From the NCBI RefSeq assembly GCF_000178155.2, contig NZ_ADKM02000128.1, positions 1-64,000 of the forward strand: 64,000 nucleotides of DNA. Direction: 5' to 3'. Position numbers and translations under genes: made by a program. Numbering within the stretch: the first letter of the stretch is position 1; every line of letters begins with the position of its first letter. Source of the stretch: Hominimerdicola alba 8. Its GTDB lineage: Bacteria; Bacillota; Clostridia; Oscillospirales; Ruminococcaceae. Positions 1 to 64,000 of the stretch are shown piece by piece. The notes beneath the pieces are model-generated. The model was not told the DNA's origin. It did no database searches and saw only the letters and a list, made by a program, of their open reading frames with translations.

Positions 1-333
1 ATTTCAGCAGTTCGTTTATACAATATGAATACTCGACATTACAATTGAATAGACACCTGCTTATGGCGGGGATGGCGTACAGTCGGTCAACGCGGCAGGT
101 TTGATGGAATCTACTATTCGGGAACAGTTCGTAAGGAATTTCCGGATATTTCAGAGCAAGGAGTGAGTTCCACCAGTTTGATTTGGCTTGACCTCCGATA
201 GCGGAGGTATTCGACAGTGACGCGGCAGCGTTAATTTACGAAAGGTGCTAAGGCCGATGGCATAACACTTTGTTGATTTCGATTATGACCCGATGATATC
301 GGGATCTAATATAGGTTCAGGGAGTGGTGCATT

Positions 334-366
334 ATGAAAATGCGCAACAGACTGTTGAATATTTGA
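334..366 (+). CDS. Putative ten-residue micro-ORF, copy 1
   Basis: Reads MKMRNRLLNI then TGA. A GGGAG SD at 320-324 lies 9 nt before the ATG. It differs from the later copies at seven bases, yet keeps length and stop, and two changes are synonymous (CTG to TTG, ATC to ATT). The ATG sits in the loop of a GTGCATT/AATGCGC hairpin. Confidence 0.4.
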   Translation: MKMRNRLLNI

Positions 367-544
367 GAGTGAGGAGTGAGTCCCAAGTACAACACAGCTT
401 AGCCTCCGAGCGAGGGAGGTATCCTGACCACAGCACTTGAAGCGCAAACTAATGAAAGGAAATCAGACCGATGGCATAAAAGGTTTTCTGATCTGAATGT
501 TAGCGGCAGGTTCGCCGCACAAATTATATAAGGAGTGGTGCATT

Positions 545-577
545 ATGGTAATGCGCGCTAGACTGCTGAGAATCTGA
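545..577 (+). CDS. Putative ten-residue micro-ORF, copy 2
   Basis: Reads MVMRARLLRI then TGA, preceded by AAGGAG and 9 nt. It differs from copies 3-5 by one residue (Asn to Arg at position 9). Same hairpin around the start as in copy 1. Confidence 0.4.
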   Translation: MVMRARLLRI

Positions 578-759
578 AAGATTGGAGTGAGTCCGAAGGG
601 TAATGCAGCTTAGTCCCGAAGCGAAGAGGGACACCCCGACAAACGGCGCGTGAGCGCTAGTAATTCTGAAAGGAATGCAGACCAATGGCATAGTTGGTTT
701 TTTATCCCGACTTTTCGGCGGTGGGTTCGCCGCACAAACTATATAAGGAGTGGTGCATT

Positions 760-792
760 ATGGTAATGCGCGCTAGACTGCTGAATATCTGA
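760..792 (+). CDS. Putative ten-residue micro-ORF, copy 3
   Basis: Reads MVMRARLLNI then TGA, preceded by AAGGAG and 9 nt. Lies 215 bp after copy 2. Confidence 0.4.
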   Translation: MVMRARLLNI

Positions 793-973
793 ATGTGAGG
801 AGTGAGTCCGAAGGGTAATGCAGCTTAGTCCCGAAGCGAAGAGGGACACCCCGACAAACGGCGCATGAGCGCTAGTAATTCTGAAAGGAATGCAGACCAA
901 TGGCATAGTTGGTTTTTATCCCGACTTTTCGGCGGCGGGTTCGCCGCACAAATTATATAAGGAGTGGTGCATT

Positions 974-1006
974 ATGGTAATGCGCGCTAGACTGCTGAAT
1001 ATCTGA
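974..1006 (+). CDS. Putative ten-residue micro-ORF, copy 4
   Basis: Reads MVMRARLLNI then TGA, preceded by AAGGAG and 9 nt. Identical to copy 3 and 214 bp downstream of it. Confidence 0.4.
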   Translation: MVMRARLLNI

Positions 1007-1188
1007 ATGTGAGGAGTGAGTCCGAAGGGTAATGCAGCTTAGTCCCGAAGCGAAGAGGGACACCCCGATGATCGGCGCGTGAGCGCTAGTAATTCTGAAA
1101 GGAATGCAGACCAATGGCATAGTTGGTTTTTTATCCCGACTTTTCGGCGGTGGGTTCGCCGCACAAATTATATAAGGAGTGGTGCATT

Positions 1189-1221
1189 ATGGTAATGCGC
1201 GCTAGACTGCTGAATATCTGA
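1189..1221 (+). CDS. Putative ten-residue micro-ORF, copy 5
   Basis: Reads MVMRARLLNI then TGA, preceded by AAGGAG and 9 nt. This is the last full unit. Beyond it only the Met-Ala-stop type of motif continues. Confidence 0.4.
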   Translation: MVMRARLLNI

Positions 1222-1583
1222 ATGTGAGGAGTGAGTCCGAAGGTACATGCAGCTTAGTCCCGAAGCGAAGAGGGACACCCCGATGATCGGCGCATGAGCG
1301 CTAGTTTAAAGAAAGGTAATTAGACCGATGGCTTGATTTTAATTGTCGCTGATGCGGCACTCGACTAAAATATATTGAAAGGTAATAGGACCAATGAGAA
1401 GATAAGTTTTTATCCCGTCTAAAGATTATTTCTCTACCGAAAGGAAATTAAATTCCAATGGAAATTTGATATATATGCCTGCACGTTTGCTATGAGTCTG
1501 CTTGCGATGCGGGTAAAGGGTCTTGACTTTCTATATATAACATGAAAGGAATCAAAGTCCAATGGCTTAATATGTGGATCGTA

Positions 1584-1616
1584 AGAGGGTTGCCGAGTTA
1601 CGGCAGCCCTCTTTTT
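1584..1616 (+). terminator. Intrinsic terminator closing array 1
   Basis: A 12-bp stem (1584-1595 with 1601-1612, one G-T pair) is followed by a T run. It starts 14 nt after the last Met-Ala-stop motif, so the array is probably one transcription unit ending here. Confidence 0.85.
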
Positions 1617-1691
1617 GTGCAGCTATTTCCGACTTATATTATCGTTCAAAAAAATTATTGATTACCGACGGTGAAAAATAGCAAACAATAC

Positions 1692-1719
1692 TTGACTTTT
1701 ATCAAATATTTGATATAAT
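1692..1719 (+). promoter_or_regulatory. SigmaA promoter for the Spo0A_C-like gene
   Basis: TTGACT at 1692-1697 and TATAAT at 1714-1719, 16 nt apart. Predicted start near 1726 leaves a leader of about 140 nt before the gene, with no riboswitch that I recognise. Confidence 0.75.
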
Positions 1720-1867
1720 CGTAATTGTCCGATAATATTCGGATGTGTAAAAATTTTAAGCAGTCATCTTTTTGCATAAAGAGCAGATAAAGGTATCAGG
1801 GCGCCAAGTCCTGCATCGGTAAAAAGGGCTGCAAAACTATCTCATAGATTATGGAGGGTATGAAGAA

Positions 1868-2278
1868 TTGAAATGTGGAAATGGTTGCGTAAGGGTGAAA
1901 AAAATAAGTGAAGAAGAACTGTATATGGATATCACGAGGATATTGACCGCGCTGTGTTTTAAAAAGAAATATACAGGCTACAGATATGTGCGCGATGCAG
2001 TCAGGTTTGCGGTGCAGCAGGAGCAGTGCGGAGGGATATCAAAACACATCTATCCGCTTATCGCAAAGCAGAACGGCATAAGTTCTGCGGCGGTCGAAAG
2101 CGGTATACGGAGCGCTATCCACAAGGCGTGGAAACTTTCCGACAGCAGCACAAAACAGGAACTTTTCGGCGTATACGGTCAGCCTGAACAGCGTACACCC
2201 AGCAACAGTGAATTCGTTTACACGATAGCAGACAAACTGGCGTGCACAGGGAACATTAACGAGTTTCCGAAATGTTGA
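1868..2278 (+). CDS. Orphan Spo0A C-terminal DNA-binding domain protein
   Basis: A 136-residue protein. Residues about 33-95 (YTGYRYVRDAVRFAV, then HIYPLIAKQNG, then VESGIRSAIHKAW) match the Spo0A_C pattern, the helix-turn-helix effector domain of the sporulation master regulator. No receiver domain precedes it, so it cannot take the phosphorelay signal as Spo0A does. Start is TTG at 1868, chosen for the GGAGG SD at 1853-1857, 10 nt upstream. The ATG at 1860 is out of frame and hits TGA at once. Lying directly behind array 1 with its own promoter and a terminator at 2380, it may be a standalone DNA-binding regulator. Target unknown. The domain call is by pattern. Confidence 0.72.
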   Translation: MKCGNGCVRVKKISEEELYMDITRILTALCFKKKYTGYRYVRDAVRFAVQQEQCGGISKHIYPLIAKQNGISSAAVESGIRSAIHKAWKLSDSSTKQELFGVYGQPEQRTPSNSEFVYTIADKLACTGNINEFPKC

Positions 2279-2379
2279 ATAGTATATACAAACGAACTTC
2301 CCCGATGCGGGCAGGGTGACAATAAGTCCCCCGAACAGCCCTGAGCATACCCGCAGCGGTCGGTGCGTTTCAGATATGT

Positions 2380-2408
2380 TGCCGCAGCCACAGCGCTGCG
2401 GCATTTTT
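2380..2408 (+). terminator. Intrinsic terminator after the Spo0A_C-like gene
   Basis: TGCCGCAGC (2380-2388) pairs with GCTGCGGCA (2395-2403), then TTTTT. It lies 100 nt past the stop. The rest of 2279-2664 shows no gene. Confidence 0.8.
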
Positions 2409-2664
2409 GTTCTGTGTAAATTTCAGGCGATAAATGTTAAGCGTAATGTATTTTTCAGCCCGCATCACTCAAAATATAAAACAGCAGGAGAGCACTGTCG
2501 CTCACCTTGACACGGTCCTGTAAAAAGATAGTCAAAATTTTACCAAAGTCGCAAAAGTCGGTTTTGTAGGGGAAAATCCGCCGTTTTGCAGGAAAAATTG
2601 CGCCGTTCCCGAACATGGTGCAGAACGTTCAGAAAAAATTTAAAAAGTTATGGGTATAATGGGA

Positions 2665-2693
2665 TTGACAAAAAAATAACAAACTGGTATAAT
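2665..2693 (+). promoter_or_regulatory. Strong extended -10 promoter of adhE
   Basis: Consensus TTGACA at 2665-2670, a 17-nt spacer, TATAAT at 2688-2693 and a TG one base before the -10. The leader to adhE is about 240 nt and holds two clear hairpins: AATGCCG/CGGCATT near 2835-2852 and GCGGGT/ACCCGC near 2898-2915. No complete Rex site was seen. Confidence 0.85.
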
Positions 2694-2943
2694 ATATACA
2701 GTTACAACGCACATCGCCTTTAACAAAACTGAAACACAACTGAAACTTTACTCAAACAAGGCAGTCGTATCATTCAGATATACCGAAGACGAATGCGGTC
2801 AACCCCGTCAGTGCATCTTCTGTGATGCCTGTGAAATGCCGAACGCGGCATTGTGCGGGGCTGAGAGCGTAACTGTGATAGCGGTACTGAAAATGAATGC
2901 GGGTATCATCACCCGCTTAACATTGAGATGGAGGAGTTAAATT

Positions 2944-5580
2944 ATGGCAAAAACTACTGCTAAGAAAAGCGAACCTATCTACGTTGACAGCGTTGAGGCT
3001 CTTACTGCCAAGATAAAGGAAGTAAGAGAGGCTCAGGCTAAGTTCGCTGAGTACACTCAGGAACAGGTCGATAAGATCTTCAAGGCGGCTGCACTGGCTG
3101 CGAACAAGGCTCGTATCCCGCTGGCTAAAATGGCTGTCGAGGAAACAGGCATGGGCATCGTTGAAGACAAGGTCATCAAGAACAACTATGCTGCCGAGCA
3201 TATCTACAACGCATACAAAAATGTGCAGACCTGCGGCGTTTTCGAGAGAAATGAATCATACGGCACAACTAAGCTGTACGAACCTATCGGTCTGATAGCA
3301 GCGGTAATACCTACCACAAACCCAACTTCCACCGCTATATTCAAGACACTGATCTCACTTAAGACCAGAAACGGCATCATCATCAGCCCACACCCCCGCG
3401 CAAAGAACTGCACCATCGCGGCTGCCAAGATAGTTCTTGATGCGGCTGTTGCTGCGGGCGCACCTGAGAATATCATCGGCTGGATAGATGTTCCCTCACT
3501 GGATATGACCAATGAGATAATGCGCGATTCAGACCTGATACTGGCTACAGGCGGTCCCGGAATGGTAAAGAGCGCTTATTCTTCGGGCACACCTGCACTG
3601 GGTGTCGGCGCGGGCAACGCATCGGCTATAATCGATGCTTCTGCTGACATCAAGGTGGCTGTGAACTCCATAATCCACTCGAAGACTTTCGATAACGGTA
3701 TGATCTGCGCTACCGAGCAGACACTTATCGTTGACAAGAAGATATACAAAGAGGTAAAGGCTGAACTTAAGGCAAGAGGTTGTTATTTCCTTAACAATGA
3801 AGAGGCTGACAAGGTAAGACATACCATGATAATCAACGGCGCACTTAATGCGAAGATCGTTGGTCAGCGCCCTGTTGCTATCGCAAAACTCTGCGGCTTT
3901 GAAGTTCCCGAAAATGTCAAGGTGCTTATCGGTGAGGCTACCAGCACTGACCGTGACGAGGCTTTCGGTCACGAGAAGCTGACTACCGTTCTGGGTATGT
4001 ATAAGGCTGACGATTTCGATGATGCACTTGACAAGGCTGAGGCTCTGCTGGAGAACAACGGCGGTCTGGGTCATACATCGGTACTGTGGATAGATAACGT
4101 CAACGAGCGCGAGAAGATGATGAAATTCGCTGAGAGAATGAAGACCAGCCGTCTTATCATCAACACTCCGTCTTCGCTGGGCGGTATCGGTGACCTCTAC
4201 AACTTCAACTTCGCACCATCGCTGACACTGGGCTGCGGCTCATGGGGCGGCAACTCGGTTTCCGAGAACGTGGGCGTTAAGCACCTGCTGAACGTTAAGA
4301 CTGTTGTTGAGAGGAGAGAGAATATGCTGTGGTTCAGAGCGCCTGAAAAGGTTTATTTCAAGAAGGGCTGTCTGCCTGTTGCACTTGACGAACTGAAAAC
4401 TGTCATGGGCAAGAAGAGGGCGTTCATCGTTACAGACCAGTTCCTCTACAAGAACGGCTACACCAAGCCTATCACCGACAAGCTGGATCAGATGGGCATT
4501 GTACACGATATATTCTTCGATGTTGCACCCGACCCATCGCTGGGCTGCGCACAGGAGGGTGTAAAGGCTATACGTGCATTCGAGCCTGATACCATCATCG
4601 CTATCGGCGGCGGTTCTGCTATGGACGCTGCAAAGATCATGTGGGTGATGTACGAGCACCCTGAGGCTGACTTCCTCGATATGGCAATGCGCTTCATCGA
4701 TATCAGAAAGAGAGTCTACACATTCCCGAAGATGGGTGAAAAGGCTTACTTCATCTGCATACCTACTTCTTCGGGTACAGGTTCTGAGGTAACACCTTTC
4801 GCAGTTATCACCGATGAAAAGACAGGTCACAAGTATCCTCTGGCTGACTACGCTCTGCTGCCTAACATGGCTATCATCGACACCGATCTGATGATGAGCG
4901 CACCAAAGGGTCTGACTGCAGCTTCCGGTCTGGACTGCATGGTGCATAACCTTGAGGCTCTGGCATCTGTAATGGCTACCGACTTCACTGACGGTATCGC
5001 TCTCCAGTCGCTGAAAATGACATTTGAAAACCTGCCTGAGTGCGTTGACAACGGTCAGACCGCAGTCAAGGCAAGAGAAAAGATGGCTCACGCTGCAACT
5101 ATGGCAGGTATGGCATTCGCAAACGCATTCCTTGGTATAGGTCACTCGCTGGCACACAAGCTGGGCGCTTATCACCACCTGCCTCACGGCATCTGCTGCG
5201 CACTGGTAATAACCAATGTCATGAAGTTCAACGCTAACCCTGTTCCTACCAAGATGGGCACATTCTCGCAGTACGAGTATCCCAAGACCCTTGAAAAGTA
5301 CGCTCTGGTAGCACGTTCGCTGGGTCTGTTCGGCAAGGACGACAAGGAGTGCTTCAAGATGCTCTGCGACAAGGTAGAGGCTCTGAAAGAGCGCGTAGGC
5401 TGCAAGAAGACTATTGCTGAATACGGCATCTCTGAGGAAGATTTCCTCGCTACCCTCGACCAGATGTCTGAGGACGCATTCGATGACCAGTGCACAGGCG
5501 CTAACCCAAGATATCCTCTCATTGAAGAGCTGAAGGAGATCTACAAGGCTTGCTACTACGGCACTGAGTACAACGGCTGA
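2944..5580 (+). CDS. adhE: Bifunctional aldehyde-alcohol dehydrogenase AdhE
   Basis: 878 residues, the usual AdhE length. The N-terminal half is a CoA-acylating acetaldehyde dehydrogenase (catalytic Cys in NGMICATEQ, about residue 257). The C-terminal half from about residue 460 is an iron-dependent alcohol dehydrogenase, with GGGSAMDAAK for NAD binding and the metal-binding histidines in GHSLAHKLGAYHHLPHG. It turns acetyl-CoA into ethanol while re-oxidising two NADH, the main electron sink in ethanol-forming anaerobes, and typically forms cytoplasmic spirosomes. The start has a GGAGG SD. It is a single-gene unit with a strong promoter, a long leader and its own terminator, consistent with high, redox-tuned expression. 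Confidence 0.97.
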   Translation: MAKTTAKKSEPIYVDSVEALTAKIKEVREAQAKFAEYTQEQVDKIFKAAALAANKARIPLAKMAVEETGMGIVEDKVIKNNYAAEHIYNAYKNVQTCGVFERNESYGTTKLYEPIGLIAAVIPTTNPTSTAIFKTLISLKTRNGIIISPHPRAKNCTIAAAKIVLDAAVAAGAPENIIGWIDVPSLDMTNEIMRDSDLILATGGPGMVKSAYSSGTPALGVGAGNASAIIDASADIKVAVNSIIHSKTFDNGMICATEQTLIVDKKIYKEVKAELKARGCYFLNNEEADKVRHTMIINGALNAKIVGQRPVAIAKLCGFEVPENVKVLIGEATSTDRDEAFGHEKLTTVLGMYKADDFDDALDKAEALLENNGGLGHTSVLWIDNVNEREKMMKFAERMKTSRLIINTPSSLGGIGDLYNFNFAPSLTLGCGSWGGNSVSENVGVKHLLNVKTVVERRENMLWFRAPEKVYFKKGCLPVALDELKTVMGKKRAFIVTDQFLYKNGYTKPITDKLDQMGIVHDIFFDVAPDPSLGCAQEGVKAIRAFEPDTIIAIGGGSAMDAAKIMWVMYEHPEADFLDMAMRFIDIRKRVYTFPKMGEKAYFICIPTSSGTGSEVTPFAVITDEKTGHKYPLADYALLPNMAIIDTDLMMSAPKGLTAASGLDCMVHNLEALASVMATDFTDGIALQSLKMTFENLPECVDNGQTAVKAREKMAHAATMAGMAFANAFLGIGHSLAHKLGAYHHLPHGICCALVITNVMKFNANPVPTKMGTFSQYEYPKTLEKYALVARSLGLFGKDDKECFKMLCDKVEALKERVGCKKTIAEYGISEEDFLATLDQMSEDAFDDQCTGANPRYPLIEELKEIYKACYYGTEYNG

Positions 5581-5627
5581 TAGGGTCGGACACTTTGCTG
5601 TACTGACGGAAATCAACACAAAATGTA

Positions 5628-5656
5628 GGGTGGGAGCTTGCTCCCACCTTTTTTTG
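5628..5656 (+). terminator. adhE terminator
   Basis: GGTGGGAGC-TT-GCTCCCACC followed by seven T. The GGGAGCTTGCTCCC core recurs near 16229 and 19221 at the ends of the large repeats. Confidence 0.85.
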
Positions 5657-5681
5657 CGCCCGTTATAAGGAGAAAAAAGAA

Positions 5682-5716
5682 ATGCGCTCGCGGAAGATCC
5701 CGTGAGCGCACTTTTT
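5682..5716. terminator. Hairpin of the GTGCGCTCACGG family
   Basis: An 11-bp stem (TGCGCTCGCGG with CCGTGAGCGCA, one G-T pair) then CTTTTT. Closely related hairpins stand at 22652 and 22956, so this is a dispersed terminator-type repeat. Confidence 0.7.
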
Positions 5717-5736
5717 GTCAGATCGTAAAACTTTAT

Positions 5737-5868
5737 TTCATGCCAATGATCATGAATCTCCCAATTTTGATATGTATTGCTGATGATGCAAAATGGCTGT
5801 TCTTTCGTACTGTTCCCCCGCCTTCGGCGGGGGAACAGTACACAACCAAATTGGGATTCATGAATTAA
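5737..5868. repeat. Nested palindromic element between adhE and the GGDEF gene
   Basis: Outer arms pair ATCATGAATCTCCCAATTTTG (from about 5747) with its near-complement ending at about 5862. At the centre is a perfect 16-bp inverted repeat, 5807-5822 with 5826-5841 and a TTC loop. The left edge CATGCCAAT and right edge ATTCATGAATTAAT resemble the AATTCATAATT repeat family. The right arm supplies the last codons and stop of the minus-strand GGDEF gene. Confidence 0.65.
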
Positions 5869-6949
5869 TGACTCGGTTTTTTCCTGCGGATTTGCCTGCG
5901 TAAAGCCGCTTGTCCGCAAGGGATATCATCTTCTCGATGTCGTCATCGGGCTTGCCTTCGGCAACACCGATGGTCATTGTCACACCAAAACGCTTCTCGC
6001 CCGACTTGAAAGTTCTGTCAGCGATGGCGCGGCGTATCTTTTCAGCACATTCGCGACCTGCTTCAATGTCGGCATTCGGTATGACGAACAGGAACTCCTC
6101 ACCGCCCCAGCGTGCCGCGTAGCCCTCAGCAGGCACCGAATGTTCGATTATGTCAGCCACCTGTTTGAGTGCATCGTCGCCCGCACCGTGTCCGTAGCTG
6201 TCGTTTATCTGCTTGAAGTCATCTATATCGCCCAGACATACAGCGTAACCCTTGCCTGTGCGTTCGCTGTTCAGATGGACAAGTTTCAGGTATTCACCCA
6301 TCGCGCGGCGATTGAACAGCCTTGTCAGCGGGTCGATGGTGGCGAGTTTTTGCAGGCTCTCGTTCTTTGAAGTCAGCTTGAACTGCATTATCTCGCGGTT
6401 TATCATATAAATGGAAGAAATGTACAGCAGTATCGATGAACCCATTACCACATTAAGGAAATAGATAAGGTCGTTCAGCGAATGGTCGCGGAAAGTGTAC
6501 ATGGCAGTTTCGGCAGAGCCGTATTTTGCACGCATTATGATGTAAAGCGCCAGCGGCACCAACGAAGACAGGTACGGCATGAACAGCTTCCTCAGCGGCA
6601 TATAGAAAGGTATCGGCATGATGAACAGCAGTATCATCGAAAAGCCCATATCCCAGCCCATTGTGACAATGCCCAGACAAGCGTGGGCGATTATCTCGGC
6701 AAGTGATGCCATTATCAGCCCCTTGCGCAGATGCGTCCGAAAAAGCAGCAACAGCAGCGCTGAATAAAACGTTACGCTGAAAATGTTGAAGTACATCATC
6801 GGGCGAACGCCCAGTATACCGAACATTATAAGATACATCACATGTCCCAGCAGCAGCGCGCCGATACCTATCAGGTAGGCTGTGCGTTCGCTTATCTTCT
6901 CAAAGCGCATGAAGTTGATGTTGTTCTTTTTACGTGATATCGCAGCCAT
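5858..6949 (-). CDS. Membrane-bound GGDEF diguanylate cyclase
   Basis: 363 residues. Several transmembrane helices fill residues about 20-190, followed by a GGDEF domain (DPLTRLFNRRAMGEYL, then RWGGEEFLFVIPNAD) that makes cyclic di-GMP from two GTP. The GGEEF signature is intact, so activity is expected. No RxxD inhibitory site is visible five residues before it. Start is the ATG at 6949 (MAAIS), with an AGGGGGG SD just upstream, not the upstream ATG at 6973. No EAL or HD-GYP partner lies nearby. The C-terminal Ile-Asn-Ser-stop comes from the adjoining palindromic repeat. The signal sensed by the membrane domain is unknown. Confidence 0.9.
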   Translation of the reverse strand: MAAISRKKNNINFMRFEKISERTAYLIGIGALLLGHVMYLIMFGILGVRPMMYFNIFSVTFYSALLLLLFRTHLRKGLIMASLAEIIAHACLGIVTMGWDMGFSMILLFIMPIPFYMPLRKLFMPYLSSLVPLALYIIMRAKYGSAETAMYTFRDHSLNDLIYFLNVVMGSSILLYISSIYMINREIMQFKLTSKNESLQKLATIDPLTRLFNRRAMGEYLKLVHLNSERTGKGYAVCLGDIDDFKQINDSYGHGAGDDALKQVADIIEHSVPAEGYAARWGGEEFLFVIPNADIEAGRECAEKIRRAIADRTFKSGEKRFGVTMTIGVAEGKPDDDIEKMISLADKRLYAGKSAGKNRVINS

Positions 6950-7032
6950 ATTGACCCCCCTTCCGGAAAACATCCGTCACGACCTGAACGCGCATGCGCA
7001 TCAGTATCGGCAGAACCTAATTATACATCTAT

Positions 7033-7061
7033 ATTATAAAATATTACAAAATTATTTGCAA
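7033..7061 (-). promoter_or_regulatory. Promoter of the GGDEF gene
   Basis: On the minus strand, TTGCAA (7061-7056) and TATAAT (7038-7033), 17 nt apart. Between this and 7437 there is no gene, only a small hairpin (about 7244-7266) and a GCCGCT/AGCGGC palindrome near 7362-7393. Confidence 0.65.
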
Positions 7062-7437
7062 TACATCAAATTCACAAAATTGGTCTACAATATTAATCTG
7101 TCGGAGTTATCTGCGGGAAATATGAACTCAAATGAGGGCGGTTTTTCGCCGTATAATTGATATGGTAAAACTCACGAAGCGGCGATAGACGGTCTATCAT
7201 TTGAGCATAATCAACTATTCGCACAGCATAAGTTTGTGCATAAAGCATCATACTTTATGATGTTGCGTACACTAAAAAATCGTGCTAAAATATTACGAGA
7301 AGTTCGGGCATTCCTGAACTATAAAACAGTCCATCATTTACCCTTTCATAATACAGCGCCGCTTTCGGTATGATATCCGACAGCGGCGTTTGTTATTTGT
7401 GAAATTTATGCGCATAAAATTGAAAAATATGTGAAAA

Positions 7438-7480
7438 TTAGCACTCTCCCCTTGACAGTGCTAAAATTAAGTGCTATAAT
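7438..7480 (+). promoter_or_regulatory. CIRCE operator overlapping the hsp20 promoter
   Basis: TTAGCACTC (7438-7446), nine bases, then CAGTGCTAA (7456-7464): a CIRCE with one mismatch in the right arm. TTGACA (7452-7457) lies inside it and TATAAT (7475-7480) follows 17 nt later. HrcA bound to CIRCE should block the -35, so hsp20 is heat-inducible by derepression. hrcA itself is not in the window. Confidence 0.92.
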
Positions 7481-7619
7481 ATAGTCAGAACAAAGGAACA
7501 GAGCGGAACGCCCGGGAGTCCGCTGATCGTCCCAATGCTCAGATGTATAAACATAAAGCAAATGGTCAAAATATGTTTACCGAGATGATCTCGGCGTGTG
7601 AGAAAAGGAGGACTGACCT

Positions 7620-8072
7620 ATGTTACTGCCTACAATTTTTGGTAATGATTTTTTCGATGATATGATGAGTTTCCCGAGATTTGAGGACTTTGGCGATGTT
7701 GACCGCAAACTCTACGGCAGGCACGCAGACCGTGTCATGAAGACAGATGTCACAGAGCATGAAGACAGGTACGAGATAGACATCGACCTGCCGGGCTTCA
7801 AGAAAGATGAACTTGAACTGAACCTGCAAAACGGCTACCTTACCGTGACTGCCGCGAAGGGTATTGACAAGGACGAGAAATCGGCTGAGGGCAAGATGAT
7901 AAGGCAGGAGAGATATGCGGGCGCAATGCAGCGCAGCTACTTTGTCGGTCAGGAATTGACTGAAGAGGATATCAAGGCTAAGTTTGAAAACGGCGTGCTG
8001 ACCCTCTGCATACCGAAGAAAGAGCCGAAAAAGGAGATACCTCAGAAAAAGTGTATAGCGATCGAAGGTTAA
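7620..8072 (+). CDS. Small heat-shock protein, Hsp20/alpha-crystallin family
   Basis: 150 residues. The alpha-crystallin domain runs about 38-140, with the typical EIDIDLPGFKKDELEL start and a FENGVLTLCIPKKE end that matches the A-x-x-x-n-GVL signature. It is an ATP-independent holdase that keeps unfolding proteins soluble for ClpB and Hsp70. The AAAAGGAGG SD sits just before ATG 7620. The leader from the CIRCE promoter is about 130 nt. A single-gene unit with a terminator at 8089. Confidence 0.95.
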   Translation: MLLPTIFGNDFFDDMMSFPRFEDFGDVDRKLYGRHADRVMKTDVTEHEDRYEIDIDLPGFKKDELELNLQNGYLTVTAAKGIDKDEKSAEGKMIRQERYAGAMQRSYFVGQELTEEDIKAKFENGVLTLCIPKKEPKKEIPQKKCIAIEG

Positions 8073-8088
8073 AATAAGATAATATAAA

Positions 8089-8122
8089 GCGGCTGCCGCA
8101 TGAAAACGGCAGCCGCTTTTTT
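8089..8122 (+). terminator. hsp20 terminator
   Basis: GCGGCTGCCG (8089-8098) pairs with CGGCAGCCGC (8107-8116), followed by six T. Confidence 0.9.
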
Positions 8123-8158
8123 GTCCTGCGAAAGGGAAGTCAAATTTATGACAAACAA

Positions 8159-8186
8159 AAAGACCCGACACAAAATCGGGTCTTAG
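8159..8186 (-). terminator. rpsT terminator
   Basis: On the minus strand AAGACCCGA and TCGGGTCTT form a 9-bp stem followed by T-rich sequence. Confidence 0.8.
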
Positions 8187-8206
8187 ATCCATTATTAAAA
8201 ACGATC

Positions 8207-8458
8207 TTAGCCGAGCTTCTTAGCAAGCTGGGACTTCTTTCTTGCAGCGTTATTCTTGTGCAGAATACCCTTTGTGCAAGCCATATCCACCTTCTTGATG
8301 GCAGCTCTTACAACCTGCTCCTTGTCGGAAGCGTTGTTTGCAACAGCAGCATCAGCCTTCTTCAGAGCAGTCTTAAGATCGGACTTGATAGCCTTGTTTC
8401 TCAGGGTCTTCTTCTCGATGACCTTAACTCTCTTCTTAGCAGACTTGATATTAGGCAT
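8207..8458 (-). CDS. rpsT: 30S ribosomal protein S20
   Basis: 83 residues, all-helical and very lysine-rich, starting [13 protein letters not shown], the S20 signature. It binds the 5' domain of 16S rRNA in 30S assembly. Start is ATG 8458, with GGGAGGTG as SD, not the longer frame opening at 8476. It has its own promoter and terminator. Confidence 0.96.
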
Positions 8459-8558
8459 TATGGACACCTCCCTCAATGAATAAAATCTCGCTTATCAGGA
8501 TAAGCTATCCGCAGACTGAGAGGAAATGCGGATAACAGATTGGCAAGCTACATAAGTT

Positions 8559-8587
8559 ATATTAACATATTTTCCGCTGAATTGCAA
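8559..8587 (-). promoter_or_regulatory. rpsT promoter
   Basis: Minus-strand TTGCAA (8587-8582), 17 nt, TAATAT (8564-8559). The leader is about 95 nt. Confidence 0.6.
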
Positions 8588-8734
8588 GGGGTTTTCAAAA
8601 AAAATATCTCAAATTTTTTACCCTGCTTTTGTACATATTGTCAAATATGGCTGACCTGCCGACTCACCGCACTAAAGGTCGTTTCGGCGGGCGTTAAAAT
8701 ATCCCCTGTATGACGCAGAAAAGAGGTAATCAAA

Positions 8735-9604
8735 ATGAATGGATCACGCACAGACCTTGCGGTAGAAGCCGCCCGCAGACTGTCCCTCAGCCGCGATATA
8801 GAGGGCGCAGAACGCCGCATCGATATCATTGAGAGCGCACAGCTTGAAATGGCGGATATAACCATCTCCACCACAGCCGCCGCCGACACCATCGGCAGAC
8901 CGAAAGGGCGCTATATCACGCTGAAAGCCCTTGACAGCACGTTTGAGAACTACTGCCCCTGCTTTGCCGAGCGGGTCAAAGTCCTCGCAGAAAGCCTGCG
9001 TGACCTGGCAGGCGGTGCAGAGCGTGTGCTGGTGGCGGGGCTTGGCAACCGTCACCTTACTGCCGATTCGCTGGGTCCCCTGACTGTTGACGGTATATTC
9101 GCCACCCGCCACATCATGCGGCTCTCCCACGAACTGGAAACAGGCGGTCTGACGGAAGTCAGCGCCGTTGAAACAGGCGTGCTGGGTCAGACGGGCATCG
9201 AGTCCACCGAGCAGGTAAAAGCCCTCTGCGAAGCCGTCCGCCCCGACCTTGTCATAGCGGTAGATGCCCTTGCCTGCTGGGAACTGGGGCATCTGGGGCG
9301 CACGATACAGCTTTGCGACACAGGCATATCGCCGGGAAGCGGTGTCGAGAATGCCCGCCGTGAACTTTCGCGCGCCACACTGGGCGTTACCTGCATAGCG
9401 ATAGGCGTGCCGATGGTGGTAGACCTGTCATCTGCCGCCGAAATGATATTCGACCGCCCCGCCCCCGAAGGCAGTGAGCGCATGACCGTCACCCCTGCAT
9501 CGGCAGACAGACTTGTGCGCTCGGCGGCGGCATATATCTCAGAAGCGATAAATCAAGCCTTCCAGCCCACCCTCACCCCCGAAGAACTGCGGACGCTGGT
9601 GTAA
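8735..9604 (+). CDS. gpr: Germination protease GPR (spore protease)
   Basis: 289 residues of peptidase family A25. It degrades the small acid-soluble DNA-binding proteins of spores during germination. The N-terminal RTDLAVEA is typical of the propeptide/cleavage region, and VLVAGLGNRHLTADSLGP and EAVRPDLVIAVDALA are core motifs. It is a little shorter than the Bacillus protein, as in clostridial relatives. An AGAGG SD precedes ATG 8735. No promoter of the usual sigmaA type was seen, consistent with forespore sigma control (inferred). Convergent with alr. Confidence 0.93.
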   Translation: MNGSRTDLAVEAARRLSLSRDIEGAERRIDIIESAQLEMADITISTTAAADTIGRPKGRYITLKALDSTFENYCPCFAERVKVLAESLRDLAGGAERVLVAGLGNRHLTADSLGPLTVDGIFATRHIMRLSHELETGGLTEVSAVETGVLGQTGIESTEQVKALCEAVRPDLVIAVDALACWELGHLGRTIQLCDTGISPGSGVENARRELSRATLGVTCIAIGVPMVVDLSSAAEMIFDRPAPEGSERMTVTPASADRLVRSAAAYISEAINQAFQPTLTPEELRTLV

Positions 9605-9670
9605 AAAACAAAACAGCGCCCACTAAATAATGAGCGCAGTTTCTAGGAAGAAAAGCAGTATTCTTCCGTT

Positions 9671-9712
9671 CATGCCAATAATTATGAATTATGAATTATG
9701 AATTATGAATTA
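9671..9712. repeat. AATTCATAATT repeat at the alr 3' end
   Basis: CATGCCAATAATTATGAATT followed by three more ATGAATT units. On the minus strand it encodes the end of alr, Ile-His-Asn-Ser-stop. Confidence 0.85.
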
Positions 9713-10820
9713 AAACACGCGGTACTCTGGGGGAAATGCCGCAGGTTATCTCGTAGCCGATGGTACCTGTCAGCGCGGCGAGGTGGTCGGCGTTCATCTC
9801 GGCGTCCATAAGTATCGCTTCGTCGCCCGATCTTATGTCAGGCAGGTCGGTGACATCGCACATGAACTGATCCATGCAGACACGCCCGCATATCCTGCAC
9901 CGCTTGCCGCCGATGATGACTTCACCCTTGTTTGAGAGCGCACGCGGGTAACCGTCGGCATAGCCTGCGGTTATGGTAGCCAGCTTCATGCGCCTGTCGC
10001 TGACGAAAGTTCTGCCGTAGCTGACAGCTGTACCTGCGTCTATCCACTTCACCTGTGAAACGACAGCTTTCCAAGTCATAACAGGCTTTGGTTCAAAGGG
10101 AAGTGGTTTGGCAGGGTCGGGGTAAAGCCCGTACATGATGATGCCCAGCCGCGCCAGCGTACTGCCCTCACCGAAACCGTAAGCGCCGCCCGCAGAATTT
10201 TTGATGTGGGCGTGTTTCAATTCTATGCCGCCCGCAGTCAGCAGGTCGCGCACACGAAAGAAACGCTCTGCCTGCATGTTGGTGTAGTCGTCATCAGCCT
10301 GCGCTGTGCCGTCAGCAGAGGAAAAGTGGGTGAAGATGCCCTCCAGCGCGATATTCGGGGTCGCGGCGATCTCGGAGAGTTCAGCCGCCTGTTCTTCCGC
10401 AGTGCCGTGAACGCCGATGCGGGTCATGCCTGTGTCAACGGCGCCGTGTACCCTGACAGTCCCCTCAGCATTTTTGCTCAGTTCACGCGCATAGCTGAGG
10501 TCGGTACATGCCTGTATGACATTGTGCTTTGCAATCAGCGGCGCATATTCGGGCAATGTGTAGCCCAGAATGAGGATATCCCCCGAAATACCCATGCCGC
10601 GAAGCCTGATGGCTTCATCGAGGTCAGCCACCGCGAAATATTCAGCACCCAGCTTTTCCTGCAAAAATGGTACTATAAGACTGTCATCATGCCCGTAGCA
10701 GGCGGCTTTTACCACATACATCAGTTCAGTGCCCGCAGGCAGCAGCTTTTTGTACTCGGTGACATTGTATTCGACCGCTGAAAGGTCGATCTCTGCCCAG
10801 CAGCGCTTTATGTAATCCAT
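9696..10820 (-). CDS. alr: Alanine racemase
   Basis: 374 residues, PLP-dependent, fold type III. It interconverts L- and D-alanine for peptidoglycan. The N-terminal WAEIDLSAVEYN and VVKAACYGH (PLP lysine) mark the barrel. The usual KADAYGHG is altered but keeps Lys and YGH. The C-terminal domain has AVSYGRTF and CMDQFMCDVTD. A good SD (AAAGGAAG) precedes ATG 10820. The last four residues derive from a dispersed repeat. Its 5' leader contains a MITE placed directly after the -10. Alr beside gpr fits a spore-former, where D-Ala also controls germination. Confidence 0.95.
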   Translation of the reverse strand: MDYIKRCWAEIDLSAVEYNVTEYKKLLPAGTELMYVVKAACYGHDDSLIVPFLQEKLGAEYFAVADLDEAIRLRGMGISGDILILGYTLPEYAPLIAKHNVIQACTDLSYARELSKNAEGTVRVHGAVDTGMTRIGVHGTAEEQAAELSEIAATPNIALEGIFTHFSSADGTAQADDDYTNMQAERFFRVRDLLTAGGIELKHAHIKNSAGGAYGFGEGSTLARLGIIMYGLYPDPAKPLPFEPKPVMTWKAVVSQVKWIDAGTAVSYGRTFVSDRRMKLATITAGYADGYPRALSNKGEVIIGGKRCRICGRVCMDQFMCDVTDLPDIRSGDEAILMDAEMNADHLAALTGTIGYEITCGISPRVPRVLIHNS

Positions 10821-10866
10821 TTTAAAACTTCCTTTATGATAAGATGGTTTGGCGAAACAGCCAAAC

Positions 10867-10969
10867 TATAGCAATCCGCCTTAAAATTCAGACAAAATCC
10901 GGTCACAAAACCCATAAATCCGAGCTTTAGCGACCGGATTTTGTGAATTTAAATAGTTGGATTGCTATA
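10867..10969. mobile_element. 103-bp MITE, copy 1 (alr leader)
   Basis: Terminal inverted repeats TATAGCAATCC and GGATTGCTATA, with a long palindromic interior. The same length as the copies at 19734, 26529 and 40949. TA ends fit IS630/Tc1-mariner-type target duplication. Same orientation as copy 3. Confidence 0.88.
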
Positions 10970-10998
10970 ATTATACTCCGAAACGGCAGATTTGTCAA
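10970..10998 (-). promoter_or_regulatory. alr promoter
   Basis: Minus-strand TTGACA (10998-10993), 17 nt, TATAAT (10975-10970), a perfect consensus. The MITE begins one base downstream of the -10, so the predicted start lies inside the MITE. Confidence 0.88.
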
Positions 10999-11000
10999 CA

Positions 11001-11028
11001 AAAAAAGCTGCCCCGCAGGACAGCTTTG
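11001..11028 (-). terminator. mscL terminator
   Basis: Minus-strand AGCTGTCC/GGGGCAGCT hairpin followed by seven T. Confidence 0.75.
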
Positions 11029-11044
11029 TGTAAATGCGTGAAAA

Positions 11045-11530
11045 TTACTTTTCAGCCTCAGCCTTAGCAGCCTCGATCTTAGCCAGCGCTTCGGGAGAAG
11101 CAGTAGCGGTCAGCAGATCGCGGATCTCGCCCAGCAGCTTTTCTTCTGCGGAAGGCTCAGCAGCAGCCTCTTCTTCTTCCTCTTCCTTCTTGGCAAGAGC
11201 AGCAGCCTTAGCAACAGCGCCGTTAACAGCCTTAAGCATCAGGAAAAGTACCAGTGCGATCACAAGGAAGTTGATGACAGCGGAAACGAACGAACCGTAG
11301 TTGAAAGCAACTCCTCTGATCTTGAAAGAACCGCCGACTACCTGCATAACGCCGTTTTCATCCTTCTTCGCACCGCCTGTGATAACAGCGATGAGTGGGT
11401 TGATGAAGTTATCGGTCAGCGAGGTAACGATATTACCGAAAGCCGCACCGATGATAACACCGATAGCCATGTCCATAACGTTACCCTTGAGGGCAAACTC
11501 CTTGAACTCCGTCATAAATTTCTTAAACAT
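11045..11530 (-). CDS. mscL: Large-conductance mechanosensitive channel MscL
   Basis: 161 residues. FKEFALKGNVMDMAIGVIIGAAFG is the N-terminal amphipathic helix and TM1. The second TM lies in FVSAVINFLVIALVLFLMLKAVN (about residues 82-105). A long acidic-then-Ala/Lys-rich cytoplasmic helix follows (EEEEEEAAAEPSAEEKL). It forms a pentameric pressure valve that releases solutes on hypo-osmotic shock. The cytoplasmic tail is somewhat longer than in E. coli. A promoter lies at 11594-11566. Confidence 0.96.
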   Translation of the reverse strand: MFKKFMTEFKEFALKGNVMDMAIGVIIGAAFGNIVTSLTDNFINPLIAVITGGAKKDENGVMQVVGGSFKIRGVAFNYGSFVSAVINFLVIALVLFLMLKAVNGAVAKAAALAKKEEEEEEAAAEPSAEEKLLGEIRDLLTATASPEALAKIEAAKAEAEK

Positions 11531-11565
11531 ACTTCTGCACGTCCTTTCAGAAAATTTCTGTTAAT

Positions 11566-11594
11566 ATAATAGCACACCAAATCATGCAAGTCAA
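11566..11594 (-). promoter_or_regulatory. mscL promoter
   Basis: Minus-strand TTGACT (11594-11589), 17 nt, TATTAT (11571-11566). The stretch 11600-11773 holds nothing I can identify. Confidence 0.7.
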
Positions 11595-11773
11595 GTCATA
11601 TTTCGTTAAAATTTTATGCTTTATGGGAATTTTTGCACATCTGCGAGGGCATCTGTCTGCGTGAATGTAAAATAGTGCAGATCAGTATTTCTCTTTAATA
11701 AGGTATAAAGAAACGACATATGTCGCTAACGGAAACGATATGTAAACAAAATGTAAATGTTGGTGAAAAGGGG

Positions 11774-11802
11774 TTGTAATCTGAAAAAGACTGTGGTATA
11801 AT
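11774..11802 (+). promoter_or_regulatory. tRNA-Gln promoter
   Basis: TTGTAA (11774-11779), 17 nt, TATAAT (11797-11802) with TG before it. Confidence 0.75.
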
Positions 11803-11847
11803 ATAAAAGCTGTCAGGGAAGACAGTAAAGCGATGGAGGACACCTGC

Positions 11848-11922
11848 TGGGGTATAGCCAAGCGGTAAGGCAACGGACTTTGACTCCGTCACTCGATGGT
11901 TCGAATCCATCTATCCCAACCA
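11848..11922 (+). tRNA. tRNA-Gln (anticodon TTG)
   Basis: The acceptor stem TGGGGTA pairs with TATCCCA. The anticodon stem ACGGA/TCCGT holds loop CTTTGAC, giving anticodon TTG. The T arm GGTTCGAATCC is canonical. CCA is encoded (11920-11922). Confidence 0.95.
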
Positions 11923-11925
11923 TAC

Positions 11926-11998
11926 TGGGGCGTCGCCAAGCGGTAAGGCAACGGACTCTGACTCCGTCATGTCGAAGGTTCGAATCCTTCCGCCCCAA
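11926..11998 (+). tRNA. tRNA-Gln (anticodon CTG)
   Basis: The acceptor stem TGGGGCG pairs with CGCCCCA. The anticodon loop CTCTGAC gives CTG. It shares its D and anticodon arms almost exactly with the preceding tRNA, so it is probably a tandem duplicate. CCA is not encoded. Co-transcribed with the TTG copy, three bases away. Confidence 0.95.
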
Positions 11999-12002
11999 CT
12001 AA

Positions 12003-12034
12003 TGCACCTTACATAGTAATGTGAGGTGCTTTTT
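12003..12034 (+). terminator. tRNA operon terminator
   Basis: GCACCTTACAT/ATGTGAGGTGC stem followed by TTTTTG. Confidence 0.85.
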
Positions 12035-12156
12035 GTTTATATTGACATGCTCCGAACGGTTCGAGAAGACTGCATGAGAGTCAGAAACAGGCTTTTTTGT
12101 GGTGAATATACCAAAAATTATTTTTTGAACTGGTAAATATTATTTGCAATTTGCTA

Positions 12157-12185
12157 TTGACATGACGGTTAAATTGTGATATAAT
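12157..12185 (+). promoter_or_regulatory. Promoter of the cohesin-like protein gene
   Basis: TTGACA (12157-12162), 17 nt, TATAAT (12180-12185). It leaves a leader of about 255 nt, which contains a short AATAGGAGACGTCTTATT palindrome and otherwise nothing recognised. Confidence 0.85.
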
Positions 12186-12449
12186 GTGGACAAATCCGAA
12201 TAGGAGACGTCTTATTTGGGGCATGATACGCTGTACATACTGTTGAGGCAGCTGCTGAAAACTTACTGTTTGAGTAAAGTTAACACAACGTTAACAAAAT
12301 ATTCAACGATGGTATGTATATATGTATTATAATTAGTAACATCGGATTAATTGTATCACCATAATTTCGCGGCGGACAAGTTCTGCGGCGTCAAATGGGT
12401 ATGATTAAGCAATAAAAATTCAAATTATTAATTTTGGGAGGAATTTTTT

Positions 12450-13277
12450 ATGAACAAGAAGTTATTTGCACTTCTCACATCCGCAGCTCTGATGGCTGGT
12501 TTCGTACCTTCTGTTTTTGCAGATGATACTGCTGCTGGCGATGTTAAGGCTACTCTGGAGATCAAGGCACAGTCTGCTACTGTTGCTCCTGAGGCTGAAG
12601 CTACTTTTGACGTAGTTCTGACTGCTGACGTTGCTGTTGACACCATTCAGTTCGCTTTCGTTGCTGACGGCGGCGAGATCACCGGCTTCACTTTTGATGA
12701 GGCTGCTATCCAGAGCCTGGGCTTCGATGACTGGGGCTACAAGGGTGTTATGAGCGAGCAGGACAAGATCGATTTCCCTGACAACGAGGATTATCAGATC
12801 GTAGCTTACGATTCCAACTTCAAGAATGAGTCTGACGTTGTTCCTGCTGGTACTGTTATCGGTACTCTGACTGTTAAGGCTCCTGCTGAGGAGGGCGCTA
12901 CTGTTTCTGTAACTACTTCTTCTGCTAAGAACACCGCTGGTGGTATCGTAAACTATGATGTTGACGTACCAGCTGCTATCACTGTTGTTGACGGTTCTGT
13001 AACTGTAAAGGCTGAAGAGTCTTCCGCAGCTGAGCCTGTTTCTTCTGACAGCGAGTCTTCTTCTGAGTCTGTTGCAGAGCCTGTAAGCAGCAATTCTGAG
13101 GTTTCTTCTACCTCTTCAACTTCTTCTGCTTCTTCTACTTCTTCTGCATCTTCCAGCTCTAAGGCAGCTACTAACAACACTACTTCTAACACCAACACCG
13201 GTGCTGCTTCTACCGCTGCTGTAGCTCTGGCTGCATCTGCTGCTGCTCTGGTTGTTATCTCCAAGAAGAGAAAGTAA
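12450..13277 (+). CDS. Secreted cohesin-like surface protein with sorting-type C-terminus
   Basis: 275 residues. A signal peptide (MNKKLFALLTSAALMAGFVPSVFA) is followed by a beta-sandwich domain of about 140 residues, whose ATVAPEAEATFDVVLTADVAVDTIQFAF start resembles cohesin or related cellulosome modules. A Ser/Thr/Glu-rich linker follows (about 190-245). The C-terminus has NTNTG, an Ala-rich hydrophobic stretch and KKRK, like an LPXTG/NPXTG sortase signal with a Thr in place of Pro. Codon use is strongly biased (GCT, GTT, TCT), as in highly expressed genes. It probably sits on the cell wall. Cohesin identity is a fold-level guess, and dockerin binding is unproven. Confidence 0.7.
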   Translation: MNKKLFALLTSAALMAGFVPSVFADDTAAGDVKATLEIKAQSATVAPEAEATFDVVLTADVAVDTIQFAFVADGGEITGFTFDEAAIQSLGFDDWGYKGVMSEQDKIDFPDNEDYQIVAYDSNFKNESDVVPAGTVIGTLTVKAPAEEGATVSVTTSSAKNTAGGIVNYDVDVPAAITVVDGSVTVKAEESSAAEPVSSDSESSSESVAEPVSSNSEVSSTSSTSSASSTSSASSSSKAATNNTTSNTNTGAASTAAVALAASAAALVVISKKRK

Positions 13278-13314
13278 TTTGAGCGACTGCTAGAAGTCAA
13301 ATTTATAAGCATAT

Positions 13315-13347
13315 AACGGCGGAGTCTTTACGGCTCTGCCGTTTTTT
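13315..13347 (+). terminator. Terminator after the surface protein gene
   Basis: AACGGCGGAG pairs with CTCTGCCGTT (one G-T), followed by a T run. The next promoter begins within two bases of it. Confidence 0.85.
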
Positions 13348-13348
13348 G

Positions 13349-13377
13349 TTGACAATACTGCGGCTTTAGTGTATAAT
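13349..13377 (+). promoter_or_regulatory. Promoter of the lipoprotein gene
   Basis: TTGACA (13349-13354), 17 nt, TATAAT (13372-13377). Predicted start is near 13384, only about 12 nt before the ATG, so the SD lies at the very 5' end of the mRNA. Confidence 0.8.
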
Positions 13378-13395
13378 TATGTGGGAGGTGCTTTG

Positions 13396-13938
13396 ATGAA
13401 AAAAGTGATACTCTGTCTGCTGACGGTGCTTACAGTGATTTTCGGGCTGACTGCCTGCGGCGCAAGAAGTCTGCCGCCTGAGGAAGAGTCGATGTATGAT
13501 CTTATAATCACTGAGGAAAGTTCTACAGCTGAAAGTTCTACAGCTGAAACGACGGGATCTTCTGCCCCGACAGAAGAAAGTTCTGCGGCGGAAACTACTG
13601 CTGAAAAGTCGAAGAAGTCTGCCACAACGACCACAACTGCCGCCCCCGAAAGTTCACAGGGCGAGTATGTTGAATACTGGTTCAGGACGAAAAACCTCCG
13701 CGACCAGCATTATGAGAAACACGGCATAGAGATGGGCTTTGACAACGCCGATGATTACCGCAAAGCGGCTTCCGATGTGGTCAATGACCCTGCCGCACTC
13801 CATAAGACCGAGAAAGAGGACGGCGACGATGTCTACTATATCGAGGAAACCAACGAGTTCGTGGTGGTGTCAAAAGACGGCTACCTGCGAACCTATTTCA
13901 ATCCCGCTCGCGGTAAGGATTACTTCGATAAGCAGTGA
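13396..13938 (+). CDS. Lipoprotein with conserved C-terminal domain (HxxKHGxEMGF type)
   Basis: 180 residues. A lipobox signal (LTVIFGLTAC, Cys about residue 19) predicts a membrane-anchored lipoprotein. A Ser/Thr/Glu linker includes a tandem ESSTAESSTAE. The C-terminal 85 residues contain QHYEKHGIEMGF, DYRKAASDVV, EFVVVSKDGYLRTYF. That pattern recalls small domains at the ends of secreted Firmicute proteins, some of which resemble RNase-type toxin folds (recollection, not a search). Start is ATG 13396 with GGGAGGTG SD. The frame upstream of it overlaps the promoter and is not used. Confidence 0.6.
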   Translation: MKKVILCLLTVLTVIFGLTACGARSLPPEEESMYDLIITEESSTAESSTAETTGSSAPTEESSAAETTAEKSKKSATTTTTAAPESSQGEYVEYWFRTKNLRDQHYEKHGIEMGFDNADDYRKAASDVVNDPAALHKTEKEDGDDVYYIEETNEFVVVSKDGYLRTYFNPARGKDYFDKQ

Positions 13939-13973
13939 GATGTTAAAAAAGTGTTAAATCAGACCTTGTGCTC

Positions 13974-14002
13974 TTGACATGAGGGCGTTAGTGTCGTATA
14001 AT
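13974..14002 (+). promoter_or_regulatory. Promoter of the 14035 gene
   Basis: TTGACA (13974-13979), 17 nt, TATAAT (13997-14002). Confidence 0.85.
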
Positions 14003-14034
14003 TATTTGTAGATTTTGGAAGGTGGGCTGAGTGC

Positions 14035-14403
14035 ATGCTTAACGAAAATAAAGTGAAATTTAAAAAGGCGCTGGCAAAAGTCATTGCTGATATGCGTGCC
14101 GATGTGCAGGATAAACTCCCTGAGGTCGGTCCCGCTGATAATGCGCTGAACTTCAACCTGCCGATCATCGGAAGTGATAATTTCGTTGCTTTCCTGTTCG
14201 ATAACTCGAAAGACCCACATGTGGGTAAGTATAATGTGGTCATCGGTGTGACTTGCAATGGCAGTAATCAGCTTGAAGCTGTACATGCTGTGACAGGTCA
14301 GACAAAGGCGCAGATAACCGCATTTTTGGCTAACGAAAATCTTCCCAACCGCCTGTGCGACAGGCTTGTGATGGCATCGGATAAACTCGATGCTGATAAA
14401 TGA
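14035..14403 (+). CDS. Hypothetical protein
   Basis: 122 residues, soluble, no signal peptide or membrane segment. A charged N-terminal helix (KVKFKKALAKVIADMRADVQDKL) is followed by an alternating hydrophobic region that looks like a small alpha/beta domain (VAFLFDNSKD, KYNVVIGVTC, HAVTGQTKAQITAFLA). I do not recognise the family. It has its own strong promoter and a GGAAGG SD, and lies alone between the lipoprotein gene and the DAHP synthase gene. Confidence 0.7.
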   Translation: MLNENKVKFKKALAKVIADMRADVQDKLPEVGPADNALNFNLPIIGSDNFVAFLFDNSKDPHVGKYNVVIGVTCNGSNQLEAVHAVTGQTKAQITAFLANENLPNRLCDRLVMASDKLDADK

Positions 14404-14564
14404 CGAAAGGAAACCTTGTATGATGCTGACCGTTAATACTGTCTTTACATACTTTACCAGCTTTGAGCGATTTTTTTGCTCAGAGCGTTTTGGTCGTAGT
14501 ATGAAAGCAAAACAAACGGAAAATCAGCGCATATAGGTTATGTATATTTTCCATAAGTTTACAG

Positions 14565-14599
14565 ACTGTGCTTTCGTATTGCGAGGGCACAGTTATTTT
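14565..14599 (+). terminator. Possible terminator or attenuator before the DAHP synthase gene
   Basis: ACTGTGC (14565-14571) pairs with GCACAGT (14587-14593), followed by TATTTTTAT. It may end the upstream transcript or act in the leader. No leader peptide rich in aromatic residues was seen. Confidence 0.45.
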
Positions 14600-14660
14600 T
14601 ATGCAGAAATTCTGACATAAATTTCAATAAATTTCCAAAATATTACAGGAGGAATGAAAA

Positions 14661-15680
14661 ATGGTAATCGTATTGAAAGACGGCGCAAGCAAAACACAGA
14701 TCGATGAACTTATCGGGTGGCTGACAAGGTTCGATGTGAAGTCAAATCTGGTGGAGGGCGTTCACTCGAAGATAATCGGTCTTATCGGAGATACCACCAG
14801 CGTTGATATCGAGTCGGTGCAGGCTAAAGAGATAGTCGAAACCGTCAAGCGTGTGCAGGAACCCTATAAAAACGCTAACCGCCGTTTCCACCCGCTGGAT
14901 ACCGTCATCGATGTACGCGGCAGAAAGCTGGGCGGTGACCGCTTGCAGGTCATCGCGGGTCCATGCTCGGTGGAAACCGAAGAGCAGACCATAAAGACTG
15001 CCATCGCTGTTAAAGAAGCAGGCGCGACAATGCTTCGCGGCGGCGCGTTCAAGCCCAGAACTTCTCCTTACGCATTTCAGGGTCTTGGCAAAGAGGGGAT
15101 CGAGATACTGAAAAAAGCCCGCGCTGAAACTGGTCTGCCCATCGTCACCGAGATCATGGACGTTTCGGATATTGACTTGTTCGATGATGTTGATGTTATC
15201 CAGGTCGGTGCAAGAAATTCCCAGAACTTCACACTGCTGAAAGCACTGGGTCGTCTTAAGAAGCCTATACTGCTCAAACGCGGTCTTTCGGGTACTTTGC
15301 AGGAACTTCTGATGTCGGCTGAATACATCATGAGTGAGGGCAACGATCAGGTCATACTGTGCGAGAGAGGTATACGTACCTTTGAAACAGCTACAAGAAA
15401 TGTACTGGACTTGGCGGCTGTTCCGCTGCTTAAACAGAAAACACATCTGCCTATAACCGTTGACCCCAGCCATGCAACGGGTATCGCATCACTTATCGAA
15501 CCTTGTGCATTGGGTGCGATAGCAGTGGGGGCGCACGCTTTGGAAATAGAAGTCCATATAGACCCTGAGCATGCGTGGAGCGATGGTGCGCAGTCATTGA
15601 CACCTGCCGCTTTCTCAAAGACGATGGACAAGATCAGAGCGATGGCAGAATTCTGCGGAAGAAGCGTGGATAATTCATAA
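14661..15680 (+). CDS. aroF: 3-deoxy-7-phosphoheptulonate (DAHP) synthase
   Basis: 339 residues, type I beta (KDO8PS-like). A ferredoxin-like regulatory domain (about 1-70) precedes the TIM barrel, with VIAGPCSVE, MLRGGAFKPRTSPYAFQG, KRGLSGT, and THLPITVDPSHATG. It condenses phosphoenolpyruvate and erythrose 4-phosphate, the first step of the shikimate pathway. The N-terminal domain is the usual site of feedback inhibition. The start has an AGGAGG SD. The last residues Asp-Asn-Ser-stop come from the AATTCATAATT repeat that begins at once. Confidence 0.95.
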   Translation: MVIVLKDGASKTQIDELIGWLTRFDVKSNLVEGVHSKIIGLIGDTTSVDIESVQAKEIVETVKRVQEPYKNANRRFHPLDTVIDVRGRKLGGDRLQVIAGPCSVETEEQTIKTAIAVKEAGATMLRGGAFKPRTSPYAFQGLGKEGIEILKKARAETGLPIVTEIMDVSDIDLFDDVDVIQVGARNSQNFTLLKALGRLKKPILLKRGLSGTLQELLMSAEYIMSEGNDQVILCERGIRTFETATRNVLDLAAVPLLKQKTHLPITVDPSHATGIASLIEPCALGAIAVGAHALEIEVHIDPEHAWSDGAQSLTPAAFSKTMDKIRAMAEFCGRSVDNS

Positions 15681-16250
15681 TTCATAATTCATAATTCATA
15701 ATTATTGGCAGGGGCGAAAGCGGGCTGTTTCGGCGGACACTTTGCCGCCCAACAAAGCTGAGAAAGCACAACAAGCTGTGCGCGAACCAAAGCGCGCGGT
15801 CAAGCCTCGCGCCAGCAGGCTTGCAGGGAGCGCGAGGGGCAGAGCCTCTCGCATCGGGGAACGGCAAAGCAACGATACGTGCTATCTATTTGGGCGAACA
15901 AAGCAAAAGACGGAAAGAGGACAAGACCCTCGATAAAAACAAGCGGGCAATTCGCTAAGAATAGAGCGTAAACAATTCAGTTGAACACCGCTCCCAATGT
16001 GCGTGCGGCGAATTGCCCGCTTGATATTAGCCGAACAGCGATAGCGTTTTCGGCGGTCGACACGCCGACACAGTCGCGTGGCGCAGTCCCCCGCGATAGA
16101 GTGTCAATATTTCAAGGCACAAAAATACGCGGGTGGGCGGGCGGGGAACACCCCCATAAAAAGAGTACTGCCAGCCCCATCATGCAAGTGCGCAAAGCAG
16201 ATAAGATGCACACAAAGTTTATCTAATGTCGGGAGCTTGCTCCCGACAAC
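15668..16250. repeat. Large structured repeat, copy 1
   Basis: Opens with four AATTCAT units and ATTGGCA. It shares most of its length with the copies at 18663 and 25935. Internal hairpins are CAAGCCT (15801-15807) with AGGCTTG (15817-15823), and a perfect 12-bp pair GCGGGCAATTCG (15943-15954) with CGAATTGCCCGC (16009-16020). It ends near a GTCGGGAGC-TT-GCTCCCGAC palindrome. The short frames inside are not conserved as proteins between copies. It could be a non-autonomous element or a structured RNA. Confidence 0.8.
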
Positions 16251-16302
16251 TGCCCCCGCACTTCCTTGTGATAAAGTACCGCGAAAAAAATATAAAGCAT
16301 AA

Positions 16303-16335
16303 AACGTCCGCCGAAATAACGCGGGCGTTTTTTTG
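16303..16335 (+). terminator. Terminator downstream of repeat copy 1
   Basis: AACGTCCGC pairs with GCGGGCGTT (one G-T), followed by a T run. It would end any transcript leaving the repeat. Confidence 0.8.
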
Positions 16336-16406
16336 CAGAGCGCTGTAACTCTTTCGGAATGTTGTGACCAAAACTGTGAAAAAAGTCTGAAAAAAAGGGC
16401 AGATAC

Positions 16407-16435
16407 TTGAATAATCGCGTAAAGTATGGTATAAT
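16407..16435 (+). promoter_or_regulatory. Promoter of the sugar transferase gene
   Basis: TTGAAT (16407-16412), 17 nt, TATAAT (16430-16435), with an extended -10 TGG. Confidence 0.75.
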
Positions 16436-16477
16436 GTGATATTACAGGAGAATTTGTATCAAACCGTAAAGGGTGTT

Positions 16478-17941
16478 ATGTTATTGTCAATAATTACTAA
16501 AAACCGTGAGCAGTATAAAAGACTGCTCAATTTTGTTGCAGCACTTATCATTATCTTTTTCTTTATGATGGGCTTTTCGCATGTGTGGTATAACTACTAT
16601 AACAGCACTATGCACGACCCGTTCTGGCATTACGGCAACCTGCTCATGGTGGGGATATACGGCATCATGTATACCACCGTCACCAGTCTGTTCAACGGGT
16701 TCAGACTGGGCTACTCTAAGTTTATGGGACTTTTTGGCTCGCAGGTGCTCGGCATTATAGGCAGTAATGCCGCCGAAATGGTGCTTATAGCACTCATCGG
16801 GCGTAACCGTATGGACCTTAAGCCCATGTTCGTGCTGGCAGGCATACAGCTTGTCTTTTCTTTGCCCTGGAGCTACGCTTTCACTCTAATATATACCAAA
16901 ATGTACCCGCCGCGTAAACTGCTGATAGTCTACGGCAACTCAAATGCGAAATACCTCGTCAATAAAATGGCTCAGCGTACCGATAAATATAGTATCTGCG
17001 CCGCTGTCAGCTGTGAGGAGAGCCTTGAAGAGATAGAACGCCGCATACTCAGATACGAAGGCGTTATCATCACCGATATACCCGGTGACCTCAGAAGCAA
17101 ACTGGTGAAGTTCTGCTTTGAGCATTCTATCAGGACCTATATCAACCCGAAACTTTCCGATATAATCATTCGCGGGGCGGACGATTTCCACCTCTTCGAT
17201 ACGCCGCTGCTGCTGTCGAGAAATGACGGTCTGAAATTCGAGCAGCGCATGATGAAGCGCTTTTTTGATATACTGCTTGCAGGCGTTATGCTGTTTGCCG
17301 CTCTTCCGTTCATGCTGATAACCGCCATGATAATCAAACTTTATGACGGCGGACCTGTGCTGTATTCACAGGTCAGACTGACTACAGGCGGTCGTAAATT
17401 CAAAGTGCTCAAATTCCGCAGTATGGTCACCGATGCCGAAAAAGGCGGCGCAAGACTTGCCGCCGAGAACGATGAACGTATCACTCCTGTTGGCAAGGTC
17501 ATCAGAAAAATACGCTTCGATGAACTGCCCCAGCTGATAAATATCCTTAAGGGCGATATGTCATTTGTTGGACCCCGTCCCGAAAGACCCGAACTTGCCG
17601 AGAAATATGAACTTACTATGCCCGAATTCAAGTACAGGCTGAAAGTAAAGGCGGGTCTGACAGGCTATGCGCAGATAATGGGCAAGTACAATACTACCCC
17701 ATATGATAAGCTGAAACTCGACCTTATGTATATCGAACACCAGTCTGTCAGAGAAGACCTGCGCATAATCTTAAGCACAGTCAGAACGGTGTTTGTTCCC
17801 GATGCCACCGAAGGTGTTGAGGACGATACTCCCATCGAGACTAAGCGCGACCTCATCGAACATGATTTCAGCAAAGACTATAATCTGACTGATGAAGAAG
17901 TAGTTGAATATGAAGAAGAAAACGGTCTGCCAAAAAGGTAA
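16478..17941 (+). CDS. Undecaprenyl-phosphate sugar phosphotransferase (WcaJ/WbaP family)
   Basis: 487 residues. The N-terminal third has four or five membrane helices, a Rossmann-like CoA-binding-type domain follows, and the C-terminal 200 residues are the catalytic bacterial sugar transferase: RFFDILLAG, GGPVLYSQVRL, FKVLKFRSM, RFDELPQLINILKGDMSFVGPRPERPE. It moves a sugar-1-phosphate onto undecaprenyl phosphate, the first step of an exopolysaccharide or capsule repeat unit. No glycosyltransferases adjoin, so it is an orphan initiator. Start ATG 16478 was chosen because the longer GTG start at 16436 lies at the promoter -10. TTG 16484 is possible. Confidence 0.92.
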   Translation: MLLSIITKNREQYKRLLNFVAALIIIFFFMMGFSHVWYNYYNSTMHDPFWHYGNLLMVGIYGIMYTTVTSLFNGFRLGYSKFMGLFGSQVLGIIGSNAAEMVLIALIGRNRMDLKPMFVLAGIQLVFSLPWSYAFTLIYTKMYPPRKLLIVYGNSNAKYLVNKMAQRTDKYSICAAVSCEESLEEIERRILRYEGVIITDIPGDLRSKLVKFCFEHSIRTYINPKLSDIIIRGADDFHLFDTPLLLSRNDGLKFEQRMMKRFFDILLAGVMLFAALPFMLITAMIIKLYDGGPVLYSQVRLTTGGRKFKVLKFRSMVTDAEKGGARLAAENDERITPVGKVIRKIRFDELPQLINILKGDMSFVGPRPERPELAEKYELTMPEFKYRLKVKAGLTGYAQIMGKYNTTPYDKLKLDLMYIEHQSVREDLRIILSTVRTVFVPDATEGVEDDTPIETKRDLIEHDFSKDYNLTDEEVVEYEEENGLPKR

Positions 17942-17961
17942 GACCGACAGAAAGGCTCAAT

Positions 17962-18678
17962 ATGGAAAATCAGTATGCGCGTACCGAACTTCTGCTGGGA
18001 CGCGAAGCTATGGATAAACTCAGAAACAGCCGAGTGGCAGTTTTCGGCGTGGGCGGTGTCGGCGGTTATGTGGTCGAAGCACTGGCAAGATGCGGCGTGG
18101 GCGAACTCGACCTTATTGATAACGATACAGTCAGCCTGACTAACCTGAACCGCCAGATAATCGCTCTGCACAGTACCATCGGTCGGCTGAAAACAGAAGT
18201 CGCCGCTGAAAGAGTGCATGATATCGACCCATCAATAAAAGTCAATGTGCATAACTGCTTTTTCATGCCCGATACCGCAGACTTGTTCGATTTTGGCGAG
18301 TATGACTATGTTGTTGATGCCATCGATACCGTGACAGGCAAAATAGAGATGATAATGCGTTCACAGAAGGCGGGCACGCCTGTTATCTCTGCGATGGGGG
18401 CAGGCAATAAGCTGGATCCTACGGGATTTAAAGTCGCAGACATCTATAAGACTAAGGGGTGTCCGCTGGCGAAAGTCATGCGTTATGAACTTAAGAAACG
18501 CGGTGTTAAGAAACTTAAAGTAGTCTATTCGGAAGAACCGCCGATAAAACCTCAGGGCGCTTCCGAAGAACCTGTGATCGGCAGACGGGCAGTGCCGGGT
18601 TCATTGTCTTTCGTGCCGTCAGCGGCGGGACTTGTAATTGCGAGTGCAATAGTTGATGATCTAATTCATAATTCATAA
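17962..18678 (+). CDS. tcdA: tRNA threonylcarbamoyladenosine dehydratase (TcdA/CsdL)
   Basis: 238 residues of the E1-like ThiF/MoeB superfamily. FGVGGVGGYVVEALARCGVG binds ATP, and NLNRQ and the DAIDT region are conserved. It cyclises t6A37 of ANN-decoding tRNAs to ct6A. The C-terminal GASEEPVIGRRAVPGSLSFVPSAAG block is typical of TcdA. Start ATG 17962 lies 20 nt after the sugar transferase gene, so probably co-transcribed. The terminal Ile-His-Asn-Ser-stop is supplied by the repeat that follows. Confidence 0.92.
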   Translation: MENQYARTELLLGREAMDKLRNSRVAVFGVGGVGGYVVEALARCGVGELDLIDNDTVSLTNLNRQIIALHSTIGRLKTEVAAERVHDIDPSIKVNVHNCFFMPDTADLFDFGEYDYVVDAIDTVTGKIEMIMRSQKAGTPVISAMGAGNKLDPTGFKVADIYKTKGCPLAKVMRYELKKRGVKKLKVVYSEEPPIKPQGASEEPVIGRRAVPGSLSFVPSAAGLVIASAIVDDLIHNS

Positions 18679-19240
18679 TTCATAATTACTGGCGTGGGCG
18701 GGAGAATGCTGTGCCGCCCAATAAAGCTAAGTAAGTACAACAAGCTGTGCGCGAGTCAAAGCGGTCGGTCAAGCCCGCCGCCAGAGGGCTTGCGGGGAGT
18801 TTGAGGGGCAGCGCCCCTCAATTGGGGAAGCAGACAAAAAGCGACAAACAAAACAAGTTGGGCGAACAATTCTCCCGACGGAAAGAGGTCAAAAAAAAAG
18901 ACCTCAGCAAACCAAAAGCGGGCAATTCGCAAAGAAAAGAGCGTACTCATTTTCCGCGAATACCGCTCCCCGTGTGCGGGCGCGAATTGCCCGCGTGATA
19001 TTAGCGCGACAGCTTTGCTGGCGTTAAACAGCGAAGCGCCTTCGGCGGTCGTACACGCCGACACAGTCGCGTGGCAGTCCCCCGCGATAGAGTGTCAATA
19101 TTTCAAGGCACAAAAATACGCGGGTGGGTGGGCGGGGAACACCCCCATAAAAAGAGTACTGCCAGCCCCATCACGCAAGTGCGCAAAGCAGATAAGATGC
19201 ACACAAAGCCTATCGCACGGCGGGAGCAAGCTCCCACCCT
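18663..19240. repeat. Large structured repeat, copy 2
   Basis: Begins with AATTCATAATT units inside the tcdA stop and ends near the GGGAGCAAGCTCCC palindrome. The hairpin that is CAAGCCT/AGGCTTG in copy 1 is CAAGCCC/GGGCTTG here (18770-18776 with 18786-18792), a compensatory change. The 12-bp stem is kept (18918-18929 with 18983-18994). The right half (about 19060-19205) is nearly identical to copy 1, including the block starting ACACGCCGACACAGTCGCG. Confidence 0.8.
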
Positions 19241-19366
19241 ACCCTCTGACAGCAATATACAACGTCAGAACGGCAAAGCGGTCATCGGCGGCGGGAACAT
19301 GCCCCAATGACAACGGTACACAAAAAAATAATAATAAAAGCGAAAATAATTAAAGGAGGAATCACC

Positions 19367-19654
19367 ATGAATTTCAAACTGACAGTAAAAAGAAAACTCT
19401 CTGTGACCGAGTTCGGCGAGCCTGAGATAGTCAAGGCGGCGGGCGCTGACGGTGTATTCGAGGCGCAGGCTCTGCCTTTTGCAAAGACCGCCTGCAACGG
19501 CTTCATAAGAAGCTGGGCTGAAGGTACAGGCGTTACCCTTGCGACTCAGAAAGACTGGGCTAAAAATATGAAGACCAAAGCCCTTGAAAAACAGGTGTCC
19601 GTCAGGGATAACGGCGTGATGCTCACCTACGTTTTTGTGCTTGAAAACCTGTAA
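19367..19654 (+). CDS. Small hypothetical protein
   Basis: 95 residues, soluble, no signal. The pattern NFKLTVKRKLSVTEFGEPEIVKAA and VRDNGVMLTYVFVLENL looks like a compact alpha/beta protein. I do not know the family. Start is ATG 19367 because AAAGGAGG lies 8 nt upstream. The in-frame extension to 19307 is A-rich leader. It sits directly behind repeat copy 2 and has its own terminator at 19661. Confidence 0.7.
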   Translation: MNFKLTVKRKLSVTEFGEPEIVKAAGADGVFEAQALPFAKTACNGFIRSWAEGTGVTLATQKDWAKNMKTKALEKQVSVRDNGVMLTYVFVLENL

Positions 19655-19660
19655 TGTTTG

Positions 19661-19688
19661 AACTCCTCTGCCTGACAGGGGAGTTTTT
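19661..19688 (+). terminator. Terminator after the 19367 gene
   Basis: AACTCC pairs with GGAGTT, extended by partial pairs, followed by seven T. Confidence 0.75.
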
Positions 19689-19733
19689 TTGCGGTTATTT
19701 CCCGAAAAATCGGGCAAAATGGTTTCATATATC

Positions 19734-19836
19734 TATAGCGATACAACTTTTTAAATTCACAAGATACGGTTGCGAAAACTTCGATATATAGGTTTTGTGA
19801 CCGTATCTTGTCTGAATTTTAAGGCGGATCGCTGTA
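19734..19836. mobile_element. 103-bp MITE, copy 2
   Basis: TATAGCGATAC at the left and GGATCGCTGTA at the right, the most diverged of the four copies. Orientation opposite to copies 1 and 3. It lies upstream of both glgP promoters. Confidence 0.85.
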
Positions 19837-19918
19837 ATTGTGTGATATGTCGGCGTGCTTTGTGCGAAATATCCGAAACATCGGGCTTTTCAAAAGCGAA
19901 AACGTTTGAAATTTGCTC

Positions 19919-19947
19919 TTGACTTTTCATGCGATATGGCATATAAT
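19919..19947 (+). promoter_or_regulatory. Upstream glgP promoter
   Basis: TTGACT (19919-19924), 17 nt, TATAAT (19942-19947). Confidence 0.65.
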
Positions 19948-20019
19948 AAAACAATAAACCAAAGCGGGATATATTTATGCACAATTCATACAAATTTAAT
20001 AACAATGCACTTATTTACC

Positions 20020-20048
20020 TTGCAATTATTTCGGAAGTGTGTTATAAT
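20020..20048 (+). promoter_or_regulatory. Proximal glgP promoter
   Basis: TTGCAA (20020-20025), 17 nt, TATAAT (20043-20048). The leader is about 115 nt. Confidence 0.7.
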
Positions 20049-20171
20049 TAATAAGATAGTTATCAGGCGATGCCGTGTTTTTTTGCGGCGCTGTCTGTAG
20101 CATAGAGCAGCTTTGCGAGGGAATTGGGTTCATGTGCGGGCTGCCAAGAGGAAATCAGGAGGAATGATACG

Positions 20172-22580
20172 ATGGCAAAGAATGCGGAAAAGACAATTTC
20201 CAAAGAGGAGCTGAAAAAGCAGTTCATCGAGATACTGCATAACGATTTTCAGACTACCCCCGATGAAGCAGACGACAAAAAGGTGTATGAAGCACTGTCT
20301 AAGATAGTTGTCGGCATACTGAAAAAGAAGAGAAGAAAGTTCACTGTAAATACACAGTCGGCAGGTAAAAAGAAGGTCTATTACCTCTCTATGGAATTCC
20401 TGATGGGCAGGTCGCTGAAAACTTCACTGTACAATCTGGAAATGAACGTGCAGGCTAAGGAAATGCTGAAAGATCTCGGCATATCCATCAACGGCATATA
20501 CGAGCAGGAACCTGATGCAGGTCTGGGCAACGGCGGTCTGGGCAGACTGGCTGCATGCTACCTCGATGCGCTGGCTGCTGACGGCTACCATGCAACAGGC
20601 TACTCCATCTGCTATGAGTACGGTATTTTCAAGCAGAAACTGGAGGACGGCTGGCAGACCGAACTCCCCGATAACTGGCTGCCGGGCGGTTCTGTATGGC
20701 TGGTGCCCGTACCTACAAAGGCTATCGAAGTCCGCTTTGACGGTGAACTGAAAGAGTACTGGGATAATCAGTACCACTGTGTAACTCACGAGAACTACAC
20801 ATCTGTTATGGCTGTGCCTTATGACCTGTTCGTTTCGGGCTACGGCAGTGAGGCTGTTTCAAAGCTCAGACTGTGGAAGGCTGAGATGGCTTCTTTCGAT
20901 ATGCCTTTCTTCAATAAGGGCGACTACGCTAAGGCACTCAGCAAGAATATCATGTCGCAGGCTATCACTAAGGTGCTTTACCCCAATGATAACCACGCTG
21001 AGGGCAAGAGCCTCAGACTCAGACAGCAGTATTTCCTCTGTGCGGCTTCCATCGGTGATATAGTAAACCAGCATATGTCGGTTTACGGCACACTGGATAA
21101 CCTGCACGAGAAGGTCGCTATACACATCAACGATACCCACCCCACCCTCGCTATACCCGAACTGATGCGTATCCTGCTTGATGACTGCGGTTACAGCTGG
21201 GATAAGTCGTGGCATATCGTTACCAATACTTTCGCATACACAAACCACATCGTTATGCCCGAAGCGCTGGAAAAGTGGGACTGCAACCTGCTCAAGAGCG
21301 TTTGCCCCAGAATTTTCTCCATAATCATCGAGATAAACGAAAGATACTGCCGCGACCTTTGGGAGAGATACAAGGACGAAGGCAAGGTTTCTCACATGTC
21401 AATCGTTGAGAACAACAAGGTCAAGATGGCTACACTGTGCGTTCACGCTTCGCACAGCGTAAACGGCGTTGCAAAGATACACTCCGAGATAATCAAGAGG
21501 GAAACATTCAAGGACGAGTATCTGGATACTCCCACCAAGTTCAAGAACGTTACCAACGGTATCGCATACAGAAGATGGCTGTATCAGTCAAATGAAGGTC
21601 TGACCGAACTGCTGAGAGAAAAGATAGGCGACGGTTTCCTGAAAAATGCCGCTGAACTGAGCAAGCTGGCAGTCTTCAAAAACGACGAAGAAGTGCTGAA
21701 CAGACTGGCTGACATCAAGGCTGAGAACAAGCAGAAATTTGCAAAATATGTCAAGAACCAGTACGGCACTGTGCTGAATACCGAGTCCATCTTTGATGTA
21801 CAGGTAAAGCGTCTGCACGAATACAAGCGTCAACAGCTGAACGCGCTGAACATCATCGCACAGTACAACTACCTCAAAAACAACCCCGACGCTCCTTTCG
21901 TGCCCAAGACCTATATCTTTGCGGCAAAAGCGGCACCGGGCTACTATATGGCTAAGCAGATAATCAAGCTGATCTGGAACATATCGGAAGAACTTAAGAA
22001 GAACGACAAGCTGAGAGAAAAGCTGAATGTTATCTTCCTTGAAGACTATAATGTTTCGCTGTCCGAGATACTTATGCCTGCGGCTGATATCTCCGAGCAG
22101 ATCTCACTTGCGGGTACTGAGGCGAGCGGCACAGGCAACATGAAGCTGATGATAAACGGCGCTGTGACACTGGGCACTATGGACGGTGCTAATGTCGAGA
22201 TACACGAGCAGGTGGGCGATGACAACATCATCATCTTCGGTATGAACGTTGATGAAGTCAACGCATGCAAGGCAAGCTACAGACCTATCGACATCTACAA
22301 CAGCAATCCTGTTGTAAAGCAGGCTATCGACACCATTCAGTACGGCGTTAACGGCGTACAGTTCCCTGAGATAGCCGACACCCTTAAGAACACCGATACC
22401 TACATGGCACTTAAGGATTTCGACAGCTATCAGAAGGCTCAGAAGTACGCTTCAGAGTGCTATTCCGACAAGCTGAAATGGCAGAGGATGAGCCTTGCAA
22501 ACATCGCAGGTGCAGGCATCTTCTCGGCAGACCGCGCTGTTGAAGAGTACGCTAAAGACATCTGGGGACTGACTAAGTAA
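20172..22580 (+). CDS. glgP: Glycogen/starch phosphorylase
   Basis: 802 residues, family GT35, PLP-dependent. It releases glucose 1-phosphate from alpha-1,4-glucans. Landmarks are EQEPDAGLGNGGLGRLAACYLDALA, LHEYKRQQLNALNII, and the PLP site EASGTGNMKLMINGA near residue 670. Start is ATG 20172 with AGGAGG 9 nt upstream. The frame opening at 20124 lacks an SD. It is alone, with no other glycogen genes nearby. The last 28 codons are duplicated downstream at 22804. Confidence 0.97.
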   Translation: MAKNAEKTISKEELKKQFIEILHNDFQTTPDEADDKKVYEALSKIVVGILKKKRRKFTVNTQSAGKKKVYYLSMEFLMGRSLKTSLYNLEMNVQAKEMLKDLGISINGIYEQEPDAGLGNGGLGRLAACYLDALAADGYHATGYSICYEYGIFKQKLEDGWQTELPDNWLPGGSVWLVPVPTKAIEVRFDGELKEYWDNQYHCVTHENYTSVMAVPYDLFVSGYGSEAVSKLRLWKAEMASFDMPFFNKGDYAKALSKNIMSQAITKVLYPNDNHAEGKSLRLRQQYFLCAASIGDIVNQHMSVYGTLDNLHEKVAIHINDTHPTLAIPELMRILLDDCGYSWDKSWHIVTNTFAYTNHIVMPEALEKWDCNLLKSVCPRIFSIIIEINERYCRDLWERYKDEGKVSHMSIVENNKVKMATLCVHASHSVNGVAKIHSEIIKRETFKDEYLDTPTKFKNVTNGIAYRRWLYQSNEGLTELLREKIGDGFLKNAAELSKLAVFKNDEEVLNRLADIKAENKQKFAKYVKNQYGTVLNTESIFDVQVKRLHEYKRQQLNALNIIAQYNYLKNNPDAPFVPKTYIFAAKAAPGYYMAKQIIKLIWNISEELKKNDKLREKLNVIFLEDYNVSLSEILMPAADISEQISLAGTEASGTGNMKLMINGAVTLGTMDGANVEIHEQVGDDNIIIFGMNVDEVNACKASYRPIDIYNSNPVVKQAIDTIQYGVNGVQFPEIADTLKNTDTYMALKDFDSYQKAQKYASECYSDKLKWQRMSLANIAGAGIFSADRAVEEYAKDIWGLTK

Positions 22581-22765
22581 TTCATAATTGTTGACATGAA
22601 CGCAGGTTTCGTGTGTTTGTCGGCAGTTTGAAGCAGTCAAATAAAAAAATCGTGCGCTCACGGAATTTTTCGTGAGCGCACTTTTTGTGGGAGAAAAAAG
22701 ATATATGAAAGCAATGTGAGGGTTAAAACATCAAAGCCCGAATGCCTGCCAATAATTATGAATTT
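22581..22765. repeat. Palindrome-ended intergenic element with terminator, copy 1
   Basis: Left edge AATTCATAATTGTTGACATG and right edge CCTGCCAATAATTATGAATT are roughly inverted. Inside lies the terminator at 22652-22686. Confidence 0.7.
22652..22686. terminator. glgP terminator (GTGCGCTCACGG family)
   Basis: GTGCGCTCACG (22652-22662) pairs perfectly with CGTGAGCGCAC (22671-22681), followed by TTTTT. A-rich sequence on the left could serve the opposite strand too. Confidence 0.85.
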
Positions 22766-22803
22766 GCCCGAAGTCCCTGCATGAAACCGTCAGAGGCGGT
22801 AGA

Positions 22804-22887
22804 GCAAACATCGCAGGTGCAGGCATCTTCTCAGCAGACCGCGCTGTTGAAGAGTACGCTAAGGACATCTGGGGACTGACTAAGTAA
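22804..22887 (+). pseudogene. Duplicated 3' end of glgP
   Basis: Encodes the last 27 residues of GlgP (from ANIAGAGIFSADRAVEE to the stop) with two silent changes and no start. It belongs to a tandem duplication of about 307 bp: 22497-22803 and 22804-23118 share the glgP tail, the AATTCATAATT repeats, the terminator and the tail of the opposing DUF4830 gene. The join is at GCAAACATCG, which resembles GCAGACATCG at 23119. Confidence 0.88.
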
Positions 22888-22955
22888 TTCATAATTGTTG
22901 ACATGAACGCAGGTTTCGTGTGTTTGTCGGCAGTTTGAAGCAGTCAAAAAAAAAC

Positions 22956-22990
22956 GTGCGCTCACGGAATTTTCCGCGAGCGCACTTTTT
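22956..22990. terminator. Duplicated terminator (GTGCGCTCACGG family)
   Basis: The second copy of the 22652 hairpin inside the tandem duplication. The 3' arm now reads CCGCGAGCGCAC (G-T to G-C pair), followed by TTTTT. It also lies downstream of the minus-strand DUF4830 gene. Confidence 0.8.
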
Positions 22991-23070
22991 GTGGGAGAAA
23001 AAAGATATATGAAAGCAATGTGATAGTTACAGCAAAGCCCGAATGCCTGCCAATAATTATGAATTATGAA

Positions 23071-23532
23071 TTATGAATTAGAACGAATCCCCTGCATGAA
23101 ACCGTCAGAGGCGGTAGAGCAGACATCGCCGCCGATAAGCCGACCATCACAGACCATAAGGTGGCATAGAATGCAGTCCTCGTTTTCATGGGAAGGATAG
23201 TTCATTACACGGTAGCTGTAGACCTGTACCTGCATGCCCTTGTATTTGGTCAGGTCAAAACCCTGCTTTTTTTGCAGTTTGTTGTATTCAAGGTAAACTT
23301 CGCCCCACTCTTCGGGGATAAGTACTGTTTTGACTTCATCGAATTTTTCGGGGACTTCCCAGCCCATCTCGCTTAAAAATGCCTGACGCTTCGGCTCGCT
23401 GTCGAGCATGCGCTGTTTTGTGTGGCTCTTCAGCCCGAAAATGAACACGGCGGCAAGCCCGATACATATAATAACAAGCAGGACTGTCAGCATGACCTTC
23501 GGCTTTTTTATCTTGACTGTGCGTATGAACAT
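23071..23532 (-). CDS. DUF4830-family membrane-anchored protein
   Basis: 153 residues. One N-terminal transmembrane helix (VMLTVLLVIICIGLAAVFIFGL), then an extracellular domain with the DUF4830 pattern: FLSEMGWEV, VLIPEEWGEVYLEYNKLQKKQGFDLTKYKG, YRVMNYP, VCDGRLIGGDVCS and DGFMQG. Function unknown. In spore-formers such proteins are common as single genes. Start is ATG 23532 with AGGAGGT SD. The C-terminal Ser-Asn-Ser-stop comes from the AATTCATAATT repeat. Part of its 3' end was copied to 22766-22803 by the tandem duplication. Confidence 0.75.
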   Translation of the reverse strand: MFIRTVKIKKPKVMLTVLLVIICIGLAAVFIFGLKSHTKQRMLDSEPKRQAFLSEMGWEVPEKFDEVKTVLIPEEWGEVYLEYNKLQKKQGFDLTKYKGMQVQVYSYRVMNYPSHENEDCILCHLMVCDGRLIGGDVCSTASDGFMQGIRSNS

Positions 23533-23854
23533 GGCGGATACCTCCTGAAAATGTGTTTGCTTAATAGTATGCAGACAGGACAAGATATATGCAAATGAAC
23601 TGAATGTCAATAATGTTCCAAAAGCTAAAATGTTCTGCGAATTCAGTTTTGAAGAGTTTTTCTGAACTTTTTGATATGAATTATGTAAATGCAGTGCTTG
23701 AACTTGTGTTAGCAGGAAAATTAAGGAAATGTTAATGTGTCAGAAGAATGGAAATGACCACCTGAACGGCAGTAAAAAGTTGTGCAAGATAGCTAAAAAA
23801 TTATAGGGTGCTTAATGTGAAATCACGATTTTACGGTTTTTTAAGCGAATTGCT

Positions 23855-23882
23855 TTGACAATTCTAAAATATGTGGTAAAAT
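23855..23882 (+). promoter_or_regulatory. Promoter of the minD-like gene
   Basis: TTGACA (23855-23860), 16 nt, TAAAAT (23877-23882) with TG before it. The leader is about 155 nt. The rest of 23613-23854 shows nothing I recognise. Confidence 0.7.
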
Positions 23883-24045
23883 ATATATTAGGTACCACTG
23901 CTTTGGTTGCGTTTTTCTTAACCTGCACTTTTGGAGAGGTGTCGGCAGATAAAATAATGATTTGGCAAAATGATTTGACCAAAGGTGGAGATCATGCAGG
24001 CGGCATAAAAGTCAGTGCCGCAGTTATGAAAGGAGTAATGGATCA

Positions 24046-24783
24046 ATGTCTAAGATAATCGCAGTTACATCGGGTAAAGGTGGAACGGGTAAGTCTTCCA
24101 TCAGTGCCTGTCTTGGATATGCGCTTGCGAAGCAGGGCAACAGAACGCTGATAATCGAACTGGACTTCGGTCTGAGATGTATGGACATAATGCTTGGCAT
24201 GCAGGGCAACATCACCTATGATCTCGGTGATGTACTTGAAGGAACCTGCGATGTTTATAAAGCGACGACAACGGTCAAGCTGGCTAATAACCTGAGTGTG
24301 CTGTGCGCACCGTCTGACCCGTTCGTACAGCTTAAGGCTGAGGATATCGAGAGGATAACCAGTGAGATGCGTAAGTATTTCGATTATATACTTATCGATA
24401 CCTCAGCAGGTATCAACGGCTCGGTATTTGATATAGTAACAAATTCCGACCTGATACTGATAGTTACTACACCTGACCCCGTATGTGTAAGAGATGCGCA
24501 GATGATGTCTGACGAGTTTTACAAGCGGGGCAACCAGAAACAGAGGCTTATCATCAACAAGGCAAGCAAGAGGATATTCGAGTTTGAAGATATGGATGAC
24601 CTCGATGCGATAATCGATACTGTAGGTGTACAGCTGTTGGGCGTTATCCCCGAAGATTCAGCGATACCGCTGGCAACAGGCAAGGGTGCGCCGCTGTCAT
24701 CAAGTTCGATGGGCTTTGTGGCATTCTCGGCTATATCGAGAAGAATAAAAGGTGAGCACATACCGATCCAGATCAAGATGTGA
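24046..24783 (+). CDS. MinD/ParA-type P-loop ATPase
   Basis: 245 residues. Deviant Walker A (SGKGGTGKSS, residues 9-18), Walker B in YILIDTSAG, and switch I near LDFGLRCMDIMLG follow MinD. MinD positions the division septum by membrane-bound oscillation or polar recruitment. Here the C-terminus ends ISRRIKGEHIPIQIKM, without the clear amphipathic membrane-targeting helix of MinD, and no minC or minE adjoins. It could be MinD or a related ParA-like ATPase. SD AAAGGAG precedes ATG 24046. mgsA follows 36 nt later, so a two-gene unit is likely. Confidence 0.82.
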   Translation: MSKIIAVTSGKGGTGKSSISACLGYALAKQGNRTLIIELDFGLRCMDIMLGMQGNITYDLGDVLEGTCDVYKATTTVKLANNLSVLCAPSDPFVQLKAEDIERITSEMRKYFDYILIDTSAGINGSVFDIVTNSDLILIVTTPDPVCVRDAQMMSDEFYKRGNQKQRLIINKASKRIFEFEDMDDLDAIIDTVGVQLLGVIPEDSAIPLATGKGAPLSSSSMGFVAFSAISRRIKGEHIPIQIKM

Positions 24784-24819
24784 GTTTGACGGAATAATAA
24801 TGAACCGGGGGGAACAACT

Positions 24820-25230
24820 TTGAATATTGCACTTATCGCACACGATACCAAGAAGGAACTTATGGTACAGTTTTGTATAGCTTACTGCGGTATACTCAGC
24901 AAGCACAGGCTTTGCGCTACAGGTACTACAGGCAAGATAGTGGCAGAAGCGACCGGGCTTACTATACAGCGCTACATGGGCGGCTCGCAGGGCGGCGATC
25001 AGCAGATCGCGGCAAGGATATCCTGCAACGAGATCGACCTGCTGCTGTTTTTCCGTGACCCTATTTCCGCCAAGCCGCATGAGCCTAACGAGATGAACCT
25101 GCTGAGGCTCTGCGATGTACACAACATACCTGTGGCTACAAATATAGCTACAGCTGAGGCGCTCATACACTCGCTGGAGAGAGGCGACCTCGACTGGCGC
25201 GATATCGTCAATCCGACTACGCCTAACTGA
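24820..25230 (+). CDS. mgsA: Methylglyoxal synthase
   Basis: 136 residues. It converts dihydroxyacetone phosphate to methylglyoxal and phosphate, a glycolytic overflow valve. Conserved [15 protein letters not shown] (phosphate binding), [11 protein letters not shown] (catalytic Asp), FFRDP and [13 protein letters not shown] are all present. Start is TTG 24820 behind a G-rich SD. ATG is not available in frame. Probably co-transcribed with the MinD-like gene. Confidence 0.95.
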
Positions 25231-25289
25231 CGATTTTTAGCTTTACAGCCGTAAGGCTTGCTTTGCTATGGGCAAATTTCTGAAGATAC

Positions 25290-25322
25290 GCCGACAGACC
25301 GCGTGTTTGTCGGCTTTTTGTT
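25290..25322 (+). terminator. mgsA terminator
   Basis: GCCGACA pairs with TGTCGGC, followed by TTTTTG. Confidence 0.8.
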
Positions 25323-25355
25323 TGTTGAAGAAATTAGGCGGAAAGGAGAATTACT

Positions 25356-25937
25356 GTGCTGATATCTGAACTTCTTTCATATGATCCCACCGATGAAAAC
25401 ATTCATCGCCTGCTGTATGACGGGCTTGATTATGACGGCAGTGCGGCAGACCTCATAATGGTTCTCGGAAGCCGAAAAGCCTGTGAATACCGAGTACCCG
25501 AAGCTGTTCGGCTCTATAAAAGCGGCAGAGCGCCCATGATGCTTTTCAGCGGCGGAAAAGTGCAGAAAACTGCGCTTGGGGAAATGGCTGAGTGGCTTTC
25601 GATGGAAACGGCGGCGATATCGCTGGGGGTCAGTGAGAGGGATATCCTTTTGGAAAAATGCTCAATGAATACGGCTGAGAATTTCAGCTGTTCAGAAAAT
25701 CTGCTGAGGGAAGTTCTGCCTGATGGCGGTAGGATAATACTTGTGACCACCGCATACCATATGCGCAGAGCGCTCCTTACAGCTGAAAAGATACTGCCGC
25801 AGTATGAGTTTATTTCATGTCCTGTGCAAAAGGGTTCAGCCACGAAAGAAAATTGGTACAAAACTGACAAAGGCAGGCGGACAGTACTTGACGAATGGGG
25901 AAAATTACGTTATTATATAAGAGCAGGCATTTTATAA
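25356..25937 (+). CDS. YdcF-family (DUF218) protein
   Basis: 193 residues. DLIMVLGSRKACEYRVPEAVRLYKSG, MMLFSGGK, NTAENFSCSENLL and ILVTTAYHMRRA match the DUF218 fold seen in YdcF, SanA and ElyC, a nucleotide-binding Rossmann-like domain of uncertain reaction. No membrane anchor, so cytoplasmic, like YdcF. Start is GTG 25356 with AAAGGAG SD. The gene ends two bases before repeat copy 3. Confidence 0.88.
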   Translation: MLISELLSYDPTDENIHRLLYDGLDYDGSAADLIMVLGSRKACEYRVPEAVRLYKSGRAPMMLFSGGKVQKTALGEMAEWLSMETAAISLGVSERDILLEKCSMNTAENFSCSENLLREVLPDGGRIILVTTAYHMRRALLTAEKILPQYEFISCPVQKGSATKENWYKTDKGRRTVLDEWGKLRYYIRAGIL

Positions 25938-26420
25938 TTCATAATTCATAATTCATAATTACTGGCGTGGGCGGGAGAATGCTGTGCCGCCCAATAAAGC
26001 TAAGTAAGCACAACAAGCTGTGCGCGAGTCAAAGCGGTCGGTCAAGCCCGCCGCCAGAGGGCTTGCGGGGAGTTTGAGGGGCAGCGCCCCTCAATCGGGG
26101 AAGCAGAAAGAAACGCAACAAGCAAAACAAGTTGGGCGAACAAAGCAAAAGACGGAAAGAGGACAAGACCCTCGATAAAAACAAGCGGGCAATTCGCAAA
26201 GAAAAGAGCGTACTCATTTCTCGCGAACACCGCTCCCCGTGTGCGTGCGACGAATTGCCCGCGTCCACCAGCGCGACAGCTTTGCTGGCGTTAAACAGCG
26301 TAGCGTCTTCGGCGGTCGCGGCGCACTCCAAAGGATAAGAACAGCGAAAAATCGGCGGCGTTTTTATCGCTCACCAGCGGGAAACATCTCCCGAATTGCA
26401 GGGTGGGGGCTTGCCTCACC
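25935..26420. repeat. Large structured repeat, copy 3 (internally shortened)
   Basis: The left 390 bp match copy 2 closely, including CAAGCCC/GGGCTTG and the perfect stem 26185-26196 with 26251-26262. After about 26320 it loses the right-hand block shared by copies 1 and 2 and resumes only with a degenerate GGGGGCTTGCCTCACC near 26402. Confidence 0.75.
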
Positions 26421-26528
26421 GTTCGTCCCTCGTTCCAAAGTATGATAATGATAAACCATCACCTGCATAGCATGGCTGTTATCAGGATGCGTGACCCACG
26501 CCGATACAGACCCGCGCGGAAAGTATCT

Positions 26529-26631
26529 TATAGCGTTCCGCCTTAAAATTCAGACAAAATCCAGTCACAAAATCCATAGATCCGAGCTTTTGCGATCGGA
26601 TTTTGTGAATTTAAACAGTTGGATCGCTATA
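26529..26631. mobile_element. 103-bp MITE, copy 3
   Basis: TATAGCGTTCC at the left and GGATCGCTATA at the right. Same orientation as copy 1. It lies 95 bp upstream of hisS and could contribute to its leader. No T-box was recognised between it and hisS. Confidence 0.88.
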
Positions 26632-26725
26632 AATGGACAAAACGGCAAAAATGTGCCGCACTATGTTCATGCGGCAGAAAAGATAATAATAAGAAATCAA
26701 TGATAAATTTACGGAGGTAAGTAAA

Positions 26726-28048
26726 ATGGCAATGATACAAAGACCAAAGGGTACAGCTGATATGCTGCCCGCACAGGCTTATAAATGGCACACAGTAGAA
26801 AAACTGGCGGCTGAAACTGCCGAACAGTACGGCTTTAAGGAGATAAGAGTCCCCACATTCGAGGATACGGGTCTGTTTATCCGCTCGGTGGGCGAAACTA
26901 CCGATGTGGTGCAGAAGGAAATGTTCACCGTTTCCGCAACGGGCGATGATACCTTCACCCTGCGCCCTGAGGGTACTGCGGGCGTTATGCGCGCAGTCGT
27001 TGAAAATGGTCTGCTCAATGAAGCATTCCCACAGAAACTCTATTACATAACTTCCTGCTTCCGCCACGAGAACGTGCAGAAAGGCAGACTGCGTGAGTTC
27101 CACCAGTTCGGATGTGAAATGGTAGGTTCGCCCGATGCTAAGGCTGATGCAGATGTCATTTCCCTCGCTAAAAGCGTTATGGACAGAGTGGGCCTGCAAA
27201 ATATCAAACTGAATATCAACTCGATAGGCTGTCCCACCTGCCGCGCAAATTACCAGAAAGCTCTGCGCGAGTACTTCACACCTCACCGCGATACCCTCTG
27301 CGATACCTGCAAGGACAGACTCGAAAAGAACCCCATGCGCCTGCTTGACTGCAAGTCGCCTATCTGTCAGGGCATCGCAAAGGACGCTCCGCTGATAATC
27401 GACTACCTCTGTGAGGAGTGCGATGCTCACTTTAAAGCACTGCAAAAGTACCTCTCGCTTATGAATATCGACTTCGATATCAATCCACGCATCGTGCGCG
27501 GTCTTGATTACTATACAAGGACTGTTTTTGAGTTCATCGCTGAGGGCATCGGCGCACAAAGCACCGTATGCGGCGGCGGCAGATATGACGGTCTGCTGAA
27601 CGAACTCAGCGGCAAACAAGTGCCTGCACTTGGCTTCGGCATGGGTCTTGAAAGACTCATAATGACTATGGAACAGCAGAACTGCGACTTCATGGAAGCA
27701 AAGACCTGCGACCTCTACATCGCTTCTATGGGTCAGGCGGCGGCTGACCGCGCTATGTCCCTCGCGATGGAACTGCGCGATGAAGGCTATTTCGTTGAGT
27801 ATGACCTCATGGGCAGAGGTATAAAGCCCCAGATGAAGTACGCCGATAAGATAGGCTCGAAATTCGTCATAGTTATAGGCGACAGCGAACTGGAAAGCGG
27901 CTGCGCAAAACTTAAGAATATGGCAAGCGGCGAACAGACCGATATCAAACTCGATAACACCTTTGTTGAGAATTTCTCAAACGCTCTGGTAAGCGAAATG
28001 TTCAAGGGCGTTGAGGAAGAGATGGCAGGTCTGCTGGGGAAGGAGTAA
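26726..28048 (+). CDS. hisS: Histidyl-tRNA synthetase
   Basis: 440 residues, class II. It charges tRNA-His. Motif 2 is in SCFRHENVQKGRLREFHQFGCEM, the histidine-specific loop in RGLDYYTRTVFEF, followed by GGGRYDGL and motif 3 GFGMGLERLIM, then an anticodon-binding domain (about 335-425). SD GGAGGT precedes ATG 26726. Heads a short cluster with two small genes, the next starting 4 nt after its stop. Confidence 0.97.
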   Translation: MAMIQRPKGTADMLPAQAYKWHTVEKLAAETAEQYGFKEIRVPTFEDTGLFIRSVGETTDVVQKEMFTVSATGDDTFTLRPEGTAGVMRAVVENGLLNEAFPQKLYYITSCFRHENVQKGRLREFHQFGCEMVGSPDAKADADVISLAKSVMDRVGLQNIKLNINSIGCPTCRANYQKALREYFTPHRDTLCDTCKDRLEKNPMRLLDCKSPICQGIAKDAPLIIDYLCEECDAHFKALQKYLSLMNIDFDINPRIVRGLDYYTRTVFEFIAEGIGAQSTVCGGGRYDGLLNELSGKQVPALGFGMGLERLIMTMEQQNCDFMEAKTCDLYIASMGQAAADRAMSLAMELRDEGYFVEYDLMGRGIKPQMKYADKIGSKFVIVIGDSELESGCAKLKNMASGEQTDIKLDNTFVENFSNALVSEMFKGVEEEMAGLLGKE

Positions 28049-28051
28049 ACC

Positions 28052-28378
28052 ATGTCAAGATGTGAACAGTGCGAAAATATAATGGTGCGCGAGATAAGAA
28101 GCCCGCAGGAGTACCTGCTGTGCGCTAATTCTCTGGTTGGTCTGCTGATATCGGGCGATGTGGAGATGACTTACTCCACATGTCCGCTGGGCAGGATAGT
28201 CGATGAAGATATGAAATTCACGATGGGCAAGTATTTCCACCAGTTCCGCTGTACCAAATGCGGCACGATATACGGCATGCTTTTCAATACACAGCGCGGC
28301 GGCGAGATAAGGATAAACGAGAAAGTCTTCGACCCCGCCGATTATCCCGATAAGAAGGACGAGGGCGAAAATGCCTGA
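28052..28378 (+). CDS. Hypothetical protein with CxxC pairs
   Basis: 108 residues. CEQCENIM at residues 4-11 and CTKCGTIYG near 72-80 suggest one zinc ribbon. No membrane segment. Family unknown to me. Its SD (GGAAGGAG) lies inside the end of hisS and its stop overlaps the next start (ATGCCTGA), so the three genes are translationally linked. Confidence 0.72.
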   Translation: MSRCEQCENIMVREIRSPQEYLLCANSLVGLLISGDVEMTYSTCPLGRIVDEDMKFTMGKYFHQFRCTKCGTIYGMLFNTQRGGEIRINEKVFDPADYPDKKDEGENA

Positions 28379-28847
28379 GAAATATACCATTAAGACTGAC
28401 CTCGACAAGAAAAAACTGTTAAAAAAACTGAGGGGCAGTATGGTGGAATACAGACCCTCCATGAATATCCTCAGCACAGGCAGATTTATGCGCGCGCACC
28501 GTACCGAAAGTGTCTATTACGGCAGGATAGAGGGCGATAAAGTCATGATGTTCTACCATAAAGCAGGCAAGCGTGACGGCGGTTCTACGGGCTTTTTCGG
28601 GAAGATCACCGAGAACGGTGATGGTTGCACTTTAAGCGGCAGTTTCCGCAAGCCGACATATGCGTATGTGACAGTCGGGGTGTATATACTGCTGACCCTG
28701 CTTTGTGCGCTGGGGGCATATGCAGGCGGTTCAAATACGGGTGCGCTGGTATTTCTGGGACTGGGGGTACTGGGATCGGCAGTGATGCTGTGGGATAACA
28801 GCAAAAAAATGCTGAGATCCTATCTGGAAAGCCTTATTAATTCATAA
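28371..28847 (+). CDS. Hypothetical membrane protein
   Basis: 158 residues. The N-terminal half (about 1-90) is a basic, soluble region (YYGRIEGDKVMMFYHKAGKRDGG). Two adjacent membrane helices follow (VTVGVYILLTLLCALGAYAGG and GALVFLGLGVLGSAVMLW). Function unknown. The start overlaps the upstream gene by 8 nt. The end, Leu-Ile-Asn-Ser-stop, is supplied by an AATTCATAATT repeat. Confidence 0.7.
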   Translation: MPEKYTIKTDLDKKKLLKKLRGSMVEYRPSMNILSTGRFMRAHRTESVYYGRIEGDKVMMFYHKAGKRDGGSTGFFGKITENGDGCTLSGSFRKPTYAYVTVGVYILLTLLCALGAYAGGSNTGALVFLGLGVLGSAVMLWDNSKKMLRSYLESLINS

Positions 28848-28879
28848 TTCATAATTCACAATTCATAATTATTGGCATG
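28839..28879. repeat. AATTCATAATT repeat
   Basis: Four degenerate AATTCATAATT/AATTCACAATT units ending ATTGGCATGG, starting inside the upstream gene's stop region. Confidence 0.85.
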
Positions 28880-29045
28880 GTCGAAAGATAGCCGTTTTAG
28901 CGAAAAAAAGCAAACCATGACGCAGACTACGCAGAGCAAAACAAAAGTCCGCAAGTAGGATAAGAATGGCAAACTCTGTGCCGACACTGCCGAATGGCAG
29001 TCCCAAGCTGTAAACGCAAAGTGCAGACTTCGAGGAGAAACACAA

Positions 29046-29693
29046 ATGAAAAAACCTAAGCTGGGCGGGGCGGCGGCTATCTTTATTGTGATGGCTGTCA
29101 TTATCCCCGCAGTCTTTTTATGGGCGGCGAAACACGGTGTTTTCGTCGAGGAAGAATATATCGAGAACGGCAGGAAAGTCAGTGCGAATGTGACCGCTGT
29201 CGCCCGAACAGGCAGTAACAGTCAAGTCATGGTAAAGTATAAAAACGATAAGGGTGAGTGGATAGAAGCCTACTGTATCGCCAATCAGAACCCCTCAGTC
29301 GGTCAGACGCTGGAGGGCTATGTGCTGCCCGATGACCCCTATCAGGTCTACTGCCCGCCCGATAATGCCCTCAAATTCCTGTTCATTGCACTGGTCGGCG
29401 GAGTGGCTGTCGGCGGCTGGGCTGTGCTTATCAGTGCGCTGAAAGGCAGGGCGAAATACAACAAACTGATGAAAAACGGCAGAACAGTCAAAGCCGAACT
29501 GACCAGCTGGCATAACGGAAACGGCGGCACCGAAATGCAGTTTCGTATTTTCAGGCAGAACGGTCAGGAACAGATAATAAGCGTAAAAACCGAACGCACC
29601 GCACCGAGAGTGGGCGAGTTCTACGATTTAGTCATCGTCGAAGAAACCAACGGTAAAATAACTGCGGCGCTGGCAGACGAAAGAGCAAGGTGA
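29046..29693 (+). CDS. Two-TM protein of DUF3592-like architecture
   Basis: 215 residues. TM1 (AAAIFIVMAVIIPAVFLWAA, about 9-28), an extracytoplasmic region of 80 residues (VSANVTAVARTG, VKYKNDKGEWIEAYC), TM2 (LFIALVGGVAVGGWAVLISAL), then a cytoplasmic beta-rich domain (RTVKAELTSWHNG, MQFRIFRQNGQ). The repeated x-x-G-R-x-V-x-A-x-(V/L)-T signature is typical of DUF3592-like proteins of unknown role. SD GAGGAG. Next gene starts 4 nt downstream, so co-transcribed. Confidence 0.65.
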   Translation: MKKPKLGGAAAIFIVMAVIIPAVFLWAAKHGVFVEEEYIENGRKVSANVTAVARTGSNSQVMVKYKNDKGEWIEAYCIANQNPSVGQTLEGYVLPDDPYQVYCPPDNALKFLFIALVGGVAVGGWAVLISALKGRAKYNKLMKNGRTVKAELTSWHNGNGGTEMQFRIFRQNGQEQIISVKTERTAPRVGEFYDLVIVEETNGKITAALADERAR

Positions 29694-29697
29694 TGTT

Positions 29698-30438
29698 ATG
29701 GGCGAGATAATGCGGCTTGATAAATTGGTCGCTTCACAATTCAGCGACGTTTCAAGGGCTGATGTCAAAAAACTCTGCCTGAAAAAGAAGATCTCTGTCA
29801 ACGGCAAGCTGATGGCTCGCTCAGATGCGAAAGTTGATACCGATGACGAAATTTTCGTGAACGGCGAAAGGCTGGTCTACAAAAAGCATGTCTATATCAT
29901 GCTCAACAAGCCCGCAGGCGTGGTCTGCTCGACTAAAGAGGGCGACAGCATGACAGTGCTCGACCTTGTGCCGCCCGAACTTATGAGGAACGGACTGTTC
30001 CCCGCAGGCAGGCTCGACAAGGATACTGAGGGCTTCGTGCTGCTCACCGATGACGGCGAACTGAGCCACCGTATGCTCTCGCCTAAGACCCATGTGCCAA
30101 AGACCTACTTTGTCAGACTGGAAAAGCCTTATCAGCCCGAATATGCCGATATAATGGCGGCAGGCATGACCATAAAAGGACTTGACGGCGGCGAGGACGA
30201 AAAGTGTCTTCCTGCGCAATTTTCGGGCAGTGACGAAAACGATTGCGAATGTACCCTCATACTGCATGAGGGTAAGTTCCATCAGGTCAAACGAATGTTC
30301 GCTGAACTGGGTAACAAGGTGGTGTATCTCAAGCGCACCGCCATCGGTGAAATGCCCTTGAATGGGGAGTTAGCGAGCGGAAAGTGTTTGGAGATACTGC
30401 ACAAAGATGTTGAAAAATTATTGGCAGGCAAAAACTAA
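29698..30438 (+). CDS. rsuA: RsuA-family rRNA pseudouridine synthase
   Basis: 246 residues. An S4 RNA-binding domain (MRLDKLVASQFSDVSRADVKKL, about 5-50) precedes the catalytic domain with the RluB/RsuA motif GRLDKDTEGFVLLTDDGEL, whose Asp is the nucleophile. HEGKFHQVKRMFAELGNKV is the second conserved block. It makes a pseudouridine in 16S rRNA (RsuA) or 23S rRNA (RluB-like). Sequence alone here does not settle which. ATG 29698 has a nearby AAGGTG. The alternative start at 29710 would give the more usual MRLDKL. Confidence 0.9.
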   Translation: MGEIMRLDKLVASQFSDVSRADVKKLCLKKKISVNGKLMARSDAKVDTDDEIFVNGERLVYKKHVYIMLNKPAGVVCSTKEGDSMTVLDLVPPELMRNGLFPAGRLDKDTEGFVLLTDDGELSHRMLSPKTHVPKTYFVRLEKPYQPEYADIMAAGMTIKGLDGGEDEKCLPAQFSGSDENDCECTLILHEGKFHQVKRMFAELGNKVVYLKRTAIGEMPLNGELASGKCLEILHKDVEKLLAGKN

Positions 30439-30519
30439 AATTGGAAAATTCTGACTGCGGTTAGTGTATTTTCGTTAATATACATAAAGTAATACGATAA
30501 AGTTTAGTTAAAAAAACTC

Positions 30520-30548
30520 TTGCGGCTCTGATGAAAATTTGTTATGAT
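30520..30548 (+). promoter_or_regulatory. Promoter of the ABC ATPase gene
   Basis: TTGCGG (30520-30525), 17 nt, TATGAT (30543-30548). Confidence 0.6.
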
Positions 30549-30622
30549 ATATGTGTACTAAATTCGGGCATAAGTGTGGCCATGCCTGAGTAAGGAAATA
30601 TTCAATAGGGAGGTTCTTTTTA

Positions 30623-31765
30623 ATGGCAAGCGTATCATTAAGAGAAATTTATAAGAAGTATGCCGGCGGTGTTATCGCTGTTTCCGACTTCAACATCGAG
30701 ATCAAGGATAAGGAATTCATAATCCTCGTAGGTCCTTCGGGCTGCGGTAAGTCTACTACACTGAGAATGATCGCAGGTCTGGAAGAGATCAGCGAAGGTG
30801 AACTGTACATCGGCGACAGACTGGTAAACGATGTCGCTCCTAAGGACAGAGATATCGCAATGGTTTTCCAGAACTACGCTCTGTATCCTCACATGACTGT
30901 ATTTGAGAACATGGCATTCGGTCTGAAACTGAGAAAAGTTCCAAAGGACGAGATCGCAAGAAAGGTCGAAGAGGCAGCTCGTATACTGGATATCTCTCAC
31001 CTGCTGGACAGAAAGCCTAAGGCTCTGTCAGGTGGTCAGCGTCAGCGTGTTGCTCTGGGTCGTGCTATCGTTCGTAACCCTCAGGTATTCCTGCTTGACG
31101 AGCCTCTGTCAAACCTGGACGCTAAGCTGAGAGCACAGATGAGAACCGAGATCTCCAAGCTGCACAAGAAGCTGGGTACTACATTCATCTACGTAACACA
31201 TGACCAGACTGAGGCTATGACAATGGGCGACCGTATCGTAGTTATGAAGGACGGTTATATCCAGCAGATAGATACACCTACCAACCTGTACAACAACCCA
31301 GTTAACCAGTTCGTTGCAGGCTTCATCGGCTCACCTCAGATGAACTTCATCGATGCTAAGCTGCTGAAGAGAGATGGCAAGTATGTTGTTGAATTCGGTT
31401 CTGAAGACACCAAGACTGCTAGGGGCGTTAAGTACGAGGTCGAAGTTCCTGAGAGCAAGGCTGATCCTGAGGCACTTGAGCCACTGGTAAATCAGGAAGT
31501 TGTTCTGGGTGTAAGACCTGAGTGCATACACGATGAAGAGATGTTCATTTCTGCTGCTAAGACAGGTATCATCAACGCTACTGTTGAAGTAACCGAAATG
31601 ATGGGTGCTGAAACTTATCTGTATCTGACCTGCGAAGGCATCAACCTGACTGCAAGAGTATCGCCAAGATCTACTGCAAGACCTCAGGATGAGATACAGG
31701 TAGCTCTTGATCCTAACAGAATACACATCTTCGACAAGGAGACCGAGAAGGCTGTTGTAAACTGA
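30623..31765 (+). CDS. msmK: MalK/MsmK-type sugar ABC transporter ATPase
   Basis: 380 residues. Walker [10 protein letters not shown] (about 37-45), Q-loop [10 protein letters not shown], signature [14 protein letters not shown], Walker [13 protein letters not shown] and H-loop VTHDQTEAM, then the C-terminal OB/TOBE regulatory domain (about 240-380) of the MalK/UgpC group. No permease or binding protein adjoins and it has its own promoter and terminator. This fits a shared ATPase energising several carbohydrate importers, as MsmK does in streptococci (inference). Confidence 0.92.
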
Positions 31766-31787
31766 TAGCTTCCCTATATGAATATTT

Positions 31788-31818
31788 CGCCCTCTTCGCA
31801 AGGAGAGGGCGTTTTTGT
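31788..31818 (+). terminator. Terminator after the ABC ATPase gene
   Basis: CGCCCTC (31788-31794) pairs with GAGGGCG (31805-31811), followed by TTTTTG. Confidence 0.85.
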
Positions 31819-31825
31819 TTAGTGT

Positions 31826-31984
31826 GTGGTGTATTTCCTCCTGACAGCGTTCGCACTGTTTGATCTGCAAGCGCTGGCGTTTTTTAACGGCTTCCGGCTG
31901 GTCGGCACTGCATTGTATGTGCTTGTGGTGCGCAAAGCGCGGGCGGCTGTCGGTAATTGTCCGAAAAATAGTGCTGAATGTTAG
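31826..31984 (+). pseudogene. Possible remnant of a membrane protein
   Basis: A 52-codon open frame reading FLLTAFALFDLQALAFF and RLVGTALYVLVVRKARA looks like membrane helix plus basic flank. It has no SD and starts inside the terminator tail. Perhaps the 3' relic of a decayed gene. The remainder of 31985-32056 shows nothing. Confidence 0.3.
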
Positions 31985-32056
31985 TCAAAGTGCCATAAAA
32001 TCCATATGGGCTTTTGTGCAAAAGCGTGATACTTGGGCGGCGTGTAAGTCAAAGCA

Positions 32057-32086
32057 TTGACTTATGCGCCTTTTTTATGTTATAAT
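32057..32086 (+). promoter_or_regulatory. Promoter of the dynamin operon
   Basis: TTGACT (32057-32062), 18 nt, TATAAT (32081-32086). The leader is about 100 nt. Confidence 0.75.
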
Positions 32087-32190
32087 TTAAGTTGATATAA
32101 TGTTTGACAAGATGTCCGCTTGCGGTAATGGCGGACGGGATATAGTTCGGGTCAAAAGATCAAGGAAATTTTTAAAACGGAGGTCTTTGC

Positions 32191-34296
32191 ATGGAAAAGC
32201 AGATCAATTACGGAAGCTATGCGGGTTATAAGGAAACTGTCGGGAACCTTACTGCCGATCTGCAGGAGCTTCTTAAGCTCAGCGAGGAGATAGCACTGGT
32301 CAACACCGCCGAGTCTATCAGGGAAACTCTCGAAAAAGCTAAGGACGAGCATTTTGAGGTCGCTATAGTGGGTGAGTTCAAGCGCGGCAAAAGTACGCTG
32401 ATAAATGCACTGCTGGGTCAGGAAGTACTGCCCGCAGATGTTCTGCCTGCTACCGCCACCCTCAACCGCGTTACATACAGCACCGAACCTTATGTGCAGG
32501 TGGAGTATAAGAACGGCGATTCCGAGAGGGTCGATATCGACAGGCTGGAAGAATATGTCACCAAACTGACCAGCGAGAGTGAGCGCAAGGCGGAAACTGT
32601 AAAGGAAGCCACCGTCTACTATGATACCGAGTTCTGCCGCAATAACGTTGATATAATCGACACTCCAGGTCTTAACGATGATGACCAGATGACTAATGTC
32701 ACCATGTCGATAATACCAAAGATAGACGCGGCTGTTTTCGTTATCAGCGCGAATTCGCCTTTCTCACAGTTCGAGAAAGAGTTCCTTGAAAAGAAGATGC
32801 TGACCTCCGATGTGGGCAGGATAATCTTTGTGGTAAACTGCTTCGGTACTTTCACACAGGAAGATGAAACAAAGATAGTTGAAACCGTCCGCACACGTAT
32901 AGGCAAGTACGTGATGGAAAAGGCTAAAAAGGTAATGGGCGAAGACAGCAAGGAGTTCGCCGTTTACAAGCGTAAGATAGGCACGCCCAGAGTAATAGGC
33001 GTGTACGCGAAGCGCGCCCTGACCGCAAAGACTATCGGCAGTCAGGAATTGCTGGAAGAGTCGAACTTCCCTGAGTTCGAGAAGGCGCTGGAAACTCTGC
33101 TGACGCAGGAACGCGGTGTCATCACCTTGCAGATACTTGCAAATAAGATAACAAATTCGGGCACTGAGATACTGCGTTCGGTAGTAATGCAGGAGAATGC
33201 CCTGATGATGGCGAATGACGAGTTCATGGAGAAGTACGATGCCGCCATCAAGGAGATAGACGAGATAAGAAACCTGAAACGTCAGGAATTCGTCAAGATA
33301 AATGATGCGGCTAACAAGGTCTTTGAAGACCTGCGCCCTGTGCTGGACAGCTATTGGAGCAATATCGAGGAAGCCGCTATGGAAGTTATCGACAATTTCC
33401 AGATGTCCTCTGAGGATTTCAAGAAGGACAGGCTAAAGCTGGTAAGCTCAAAGCTCACCGAGAAGATAAAGGAGAGCATGGAAGCGAGAGCGCAGATAAT
33501 CTGCGAGCAGATACAGAACAGCATAAACAGCGCTGTCAGCGGCGAAACTGAAAGATTGCAGGCTTTCGAGGACGAGTTCTTTGAAAGCGTTGAGGAGATA
33601 CAGAAAATGTTCTCGGTATCTGACAGATTGTCGCAGAACGGCGGTACACTGGATAAGGTCATCGGCGCGGCAACAGGCATGTGGGGTGTCGGCGGCGTTT
33701 ACATGGGCTTCAGAGAGTCGGGCGCTAAGGGCGCACTGCTGGGCGGTGCAACAGGTCTGGCAGGTTTCTATGCGACCTACTATGCGGCTGCATTCTTCGG
33801 CTCGTTCTTCGGGCTTTCTACGGGACTTCTGCCCGTTATGCTGGTGATGATGGCTTTTGCTGGCATCGCAGGCTCGTTCACCGCTAATTTCGCCATAGAA
33901 AAGGTGCTGGTCAAGGAGAGGATAGATAAGTACAAGACCAATTTCAAGGCTAACGTCAAGAAGCAGTTCCACGAGATGAAGCTGAACAACGACTTCACCG
34001 AAACTGTAAGACGTCAGGTATTCTCTTCGTTTGACAGCATAAAGAGCAAGATAGAAGAAGAAACCGAGATAATCCTGAGAGATACACAGGAAACTCTCGA
34101 TAACCTGAACGACCTTAAGGCTGAAAAGTCTGAGGTATCGCAGAAGGAGATGGAAAGACTGCACGTTATCGCTGAAACTGCAAGTAAGCTGGTACAGGAC
34201 GCTTACGCAGTCAGAAAGGTGCTCAACGATGATGTCAGCATACAGACCGCTGACATAAATGCACCTGCTGAGGACAGTGTGCAGACAGCTGAATGA
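32191..34296 (+). CDS. Bacterial dynamin-like GTPase, membrane-anchored
   Basis: 701 residues. P-loop GEFKRGKSTLINALLG (61-76), conserved Thr region LPATATLNRV, G3 DTPGLNDDD (157-165); G4 is the divergent VVNCFG. A long helical stalk follows, with heptad-like segments around 330-480, then a Gly/Ala-rich hydrophobic region of two or three membrane passes (about 505-570) and a final helical domain. Dynamin-family proteins remodel or fuse membranes by GTP-driven assembly. It heads an operon with a pseudo-peptidase, a second GTPase and an AIM24 protein. SD GGAGGT. The biological role is not known from sequence. Confidence 0.88.
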   Translation: MEKQINYGSYAGYKETVGNLTADLQELLKLSEEIALVNTAESIRETLEKAKDEHFEVAIVGEFKRGKSTLINALLGQEVLPADVLPATATLNRVTYSTEPYVQVEYKNGDSERVDIDRLEEYVTKLTSESERKAETVKEATVYYDTEFCRNNVDIIDTPGLNDDDQMTNVTMSIIPKIDAAVFVISANSPFSQFEKEFLEKKMLTSDVGRIIFVVNCFGTFTQEDETKIVETVRTRIGKYVMEKAKKVMGEDSKEFAVYKRKIGTPRVIGVYAKRALTAKTIGSQELLEESNFPEFEKALETLLTQERGVITLQILANKITNSGTEILRSVVMQENALMMANDEFMEKYDAAIKEIDEIRNLKRQEFVKINDAANKVFEDLRPVLDSYWSNIEEAAMEVIDNFQMSSEDFKKDRLKLVSSKLTEKIKESMEARAQIICEQIQNSINSAVSGETERLQAFEDEFFESVEEIQKMFSVSDRLSQNGGTLDKVIGAATGMWGVGGVYMGFRESGAKGALLGGATGLAGFYATYYAAAFFGSFFGLSTGLLPVMLVMMAFAGIAGSFTANFAIEKVLVKERIDKYKTNFKANVKKQFHEMKLNNDFTETVRRQVFSSFDSIKSKIEEETEIILRDTQETLDNLNDLKAEKSEVSQKEMERLHVIAETASKLVQDAYAVRKVLNDDVSIQTADINAPAEDSVQTAE

Positions 34297-34367
34297 AGAA
34301 GCTGACAGGGAAACTTCGCTGTGGTGTAAAGGCAAAGTTTCTCATTATCTAATAAGGAGGGCACTCG

Positions 34368-35348
34368 ATGAGTGACATGAGAGATAAGGTCAATCCGCTT
34401 CTTCAGATAGATACGGGGTTTCGTTCATATCTTAACGCATATACGCGGTCTTATCAGAGCCATATGGTAGACGGCAGTCTTGACTATGCCTTTGAGTCGG
34501 ACTTTGTGGTAAGGCAGAAGATAAACGGTCTGGGGGGCAGCGCAAAGCTGTTCAAGGCGGTAAACACACAGGATATCGCGGCGGAAGCCAAGCACCTGTT
34601 CATGAAATGCGATCAGGTGGGTCCGCTGAAATATCCCGATATATATGATAAAGTAAGAAAATGCGCAGAAAGGCTGGAACTGATAGTGCCGATAGTCTTT
34701 ATACGCGAAGATCTTAACAGACCGCTGGCATATTCCATAGCCAGTGACCTGATAGAGCCCTGCATAGTGCTCACGAAAAAGCTGCTGGAATTTTGCAGCG
34801 ATGACGAACTTATGGTTCTGATAGGCTGTGAGTGCGGCAGGATACAGAATAATCACTGCTCTTTCAATATGGCGTACACATACCTCAATGTGAATAACGA
34901 GGTGTTCCGCCCGATAGACAGAGCATTCAATCAGCCGATAGGCAGTCAGGTGTATTCACTGCTGGTGCAGTGGGTCAGGTATGCCGATGTTACGGCTAAC
35001 CGCGCAGGCATGATATGTCTTGATAAGCCGGGTCAGTACCTTAAGATAATGTGCGGGCTGTACGGCAAGGATTATGTGGATTTTTACGGACGTTCACAGC
35101 ATGGCATCAGCTATGACAAACTGGCTGAACTGAGCGAAAAAGTGCATTCAAGCACTTCGAGAAATATCAGCGTTGACGGCACGCTCTCTGATGTTGAGAG
35201 GTACCTGCTGGCATGCAGTGAATTTCTGTACTGCAAGACCCTCTATTCGTGGCGCACAGATGTTACTGATATGGACGGTCATGCTGAAAGCGGACAAATT
35301 TGCGACGTGCGCACAAGCGTCATTGTCGGGAACGGAGGTCAGCTATGA
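34368..35348 (+). CDS. M48-type metallopeptidase relative with degenerate zinc motif
   Basis: 326 residues. The layout (N-terminal helices, VPIVFIREDLNRPLAYSIASDLIEPCIVLTKKLLE, then helix SDDELMVLIGCECGRIQNNHCSF) matches M48-like peptidases, whose helix carries HExxH. Here the histidines are Cys154 and Arg158, only Glu155 remaining. The later ligand region usually written E-x-x-A-D-R-A-G reads YADVTANRAG. Proteolysis is therefore unlikely, and a scaffold or regulatory role is inferred. No signal peptide or TM. It starts 71 nt after the first GTPase gene, behind GGAGGG, and overlaps the next start as ATGA. Confidence 0.72.
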   Translation: MSDMRDKVNPLLQIDTGFRSYLNAYTRSYQSHMVDGSLDYAFESDFVVRQKINGLGGSAKLFKAVNTQDIAAEAKHLFMKCDQVGPLKYPDIYDKVRKCAERLELIVPIVFIREDLNRPLAYSIASDLIEPCIVLTKKLLEFCSDDELMVLIGCECGRIQNNHCSFNMAYTYLNVNNEVFRPIDRAFNQPIGSQVYSLLVQWVRYADVTANRAGMICLDKPGQYLKIMCGLYGKDYVDFYGRSQHGISYDKLAELSEKVHSSTSRNISVDGTLSDVERYLLACSEFLYCKTLYSWRTDVTDMDGHAESGQICDVRTSVIVGNGGQL

Positions 35349-37117
35349 GAGAACAGGAAAATCTGATGGCTTCCGATGAGAATATCAGCACTGTGAGAGA
35401 TCAGCTGAGTGATCTGATAGAAGATGATAAGATAGCTGAGATACTGGGCAGAGAGTGTGTCGAACATCTCAAAGAGTTCCGCGCACTGGTCGATAAAAGG
35501 TGTGAAGAACCTTTCACGCTGGTGATACTGGGTGAATTCAAGCGCGGCAAGAGCACTATAATCAACGCTTTGCTGGGCAAGAAGCTGGCACCTATCAACG
35601 TAACGCCCGAAACCTATACTATAAATGAGATATCATTCGGTCATACCCAGACGGTGGAAGCCATACTGGAAAACGGTCAGCGCGTGCCGCTGGTGCTGGA
35701 GGATATAACCCGCGAGAACCTTGAAAAGCGCATGAAGCTGTTCCCCGCGAAGATAAGCTGTGTGCAGATAAAGGACAACGCGCCCATACTCAAAAATATC
35801 AGGATAGTCGATACTCCGGGTCTTTCCGACCTGGAGAGCCTTGATAAACAAGTGCAGGAATATATCGTGAATGCTGATGCCATAATGTATGCGGCAAGCT
35901 GCCTGCTGCCTTTTTCGGAAACTGAGCAGGTCTTTCTGGCGACACATGTTTCGCCGCAGAGGTTCGGCATGCTGTATGTGCTGGTGAATATGATCGACTC
36001 GCTCAATTCGATGGCTGATGTCAACAAGATAATGCGCCGATTCAGAGGCATATCCGAGAGGATAGTGCCGAACGCATTCGTCTACGGCATAAGCGGCGGC
36101 GATGAACTGAAGCGCAAGCTGGGCGAGGAAAGACCCATCGACAAGGGCACGAGGGAGTTCTACGAAACTCAGTTCTTGCAGTTTGAACTTTCGCTTAAAA
36201 GAGATATCATCATGCAGAAGGACGTTATACGTTCAAAGCGCGTGCTGACGATGCTCGACCAGATGCACTCTGAGATTAGTTCGCGCTTGCAGATAATCAG
36301 CGAGATGGCTGAGATGGATAACCAGCTTCTCGAAAACAAGGCGAGGGAATTTGAAGAGCAGTGCGATGTGCTGGCGGCAGAACTTGAAAAGAGAAAGCCC
36401 GCGCTGCACCTTTCGATACTGGAGATGCAGCAGGAAGCAGAAACATGGATGTATGAGTTCTTTGCGAAGCTGAGGACCAGCATACTCGAATGCAGGGCTA
36501 AGGACGAAAACGGTGAGGATATCTATTCGCCTGAGGATATCGAGAAATATTTCTATTCTTTCCTGATGGAGAAGGTGAGCGAGGCTTACCGCACCTGCAT
36601 AGAGTGCCACAGAGATGCCATAACCGAACTGACCGACAAGATGAGCCGTGAACTTGCTGAGGCGCTTGGCATCTCCAATATAGCCGATGCAGGCAAGGCA
36701 CCATCGGTGGAAAGGCTGATGATGTCCGCAAACAAGAATGTCACAAGAAGTGTCATGGGCGTTAAGCTGTTCGGCACCAGCGAGAGTTTCTCACCTGCGG
36801 CGATGAGTACTTTCTCGCTTATAATGAAGAAGAAAAAGCAGACGGATATAATCGACATAGCACTTGAAAACTATGACGAGATAAGAATAAACATCGTCAA
36901 GGATATCAAGACTGTGTATCAGGATCTTGAAGTCAAGGCGATATCAAGGCTCGAAAGCCTGTATCAGTATCAGGTCGAGGTCGGCAGGACTGCCCTCGAA
37001 CAGGCGACGGAAATGGTCAACAATGACGACAAGAACGAACTGGTAGCTACCATAGCCGATGCACTCAAACGCCTTGAAGAACCTAAGAAGATACTTGAAG
37101 CAAATCTGCCTGCATAA
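35345..37117 (+). CDS. Bacterial dynamin-like GTPase, soluble partner
   Basis: 590 residues. P-loop GEFKRGKSTIINALLG (63-78), NVTPETYTINEI for the switch Thr, G3 DTPGLSDLES (156-165). Long helical segments occur at about 300-390. No clear transmembrane stretch, unlike the first GTPase. Paired dynamin-like proteins often form hetero-oligomers, so the two probably work together (inference). Start is ATG 35345, overlapping the previous stop, with GGAGGT 5 nt before. The longer frame from 35300 reads through the upstream gene. Confidence 0.88.
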   Translation: MREQENLMASDENISTVRDQLSDLIEDDKIAEILGRECVEHLKEFRALVDKRCEEPFTLVILGEFKRGKSTIINALLGKKLAPINVTPETYTINEISFGHTQTVEAILENGQRVPLVLEDITRENLEKRMKLFPAKISCVQIKDNAPILKNIRIVDTPGLSDLESLDKQVQEYIVNADAIMYAASCLLPFSETEQVFLATHVSPQRFGMLYVLVNMIDSLNSMADVNKIMRRFRGISERIVPNAFVYGISGGDELKRKLGEERPIDKGTREFYETQFLQFELSLKRDIIMQKDVIRSKRVLTMLDQMHSEISSRLQIISEMAEMDNQLLENKAREFEEQCDVLAAELEKRKPALHLSILEMQQEAETWMYEFFAKLRTSILECRAKDENGEDIYSPEDIEKYFYSFLMEKVSEAYRTCIECHRDAITELTDKMSRELAEALGISNIADAGKAPSVERLMMSANKNVTRSVMGVKLFGTSESFSPAAMSTFSLIMKKKKQTDIIDIALENYDEIRINIVKDIKTVYQDLEVKAISRLESLYQYQVEVGRTALEQATEMVNNDDKNELVATIADALKRLEEPKKILEANLPA

Positions 37118-37146
37118 GTACAGGAAACGATATAAAAGCGGTCATA

Positions 37147-37174
37147 TATCTCCCTGCCGACGGCGGGGAGATAG
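37147..37174 (+). other. Intra-operon palindrome
   Basis: TATCTCCC with GGGGAGATA around TGCCGACGGC, no T tract, so not a terminator. It lies between the second GTPase and the AIM24 gene and could stabilise or process the transcript. Confidence 0.5.
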
Positions 37175-37205
37175 TGATAAATGAACACACAAAGGAGAGA
37201 TAAAC

Positions 37206-37961
37206 ATGGTAAGAACAAACATTTTCCAGCCTACTGAGGTCAGAGATGTCGTAGCTTCGGCAGGTAATTTTTCTGTCGTAGAGTATAAGCGGGATGTTTC
37301 GGTGGACTCGGTATCGGCTGAAACAAAGTATTTCATGGCACAGATGAACATGCGCAAAAGACAGGTCATCGCAAGGCTGAACGGCAACGGCATCATCTTG
37401 CAGGCAGGCGCTATGCAGGTCATGACAGGCGATGTGCAGGTGGCTACAAATGTCAAGGGCGCAGGTGATTTCTTCAAAAAGATGATAGGCGGCAGTGTAA
37501 CGGGCGAATCTGCCATAAAGCCCAGATACACAGGTCAGGGCTTTGTTTACCTTGAACCCACCTACAAGTACATAATCCTTGAAGACTTAGACACATGGGG
37601 CGGCGCAGTCACCATCGATGACGGCATGTTCCTTGCCTGTGATGACAGCGTTAACGTGGGTGTGGTGGCAAGGTCGAACTTATCCTCTGCGGCGCTGGGC
37701 GGCGAGGGTCTGTTCAACACAAGCCTGAACGGTAAGGGCATAGTTGCACTTGAAAGCCGCGTGCCGAGAGAAGAACTGATAGTCCTTGACCTTGAGAATG
37801 ACTGCGTGAAGATAGACGGCAACATGGCTGTTGCATGGTCTACGAGCCTGCAATTCACCGTTGAGAGAACTACCGCAACGCTGATAGGTTCGGCGGCATC
37901 GGGCGAGGGTCTGGTGAACGTGTACAGAGGTACAGGCAGAATACTTATGGCACCCGTATAA
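37206..37961 (+). CDS. AIM24-family (DUF124) protein
   Basis: 251 residues with the repeated beta-strand pattern of the AIM24/TIGR00266 family: VIARLNGNGIILQAGAMQVMTGDV, GQGFVYLEPTYKYIILED, GEGLFNTSLNGKGIVALES, GEGLVNVYRGTGRI. The fold is a beta-prism. The mitochondrial namesake affects inner-membrane organisation; bacterial roles are poorly known. As last gene of the dynamin operon it supports a membrane-architecture function. SD AAAGGAGAG precedes ATG 37206. Followed by a bidirectional terminator. Confidence 0.85.
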   Translation: MVRTNIFQPTEVRDVVASAGNFSVVEYKRDVSVDSVSAETKYFMAQMNMRKRQVIARLNGNGIILQAGAMQVMTGDVQVATNVKGAGDFFKKMIGGSVTGESAIKPRYTGQGFVYLEPTYKYIILEDLDTWGGAVTIDDGMFLACDDSVNVGVVARSNLSSAALGGEGLFNTSLNGKGIVALESRVPREELIVLDLENDCVKIDGNMAVAWSTSLQFTVERTTATLIGSAASGEGLVNVYRGTGRILMAPV

Positions 37962-37978
37962 ATTATATCGATACAGCA

Positions 37979-38014
37979 TAAAAAAACTCCCTGCATCGCG
38001 CGGGGAGTTTTTTT
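37979..38014. terminator. Bidirectional terminator
   Basis: AAAAAACTCCC and GGGAGTTTTTTT flank a short loop. It serves the dynamin operon (+) and the CPBP gene (-), whose stop is at 38016. Confidence 0.88.
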
Positions 38015-38015
38015 G

Positions 38016-39059
38016 TCAGTTGGCTTTTAGTATGCCTTCGATTATCGCCCATACCAGTATCAGCAGGTAGATGATAACGGCGGGGTTTCTGTAGATGACC
38101 TTTGTGACTTCGCCATTTTTGGGGAGCGCCTGTCTGCGGTCGTGCTTGAAATAGCTGTAGCGGGTCATGAAAACATATACGCCGATAATGCCCGAAAGCA
38201 CCTGCAAAGTGCTCGCTATAGTGTCAATGTGGGGAATGCCCAGCGTACTGCCCAACTCCTGCATACTCACCAGAATGTTGTTCAGCGAGTGAATGATGAG
38301 CGAGGGGAGTATCGAACCACTGCTGACAGCAATGCTTGCGTATGCAAGCCCTGTGATGAAAGCTGATACCGCCTGCGGTATGTTTCCGTGCATCAGCCCG
38401 AAACACAGCGCCGAAAAGACGATAGCGGGTATCTCGCCATACTTTGAAAGCGCACCAAGTATCATTCCGCGATAGACGACTTCTTCTATCAGCGGCGCTA
38501 CAAGCGCGATATACGCAAACTGGAACGCCACTGCCGCAACAGAGGGATTTTTGATGGAGAAATCAGCTTCGGGGATAGTAACGCCCACCGAGTCCATCGC
38601 GGCAGTGAAGTAATTGACCGCCATCGAGGAAAAGATATTCAGCAAAAAGCAGGCAGGGAAGAACCAAAGCCCCTTTTTTGCGCCGTCACGGGAAGGTCTT
38701 AAATAGCCGTTGAAGCTGAAACCCAGCACGATGTAGCCTGTCAGTATCGTGAAGATAAGTGATGATATAGTCACTGCCGAATTCAAAAGCATGCTGAAAG
38801 TGGTCGAATTGATGATATCTTTGTAGTCGGATATAAGCCCGTTTACAGAAGCATTGTAGCCTGCAAAATGCCCCGACAGAACGCGGTAAGCCGCCAGATA
38901 ACAAAGCATGGCGGTCAGCCTGTTCATGAACCTGTAGGTTATCAGCATAACGCCCAGTCTGATACAATCGCGGAAAAGCTCACTTCTTTTTGAAGAGTAC
39001 TCAGGCGGGGCGATGATATCGGGCGTGGGATAGGGTGTGTAATTCAAGTGGGAGATCAA
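38016..39059 (-). CDS. CPBP-family intramembrane metalloprotease
   Basis: 347 residues with about eight membrane helices. The three CPBP (CAAX/Abi) motifs are intact: LIEEVVYRGMIL (Glu-Glu and Arg), FGLMHGN (His), and IIHSLNN (His/Asn). The family includes prenyl-protein peptidases and bacteriocin-immunity proteins. A bacteriocin locus is not seen here, so the substrate is unknown. A cytoplasmic proline-rich tail begins the protein (YTPYPTPDIIAPPEY). Convergent with the dynamin operon. Confidence 0.88.
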   Translation of the reverse strand: MISHLNYTPYPTPDIIAPPEYSSKRSELFRDCIRLGVMLITYRFMNRLTAMLCYLAAYRVLSGHFAGYNASVNGLISDYKDIINSTTFSMLLNSAVTISSLIFTILTGYIVLGFSFNGYLRPSRDGAKKGLWFFPACFLLNIFSSMAVNYFTAAMDSVGVTIPEADFSIKNPSVAAVAFQFAYIALVAPLIEEVVYRGMILGALSKYGEIPAIVFSALCFGLMHGNIPQAVSAFITGLAYASIAVSSGSILPSLIIHSLNNILVSMQELGSTLGIPHIDTIASTLQVLSGIIGVYVFMTRYSYFKHDRRQALPKNGEVTKVIYRNPAVIIYLLILVWAIIEGILKAN

Positions 39060-39193
39060 CTCCGATCATAAAATAATATATATATTATAGCACAGCGCGA
39101 TAGAAAAAGCAAGAGAAAAGCCAAGACACAGTCAGGGGTGATCAAGCATCAAACTGCGGCTGATTTGAACGGTGTATCATCGGGACAGTCATA

Positions 39194-39955
39194 TTATATT
39201 TTTTTAACGGTCACTCCGTCTACTATTATGAGAACATCTTTGAGATCATCGGGGTCTTCGCAGTATTCTGCAAGTGAACGATACACGCTGGATATAGATG
39301 TATTTAACTCTTCTGAAGCACCCGTATCATAGTCTTCTCTTTTGTGAGGTATATGGTCGGGCGGGGTCATAGCATCAAGATCTGCTTTAGTTTCGCAGCA
39401 TTCGAGAACAAGGGTATGGCAATTTATACCGCTGTCCCTCAGCGAAAGCGCAAGTTTTTTATATTCAGCGATCAGTCCTTCCTTGTCAAGTTTATGCGGT
39501 ATATAGACTTTTATATCAAAATCGTTGTTGGCAAGATATGTCTTTAGGTCAGAAGATGAATTATATGCGACGTTGGGATAATGATTTACTGCCAGGTCAA
39601 TAACGACAACTTTGCATTCCGTTTCGGCTTTTTCGGCGGCTTTTTGTATGGCAGAGTAAGCGTCATCGCCGTATCTTACGAACATGTAATCGGTGTATAC
39701 AGGATGCTTTTCATCGAATTGAAAGACGCTTATCTCTTTATCGCCTGTTTCACTGCACGTCACGATGACATTACACATAGTACCGCCTGTAAATTTTTTT
39801 GATTTGAGTTTGAAGTCTGCCCCGAACTGTTCGCTTACGGCGCTGATCGCATTTTTGACATCAGCACGTTTGTTTCCGCCGTAACAGCCCGATGCGGCTA
39901 TCGCTGTAAATATCCCTGCGGATATTATCAGTACTTTTTTTATTATTGATACCAT
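39194..39955 (-). CDS. Hypothetical lipoprotein
   Basis: 253 residues. The signal peptide ends in lipobox AASGC (Cys about 24). The mature part looks like a soluble alpha/beta protein (VVVIDLAVNHYPNVAYNSSSDL, KTYLANNDFDIKVYIPHKLD, NCHTLVLECCETKADLD). Family not recognised. Start ATG 39955 with AAAGGAG SD. No operon partner. The 39060-39193 gap holds nothing clear. Confidence 0.72.
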   Translation of the reverse strand: MVSIIKKVLIISAGIFTAIAASGCYGGNKRADVKNAISAVSEQFGADFKLKSKKFTGGTMCNVIVTCSETGDKEISVFQFDEKHPVYTDYMFVRYGDDAYSAIQKAAEKAETECKVVVIDLAVNHYPNVAYNSSSDLKTYLANNDFDIKVYIPHKLDKEGLIAEYKKLALSLRDSGINCHTLVLECCETKADLDAMTPPDHIPHKREDYDTGASEELNTSISSVYRSLAEYCEDPDDLKDVLIIVDGVTVKKI

Positions 39956-40145
39956 AACATATCTCCTTTCGGTTTTCAGTTCAATTACATTTTAGCACAT
40001 GCGCACAATAATTGCAAGCTATAGCAGTCATTTATGAGATAAACAATGATTATGACTATTTTGTGTATAATGCACGAACAAACTCCTGCGAGAAACATTT
40101 TGCTTGTGCATACTAATAAATCGCAAGCGAAATTATATAATTCCA

Positions 40146-40174
40146 TTGACAAGTTATTTAAAAGGTGCTATACT
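40146..40174 (+). promoter_or_regulatory. Promoter of the RHH protein gene
   Basis: TTGACA (40146-40151), 17 nt, TATACT (40169-40174). The leader is about 20 nt. Confidence 0.75.
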
Positions 40175-40199
40175 GTTATCAGTGAAAAGGGGTGAGATG

Positions 40200-40856
40200 A
40201 TGAACAAAAGCGTGTATAGTCTGGTGCTTGCAGACGAAGTTGTTGAGGCTATCGACCGTATGGCGTATTCGATGAATACCAGCCGCTCAAATCTGATAAA
40301 CCAGATACTTGCAGAACGTGTCAGCCTTATGACTCCCGAAATGCGTATGCGGCAGATATTCAGCGAGATAGAACAGCTGATGGATCAGCGGTTTTTGTTC
40401 ATTGACCAGCCGTCTGACAGCATGATAGCCATAAAAAGCCCCGTCAGATATAAGTATAAACCAACTTTGCGGTACAGCCTTGAACTCAGCCGGGATATGC
40501 AGGGCAGGGTCGGCAGACTGAAAGTCGCTTTCCGTACCAAGAGTGAACAGCTTACGGCGGCGGCAGAAGGCTTCTTTGAACTGTGGCTGGCGGTCGAAAA
40601 CAAAAATCTCTGCAAGGTATTCCCTGATGGCGTGCCCGCACAGGCAGAAAACGGGCGCTATACCCGTGACTTCTATTCGCCGCTGGCTGAAAGGCTTTCA
40701 GATAACCAGATAGCCAACGCCGTTGCAGGCTATATCAGGCTGATGGACAGCTGTATACAGACCTACTTCGACGGTCTGACCGACGGCACAGACCGTTCAG
40801 CCGAGATAGGCGCTGAATATGCCGCCTATGTGAAAACTGTCACGGCGGTGATATAG
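40200..40856 (+). CDS. Ribbon-helix-helix (CopG-like) domain protein
   Basis: 218 residues. Residues 1-45 (SVYSLVLADEVVEAIDRMAYSMNTSRSNLINQILAERVS) fit a ribbon-helix-helix DNA-binding domain: one strand, then two helices. The remaining 170 residues are soluble and unfamiliar (YKYKPTLRYSLELSRDM, KVAFRTKSEQLTAAAEGFFELW). Start is the second of two adjacent ATGs, 7 nt after AAGGGG. The frame upstream of it overlaps the promoter. The gene behind it begins where it ends and was split by a MITE, so they were one operon. Target unknown. Confidence 0.65.
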   Translation: MNKSVYSLVLADEVVEAIDRMAYSMNTSRSNLINQILAERVSLMTPEMRMRQIFSEIEQLMDQRFLFIDQPSDSMIAIKSPVRYKYKPTLRYSLELSRDMQGRVGRLKVAFRTKSEQLTAAAEGFFELWLAVENKNLCKVFPDGVPAQAENGRYTRDFYSPLAERLSDNQIANAVAGYIRLMDSCIQTYFDGLTDGTDRSAEIGAEYAAYVKTVTAVI

Positions 40857-41338
40857 GTGGGCTGTTTGAAAAAGAAATTACTGATAACGGTGGGCAGTCT
40901 GCTTATGATATGCACTGCGGGGGTCGCAGTTTTCTTCTCTGTTACCACTATAGCAATCCAACAATTTAAATTCACAAAATCCAGTCGCAAAAGCTCGGAT
41001 CTATGGATTTTGTGACTGGATTTTGTCTGAATTTTAAGGCGGATTGCTATAAGGCGGAGCGCAGATTTGGCATAACTATTCCCGAGTCGGCTACAACAGA
41101 TGTCATCGGCATGGTGTATGATGTGCGCAGTGACTTTATCATAAATATGCCCGAGAACTATATCCTTGAACTCAGCAAAAGCTGTCCCGCCTACGATGAG
41201 GTTGTGGAAAAACTGGGCGAACCCAGCGGAAAGTACGGTTTTGGGCTGTGCAGGGCATACTGGCGCATAGGTGAAAGGAAATATGCCGAATATGTTTTCA
41301 TGGGCGATGCGCCGTTTTTGGAGATACGTGAATACTGA
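40857..41338 (+). pseudogene. Membrane/secreted protein gene split by a MITE
   Basis: The 5' part (GTG 40857 or TTG 40866) encodes KKKLLITVGSLLMICTAGVAVFFSVTT, an N-terminal membrane anchor, then runs into the MITE and stops near 41015. The 3' part resumes after 41051 with KAERRFGITIPES to the stop at 41338. Removing the MITE with one TA copy joins GTTACCAC-TA-AGGCGG in frame and restores a protein of about 125 residues. Family unknown. A chimeric frame from ATG 41003 inside the MITE could still express the soluble part without the anchor. Confidence 0.85.
40949..41051. mobile_element. 103-bp MITE, copy 4 (gene-disrupting)
   Basis: TATAGCAATCC at the left and GGATTGCTATA at the right. Orientation as copy 2. 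The flanking frame shows a TA target duplication, as for IS630/Tc1-mariner elements. It carries no gene, so a transposase must act in trans. None is in the window. Confidence 0.92.
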
Positions 41339-41387
41339 TAATACTGATAATAATATCTAAATATGACTATATAAAGGAGGAAACGAT

Positions 41388-44015
41388 ATGAACATGCAGA
41401 AATTTACCGAGAAGTCGTTGCAGGCTGTGCAGGACGCTCAGAATATAGCGGCAAGACAGTCTAATCAGGCGATAGGACAGGAACATCTGATGAGTGCGCT
41501 GTGCCTTGATGACAACGGGCTTATCCCCCAGCTGTTGACACAGATGAGTACCGATGTGAACGCTTTCAGGTCGGCACTGGACAGGGCTGTGGACAAGATA
41601 CCGAAGGTAACGGTAGGCGGCAGGGCGCAGGGACAGATATATATTTCCAACGAGCTTGACCGCGCACTGGCGGAAGCCGAGAACCTCGCTGCACAGATGA
41701 AGGACGAGTATGTTTCGGTCGAACATATCTTTTTGGGCATAATGGAATGCGCCAATACCGAAGTAGGCGAGATACTGCGCACTTTCGGCATAAACAAGAC
41801 GGGCTTCCTTGCCGCACTGAAACAGGTGCGCGGCAGTGCGAAAGTCACCAGCCAGAACCCCGAAGAAACTTATGATGTGCTGAAAAAGTACGGTCAGGAA
41901 TTGGTGGGACTGGCAAGGCAGAACAAACTTGACCCCGTTATCGGGCGTGATGCCGAGATACGCAACGTTATCCGCATACTTTCCCGAAAGACAAAGAACA
42001 ACCCTGTGCTGATAGGCGAACCGGGTGTCGGCAAAACTGCCGTTGCTGAGGGTCTTGCACAGCGCATCGTAAGCGGTGATGTACCCGACAGCTTAAAGGA
42101 CAGGCAGATATTCTCGCTGGATATGGGAAGCCTTATCGCAGGCGCAAAGTTCAGGGGCGAGTTTGAAGAGCGATTCAAAGCGGTCGTTGAAGAGATAAAG
42201 AAGTCTGAGGGCAAGATAATACTGTTCATTGACGAACTTCATACCATCGTGGGCGCGGGCAAGTCTGACGGCGCTATGGACGCAGGCAACCTGCTGAAAC
42301 CAATGCTGGCGCGTGGCGAACTGCACTGCATCGGCGCGACTACCCTCAATGAGTACAGGCAGTTCATCGAAAAAGATAAAGCGCTTGAAAGACGCTTCCA
42401 GCCCGTTATGGTCGATGAACCTACTGTTGAGGACACCATCTCCATACTGCGTGGTCTGAAAGAGCGCTATGAGGTCTTTCACGGCGTAAAGATACAGGAT
42501 CAGGCATTGATAACTGCGGCTGTGCTGTCTGACAGATACATCACTGACAGATTTCTGCCCGACAAGGCGATAGACCTTGTTGACGAAGCCTGCGCACTTA
42601 TCCGCACCGAGATGGACTCTATGCCCACCGAACTTGATGACCTGCGCAGAAAGATACTCCAGCACGAGATAGAGGAAACTGTACTTAAAAAGGAAACTGA
42701 CAAGCTGGCTGAGGAACATCTGGCAGAAGTACAGAAAGAACTGGCTGATATGCGTGCACAGTTCGATGAGATGCGTGCAAAGTGGGAGAACGAGAAGAAC
42801 GCCATCGGCAAGGTGCAGAAGATACGCGAGGAAATAGACGCGGTAAACGGTGAGATCAAAAAGGCAGAGCGCGACTACGACCTCAGTAAGCTGGCTGAAC
42901 TGAAATACGGCAAGCTGGAAAACCTGCGCAAGGAACTGGCTGAGGAAGAGAAGAAAGCCGAGCAGTCCTCGAAGAGCAATACTCTGCTGAGGGACAAGGT
43001 GACAGATGACGAGATAGCCCGTATAATCTGCCGCTGGACAGGCATACCTGTGGCAAAGCTGATGGAGGGCGAGCGCGACAAACTGCTCAGACTGGAGAGC
43101 ATACTCCACGAGAGGGTCATCGGTCAGAACGAGGCTGTGCAGAAAGTCAGCGAAGCTATACTCCGTTCAAGGGCGGGCATAGCCAACCCAAATCAGCCGA
43201 TCGGTTCGTTCCTGTTCCTGGGACCTACAGGTGTGGGCAAGACCGAACTTGCAAAGACCTTAGCGCAGGCGCTGTTCGACGATGAGAACAACATGGTGCG
43301 CATAGACATGTCGGAATACATGGAGAAATTCAGCGTATCAAGGCTGATAGGAGCGCCTCCCGGATACGTGGGCTACGAAGAGGGCGGTCAGCTGACGGAA
43401 GCTGTCAGAAGAAAGCCCTACTCGGTGGTACTGCTGGACGAGGTCGAGAAAGCGCACCCCGATGTATTCAACATACTTCTGCAAGTGCTTGATGACGGTC
43501 GTGTTACCGACTCGCAGGGCAGGACAGTAGATTTCAAGAACACTGTCATAATACTGACCTCAAATCTCGGCTCACCGTTCATTCTGGAGGGCATTGACGA
43601 GAAAACAGGCGATATATCCGATGAGGCAAGAGAAAAGGTCAACGAACTTCTGCGCACACATTTCAGACCCGAGTTCCTCAACCGTCTTGACGAGGTGGTA
43701 ATGTACAAGCCGCTTCTGAAGAGCGAGATATACAGCATATGCGGTCTGATGCTGAAGAGTCTTGAAAAGCGCCTTGCAGACAAGCGCCTGAAAATGGAGA
43801 TAACCGAATCCGCAAAGGCGGCGATAGTCGATCAGGGTTACAACATGGCGTTTGGTGCAAGACCCCTCAGACGCTTTATACAGAGCAACGTGGAAACTCT
43901 GCTTGCCAAAGCGATAATTCGCGACGACCCCGCCGCAGACAGCGTGATGAAAGTCGATTACGACGGCAACAATTTCAATGTAGAAACAGTTGCGCCCGCT
44001 GTGGTGGAAGAATAA
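41388..44015 (+). CDS. clpB: ATP-dependent disaggregase ClpB
   Basis: 875 residues. N-domain (1-145), NBD1 with Walker [10 protein letters not shown] (about 209-217), coiled-coil middle domain (about 395-520), NBD2 with GPTGVGKTE (about 615-623), and a C-terminal oligomerisation domain. The middle domain length and the absence of a ClpP-binding tripeptide identify ClpB over ClpA/ClpC. With DnaK it rescues aggregated proteins. SD AAGGAGG. No CIRCE or other operator was seen upstream. Confidence 0.96.
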
Positions 44016-44023
44016 CGTAAAAG

Positions 44024-44057
44024 AACCCTCTTTCCGAAAGGAAAGAGGGTTTTTTTG
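44024..44057. terminator. clpB terminator
   Basis: AACCCTCTTTCC-GAAA-GGAAAGAGGGTT, a 12-bp stem and GNRA-type loop followed by seven T. The other side is moderately T-rich on the minus strand, so it may also end htrA. Confidence 0.92.
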
Positions 44058-44102
44058 TCGTTTGTACCTTGTGTGTCAGCTGGATGACCTCGATACGGTT
44101 TG

Positions 44103-45419
44103 TTATTTCTTTTTCTCCACCAGTGTACCTCTGTCGCTCATCAGCTTGAATGTGAAATCATATTCTTCATCTTTGCTTTCGGTCTTGCGAATGACATGTA
44201 TCGTCACATCATCGCCGGGAGTCAGTTCCTGCTGTACGTAGGTGGGGACATCTTCAAGTTCGTTCACATCTTTATCGTTTATTTTGGTTATCAGGTCGCC
44301 GGGTGCGAGGTCTGTGTTCGCCACATCGCAGTCGGGCGAGATGCTCTGCACCATCAGACCCGCAGTTGAGCCTGTCAGTTCGGCGGTCGCCTGAGATATC
44401 GGCACAAAGGTGATGCCCATGCGCGCCTTGCCCTGAACTTCTCCGAACTCCATAAGGTCTTCGATGATAGATCTGGCTTCGTTTGTGGTTATGGCAAAAC
44501 CTATTCCCTCATAGTCGATGGAGGACAGCTTTGAAGATGGTATGCCGATGACCTGCCCCCACATGTTGAACATCGCGCCGCCCGAATTTCCGGGATTTAT
44601 CGCCGCATCTACCTGCAAACAGCTGACCGACATGGTGGAATTTTCAGGCACTATCCTGCGGTCGATACCCGATATGATGCCCTTTGATACCGAATGCCTG
44701 TATCCCGCAGGCGACCCGATGCAGACCACATCTTCGCCCAGCTTTACCTGATCTGAGTTGCCGAAAGTTGCAGGCGTAAGGTCTACAGCAGGTATCTTTA
44801 TGACAGCGATATCTGTGCGCGGATCTGAGCCTATTACTTTTGCCGCATACTCTCTGCCGTCAAAAAGCACCGCCTTGATGCCGTTTACCGCCTTGTCTAT
44901 AACGTGGGCGTTGGATACGATGTAACCGTCTGTGCTTATGATTATGCCGCTGCCTTTGCCTGTCGGCATTAACTCCGACTGCTCGGTGAATATATCCAGC
45001 GATACCACCGACGGTCCGCAGACTTCTGCGATGCCTGCCGCAGTGTATCTGCCCTGTTCGTCTTTCAGGTCGTCAGCTACCTCAGGTACATCATCTACCT
45101 GCAAGTCAAAGGTCATGTGCTTGCCGCCTGTGACAAGGTTCGACACCACGCCGCGTCCCCTTGCACTTACGCAGGCTATGCCGAAGCCAACGCCCAGAAA
45201 GACCACTGCCAGCAGCAGGTTTGCCGCCACACGTTTGCCTGTGCCGCGTTTTTTGGGGCGGTCGTAGACTTCCGGCAAGGTCAGACCTTTCCAGAAATCC
45301 CTGTCAACTATCTCTTCTTCCTCCACCGAACCCTCAGGCATGGTGAAACTGTTCAGCTCATCGATGGACTGCGTGTTTTCAGCGCTGAATTCCCCGACAT
45401 TTTTCTCGTTCATATCCAT
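44103..45419 (-). CDS. htrA: HtrA/DegP-family serine protease
   Basis: 438 residues. A cytoplasmic acidic N-terminus (about 80 residues), one membrane anchor (VAANLLLAVVFLGVGFGIACVSA), a trypsin-like domain with catalytic His in SNAHVID, Asp in DPRTDIAVIKI and Ser in NPGNSGG, then one PDZ domain with the carboxylate loop near GKARMGITFV. It degrades or refolds damaged envelope proteins. Start is ATG 45419, as the GTG nine bases upstream overlaps the SD. It lies next to a histidine kinase/response regulator pair, as HtrA-type genes often do in Firmicutes. Confidence 0.95.
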   Translation of the reverse strand: MDMNEKNVGEFSAENTQSIDELNSFTMPEGSVEEEEIVDRDFWKGLTLPEVYDRPKKRGTGKRVAANLLLAVVFLGVGFGIACVSARGRGVVSNLVTGGKHMTFDLQVDDVPEVADDLKDEQGRYTAAGIAEVCGPSVVSLDIFTEQSELMPTGKGSGIIISTDGYIVSNAHVIDKAVNGIKAVLFDGREYAAKVIGSDPRTDIAVIKIPAVDLTPATFGNSDQVKLGEDVVCIGSPAGYRHSVSKGIISGIDRRIVPENSTMSVSCLQVDAAINPGNSGGAMFNMWGQVIGIPSSKLSSIDYEGIGFAITTNEARSIIEDLMEFGEVQGKARMGITFVPISQATAELTGSTAGLMVQSISPDCDVANTDLAPGDLITKINDKDVNELEDVPTYVQQELTPGDDVTIHVIRKTESKDEEYDFTFKLMSDRGTLVEKKK

Positions 45420-45482
45420 TTTACTCACCTCTGATCGAAACTATGGTCATTTTGCAGATAAGCGAATGCCATATTATCGGAA

Positions 45483-45510
45483 AAGGGGGCTGCCGCGAAC
45501 AGCAGTCCCC
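45483..45510 (-). terminator. Terminator of the kinase/regulator operon
   Basis: Minus-strand GGGG-A-CTGC and GCAGCCCC stem with a one-base bulge, followed by TTTT. Confidence 0.7.
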
Positions 45511-45515
45511 CGACT

Positions 45516-46928
45516 TCATTCCTCGTTCTTTTCATTCTTTGGTATGTTAAAGGTGAACTCCGTGAACTCGCCCTTAACGCTTTTTACCATTATCTTGCCG
45601 CCGTGTATCTCAACTATCGAACGTGCGATGTTCAGACCCAGACCAAGTCCCTGCGCGTGAATGCCGCGTGACTTGTCGGTCTTGTAAAATCTGTCAAACA
45701 CCAGCGGAAGTTCGTCTTCCTCAAGACCCTCACCGCTGTTGCGTATCGAAACGGTTGTCTGGTCATTGTCCTCGGCAAAGTTGAATTCGATGTACCCGCC
45801 CTTATCTACGAACTTTATGGCGTTTTCGATAAGGTTGTACATTACCTGATGTATCAGGTCGATGTCAGCATACATATTTATGCGCTGTACATCAAGCCCG
45901 CGTATGTCGATCTCTTTTTCGTTTATGCGCGGTTCAAATGTAAGCAGAGTATCCAGTATCGGTTCTGTAACTGCAAAGCTGGTCTTGTTGGGTTCAAGTT
46001 CGCCCGCCTCTATCTTTGCAAGGTTAAGCATACTTTTGACCAGCCTTGTGAGTCTGCCGACCTCCGATGAGATTATCCTGAGATAATACCCCTGCTGTGA
46101 TTTCGGTATAGTGCCGTCGAGAATGCCGTCAACAAAGCCGCCTATTGAGGTCATGGGCGTTCTCAATTCATGTGAAACGTTGGCGAGGAAACTGTTGCGC
46201 ATGGTGTCATAGCTTTTTAGGTTAGCCGCCATTTCATTGAAAGCCTCAGACAGCTGGTTGAATTCTCTCGTGGTATACTCGGGCAGAGTCACCGAGAAAT
46301 CGCCGCCGCCCAGCTTTTTTGCGATCTCCGCGACCTCAGTTATGGGCGCTGTCAGCTTAAGTGTGGCAAAATACACAAGGAACATCACTACCAGCAGCAC
46401 AGCTATCGCTGATACCATGAATATTTCCATGATGTTCTTCGTATAATTGTCTTGTTCAGACTTTGGCGAATATGCCAGCACGTAGTATTCAGGACCGTTT
46501 GCTCTGAAAGACACGCCCATTATGTGGCAGACTTCACCCAGCGTACCGCCGAGATCGTCATAGATATAAGCCCCCTCTTCATCGAAGCCTTTGAGTATAC
46601 CTTTGTCAACATCGCCCACATCGCCGCCCGTGACTGCCACAACGAAGCCGTCATCGCTGCATATCATGTAGTCGGCATTGCTGCCTATCGAGTAGGTCTT
46701 TAACTCTTCTCTGACATCTTCACGCCAGCCGTCGGGCTCTGCCAGCATTTTATACTGCGTATACAAAGCAAGAGCCTTGGCATCTTTCAGCATAAGGCTC
46801 TTCTTTTCATCTAAAAAGTACCGCGAAGAAACAAGCAGTAATACTGTACCTAAGCAACAAAAGCTTATCAGTATTACTGCTGAGCAAATCGCAAAGTACC
46901 TTGTAAATATACTTTTGCCGTTATTCAT
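45516..46928 (-). CDS. Membrane sensor histidine kinase
   Basis: 470 residues. TM1 (YFAICSAVILISFCCLGTVLLLV), an extracellular sensor of about 130 residues, TM2 (IFMVSAIAVLLVVMFLVYFATL), HAMP, then HisKA with the phospho-acceptor His in NVSHELRTPMTSIGG and HATPase with the N, G1 and G2 boxes (NLIENAIKF, ARSIVEIHGGKI). Start is ATG 46928 (MNNGKS), overlapping the regulator stop by 8 nt. The TTG frame 18 nt upstream is not needed. Its signal is unknown; the adjacent HtrA suggests envelope stress (inference). Confidence 0.92.
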   Translation of the reverse strand: MNNGKSIFTRYFAICSAVILISFCCLGTVLLLVSSRYFLDEKKSLMLKDAKALALYTQYKMLAEPDGWREDVREELKTYSIGSNADYMICSDDGFVVAVTGGDVGDVDKGILKGFDEEGAYIYDDLGGTLGEVCHIMGVSFRANGPEYYVLAYSPKSEQDNYTKNIMEIFMVSAIAVLLVVMFLVYFATLKLTAPITEVAEIAKKLGGGDFSVTLPEYTTREFNQLSEAFNEMAANLKSYDTMRNSFLANVSHELRTPMTSIGGFVDGILDGTIPKSQQGYYLRIISSEVGRLTRLVKSMLNLAKIEAGELEPNKTSFAVTEPILDTLLTFEPRINEKEIDIRGLDVQRINMYADIDLIHQVMYNLIENAIKFVDKGGYIEFNFAEDNDQTTVSIRNSGEGLEEDELPLVFDRFYKTDKSRGIHAQGLGLGLNIARSIVEIHGGKIMVKSVKGEFTEFTFNIPKNEKNEE

Positions 46929-47622
46929 TTGTTTCTGCGACTTCAAACTTGTAGCCTACGCCCCAAACGGTCTTGAGCGCCCACTTGTCTGAAACGCCTT
47001 CCAGCTTCTCACGAAGTCTTTTAACATGTACGTCGATAGTTCTTGAGTCACCGTAGTACTCAAAGCCCCATACTTCGTCAAGCAGCTGATCTCTGGTGTA
47101 TACTCTGTTGGGATTAGATGCAAGATGGAACAGCAGTTCCAGCTCCTTCGGGGGAGTATCCAGTACCTTGCCGTCAACTCTCAGTTCATATCTGGTCATG
47201 TTGACAGACAGCTTGTCGTACTTGACTTCCTTGATCTCGCTCTCAGCAGAGGACTGACCTACTCTTCTGTAGACAGCCTTTATTCTCGCGATAACTTCCT
47301 TTGTGTCGAATGGTTTTACGATGTAGTCATCAGCGCCCAGTTCAAGACCCAGCACCTTGTCGAATGTTTCGACCTTTGCTGTTATCATGATTATCGGCAC
47401 GTTGGACTTCTTTCTTATCTCACGGCAAACCTGCCAGCCGTCAATACCGGGCAGCATGATATCAAGCAGAATGATATCAGGCTTCAGGGCGTTGAACTTG
47501 ACAACTGCTTCTTCGCCGTCGTGAGCCAGGATAACGCCATATCCGTCCTTTTCAAGATAAAGACGCAGCAGCTCACAGATATTCTTATCATCATCAACTA
47601 CCAAGACTCTTCCAAGTGACAT
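46921..47622 (-). CDS. OmpR/PhoB-family response regulator
   Basis: 233 residues. A receiver with the acidic pocket VDDDK and phospho-acceptor Asp54 (LLDIMLPGIDG), then a winged-helix effector domain (ELELLFHLASNPNRVYTRDQLLDEVWG, DVHVKRLREKL). It binds direct repeats in promoters when phosphorylated by the overlapping kinase. SD AAAGGAAG, ATG 47622. A minus-strand promoter lies about 90 nt upstream. Confidence 0.95.
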   Translation of the reverse strand: MSLGRVLVVDDDKNICELLRLYLEKDGYGVILAHDGEEAVVKFNALKPDIILLDIMLPGIDGWQVCREIRKKSNVPIIMITAKVETFDKVLGLELGADDYIVKPFDTKEVIARIKAVYRRVGQSSAESEIKEVKYDKLSVNMTRYELRVDGKVLDTPPKELELLFHLASNPNRVYTRDQLLDEVWGFEYYGDSRTIDVHVKRLREKLEGVSDKWALKTVWGVGYKFEVAETNE

Positions 47623-47711
47623 ATTTCATCTTCCTTTCATTGGCTCAGCCACGACCCGGACTGCAGCACTCGATCTGACGCCGTCAGCGCACTGACAGCA
47701 AATTAAAATAT

Positions 47712-47739
47712 ATTATAATTGGTATTTACAGTATAACAA
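47712..47739 (-). promoter_or_regulatory. Promoter of the response regulator gene
   Basis: Minus-strand TTGTTA (47739-47734), 16 nt, TATAAT (47717-47712). The AT-rich remainder up to 47995 shows no gene or clear operator. Confidence 0.6.
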
Positions 47740-47995
47740 ATTTACATTCGCAATTTGTGAACTCGCGGTTAAATTTTTGTGAACATTTAAGATTATTTTT
47801 TGCTATAACTTGAAGACAGCTGGATTTGTTCAAAAATCAATAACAAAAGCACTTGTGAATGTTAGTTTGCAACTAATACTAATTACAATAAATTATAACA
47901 TAAATCTTTGTAAAATAACAGACACATACTGACACAAAATCGGCCATAGCGTTAAAGCACCTTTTGTGCAAATCTACAAAAATGAAATATATGTA

Positions 47996-48023
47996 TTGCA
48001 TTTTGGAAAAATCGTGGTACAAT
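47996..48023 (+). promoter_or_regulatory. groESL promoter
   Basis: TTGCAT (47996-48001), 16 nt, TACAAT (48018-48023) with an extended -10 TG. Confidence 0.75.
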
Positions 48024-48027
48024 ATAC

Positions 48028-48359
<332 letters not shown>

Positions 48360-48389
48360 GACTCAGCAAGGCACAGATCATCACGCTGA

Positions 48390-50118
<1,729 letters not shown>

Positions 50119-50120
<2 letters not shown>

Positions 50121-50147
50121 TTCATAATGCAAAATTCATAATTATTG
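50119..50147. repeat. AATTCATAATT repeat after groEL
   Basis: AATTCATAATGCAAAATTCATAATTATTGG, beginning in the groEL stop codon and running into the terminator stem. Confidence 0.8.
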
Positions 50148-50174
50148 GCGGAGGACTTTGTCCTCCGCTTTTTT
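50148..50174 (+). terminator. groESL terminator
   Basis: GCGGAGGAC-TTT-GTCCTCCGC followed by six T. Confidence 0.92.
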
Positions 50175-50281
50175 GTGTTTGCAAAGCAGTAAAAGTATGT
50201 TGATACTTTGTTTTTAATCAATATGCTGACTTTTCGATGATTTTCTGTACGATTTTTTTCACATGATTTTTATTATTTTTG

Positions 50282-50310
50282 TTGACCTGTGGGGAAATAC
50301 GTGGTATAAT
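50282..50310 (+). promoter_or_regulatory. Promoter of the MBOAT operon
   Basis: TTGACC (50282-50287), 17 nt, TATAAT (50305-50310) with extended -10 TG. Confidence 0.8.
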
Positions 50311-50389
50311 AACTGTATATGACCATATTCGGCAAAATTTGACCTTTTTGCCGCTGATTTGAAGAAAAATTATGTGAGGAGTAATAAGA

Positions 50390-51811
50390 GTGGTTTTTGC
50401 AGACCTGTTTTTTCTGTACTTTTTTCTGCCTGTGTGCCTGATATGCTATTTTATCACCCGCAGCGCGACTGTCCGCAATCTGGTGCTGATAGTCTTCTCT
50501 TTGATATTTTACGCATGGGGCGAACCGATATGGGTCGGCATACTGTTCGTTTCGGCACTGGTGGATTACGCCAACGGACGCATCATCGCAAAGCACCCTG
50601 AGGGCTTTCAGGCTAAGCTGGCACTGGCGTTTTCGCTTATATTCAATCTGGGACTGCTTTTCGGGTTCAAGTATACAGGCTTCTTTGTTGAGAACTTAAA
50701 TGCCGTCACGGGGCTGGGGCTGGATGTGCCGAAGATACGGCTTCCCATCGGTATCTCTTTCTACAGCTTCCAGACACTTTCGTATACCATCGACTGCTAC
50801 TGGGGCAAGGTGAAACCGCAGAAGAGTTTCCTGAAATTCCTGATGTACGTGTCGCTGTTCCCACAGCTGGTCGCAGGACCGATAGTGCGCTACTCGGTGA
50901 TAGCTGACGAGATAGAAGACCGCAAGACCACTATCAAGGACGTTTCGGAGGGCTTCTCGCGAATAATTCTGGGTCTTGGCAAAAAAGTCCTCATCGCCAA
51001 CGGCCTGAGTACTGTGGTGACATCGCTTTTCGGTGAGGCTGAGAACGGCTATGAAGCTATCAACAGCCTTTCGGTGCTGGGTACATGGTACGGCGCTATA
51101 CTTGTGGGACTTTGGTATTACTTCGATTTTTCGGGATATTCCGATATAGCCATCGGTCTTGGCAGATTGTTCGGCTTCCACTTTAACGAGAACTTCAACT
51201 ATCCTTTCGTCTGCAAGACCATTTCCGAATTCTGGCAGAGGTGGCACATCTCACTTAGTTCATTCTTCCGCGATTACGTGCTTTATATACCCATCTTCGG
51301 CAAGCGCCGCAAGTATGGCGGACTTTTCCTTGTGTGGTTTTTGACAGGTCTGTGGCATGGCGCAAGCTGGAATTTCGTTTTCTGGGGACTTTACTACGGT
51401 CTGTTCATAATGATGGAGATGCTGATAGGCAAAAAGCGCATGAAGAAAATGCCTCTGCCGCTGGCGCATGTTTATACGAAAGTCGTTATTTTCCTGGGCT
51501 TCGGCATCTTCTATTTTGAGAAACTGCCACAGCTGGTGAAATTCTTCAAGGCACTAATAGGTCTTAACGGCAACACGTTCATCGACTCCTACACAGCTAA
51601 TATATTTATGGGCAACATTTTCCTGTTCATCGCGGCGATAGTTTTTGCAATGCCGATAATACCGAAGATACGCGAGAAAGCCTTCGAGAAGCCTGGCAGT
51701 GCTTACATTTTCCAGTCGGCAGGCGTTATCTGCAATGCGCTGGTGCTGCTGGCAAGCAGTCTGCTGCTGGTGAACAACACAAATAATCCGTTCCTTTATT
51801 TCAGATTTTAA
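50390..51811 (+). CDS. MBOAT-family membrane O-acyltransferase (AlgI/DltB-like)
   Basis: 473 residues with ten or more membrane helices. The catalytic His lies in TGLWHGASWNFVFWG (about residue 323), and the family Asn-rich motif in QRWHISLSSFFRDYVLYIP. MBOAT proteins pass acyl groups across the membrane to polysaccharides or teichoic acids. Start is GTG 50390 behind GAGGAG. First gene of an operon with a DHHW surface enzyme, an FkbH-like enzyme and an ACP, so the donor is probably an ACP-bound acyl group (inference). Confidence 0.92.
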   Translation: MVFADLFFLYFFLPVCLICYFITRSATVRNLVLIVFSLIFYAWGEPIWVGILFVSALVDYANGRIIAKHPEGFQAKLALAFSLIFNLGLLFGFKYTGFFVENLNAVTGLGLDVPKIRLPIGISFYSFQTLSYTIDCYWGKVKPQKSFLKFLMYVSLFPQLVAGPIVRYSVIADEIEDRKTTIKDVSEGFSRIILGLGKKVLIANGLSTVVTSLFGEAENGYEAINSLSVLGTWYGAILVGLWYYFDFSGYSDIAIGLGRLFGFHFNENFNYPFVCKTISEFWQRWHISLSSFFRDYVLYIPIFGKRRKYGGLFLVWFLTGLWHGASWNFVFWGLYYGLFIMMEMLIGKKRMKKMPLPLAHVYTKVVIFLGFGIFYFEKLPQLVKFFKALIGLNGNTFIDSYTANIFMGNIFLFIAAIVFAMPIIPKIREKAFEKPGSAYIFQSAGVICNALVLLASSLLLVNNTNNPFLYFRF

Positions 51812-51825
51812 GCAGGTGAGCAAAT

Positions 51826-54714
51826 ATGAATGAAAACAATAATAAGAACAGACGCTCTCCCGCAGTAGATCTGGAAGCGCTTTCAAAGGCTTATGAACAG
51901 TCGCTTAATAACGTGACGCTGGGCGGCAGGGATATACCCACTCCCGCCGTGAGGAAAAAGCCCGCCGCCGAGAAAAGGGAACTGAAAAACTTCGTTCCGC
52001 AGGACTACCGCCCGCGCACCGAAGCAACGCCCGAACATGATAAGATAGTCGATAAGATAAAGGCAGACCGTCTGAAACGCAGTCACAGCGTATGGACGGA
52101 TACACCGGTGCTGAAACCTAAAAAGAGCGTCTGGATAGATGACAGCGACGATGACAGCACACCTCTGCGCCCTATACCGCCTGCACCCAAAAAGGTCGGC
52201 GGTGCGCCTGTGCTGAATTATACTGCCCCTGCCGGTCAGCCTGTAAGGACTGCATACACACAGCAGATACCCGCGCAGAATGTTCAGCAGCCGACCGTCA
52301 AAAAGCAGCTGCCGCCCGATTTCATCGCGCCGCTGCCTGTTATGACACGCCCTCCCGAACCTGAGCCGATACCCGATTTCGGCGCATTGGTGGACGATGC
52401 TGTCAGGGAGAAAAAACGCGAGCAGGTGGTGCCGCTCCTCAACGAGAAGCCCCGCAAGCAGGAACTTCTGATGAATGTAGGCAATGACGGCGATACCCGC
52501 GTGAAGGAGATACCCCACAGGGTCAACAAGCAGAAGGTCACCGTTGATATGTCGGGCTACAGGGAAGAGCAGGAAAACTCTGCCACAAAGCGCACAGTCG
52601 CGCTGAAAATGCCCCTCAACAAAATGAAGCTGGACGATCTCCGGCCTGAGAAGAAACCTGAAAAGAAGCCCGAGATCTCTTCCGCAAAGGCTGAGGACAA
52701 GCCCGCAGAAGCAAAGACCGAAAAGGTCGAAGAAACACCGAAAAAAGCCGAAAAAACGCTGGACGGCAACACAAGGGTCTTCATTGTAAATGACGAAAAA
52801 GCTGAGGAAAATGCCCCGAAGATAAAAGAGGTCACCGATGAGATACCTGTAGTATTTGAAAAGGAAGAGGAAAAAGCTGAGGCGGCTGTGAAGTCTGTAA
52901 CCTCTGAGGAATTTTCCGAAAAGAGCGCCCGCGAAGAGCCGAAACCGACCGCAGAGGGTGAGTATAACTTCTCGGAGATGTTCAAAAAGGTGCAGGCTGA
53001 CAAAAAGGGCAAGGTGCGCGAAGAGTATGAAAACAGTGACGAGCATACCCACACCATCATAACCCAAAAGGCTGAGATGAAGCGTGAGCAGGTAAAGCCT
53101 GCCGCAAAGCCCGTACAGCCCGACACAAGCACTGCTGCGACCGCTAAAACTGCGGCAAGACACTCCGGAAAAGTGTCCAGACGCAGGAAAAACCTCGACC
53201 ATGAACTGGAATTTCAGTTTATAAACTGCATCATGTGTCTTGGCGTGGTATTTGTGGTGTTCTTCTCACTGCTGTTTATGGAACGTGAGAGCGGTTTCAT
53301 AAATTCCGAGAACCGCAACCTGACAGAATTCCCGAAATTCAGCTTGAAGAGTTATTTTTCGGGCAAATACACTAAGGCGATAGACGATTACTTCACCGAT
53401 ACCATACCGGGTCGTGAGGATCTGAAAAAATTCAGCGCCGAGTATGACCGTCTAAAGGGTATAGATCTGGGCGGTGCTAAGGTCAGCGGCAAGCATAAGA
53501 CGGTCGAAAAGGAAACTCTCGATGAAGAGAAGATGGCGGCTGTGACCACCGTCACCGCTAACACCGACCCCAAAGCGACAACTACCACTGAAAAAGCTGA
53601 CAGCAAGCCCGATATAATCACCACCACCAAAAAAGAGGAAGTCGTAAAACTCCCTGAGATACTCGATGACGGTGCTATGGAGGGCGATGTGATAGTATTC
53701 GGCAAGGGCGATGAAGTCAGGGCGGTCGCAGGCTACTACGGTCAGTTTGAAACAGGTGCGCTGTATGCCAAGACCATCAATAAGTACAAAGAGGCTCTGC
53801 CGAATGTCAATGTCTACAATATGAGCATACCGACCTCTGCGGCGTTCTATATGCCAAATAATTTCAAGGACAGCGTGGCAGACCAGAAAGATAACATCGA
53901 TAATATCGCCGCTGAACTCAAGGGCATAATCAATGTCGATGCCTATTCCGCTATCGGTGCGCACACCGATGAATATATCTATTCCCGCACCGACCACCAC
54001 TGGCAGCCGCTTGGCGCTTATTACGCAGGCAAGGCTTTCGCTGATAAGGCGGGCGTTGATTACCCCGCACTGAAAACCTACGAAAAGTGCCAGATAGAGG
54101 GATTTCTCGGTACTATGTACGCCTACAGCGACTATGACAGTGAACTGGAAGCGCACCCCGATACATTCATCTACTATAAGCCCGATAATCAGTATAAGAC
54201 CATCTACTACAATACAGACTTCACCAATGGTCAGGAGGGCTTGCTGTTCTTCGACTTTGCTGAGGGCGTAAACTGCTACTCTGCAATAATGGGCAAGGAC
54301 GAAGAGATAACCGAGATAGATACCGATGTCAAAAACGGCAGAACGCTGGTCATCTTCAAGGACAGCTACGGAAATGCACTTGTGCCTTTCTTCACACACA
54401 GCTTTGAGAAGATATATGTCTGCGATTTCAGATACTTTGATGAAAATGCGATAGAATTTTGTGAAGCGGTGGGCTGTACCGACCTGCTGTTCTCGATATC
54501 GCTGACATCATGCTCTACCGAGATGCACATCACAGCCATTAACAATAACCGCATACAGGATTCCGCATCGCCGCTGACAACTCAGACAGAGGAAAGCAGT
54601 CAGCAGGAAGAGAGCACTGAAAGCAAACCCGAAGAAGCGGTAACAGCAACAGAGAGCAAGGCAGACGGTCAGGCAGAAGAAACAAGCACCGCAGAGCCGA
54701 CAGCTGAAAGTTAA
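51826..54714 (+). CDS. DHHW-family (AlgX-like SGNH) protein with a long disordered N-terminus
   Basis: 962 residues. Residues 1-460 are low-complexity, charged and proline-rich (Lys/Glu repeats such as EKAEENAPKIKEV), predicted cytoplasmic. One TM helix (IMCLGVVFVVFFSLLFM, about 467-487) follows, then an extracellular domain with SENRNLTEFPKFSLKSYFSGKY and the catalytic-type motif TDHHWQPLGAYYAG (about 722-735), typical of O-acetyltransferases that act with MBOATs. A Ser/Thr/Glu tail ends it. It starts 15 nt after the MBOAT gene. The 460-residue cytoplasmic extension is unusual and might recruit the FkbH-like protein or ACP. Confidence 0.85.
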   Translation: MNENNNKNRRSPAVDLEALSKAYEQSLNNVTLGGRDIPTPAVRKKPAAEKRELKNFVPQDYRPRTEATPEHDKIVDKIKADRLKRSHSVWTDTPVLKPKKSVWIDDSDDDSTPLRPIPPAPKKVGGAPVLNYTAPAGQPVRTAYTQQIPAQNVQQPTVKKQLPPDFIAPLPVMTRPPEPEPIPDFGALVDDAVREKKREQVVPLLNEKPRKQELLMNVGNDGDTRVKEIPHRVNKQKVTVDMSGYREEQENSATKRTVALKMPLNKMKLDDLRPEKKPEKKPEISSAKAEDKPAEAKTEKVEETPKKAEKTLDGNTRVFIVNDEKAEENAPKIKEVTDEIPVVFEKEEEKAEAAVKSVTSEEFSEKSAREEPKPTAEGEYNFSEMFKKVQADKKGKVREEYENSDEHTHTIITQKAEMKREQVKPAAKPVQPDTSTAATAKTAARHSGKVSRRRKNLDHELEFQFINCIMCLGVVFVVFFSLLFMERESGFINSENRNLTEFPKFSLKSYFSGKYTKAIDDYFTDTIPGREDLKKFSAEYDRLKGIDLGGAKVSGKHKTVEKETLDEEKMAAVTTVTANTDPKATTTTEKADSKPDIITTTKKEEVVKLPEILDDGAMEGDVIVFGKGDEVRAVAGYYGQFETGALYAKTINKYKEALPNVNVYNMSIPTSAAFYMPNNFKDSVADQKDNIDNIAAELKGIINVDAYSAIGAHTDEYIYSRTDHHWQPLGAYYAGKAFADKAGVDYPALKTYEKCQIEGFLGTMYAYSDYDSELEAHPDTFIYYKPDNQYKTIYYNTDFTNGQEGLLFFDFAEGVNCYSAIMGKDEEITEIDTDVKNGRTLVIFKDSYGNALVPFFTHSFEKIYVCDFRYFDENAIEFCEAVGCTDLLFSISLTSCSTEMHITAINNNRIQDSASPLTTQTEESSQQEESTESKPEEAVTATESKADGQAEETSTAEPTAES

Positions 54715-54780
54715 CAGCTTTCGATGCAGGAATGCGCCGCATTCGCCCACACAATAAGACCATAAGCTGAAAGGATAGCC

Positions 54781-56565
54781 ATGAAAGAACTTGAATACCC
54801 CTTTGACAGCAGCTTTATAATGAAAAAGAAAAAAGCACTCAGACGACTGCTGGAAGAGCAGGAGCCTGCACCTGCTGTCACTAAAAGAGTTGCTGTGCTG
54901 GGCGGTTCGACAACTGCCGATATCGTCAGGGTGCTGGAACTGTTTCTCAGGAATTTCGGCATAGCCGCAAAGTTCTATGAATGCGAGTATAATATGTTCA
55001 GGCAGGAAGCGCTTTTCCCATCGCAGGAACTTTCTGATTTCAAGCCTGAGATAGTATGGCTCCATACAGGGCTTAGGAACCTCACTTTCAAGCCGTCACC
55101 CGATATGTCTGCCGAACAGATAGCAGACGGGCTTGATGCCGAAGTTGCGGGCTATGTGCAGATGTGGGAAAGCCTGCACGAAAAGTTCGGGTGTGCTGTG
55201 GTGCAGAATAACTTTGAACTGCCATCATCAAGACTTATGGGCAATAACAGCGGCGCTGACCCGCGCGGGCTGGTCAATTTCGTCGGCAGGCTGAATTTAA
55301 GACTTGCAGACGAGATAAATGCTCACAGCGGGGTCTACCTCTGTGATGTCAATTACCTCTCGGCTGTCTGCGGACTGGACGAGTGGAGCGACCCGCAGTA
55401 CTGGTATATGTACAAATATGCCCTCAATACGCGCTTTATACCCGACCTCTGCTTTGAAGCCGCTAAGGTCATAAAAGCAGTTTGTGGCAGAAATAAAAAA
55501 GTGCTGGCGCTTGATCTGGATAATACCATGTGGGGCGGCATAGTCGGTGATGACGGCGTTGAAAACCTCGCAATAGGGCAGGAAACTGCCGAAGCTATGG
55601 CTTTCTACCAGTGGCAGGAGTATGTTAAGTCGCTGAAAAATATCGGCGTACTGCTGACTGTCTGCTCGAAAAACGAAGAGGAAAACGCCATAGCAGGTCT
55701 TGAACACCCCGAAGGCGCTGTCAAGCCCGCAGACTTTACCTTGATAAAGGCAAACTGGGAGCCTAAAAGCGAGAACCTGGTGAATACCGCAAAAGAACTC
55801 GACCTGCTGTCTGAGTCGATAGTGCTGGCAGACGATAACCCTGCTGAACGCGAGATAGTCCGCGCATGCGGTTTCTCGGCACCTGACATTGGCGAGGTGT
55901 GGGACTATATCCGTGTTATCGACCGTTCGGGCTTCTTTGAAACGGTCAGCCTTTCGGCAGATGACCTAAAACGCACCGAAATGTACGCCGAAAATGCCAA
56001 GCGCAAACAGGCGCAGTCGAAGTTCGCTGACTATAACGACTACCTGCTGAGCCTTGAAATGAATGCCGAGATAGCACCTTTCAAGCCTGTCTATGTTGAA
56101 AGACTGGCACAGCTGGCGGGCAAGAGCAATCAGTTCAACCTGACCACAAAACGCTTCACTGAAAGCGATATGACACACTTTATGGAAAGTCAGGGCTATG
56201 TCACACTGTACGGCAAACTGGCTGACAAGTTTGGCGATAACGGCGTGGTGTCCGAGATAATAGGCAGAGTTGACGGCAGGGAAGTACATATCGAACTGTG
56301 GCTGATGTCGTGCAGAGTGCTGAAAAGGGGCATGGAATACGCCATGCTGGACGAACTGGTGAAAGCCGCAAAAAATGTCGGCGCTGACAGACTTGTGGGC
56401 TATTATCTCCCCACAGCGAAGAATAAGATGGTCGAGAAATTTTATGGCGAACTGGGCTTTACACTGACAGAAACACATGATGACGGCGCGACAGTGTGGG
56501 CGCTTTCGCTTGATGAGCATAAAGAGAGTAAAAATAAGGCAATAAATGTCAAAAGGGAGGACTAA
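54781..56565 (+). CDS. FkbH-like HAD-IIIC family protein
   Basis: 594 residues. The N-terminal 230 residues resemble an SGNH-like domain (VLGGSTTADIVRVLELFL). The HAD domain follows, with LDLDNTMWGGIVGDDG (about 242-257) and LADDNPAERE. A GNAT-like C-terminal domain ends it (ESDMTHFMES, YLPTAKNKMVEKFYGELGF). FkbH proteins load a 1,3-bisphosphoglycerate-derived glyceryl unit onto an ACP. The ACP gene starts 2 nt after the stop, strongly suggesting that pairing here. AAAGGA precedes ATG 54781. Confidence 0.9.
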   Translation: MKELEYPFDSSFIMKKKKALRRLLEEQEPAPAVTKRVAVLGGSTTADIVRVLELFLRNFGIAAKFYECEYNMFRQEALFPSQELSDFKPEIVWLHTGLRNLTFKPSPDMSAEQIADGLDAEVAGYVQMWESLHEKFGCAVVQNNFELPSSRLMGNNSGADPRGLVNFVGRLNLRLADEINAHSGVYLCDVNYLSAVCGLDEWSDPQYWYMYKYALNTRFIPDLCFEAAKVIKAVCGRNKKVLALDLDNTMWGGIVGDDGVENLAIGQETAEAMAFYQWQEYVKSLKNIGVLLTVCSKNEEENAIAGLEHPEGAVKPADFTLIKANWEPKSENLVNTAKELDLLSESIVLADDNPAEREIVRACGFSAPDIGEVWDYIRVIDRSGFFETVSLSADDLKRTEMYAENAKRKQAQSKFADYNDYLLSLEMNAEIAPFKPVYVERLAQLAGKSNQFNLTTKRFTESDMTHFMESQGYVTLYGKLADKFGDNGVVSEIIGRVDGREVHIELWLMSCRVLKRGMEYAMLDELVKAAKNVGADRLVGYYLPTAKNKMVEKFYGELGFTLTETHDDGATVWALSLDEHKESKNKAINVKRED

Positions 56566-56567
56566 AA

Positions 56568-56813
56568 ATGGCAAACGCAAATGATATATTGAAAAGGCTC
56601 AACGAAGTTTTCAGGGACGTTTTTGATGATGATGACATTGTCGTTACACCAAAGACCACCGCTGACGACATAGAGGACTGGGACTCCATCGAGCATATCA
56701 CGCTGATAGGCGCTGTTGAGGACGAGTTCGGCATGAAATTCAAGATGGGCGAAGTTTCGGGCATGAACAACGTTGGCGATATGCTTAAGATAATCATGGC
56801 GAGGGGCAAGTAA
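56568..56813 (+). CDS. Acyl carrier protein
   Basis: 81 residues, acidic. The phosphopantetheine Ser40 lies in EDWDSIEHITLI. The divergent context (DDDIVVTPKTTADDIEDWDS) separates it from the fatty-acid AcpP (usually DSLD) and matches dedicated ACPs beside FkbH-like genes. It would carry the glyceryl or acyl group from the FkbH-like enzyme to the MBOAT protein. GGGAGG SD; last gene of the operon. Confidence 0.92.
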   Translation: MANANDILKRLNEVFRDVFDDDDIVVTPKTTADDIEDWDSIEHITLIGAVEDEFGMKFKMGEVSGMNNVGDMLKIIMARGK

Positions 56814-56892
56814 GCTCTGCCGAAAATGGCAGGCTTGCAGGAATATATATCAACATAACGATAACGAGAGATCAAGTCAGGGAGGTGTCAGA

Positions 56893-57447
56893 GTGAGCAT
56901 AAATCTGTGTGCGGGCGTATCATCGCCCGGTGCTGACAAGGTGGAGAGCAGTTTTTGCAGAAACGGCAGAGAGGTGAGCGGTCTGCTTAGCGCGGAACAG
57001 ATATTGTCCTGTGCAAGGGAGTATATCGGGCTTCTGCCGAAACAGCTGTTCTTCTTTATAGACCTGCCCCGCGAGGACGGAGAGGGTTATGACAGCTATA
57101 TCCTTGACTGCACGAAAAAAGTGGCGCTGGCGCTGTTGGACTGTTACGGCGACCTGCTGATGAATGACGGACCATCGCGTTTCGGCTTTGGGGGATATCC
57201 CTGTGAGGACGAAATGATGTTCGGAGAATTTCAGGAGTTTTACGCCTACTGCGACAGCATCAGGGCTGAGAAAATAAGTGAGATGCTTGAGAAGATAGGC
57301 GTTAAGAAGAAGGATAAGGCTGATTCGCTCAGCGACTATATGTCCGATGATGATGAGGGTGTTCTGACCCCCATTGAGTCTGACGGCATCACGGTATACG
57401 ATCTGCCCGAACTATTGCACGATGCGGGAATGGTACTCAATTCATAA
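56893..57447 (+). CDS. Hypothetical protein
   Basis: 184 residues, acidic, no signal or TM. Segments LPKQLFFFIDLPREDGEGYDSYILDC and CTKKVALALLDCYGDLLMNDGPSRFGFGGYP suggest a compact alpha/beta domain, and an acidic tail follows (LSDYMSDDDEGVL). I do not know the family. Start is GTG 56893 with GGAGGTG 5 nt upstream. Its last residues, Leu-Asn-Ser-stop, look like the repeat-derived ends of other genes, though only one AATTCAT unit is present. Confidence 0.68.
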   Translation: MSINLCAGVSSPGADKVESSFCRNGREVSGLLSAEQILSCAREYIGLLPKQLFFFIDLPREDGEGYDSYILDCTKKVALALLDCYGDLLMNDGPSRFGFGGYPCEDEMMFGEFQEFYAYCDSIRAEKISEMLEKIGVKKKDKADSLSDYMSDDDEGVLTPIESDGITVYDLPELLHDAGMVLNS

Positions 57448-57570
57448 CGTGGTTATCCCGCTGACACACCACAAAAACGGCGGTTTTACAGAACTTAAGG
57501 TGGCTAGCGTATGGCGCTCAATTATCCTTTTGTTTACAACATTTTCAGCTGGTGTGCTAAAGGGATAGTC

Positions 57571-57592
57571 ATAATTCATAATTTTTGGCATG
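57571..57592. repeat. AATTCATAATT repeat
   Basis: ATAATTCATAATTTTTGGCATG between the 56893 gene and ppa. Confidence 0.7.
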
Positions 57593-57626
57593 AACGCGAG
57601 AATGACGTTTTTTACAGGAGGTCAGT

Positions 57627-58157
57627 ATGAATATCTGGCATGATATTTCACCGAAATCTATATCTAAAAATAAGTTCACTGCTGTTGTCGAGATATCCAA
57701 AGGCTCAAAGGTAAAGTATGAACTTGACAAGGCTACAGGTCTGCTGAAGATGGACAGGATATTGTATACATCGACTCACTATCCCGCCAATTACGGCTTT
57801 ATACCGCGTACCTATGCTGAGGACGGCGACCCGCTGGACGTGCTGGTGCTTTGCTCGGAAACGCTTGAACCGCTCTCGCTGGTGGACTGCTATCCGATAG
57901 GCATGATAATGATGATGGATAACGGCGCGGCAGACGAGAAAATAATCTGCATACCCCTTAACGACCCCACATATAATATGTACCGCGATATAAGTGAACT
58001 GCCTAAGCATATCTTTGATGAGATGAAACATTTCTTCACCGTGTACAAGGCGCTGGAGAACAAAGATACTGTCATTGACGATGTAAAGGGCGTTGATGCC
58101 GCAGTTGAAACCATTGAGAGCTGTATCGACAGGTACATCGAGTGCTTCTGCAAGTGA
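57627..58157 (+). CDS. ppa: Inorganic pyrophosphatase, family I
   Basis: 176 residues. It hydrolyses pyrophosphate and so drives biosynthetic reactions. EISKGSKVKYELDKATGLLKMDRI, YPANYGFIPRTYAEDGDPLDVLVL (metal-binding Asp residues) and a conserved Lys/Asp pair match the soluble Mg-dependent family. SD AGGAGG. The next gene starts 20 nt after its stop. Confidence 0.95.
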   Translation: MNIWHDISPKSISKNKFTAVVEISKGSKVKYELDKATGLLKMDRILYTSTHYPANYGFIPRTYAEDGDPLDVLVLCSETLEPLSLVDCYPIGMIMMMDNGAADEKIICIPLNDPTYNMYRDISELPKHIFDEMKHFFTVYKALENKDTVIDDVKGVDAAVETIESCIDRYIECFCK

Positions 58158-58177
58158 TGCGCTGAAAGGAGAAAGAA

Positions 58178-58705
58178 ATGTCACTATTTGGTAAATTGTT
58201 TGGCAAAAAAGAAAAGCCGCCTCAGCCGCAGACTCCCCAGAGAGTCTATATCGACACACCGTTCGGGCAGTTCACGGATTATTACGAACAGTACAATAAT
58301 CCCAGCTGTTGTAACGTTTTTGACTGGTATGAAGATGACGGTGAACCTCTGGAGGTGACGGTGTTCTACGATGACCCTGTCGCAAAGACCGCCGATAAAG
58401 GCTTAGCGGCGCTGGGGCGTTTCCTTGCGGATAAAGCAAATGTGGACTACCGCGTGAAGATGGCGGCGCTCGATGCCCTTGCTGACAGCGAGGGATTTAT
58501 CCCCGATGAGAATGGTATGCTTACCTCGAAAAGCCTTTTTCTTGACGGCATGAGGATCGAGTATATTGAGATAGACCGTGAGGGAAACGCGGAGTTCGGC
58601 ATATATGAATGCAGAGCGCAGGACGTGAGAATGGTGAAAGTCACCATCACTGACAAGGGCACGTTTGAGGTAAAGGTCAGTCGTTACGGCGAAGAAGAGT
58701 GGTAG
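58178..58705 (+). CDS. Hypothetical protein
   Basis: 175 residues, acidic, soluble after a basic N-terminus (MSLFGKLFGKKEKPPQPQTP). TPFGQFTDYYEQ, FDWYEDDGEPLEVTVFYDD and KVSRYGEEEW suggest an alpha/beta domain. Not recognised with confidence, perhaps a DUF2262-like fold. AAAGGAG SD. Probably co-transcribed with ppa. Confidence 0.68.
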   Translation: MSLFGKLFGKKEKPPQPQTPQRVYIDTPFGQFTDYYEQYNNPSCCNVFDWYEDDGEPLEVTVFYDDPVAKTADKGLAALGRFLADKANVDYRVKMAALDALADSEGFIPDENGMLTSKSLFLDGMRIEYIEIDREGNAEFGIYECRAQDVRMVKVTITDKGTFEVKVSRYGEEEW

Positions 58706-58741
58706 GTGCAGGTCAGGTCTGAATAGAAAAGAGGGGTGTCG

Positions 58742-59647
58742 GTGGATATAAGGGTGCTGAGATATTTTCTCGCGGTAGCGCGTGAGCAAAGCTATTCGGT
58801 GGCGGCGGAAAGGCTTTATCTTTCACAGCCCACGCTTTCCCGTCAGCTCAAAGAGCTGGAGGAAGAACTGGGCACGACACTGCTGATACGTTCAAACAAG
58901 GGCGTAACGCTTACCGAAGAGGGTATGATACTCCGCAAGCGGGCGGAAGAGATAGTCGAACTGATGGAAAAGACCGAACTGGAAGTCCGCCAGAGCAGTG
59001 AACAGGTGTCGGGCAAGGTCTACATCGGTGCGGGTGAAACATATTCTATAAAGCTGATAGCCGACACCGCGCAGAAGCTACAGTGTGAGCACCCCGATAT
59101 CCGCTACAGCATCTACAGCGCAGACGGTACAGATGTGCTTGAAAGGCTTGACAGGGGGCTGATAGACTTCGGCATGATATTCCAGCCCTACGACAGCAGT
59201 AAGTATGAGGGCATCGAGATACCGCTGAAAGATACTTTCGGTGTGCTGATGCGCAAGGATATGCCCCTTGCCGATAAAGATGTCATCGAACTGTCTGACC
59301 TTATCGGCAAGCCGCTGATAATCCCCCGACAGCCCAACCACAACACCCGCATCGCTGAAATGATAAGCAAGTATGATGAGAATATGCACATCGCGGCAGA
59401 GTATAATCTGGTGTACAACGGTTCGGTAATGGCGGCTGAGGGCATGGGCTACTGCGTGACTTTCGACAAGCTGATAAATGTCAGCGGCGACAGCAAACTG
59501 TGCTTCAAACCGCTGCTTCCGAAGTTTGAAGCGACCTGCACGTTCGTCTGGAAGAAGTACACAGTCTTCACTAAGGCGGCAGAACTGTTTTTGCGGCAGT
59601 TCAGGCAGGATATCGAAGAACTTAAAAACAATACAGAAAAAGGCTGA
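58742..59647 (+). CDS. LysR-family transcriptional regulator
   Basis: 301 residues. The N-terminal winged helix reads DIRVLRYFLAVAREQSYSVAAERLYLSQPTLSRQLKELEEELG, followed by a periplasmic-binding-like co-inducer domain (about 90-295). Start is GTG 58742, with GAGGGG 5 nt upstream, giving the typical MDIRVLRYF opening; the GTG at 58736 overlaps the SD. LysR regulators usually control a neighbouring divergent gene. None lies divergent here, so its targets are elsewhere. Confidence 0.92.
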   Translation: MDIRVLRYFLAVAREQSYSVAAERLYLSQPTLSRQLKELEEELGTTLLIRSNKGVTLTEEGMILRKRAEEIVELMEKTELEVRQSSEQVSGKVYIGAGETYSIKLIADTAQKLQCEHPDIRYSIYSADGTDVLERLDRGLIDFGMIFQPYDSSKYEGIEIPLKDTFGVLMRKDMPLADKDVIELSDLIGKPLIIPRQPNHNTRIAEMISKYDENMHIAAEYNLVYNGSVMAAEGMGYCVTFDKLINVSGDSKLCFKPLLPKFEATCTFVWKKYTVFTKAAELFLRQFRQDIEELKNNTEKG

Positions 59648-59669
59648 GGCACTTGCCCCAGCCTTTTTT
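59640..59669. terminator. Terminator between the LysR and spoVAC genes
   Basis: AAGGCTGAGGC and GCCCCAGCCTT stem followed by seven T, at a convergent gene pair. Confidence 0.8.
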
Positions 59670-60130
59670 TATGCCTTGAAAAGCCAGTAAATAAGCCCGT
59701 AGGCGATACTTGCCAGCGTACCGTAGAGAATGACAGGTCCGCAGATGATGAAAATTTTCGCGCCCAGCCCTGTGATGAAGCCCTCAGTTCGGAACTCCAC
59801 AGCTGGTGCGCAGACAGAGTTTGCAAAGCCTGTTATGGGGACAAGTGTGCCTGCACCCGCGTGTTTTGCTATTTTTTCGTACAGTCCCAGCCCTGTAAGC
59901 AGCGCGGAAATGAAGATCAGCGTGATCGAAACGGCGGAAGCAACGGCTTTTTCGGAAAGCCCCGCTGCGCTGTAGGCGGCAGACAGCACTTGACCCGAAA
60001 GACAGATAAGTCCCCCGATAATAAAGGCTTTAGGAAGGTTTTTGTACCACTTGCTGGGGCGGTCGGCGGCGGTGACGAGTCGTGCGTAGTGTTCTTTTGT
60101 GATGCCTGTTTTCTCGGTAAGATCCTGCAT
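59669..60130 (-). CDS. spoVAC: Stage V sporulation protein AC
   Basis: 153 residues with four or five membrane helices. FIIGGLICLSGQVLS, GAGTLVPITGFANSVCAPAVEFRTEGFITGLGAKIF and GPVILYG are the SpoVAC/SpoVAEb signature. The SpoVA complex forms the inner-membrane channel that takes up and releases dipicolinic acid in spores. Normally it sits in a spoVA operon with AD and AE genes. Here it stands alone in the window. Start is ATG 60130 with AAAGGAG SD. The longer frame to 60265 is leader. Confidence 0.88.
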   Translation of the reverse strand: MQDLTEKTGITKEHYARLVTAADRPSKWYKNLPKAFIIGGLICLSGQVLSAAYSAAGLSEKAVASAVSITLIFISALLTGLGLYEKIAKHAGAGTLVPITGFANSVCAPAVEFRTEGFITGLGAKIFIICGPVILYGTLASIAYGLIYWLFKA

Positions 60131-60301
60131 AGTTATCTCCTTTGCGAAATTTTTTCGGCAGACATTTATCGCGGTGACAGCACAGCGGCAAATGTATATG
60201 ATGTGTGTATGCTTTTGTAAAATAGTGTTTCGGTTTTGGCTGAAAATATACTCTTTCAGACGCAAGTATTAAAGAAATTTATCTGTTTGGAAATCATTTC
60301 C

Positions 60302-61788
60302 ATGAAATTTTAAGCGTTATTGCTAAAAGCGGGATTTAGAAAACGTTTTCGCTGTAGTATTGTACAAAGAGAAATAAAAAGTTAAAATGTCCAAGCCAAG
60401 TGCTTCACCCGGAGATCGGATAACCCTCTTAAAAGTTGACTGACTTCGGAAAAAATATTAAGCTAAAATGTCAAGATGGTAATTATTTACATGATTTTTT
60501 AAGCATCTTTGCTAAAACACATGTTAAGAATGAGAATATTATGTGCTAATGTACAAATAAAGCTAAATGGTTTAATTATAAACAACTCGGTAATAGTTGA
60601 AAATAGGGCATTCACCTCAAAATTATTGACAAAATGCGAAAATGATATCCTATATTCGGCGCGGCTGTTAATGAAAAATGTCTGATTGGAAATTATTTAC
60701 ATGATTTTTTAAGCATTCTTGCTAAAACACATGTTAAAAATACTATTCTCATGTACTAATGTACAAATAAAGCTAAATAGTTTAATTATAAATATATCCG
60801 TCATAGTTACGACCGTAACCAAAATCAAAGGTGAAGTCTTGTTTAAGGAAGTTCCAGCCTCGCCGCGAAAACGCTTTCAGAAATAATTGAATATATATTG
60901 ATCGCTTCGCTCTGAGTTCTGATGAAGTATACAAAATATGTATCATCTGGAAAATATTCGTATTCTAAGCCTGAGAAAAGTATACTATTTCGGGCGTTAA
61001 TATTAAAGAAAAATGACTACATGGAAATTACTTACATGATTTTTTAAGCATTGTTGCTAAATGAGCCGTTCAGAAAACGGTTTTCTTGTGTTATTGTACA
61101 AATTGTGTTAAAATAATTAATCATAGGATTTGCCTGCTTTCTGCTGAAAGACTGATACTCTCCAAAAGTATACTAAATCAGGGCAGGAATATTAAAAGAA
61201 GATGACTTTCTGGAAATTACTTACATGAAATTTAAAGCATTCTTGCTAAAACACATATTAAAAATACTGTTCTCGTGTACTAATGTACAAATAAAGCTAA
61301 ATGCTTTAATTATAAATATATCCGTCACAGATTAGAACAAAGCCCTCCCGCAGAGGTCACTGCGCTAATGGTGCAACGAAAATGCCGCCGAAAAAAGGTT
61401 ACAGAACGGTGTTAAAATCGGTCAGAGTAATATAAATGTATACGAAATGTGTCGCTAATGCTAGTTAAGTATTACTGACAGGCTAAATAGTATATTAAAT
61501 TAGGCTCTAATATTAAGAAATATTGTCAGGCTGGAAATAAATTACATGGAATTTTAAGCATCTGTGCTAAAATACTGATTTAGAAAACGTTTGCGATGTG
61601 CTGATTTACAAATAATGATAAACTATTTAACATTATGTAGGTGTGAACCTATCATATACATATATTAACTTAACGATGGTTAATTTATACTGTAACTGAC
61701 CTTTGGGTTTAGCTATTGATTATTAATCAATGATAGCTTTTTATTAAGGAAATGTTAGTAATTGGAAATAATTTACATGATTTTTTAA
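60302..61788 (+). other. Six Met-X-Phe-stop micro-ORFs in array 2
   Basis: Each block reads ATG-NNN-TTT-TAA: MKF (60302), MIF (60491, 60701, 61036, 61777), MEF (61546). Only the middle codon varies (AAA, ATT, GAA). The copy at 61225 has lost the stop (TTT-AAA) and runs on for 36 codons. The upstream purines GGAA make a weak SD about 9 nt away, replaced by GGTA at 60491. Translation is unproven, and the bases also form an imperfect TTTTAAGC/GCTAAAA hairpin. Confidence 0.45.
61711..61742 (+). terminator. Terminator-like hairpin in array 2
   Basis: AGCTAT-TGATT and AATCA-ATAGCT with a three-base bulge, followed by TTTTT. The 61800-62206 interval has only a GATATTTC/GAAATATC inverted repeat (62062-62091) besides AT-rich sequence. 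Confidence 0.5.
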
Positions 61789-62206
61789 GCGTTGTTGCTA
61801 AATTATATGTTATGAAAACCAATATACTGTCGAAACAGACAATTAAATCAGACGGCTTTTCTTCGGCTAATTAATCGGGCATTTCTTGCGGATCATCGTA
61901 TCTATATAATATATCTTTGCGTTTATTCTTGTTTCCTTATATATAAGTGATATTCTATATATAGAATGTGTGTCGGTCTTTTGTCAACTGAACGAAGTTT
62001 GGCTGATCGCGGTCGGAGAGAATGCTCTGAGAATGCTTCTCACTAACCGTGTCCGAAGGCGGATATTTCTGTCGCCTGCGCCTGAAATATCAGCAAATAA
62101 AGCGCGGATAAGCTGTATGTTATGTGGAAATAGCTAAATCAAGATAGCTGATTGCTGACTTTTGTTGTGCATTCCTATAAAACTAATTGAATTTTGCAAT
62201 ATTGTA

Positions 62207-62235
62207 TTGACAAATAATATTATATGGCGTATAAT
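62207..62235 (+). promoter_or_regulatory. Promoter of the padR operon
   Basis: TTGACA (62207-62212), 17 nt, TATAAT (62230-62235). The leader is about 110 nt. Confidence 0.85.
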
Positions 62236-62385
62236 ATCATCAGAACAAAGATATTGGAAATTAAAAAATACTGTTGCAAATAATATATTATAGATACATG
62301 CAGTTACACATTCCGGTAGACAAAAGTTCAAAGAACGCAAAGGAGAAAGACTATGCACAGAGTTATCAAAGAAAGGAGCAGAAAT

Positions 62386-62712
62386 ATGGGATTTTCAGTC
62401 AATGCAGGACTGCTCGACGCAATGGTGCTTTCGGTGGTGCAGAATGATGACACTTACGGCTACGAGATCACACAGTACTTAAGAAAAGCGGTGGATATCT
62501 CGGAGTCAACACTGTACCCCGTACTGAGAAGATTGCAGAAGAATGATCTTCTGGAAACCTACGATAAGGAGTACATGGGCAGAAACCGCAGATATTACAG
62601 GGTCACACCCAAAGGCAACGAGGCGCTTGAAGAGTACAGAGTAGAATGGCAGGCGCATAAAGAAAAGGTAGACAGTATACTGATGAACAAGGGGGCAGAC
62701 GATAATGAATAG
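62386..62712 (+). CDS. PadR-family transcriptional regulator
   Basis: 108 residues, the usual PadR subfamily-2 length. NAGLLDAMVLSVVQNDDTYGYEITQYL, SESTLYPVLRRLQKNDLLE and GRNRRYYRVTPKGNEALEEY form the winged helix, and a single C-terminal dimerisation helix follows. Start ATG 62386 has its own AAAGGAG. A second in-frame ATG at 62353 has another AAAGGAG and would add 11 residues. It overlaps the next gene by 8 nt. PadR regulators of this kind usually repress their own DUF1700 operon. Confidence 0.9.
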   Translation: MGFSVNAGLLDAMVLSVVQNDDTYGYEITQYLRKAVDISESTLYPVLRRLQKNDLLETYDKEYMGRNRRYYRVTPKGNEALEEYRVEWQAHKEKVDSILMNKGADDNE

Positions 62713-63547
62713 ACTGGAATTTCTGACGAGCCTCAGGTACAACCTCGAAAAAGGCGGGCTCCCCCGTGATGATATCGAGGACGCGCTCAGCTACTACGAG
62801 GAGATATTTTTCGATTCGGGTTACGGCAGTGACGAGCAGACGGTCAGCATGCTGGGTTCGCCCGAAGAACTCGCAAGAGAGATACTGATAGACAACGGTT
62901 TTCACCCTGACGGCGATGCGGCTTACGAACTGGGCGAGGCTGACAGAAATGCTTACGGGCACGCTCAGGATGTTCAGTTTGAGGAAGTCGGCAAAGAGAA
63001 TAATAGCAATACTCATGGCGGCTACGATTACGGTTATGGCTACGGCACAGGCAATACCTCAGGCGCTGGTCAGGCACAGAATGCCGCAGGTTTTGATTTC
63101 AATGAGGCGGCAGGCAGGTTTGGGCAGTTTGTAGACGGCGTTTTCACCACCGCGAAAAATGTTTATGACAAGCAGTTCAACGACCCGAGCATGACCGATG
63201 TGCAGAAAAGCAAGCGCAACAATGTCATTCTTAAGGTGCTGATACTTTTGCTTACCGTACCCATCTGGGGCAGTATCGTTGTAGGTATTCTCGGTGCAAT
63301 AGTTGGCATTCTGGGCGGACTGCTGGGGTTGATAGTCAGCCTGATAGCCGGCGGCTTTTCACTGATAGGCGGCGGTATAGTTGACCTGTTCAGGGTCACA
63401 CCGATAGGCGTTATGGAGATAGGCGGCGGACTTCTTCTGCTTGGTATCTTCGGACTGGTAGCAAGACCCGCTTTCAGAGGTCTTACTAAGCTCTGCAAGT
63501 GGATATTCGGCGGCATAAAGAAACTCTTCTGCAAGTTTTTTCGCTAA
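62705..63547 (+). CDS. DUF1700-family membrane protein
   Basis: 280 residues. The N-terminal helical domain (MNRLEFLTSLRYNLEKGGLPRDDIEDALSYYEEIF) is the DUF1700/HAAS signature. A Gly/Tyr-rich linker (YDYGYGYGTG) follows, then four membrane helices (about 175-262) rich in GG pairs. Such proteins accompany PadR regulators and DUF4097 surface proteins. They are thought to act in envelope-stress signalling, though the mechanism is unclear. Overlaps padR; next gene starts 11 nt later. Confidence 0.85.
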   Translation: MNRLEFLTSLRYNLEKGGLPRDDIEDALSYYEEIFFDSGYGSDEQTVSMLGSPEELAREILIDNGFHPDGDAAYELGEADRNAYGHAQDVQFEEVGKENNSNTHGGYDYGYGYGTGNTSGAGQAQNAAGFDFNEAAGRFGQFVDGVFTTAKNVYDKQFNDPSMTDVQKSKRNNVILKVLILLLTVPIWGSIVVGILGAIVGILGGLLGLIVSLIAGGFSLIGGGIVDLFRVTPIGVMEIGGGLLLLGIFGLVARPAFRGLTKLCKWIFGGIKKLFCKFFR

Positions 63548-63558
63548 GGAGGAAACAA

Positions 63559-64000
63559 CATGAACAACTTCAATATAAATGACAAGGAGTTTACGGGCAC
63601 AAAAAAGAGAATATTCCCGTACTTCTCGGTGGGCATGGTCATAGTGGGTGCGGCCATGCTGATAGGCGGCGGCATCTGGACGGCGACTACTGATATGAGC
63701 AGATATGCAAAAAACGGTGTTACTGATGTGGTCGATGCTGTTGACGGCGGCAATGTGGAAAAGGTCGATATCATTGTTAATACGGGTACTGTTTATGTCG
63801 GCAGGAGCGATGACGATCAGGTACATATCGAGGGCAAGATACCCAAAGACTATGTGCTGAAAGAGAAAAACGGCACTCTTAAGGTTGAGTTACGCACCAG
63901 TTTTGGTTTTAGTTTTGAATGGCAGGATCTTTTCGACTGGAAATATAACGAGATAGATGCAAAGATATATCTCCCCGATGCAAAGTTTGAGTCGTTCGAG
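63559..64000 (+). CDS. DUF4097-like membrane-anchored protein (partial)
   Basis: 147 codons before the window ends. One N-terminal membrane helix (FPYFSVGMVIVGAAMLIGGGIW), then a repetitive beta-strand domain (NVEKVDIIVNTGTVYVGRSDDDQVHIEGKIPK, KNGTLKVEL, AKIYLPDAKFE) typical of DUF4097. Third gene of the padR operon. AAGGAGG SD before ATG 63559. The C-terminus is outside the window. Confidence 0.85.

Follow-up and report, generated by a model that had tools for sequence, protein, structure and literature searches.

The phage lambda bar sequences are two-codon minigenes, and the sponge RNAs CsrB and RsmZ carry repeated binding sites. The TwoAYGGAY motif has two loops with AYGGAY, and 6S RNA acts on RNA polymerase. 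The accessible part of PMC8708949 describes the axe-txe mini-ORFs as two-codon minigenes that regulate in cis, and overexpressed minigenes as potentially toxic via peptidyl-tRNA release; TwoAYGGAY is listed without an Rfam number in the part of PMC2864571 available to us. Here we analyze an array of very short reading frames at the beginning of a 64-kb window (the whole stretch of DNA under study), position 1 of which is the start of a contig. Its nine shortest frames all have the composition of a two-codon minigene, that is, a Shine-Dalgarno (SD) sequence, a start codon, one or two sense codons and a stop.

Nine mini-ORFs in the first part of the window

The initial annotation, made from the sequence of the window, had described nine units of this kind. 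All of them were recovered, on the + strand, and are listed here from the first base of their GAAAGG.

240–265, +, mini-ORF 1: GAAAGG SD at 240–245, ATG GCA TAA at 257–265 (MA)
454–479, +, mini-ORF 2: ATG GCA TAA at 471–479 (MA)
668–693, +, mini-ORF 3: ATG GCA TAG at 685–693 (MA)
883–908, +, mini-ORF 4: ATG GCA TAG at 900–908 (MA)
1097–1122, +, mini-ORF 5: ATG GCA TAG at 1114–1122 (MA)
1311–1336, +, mini-ORF 6: ATG GCT TGA at 1328–1336 (MA)
1377–1405, +, mini-ORF 7: ATG AGA AGA TAA at 1394–1405 (MRR)
1439–1469, +, mini-ORF 8: ATG GAA ATT TGA at 1458–1469 (MEI)
1544–1570, +, mini-ORF 9: ATG GCT TAA at 1562–1570 (MA)

As annotated, the spacer was 11 nt in seven of the nine units (the units at 1439 and 1544 have 13 and 12 nt), seven units encoded MA and the others MRR and MEI, all three stop codons (TAA, TAG and TGA) were used with Ala read from GCA or GCT, and the last four copies, from 1311 on, lay beyond the repeat of 214 nt from start to start. 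The pattern GAAAGG-N10..13-ATG-(1–2 sense codons)-stop had no further match on either strand of the whole window, and its mean count in 200 base shuffles of positions 1–1620 was 0.0. Both GAAAGG and the GGAG found before a longer frame described below are portions of the sequence complementary to the usual 3′ terminus of 16S rRNA.

The view of the array as a set of mini-frames held for the mini-frames themselves and failed in so far as these were thought to be its only frames, because frames of 8–13 and 16–28 codons are present as well. The first frame of 16–28 codons (class A), the frames of 10–13 codons, the GGAGTGAGTCC elements, the contig end and the terminator had all been absent from the annotation. 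Each 214-nt unit also carries a 10-codon frame, AAGGAGTGGTGCATTATG...stop (class B), and an SD-like element (class C).

334–366, +, class B ORF MKMRNRLLNI-stop: preceded by the SD GGAG (321), start codon in a hairpin loop
545–577, +, class B ORF MVMRARLLRI-stop
760–792, +, class B ORF MVMRARLLNI-stop
974–1006, +, class B ORF MVMRARLLNI-stop
1189–1221, +, class B ORF MVMRARLLNI-stop
160–171, +, class C element GGAGTGAGTTCC: SD-like, without a start codon
373–383, +, class C element GGAGTGAGTCC: followed by CAAG in place of RATG
584–594, +, class C element: followed by GAAG
799–809, +, class C element: followed by GAAG
1013–1023, +, class C element: followed by GAAG
1228–1238, +, class C element: followed by GAAG
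402–420, +, covarying hairpin HP1 of unit 1 (gcctcc...ggaggt)
613–632, +, covarying hairpin HP1 of unit 2
828–847, +, covarying hairpin HP1 of unit 3
1042–1061, +, hairpin HP1 of unit 4: identical in sequence to unit 3, no row in the alignment
1257–1276, +, covarying hairpin HP1 of unit 5
861–872, +, hairpin HP2 (GCGC...GCGC), given for unit 3: covariation at one of four pairs

The array is thus an ordered series of 1–3-, 8–13- and 16–28-codon frames between covarying hairpins. The GGAGTGAGTCC elements of the window retain the SD-like core and have AAG where some homologues have ATG; since initiation at AAG is very inefficient, they could be defunct starts or have a structural role.

The array is part of a predicted RNA gene in its own right

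Scanning genome contigs for the promoter gave at least 118 stretches. The 80 pattern loci screened first (L051–L130) yielded 53 with a CAAG-type start, which together with 17 loci of the genus and the window made 71; a terminator was found in 55 of these, and 45 were non-redundant. This set of 45 transcripts, 55.4 kb in all, includes the 3′ part present in the window and excludes L038, on a second contig of genome G008; loci L131–L168 were used solely for listing class A and class B frames and for the stem test. In the 44 non-redundant loci other than the window, the array was framed by a promoter and a terminator, and the gene measured 473–1811 nt from the −35 element to the first terminator match, a simple search that may have placed some ends wrongly.

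1–1616, +, micro-ORF RNA gene, 3′ part: promoter and first frame at the end of another contig (L169)
1584–1616, +, intrinsic terminator (hairpin and T run), closing the array

In complete loci the array starts with a near-consensus promoter with an extended −10 element, TATTGACAnnnn[AC]CAAnnn[AG]TGTGnTATAnT followed by CAAGG, and ends with an intrinsic terminator. The same genome carries such a promoter with a first frame (MDVSESLLSVQGSYIS) at the end of contig C71 (L169). Upstream of the RNA gene lies a divergent DUF1292 gene, assigned with Pfam in one case and by sequence pattern in 31 of the 80 screened pattern loci, 53 of which have the CAAG-type start. Past the DUF1292 gene, 6S RNA was detected at the gathering score in 7 of 18 loci and at weaker scores in all four further loci, upstream of the array and on the opposite strand (L041 being turned); its coordinates are, for example, 521–732 on the minus strand of L169 and 3650–3861 on the minus strand of L033. 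The putative micro-ORF RNA, DUF1292 and 6S RNA are a kept order that joins two RNA genes.

On the other side, the next genes vary among the 18 loci listed, so that the conserved regulated gene expected downstream of a cis-acting leader was not found: they include a Spo0A_C-type gene followed by adhE, and genes for isocitrate dehydrogenase, an aldo/keto reductase, ruvX and GAPDH, all names other than Spo0A_C having been assigned by reading the sequences. In the window, a 136-aa ORF just past the terminator (1868–2278, +) encodes a Spo0A C-terminal DNA-binding domain (PF08769, E 5.7e-26, residues 22–124; no second Pfam domain at E 0.001). Because the downstream genes differ and the unit has its own promoter and terminator, it is to be regarded as an RNA gene in its own right and not as a leader: the array belongs to a predicted stand-alone RNA gene that runs from a near-consensus promoter to an intrinsic terminator.

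Short versions of 621–861 nt, by the simple terminator search, were seen in L069, L097, L109 and similar loci. They have a QQQAV-type first frame, for example MEKMDGSQQQAVSPVAVK, and in L069 and L097 the upstream gene is a different one, on the same strand.

SD sequence, start and early stop are retained

The 45 transcripts contained 236 ATGs preceded at the proper spacing by an SD match of at least 6 nt. Dinucleotide shuffling, done 20 times, gave 19.9 ± 3.9, and the antisense strand had 2; since the transcripts are related, these counts are not independent events. More than 20 codons followed before a stop in only 6 of the 236 in frame 0, as against 53 in frame +1 and 64 in frame +2. Stops within three codons numbered 139 in frame 0, 98 in frame +1 (inflated, because ATGA itself gives a stop there) and 40 in frame +2. 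Frame lengths clustered at 2–3, 8–13 and 16–18 codons, the aligned SD spacing was 7–9 nt in 220 of 293 cases, and each RNA carried 2 to 15 frames (SD of at least 5 nt, nested starts counted, 4-nt SDs left out).

GAAAGG..YCC elements were also collected by a definition that does not include ATG. An ATG lay within 3 nt in 106 of these 122 elements, and the stops of the 106 were TAA in 58, TGA in 32 and TAG in 16; a stop within four codons (2–3 codons, Met included) was found in frame in 75 of the 106 and in 31 and 27 in the other frames. The annotation's claim that start and stop persist while the bases change is borne out: SD, start and early stop are conserved across related genomes despite base changes. 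It had also taken homologues that freely lose the ATG or stop as evidence against the mini-ORFs: no such free loss is seen in the GAAAGG class, where 106 of 122 keep the ATG, and it does occur in the GGAGTGAGTCC class, where 50 of 156 elements have an ATG and 106 have none, often with RAAG or RCC instead. Two orthologous mini-ORF copies (L036 and L039) have lost the early stop and their frames run on. Pairing around the mini-ORF start codons was considered and rejected (own stems 4.36, swapped partners 4.43), and the conservation of the SD, start and stop of mini-ORFs is thus not explained by pairing. Comparison shows that these three signals, and the borders of the gene, are retained; the arrays would accordingly be read as transcribed and translated, which we infer from sequence.

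Distribution within and beyond the genus

Within the genus, 18 of 29 genomes, among them the window's own, have matches to the 214-nt unit, and R. albus AR67 and R. bicirculans 80/3 (L134) are among the named carriers. The exact promoter with CAAG occurred in 7 of 197 genomes of the family and, among 391 genomes of the class, only in the window's own, an undercount because synteny with 6S RNA reveals diverged members. An exact pattern, GTGAGTCCRATGGCWTRR, proved too lineage-specific, with no match in 295 genomes of the order, the window's own included.

6S RNA was found in 104 of 118 family genomes, and 31 regions from other genera were anchored on it (L243, on the wrong side of 6S RNA, was excluded). 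By eye, 14 of the 31 have a promoter-like sequence that departs from TTGACA-N16..18-TATAnT at no more than one position, together with a first frame of 14–25 codons that begins 73–111 nt after the start of this sequence; several of these 14 then have two-codon frames. Strict YCC-ATG mini-ORFs numbered 30 on the sense strand, none on the antisense strand and 2 in one shuffle, with at least one in 19 regions, at least two in 6 and none in 12. Their second residues were Tyr (7), Lys (6), Arg (3), His (2), Cys (2), Asn (2), Gly, Phe and Gln (1 each), five were start-stop, and Ala occurred in none. The idea that the meaning Met-Ala is the conserved part does not survive this comparison: because the mini-frames of other genera read Met-Tyr, Met-Lys and so on, never Met-Ala, the conserved feature is the form and not the dipeptide. 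The place of the predicted gene, its promoter and the YCC(A/G)ATG context reach further than GAAAGG-ATG-Ala-stop.

In one locus of another genus (L233; G511:C54), frames reading ME, MD, ME, MD, ME, ME and M-stop lie at about 1270–1665 in array orientation. They are mostly about 55 nt apart, without a 214-nt unit, and the strict pattern counts one of them. At the level of the order, 67 genomes had a 6S match, and we inspected 30 loci from 14 families; a class A-like frame was seen by eye in two families (f1 and f5) and, within 1.5 kb on either side of 6S RNA, in none of the other twelve.

Ribosome occupancy as a possible function

We tentatively favor, at somewhat less than even confidence, the reading that ribosome occupancy is how the RNA acts: it would be a decoy or buffer for initiating ribosomes and possibly a sensor of free ones. 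A 16–28-codon frame would come first, followed by repeated frames of 10–13 and of 1–3 codons between small hairpins. With a well-placed SD sequence at each micro-ORF, ribosomes would load at many sites on one RNA and terminate almost at once. The RNA is presumably made strongly and, when made, would tie up initiating ribosomes (and initiator tRNA); possibly it reads out the number of free ribosomes. Ribosome titration or sensing as the purpose is what we infer; retention of the two-codon form with a residue that changes from genus to genus, and the 2 to 15 frames per RNA, make us prefer it to peptide products. Such a variable number is as expected of a dosage-type sponge. Counting against a decoy are the 12 of 31 other-genus regions without a strict mini-ORF and the early stops lost in L036 and L039. 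A pure decoy would also not need the constraint on class B or its kept C-terminus, and it leaves the ATG-less class C elements unexplained; both keep the rival readings alive.

Hairpins and class C elements

The hairpins between the frames could carry function. A structured regulatory RNA, in which hairpins and GGAGTGAGTCC elements act while the micro-ORFs hold ribosomes against Rho or RNases or set the folding, is an unlikely reading that nevertheless has several observations on its side. HP1 and HP2 covary: 54 cells showed two-sided changes, with a shuffled mean of 16.8, none of 500 shuffles reaching this count and slid versions giving at most 11, in a test on the same alignment from which the structure was derived. 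In all loci, hairpin loops contain the start codons of classes A and B, and the arms of these hairpins fit their own partner best (class A, 6.53 and at most 6.18 in 40 swaps; class B, 5.97 and at most 5.27). The retention of 106 of 156 GGAGTGAGTCC-type elements without an ATG points the same way, as it means that initiation is not the purpose of every SD-like site, and the protection of mRNA by ribosomes on mini-ORFs is a subject of discussion in the accessible part of PMC8708949. Against this reading, repeated two-codon frames with precise SD spacing exceed the needs of protection, and two of five covariation measures were not above shuffles (pairs changed on both sides, 5 versus 3.8, reached in 104 of 500; further pair types, 12 versus 14.8). 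Nor does a pairing target of class C stand out in the window's own genome. No two-sided change was seen in the hairpin at the class B start when the genus alone was compared.

A search of this genome for antisense pairing of the class C element returned, once the array and its first frame are set aside, a single site; it had 2 mismatches and did not surpass a control with the pattern reversed, and such a target was rejected.

Constraint on class B frames

The class B pattern had 138 matches, corresponding to 86 distinct frames of 9–13 codons. Class B frames differ in length by whole codons. Their pN/pS was 0.48 in frame (95% interval 0.39–0.64, overlapping that of frame +1) versus 0.72 (0.56–0.89) and 0.94 out of frame, and 0.57 versus 1.10 and 1.07 for the last six codons; comparison thus shows coding constraint on these predicted frames. 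By contrast, class A gave 0.66 versus 0.76 and 0.65, with no frame-specific signal; a few listed frames, MGKSKGT.. and MGQSKGT.., probably do not belong to class A and were not part of this calculation.

The in-frame value of about 0.5, together with an NI or NM end in 49 of the 86 frames and a related end in 20 (12 others being of class C type and 5 of other types), would suit a peptide operon, in which the gene would serve to make the peptides of 10–13 and 16–28 aa and the mini-ORFs would do no more than couple translation. We consider this improbable, given that the commonest frames add no more than two residues to Met, that class A lacks frame-specific constraint, and that the listed downstream neighbors vary by genome. 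More doubtful still is a sensor of nascent peptides or antibiotics, in which stalling at class B ends would refold the class C element just downstream. Consistent with it, a GGAGTG..CC-type element begins exactly 6 nt past the stop in 66 of the 86 frames (3–7 nt in 75), and the conserved residues of class B are the C-terminal ones; the lack of a constant gene downstream in cis speaks against it.

Leader peptides and terminators are often found together, a general point in favor of a leader or attenuator acting in cis on the next gene, which we hold to be very improbable since the next genes differ between loci and a terminator closes each of the 45 units (selected for having one). Equally improbable is a non-coding repeat whose ATG and stop are by-products of a conserved motif: the string YCCRATGG is indeed conserved within the genus, but all three stops are used, the second codon varies, in-frame length changes, constraint is specific to the codon frame and the form recurs in other genera with different residues.

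Comparison with known systems

Searches with Rfam returned only tRNA in the whole window, which has two adjacent tRNA genes (11848–11919 and 11926–11998, +), and only weak matches below gathering in positions 1–2900. In 18 related loci they returned tRNA or 6S RNA only, and in four more 6S RNA and one weak miRNA-model match below gathering (L041); the OLE, ROOL and GOLLD family models had no match in the window or the related loci. No relative of the array was found among phage records, plasmid records and one viral-contig pattern. As the initial annotation had supposed, no described RNA of such a layout was found in the literature, in a search covering few subscription papers. Since no Rfam family fits and no description was found, the architecture is new in kind; the function remains a putative one, read from sequence. 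A little more hesitantly than occupancy itself, we propose a new class of bacterial RNA, translated, non-protein-coding and stand-alone, beside DUF1292 and 6S RNA, with up to about fifteen start-stop micro-ORFs that would serve as a ribosome decoy or an availability gauge. If this is true, bacteria have evolved, near 6S RNA, an RNA whose output is ribosome occupancy and not a protein or a base-pairing target, and it would offer a natural system for initiation, instant termination, recycling and peptidyl-tRNA drop-off. Such genes can escape comparative RNA searches (too coding) and gene callers (too short); as R. albus and R. bicirculans, two of the carriers, are gut bacteria in culture, the proposal is testable now.

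Like OLE, ROOL and GOLLD, as presented in the accessible part of PMC12286853, the micro-ORF RNA would be a long stand-alone structured bacterial RNA; unlike them, it has no Rfam match and is dominated by micro-ORFs. With leader peptides and uORF attenuators (for example, those in the accessible part of PMC13009471) it shares short frames between hairpins, and it differs from them in having no constant downstream gene, its own terminator and many frames per RNA. Like the CsrB and RsmZ sponges, it carries a variable number of repeated sites on one stand-alone RNA, whereas its repeated site resembles a ribosome-binding site with start and stop and not a CsrA-type GGA hairpin, and GAAAGGT-type copies do not contain GGA. 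With the two-codon minigenes lambda bar and axe-txe it has in common the SD sequence, ATG, one or two codons and stop and the possible effects on ribosomes and peptidyl-tRNA. The minigenes described in the accessible part of PMC8708949 are single or paired, lie upstream of or overlap a protein gene and act in cis, whereas here up to nine occur per RNA, in a predicted stand-alone RNA gene present in many genera.
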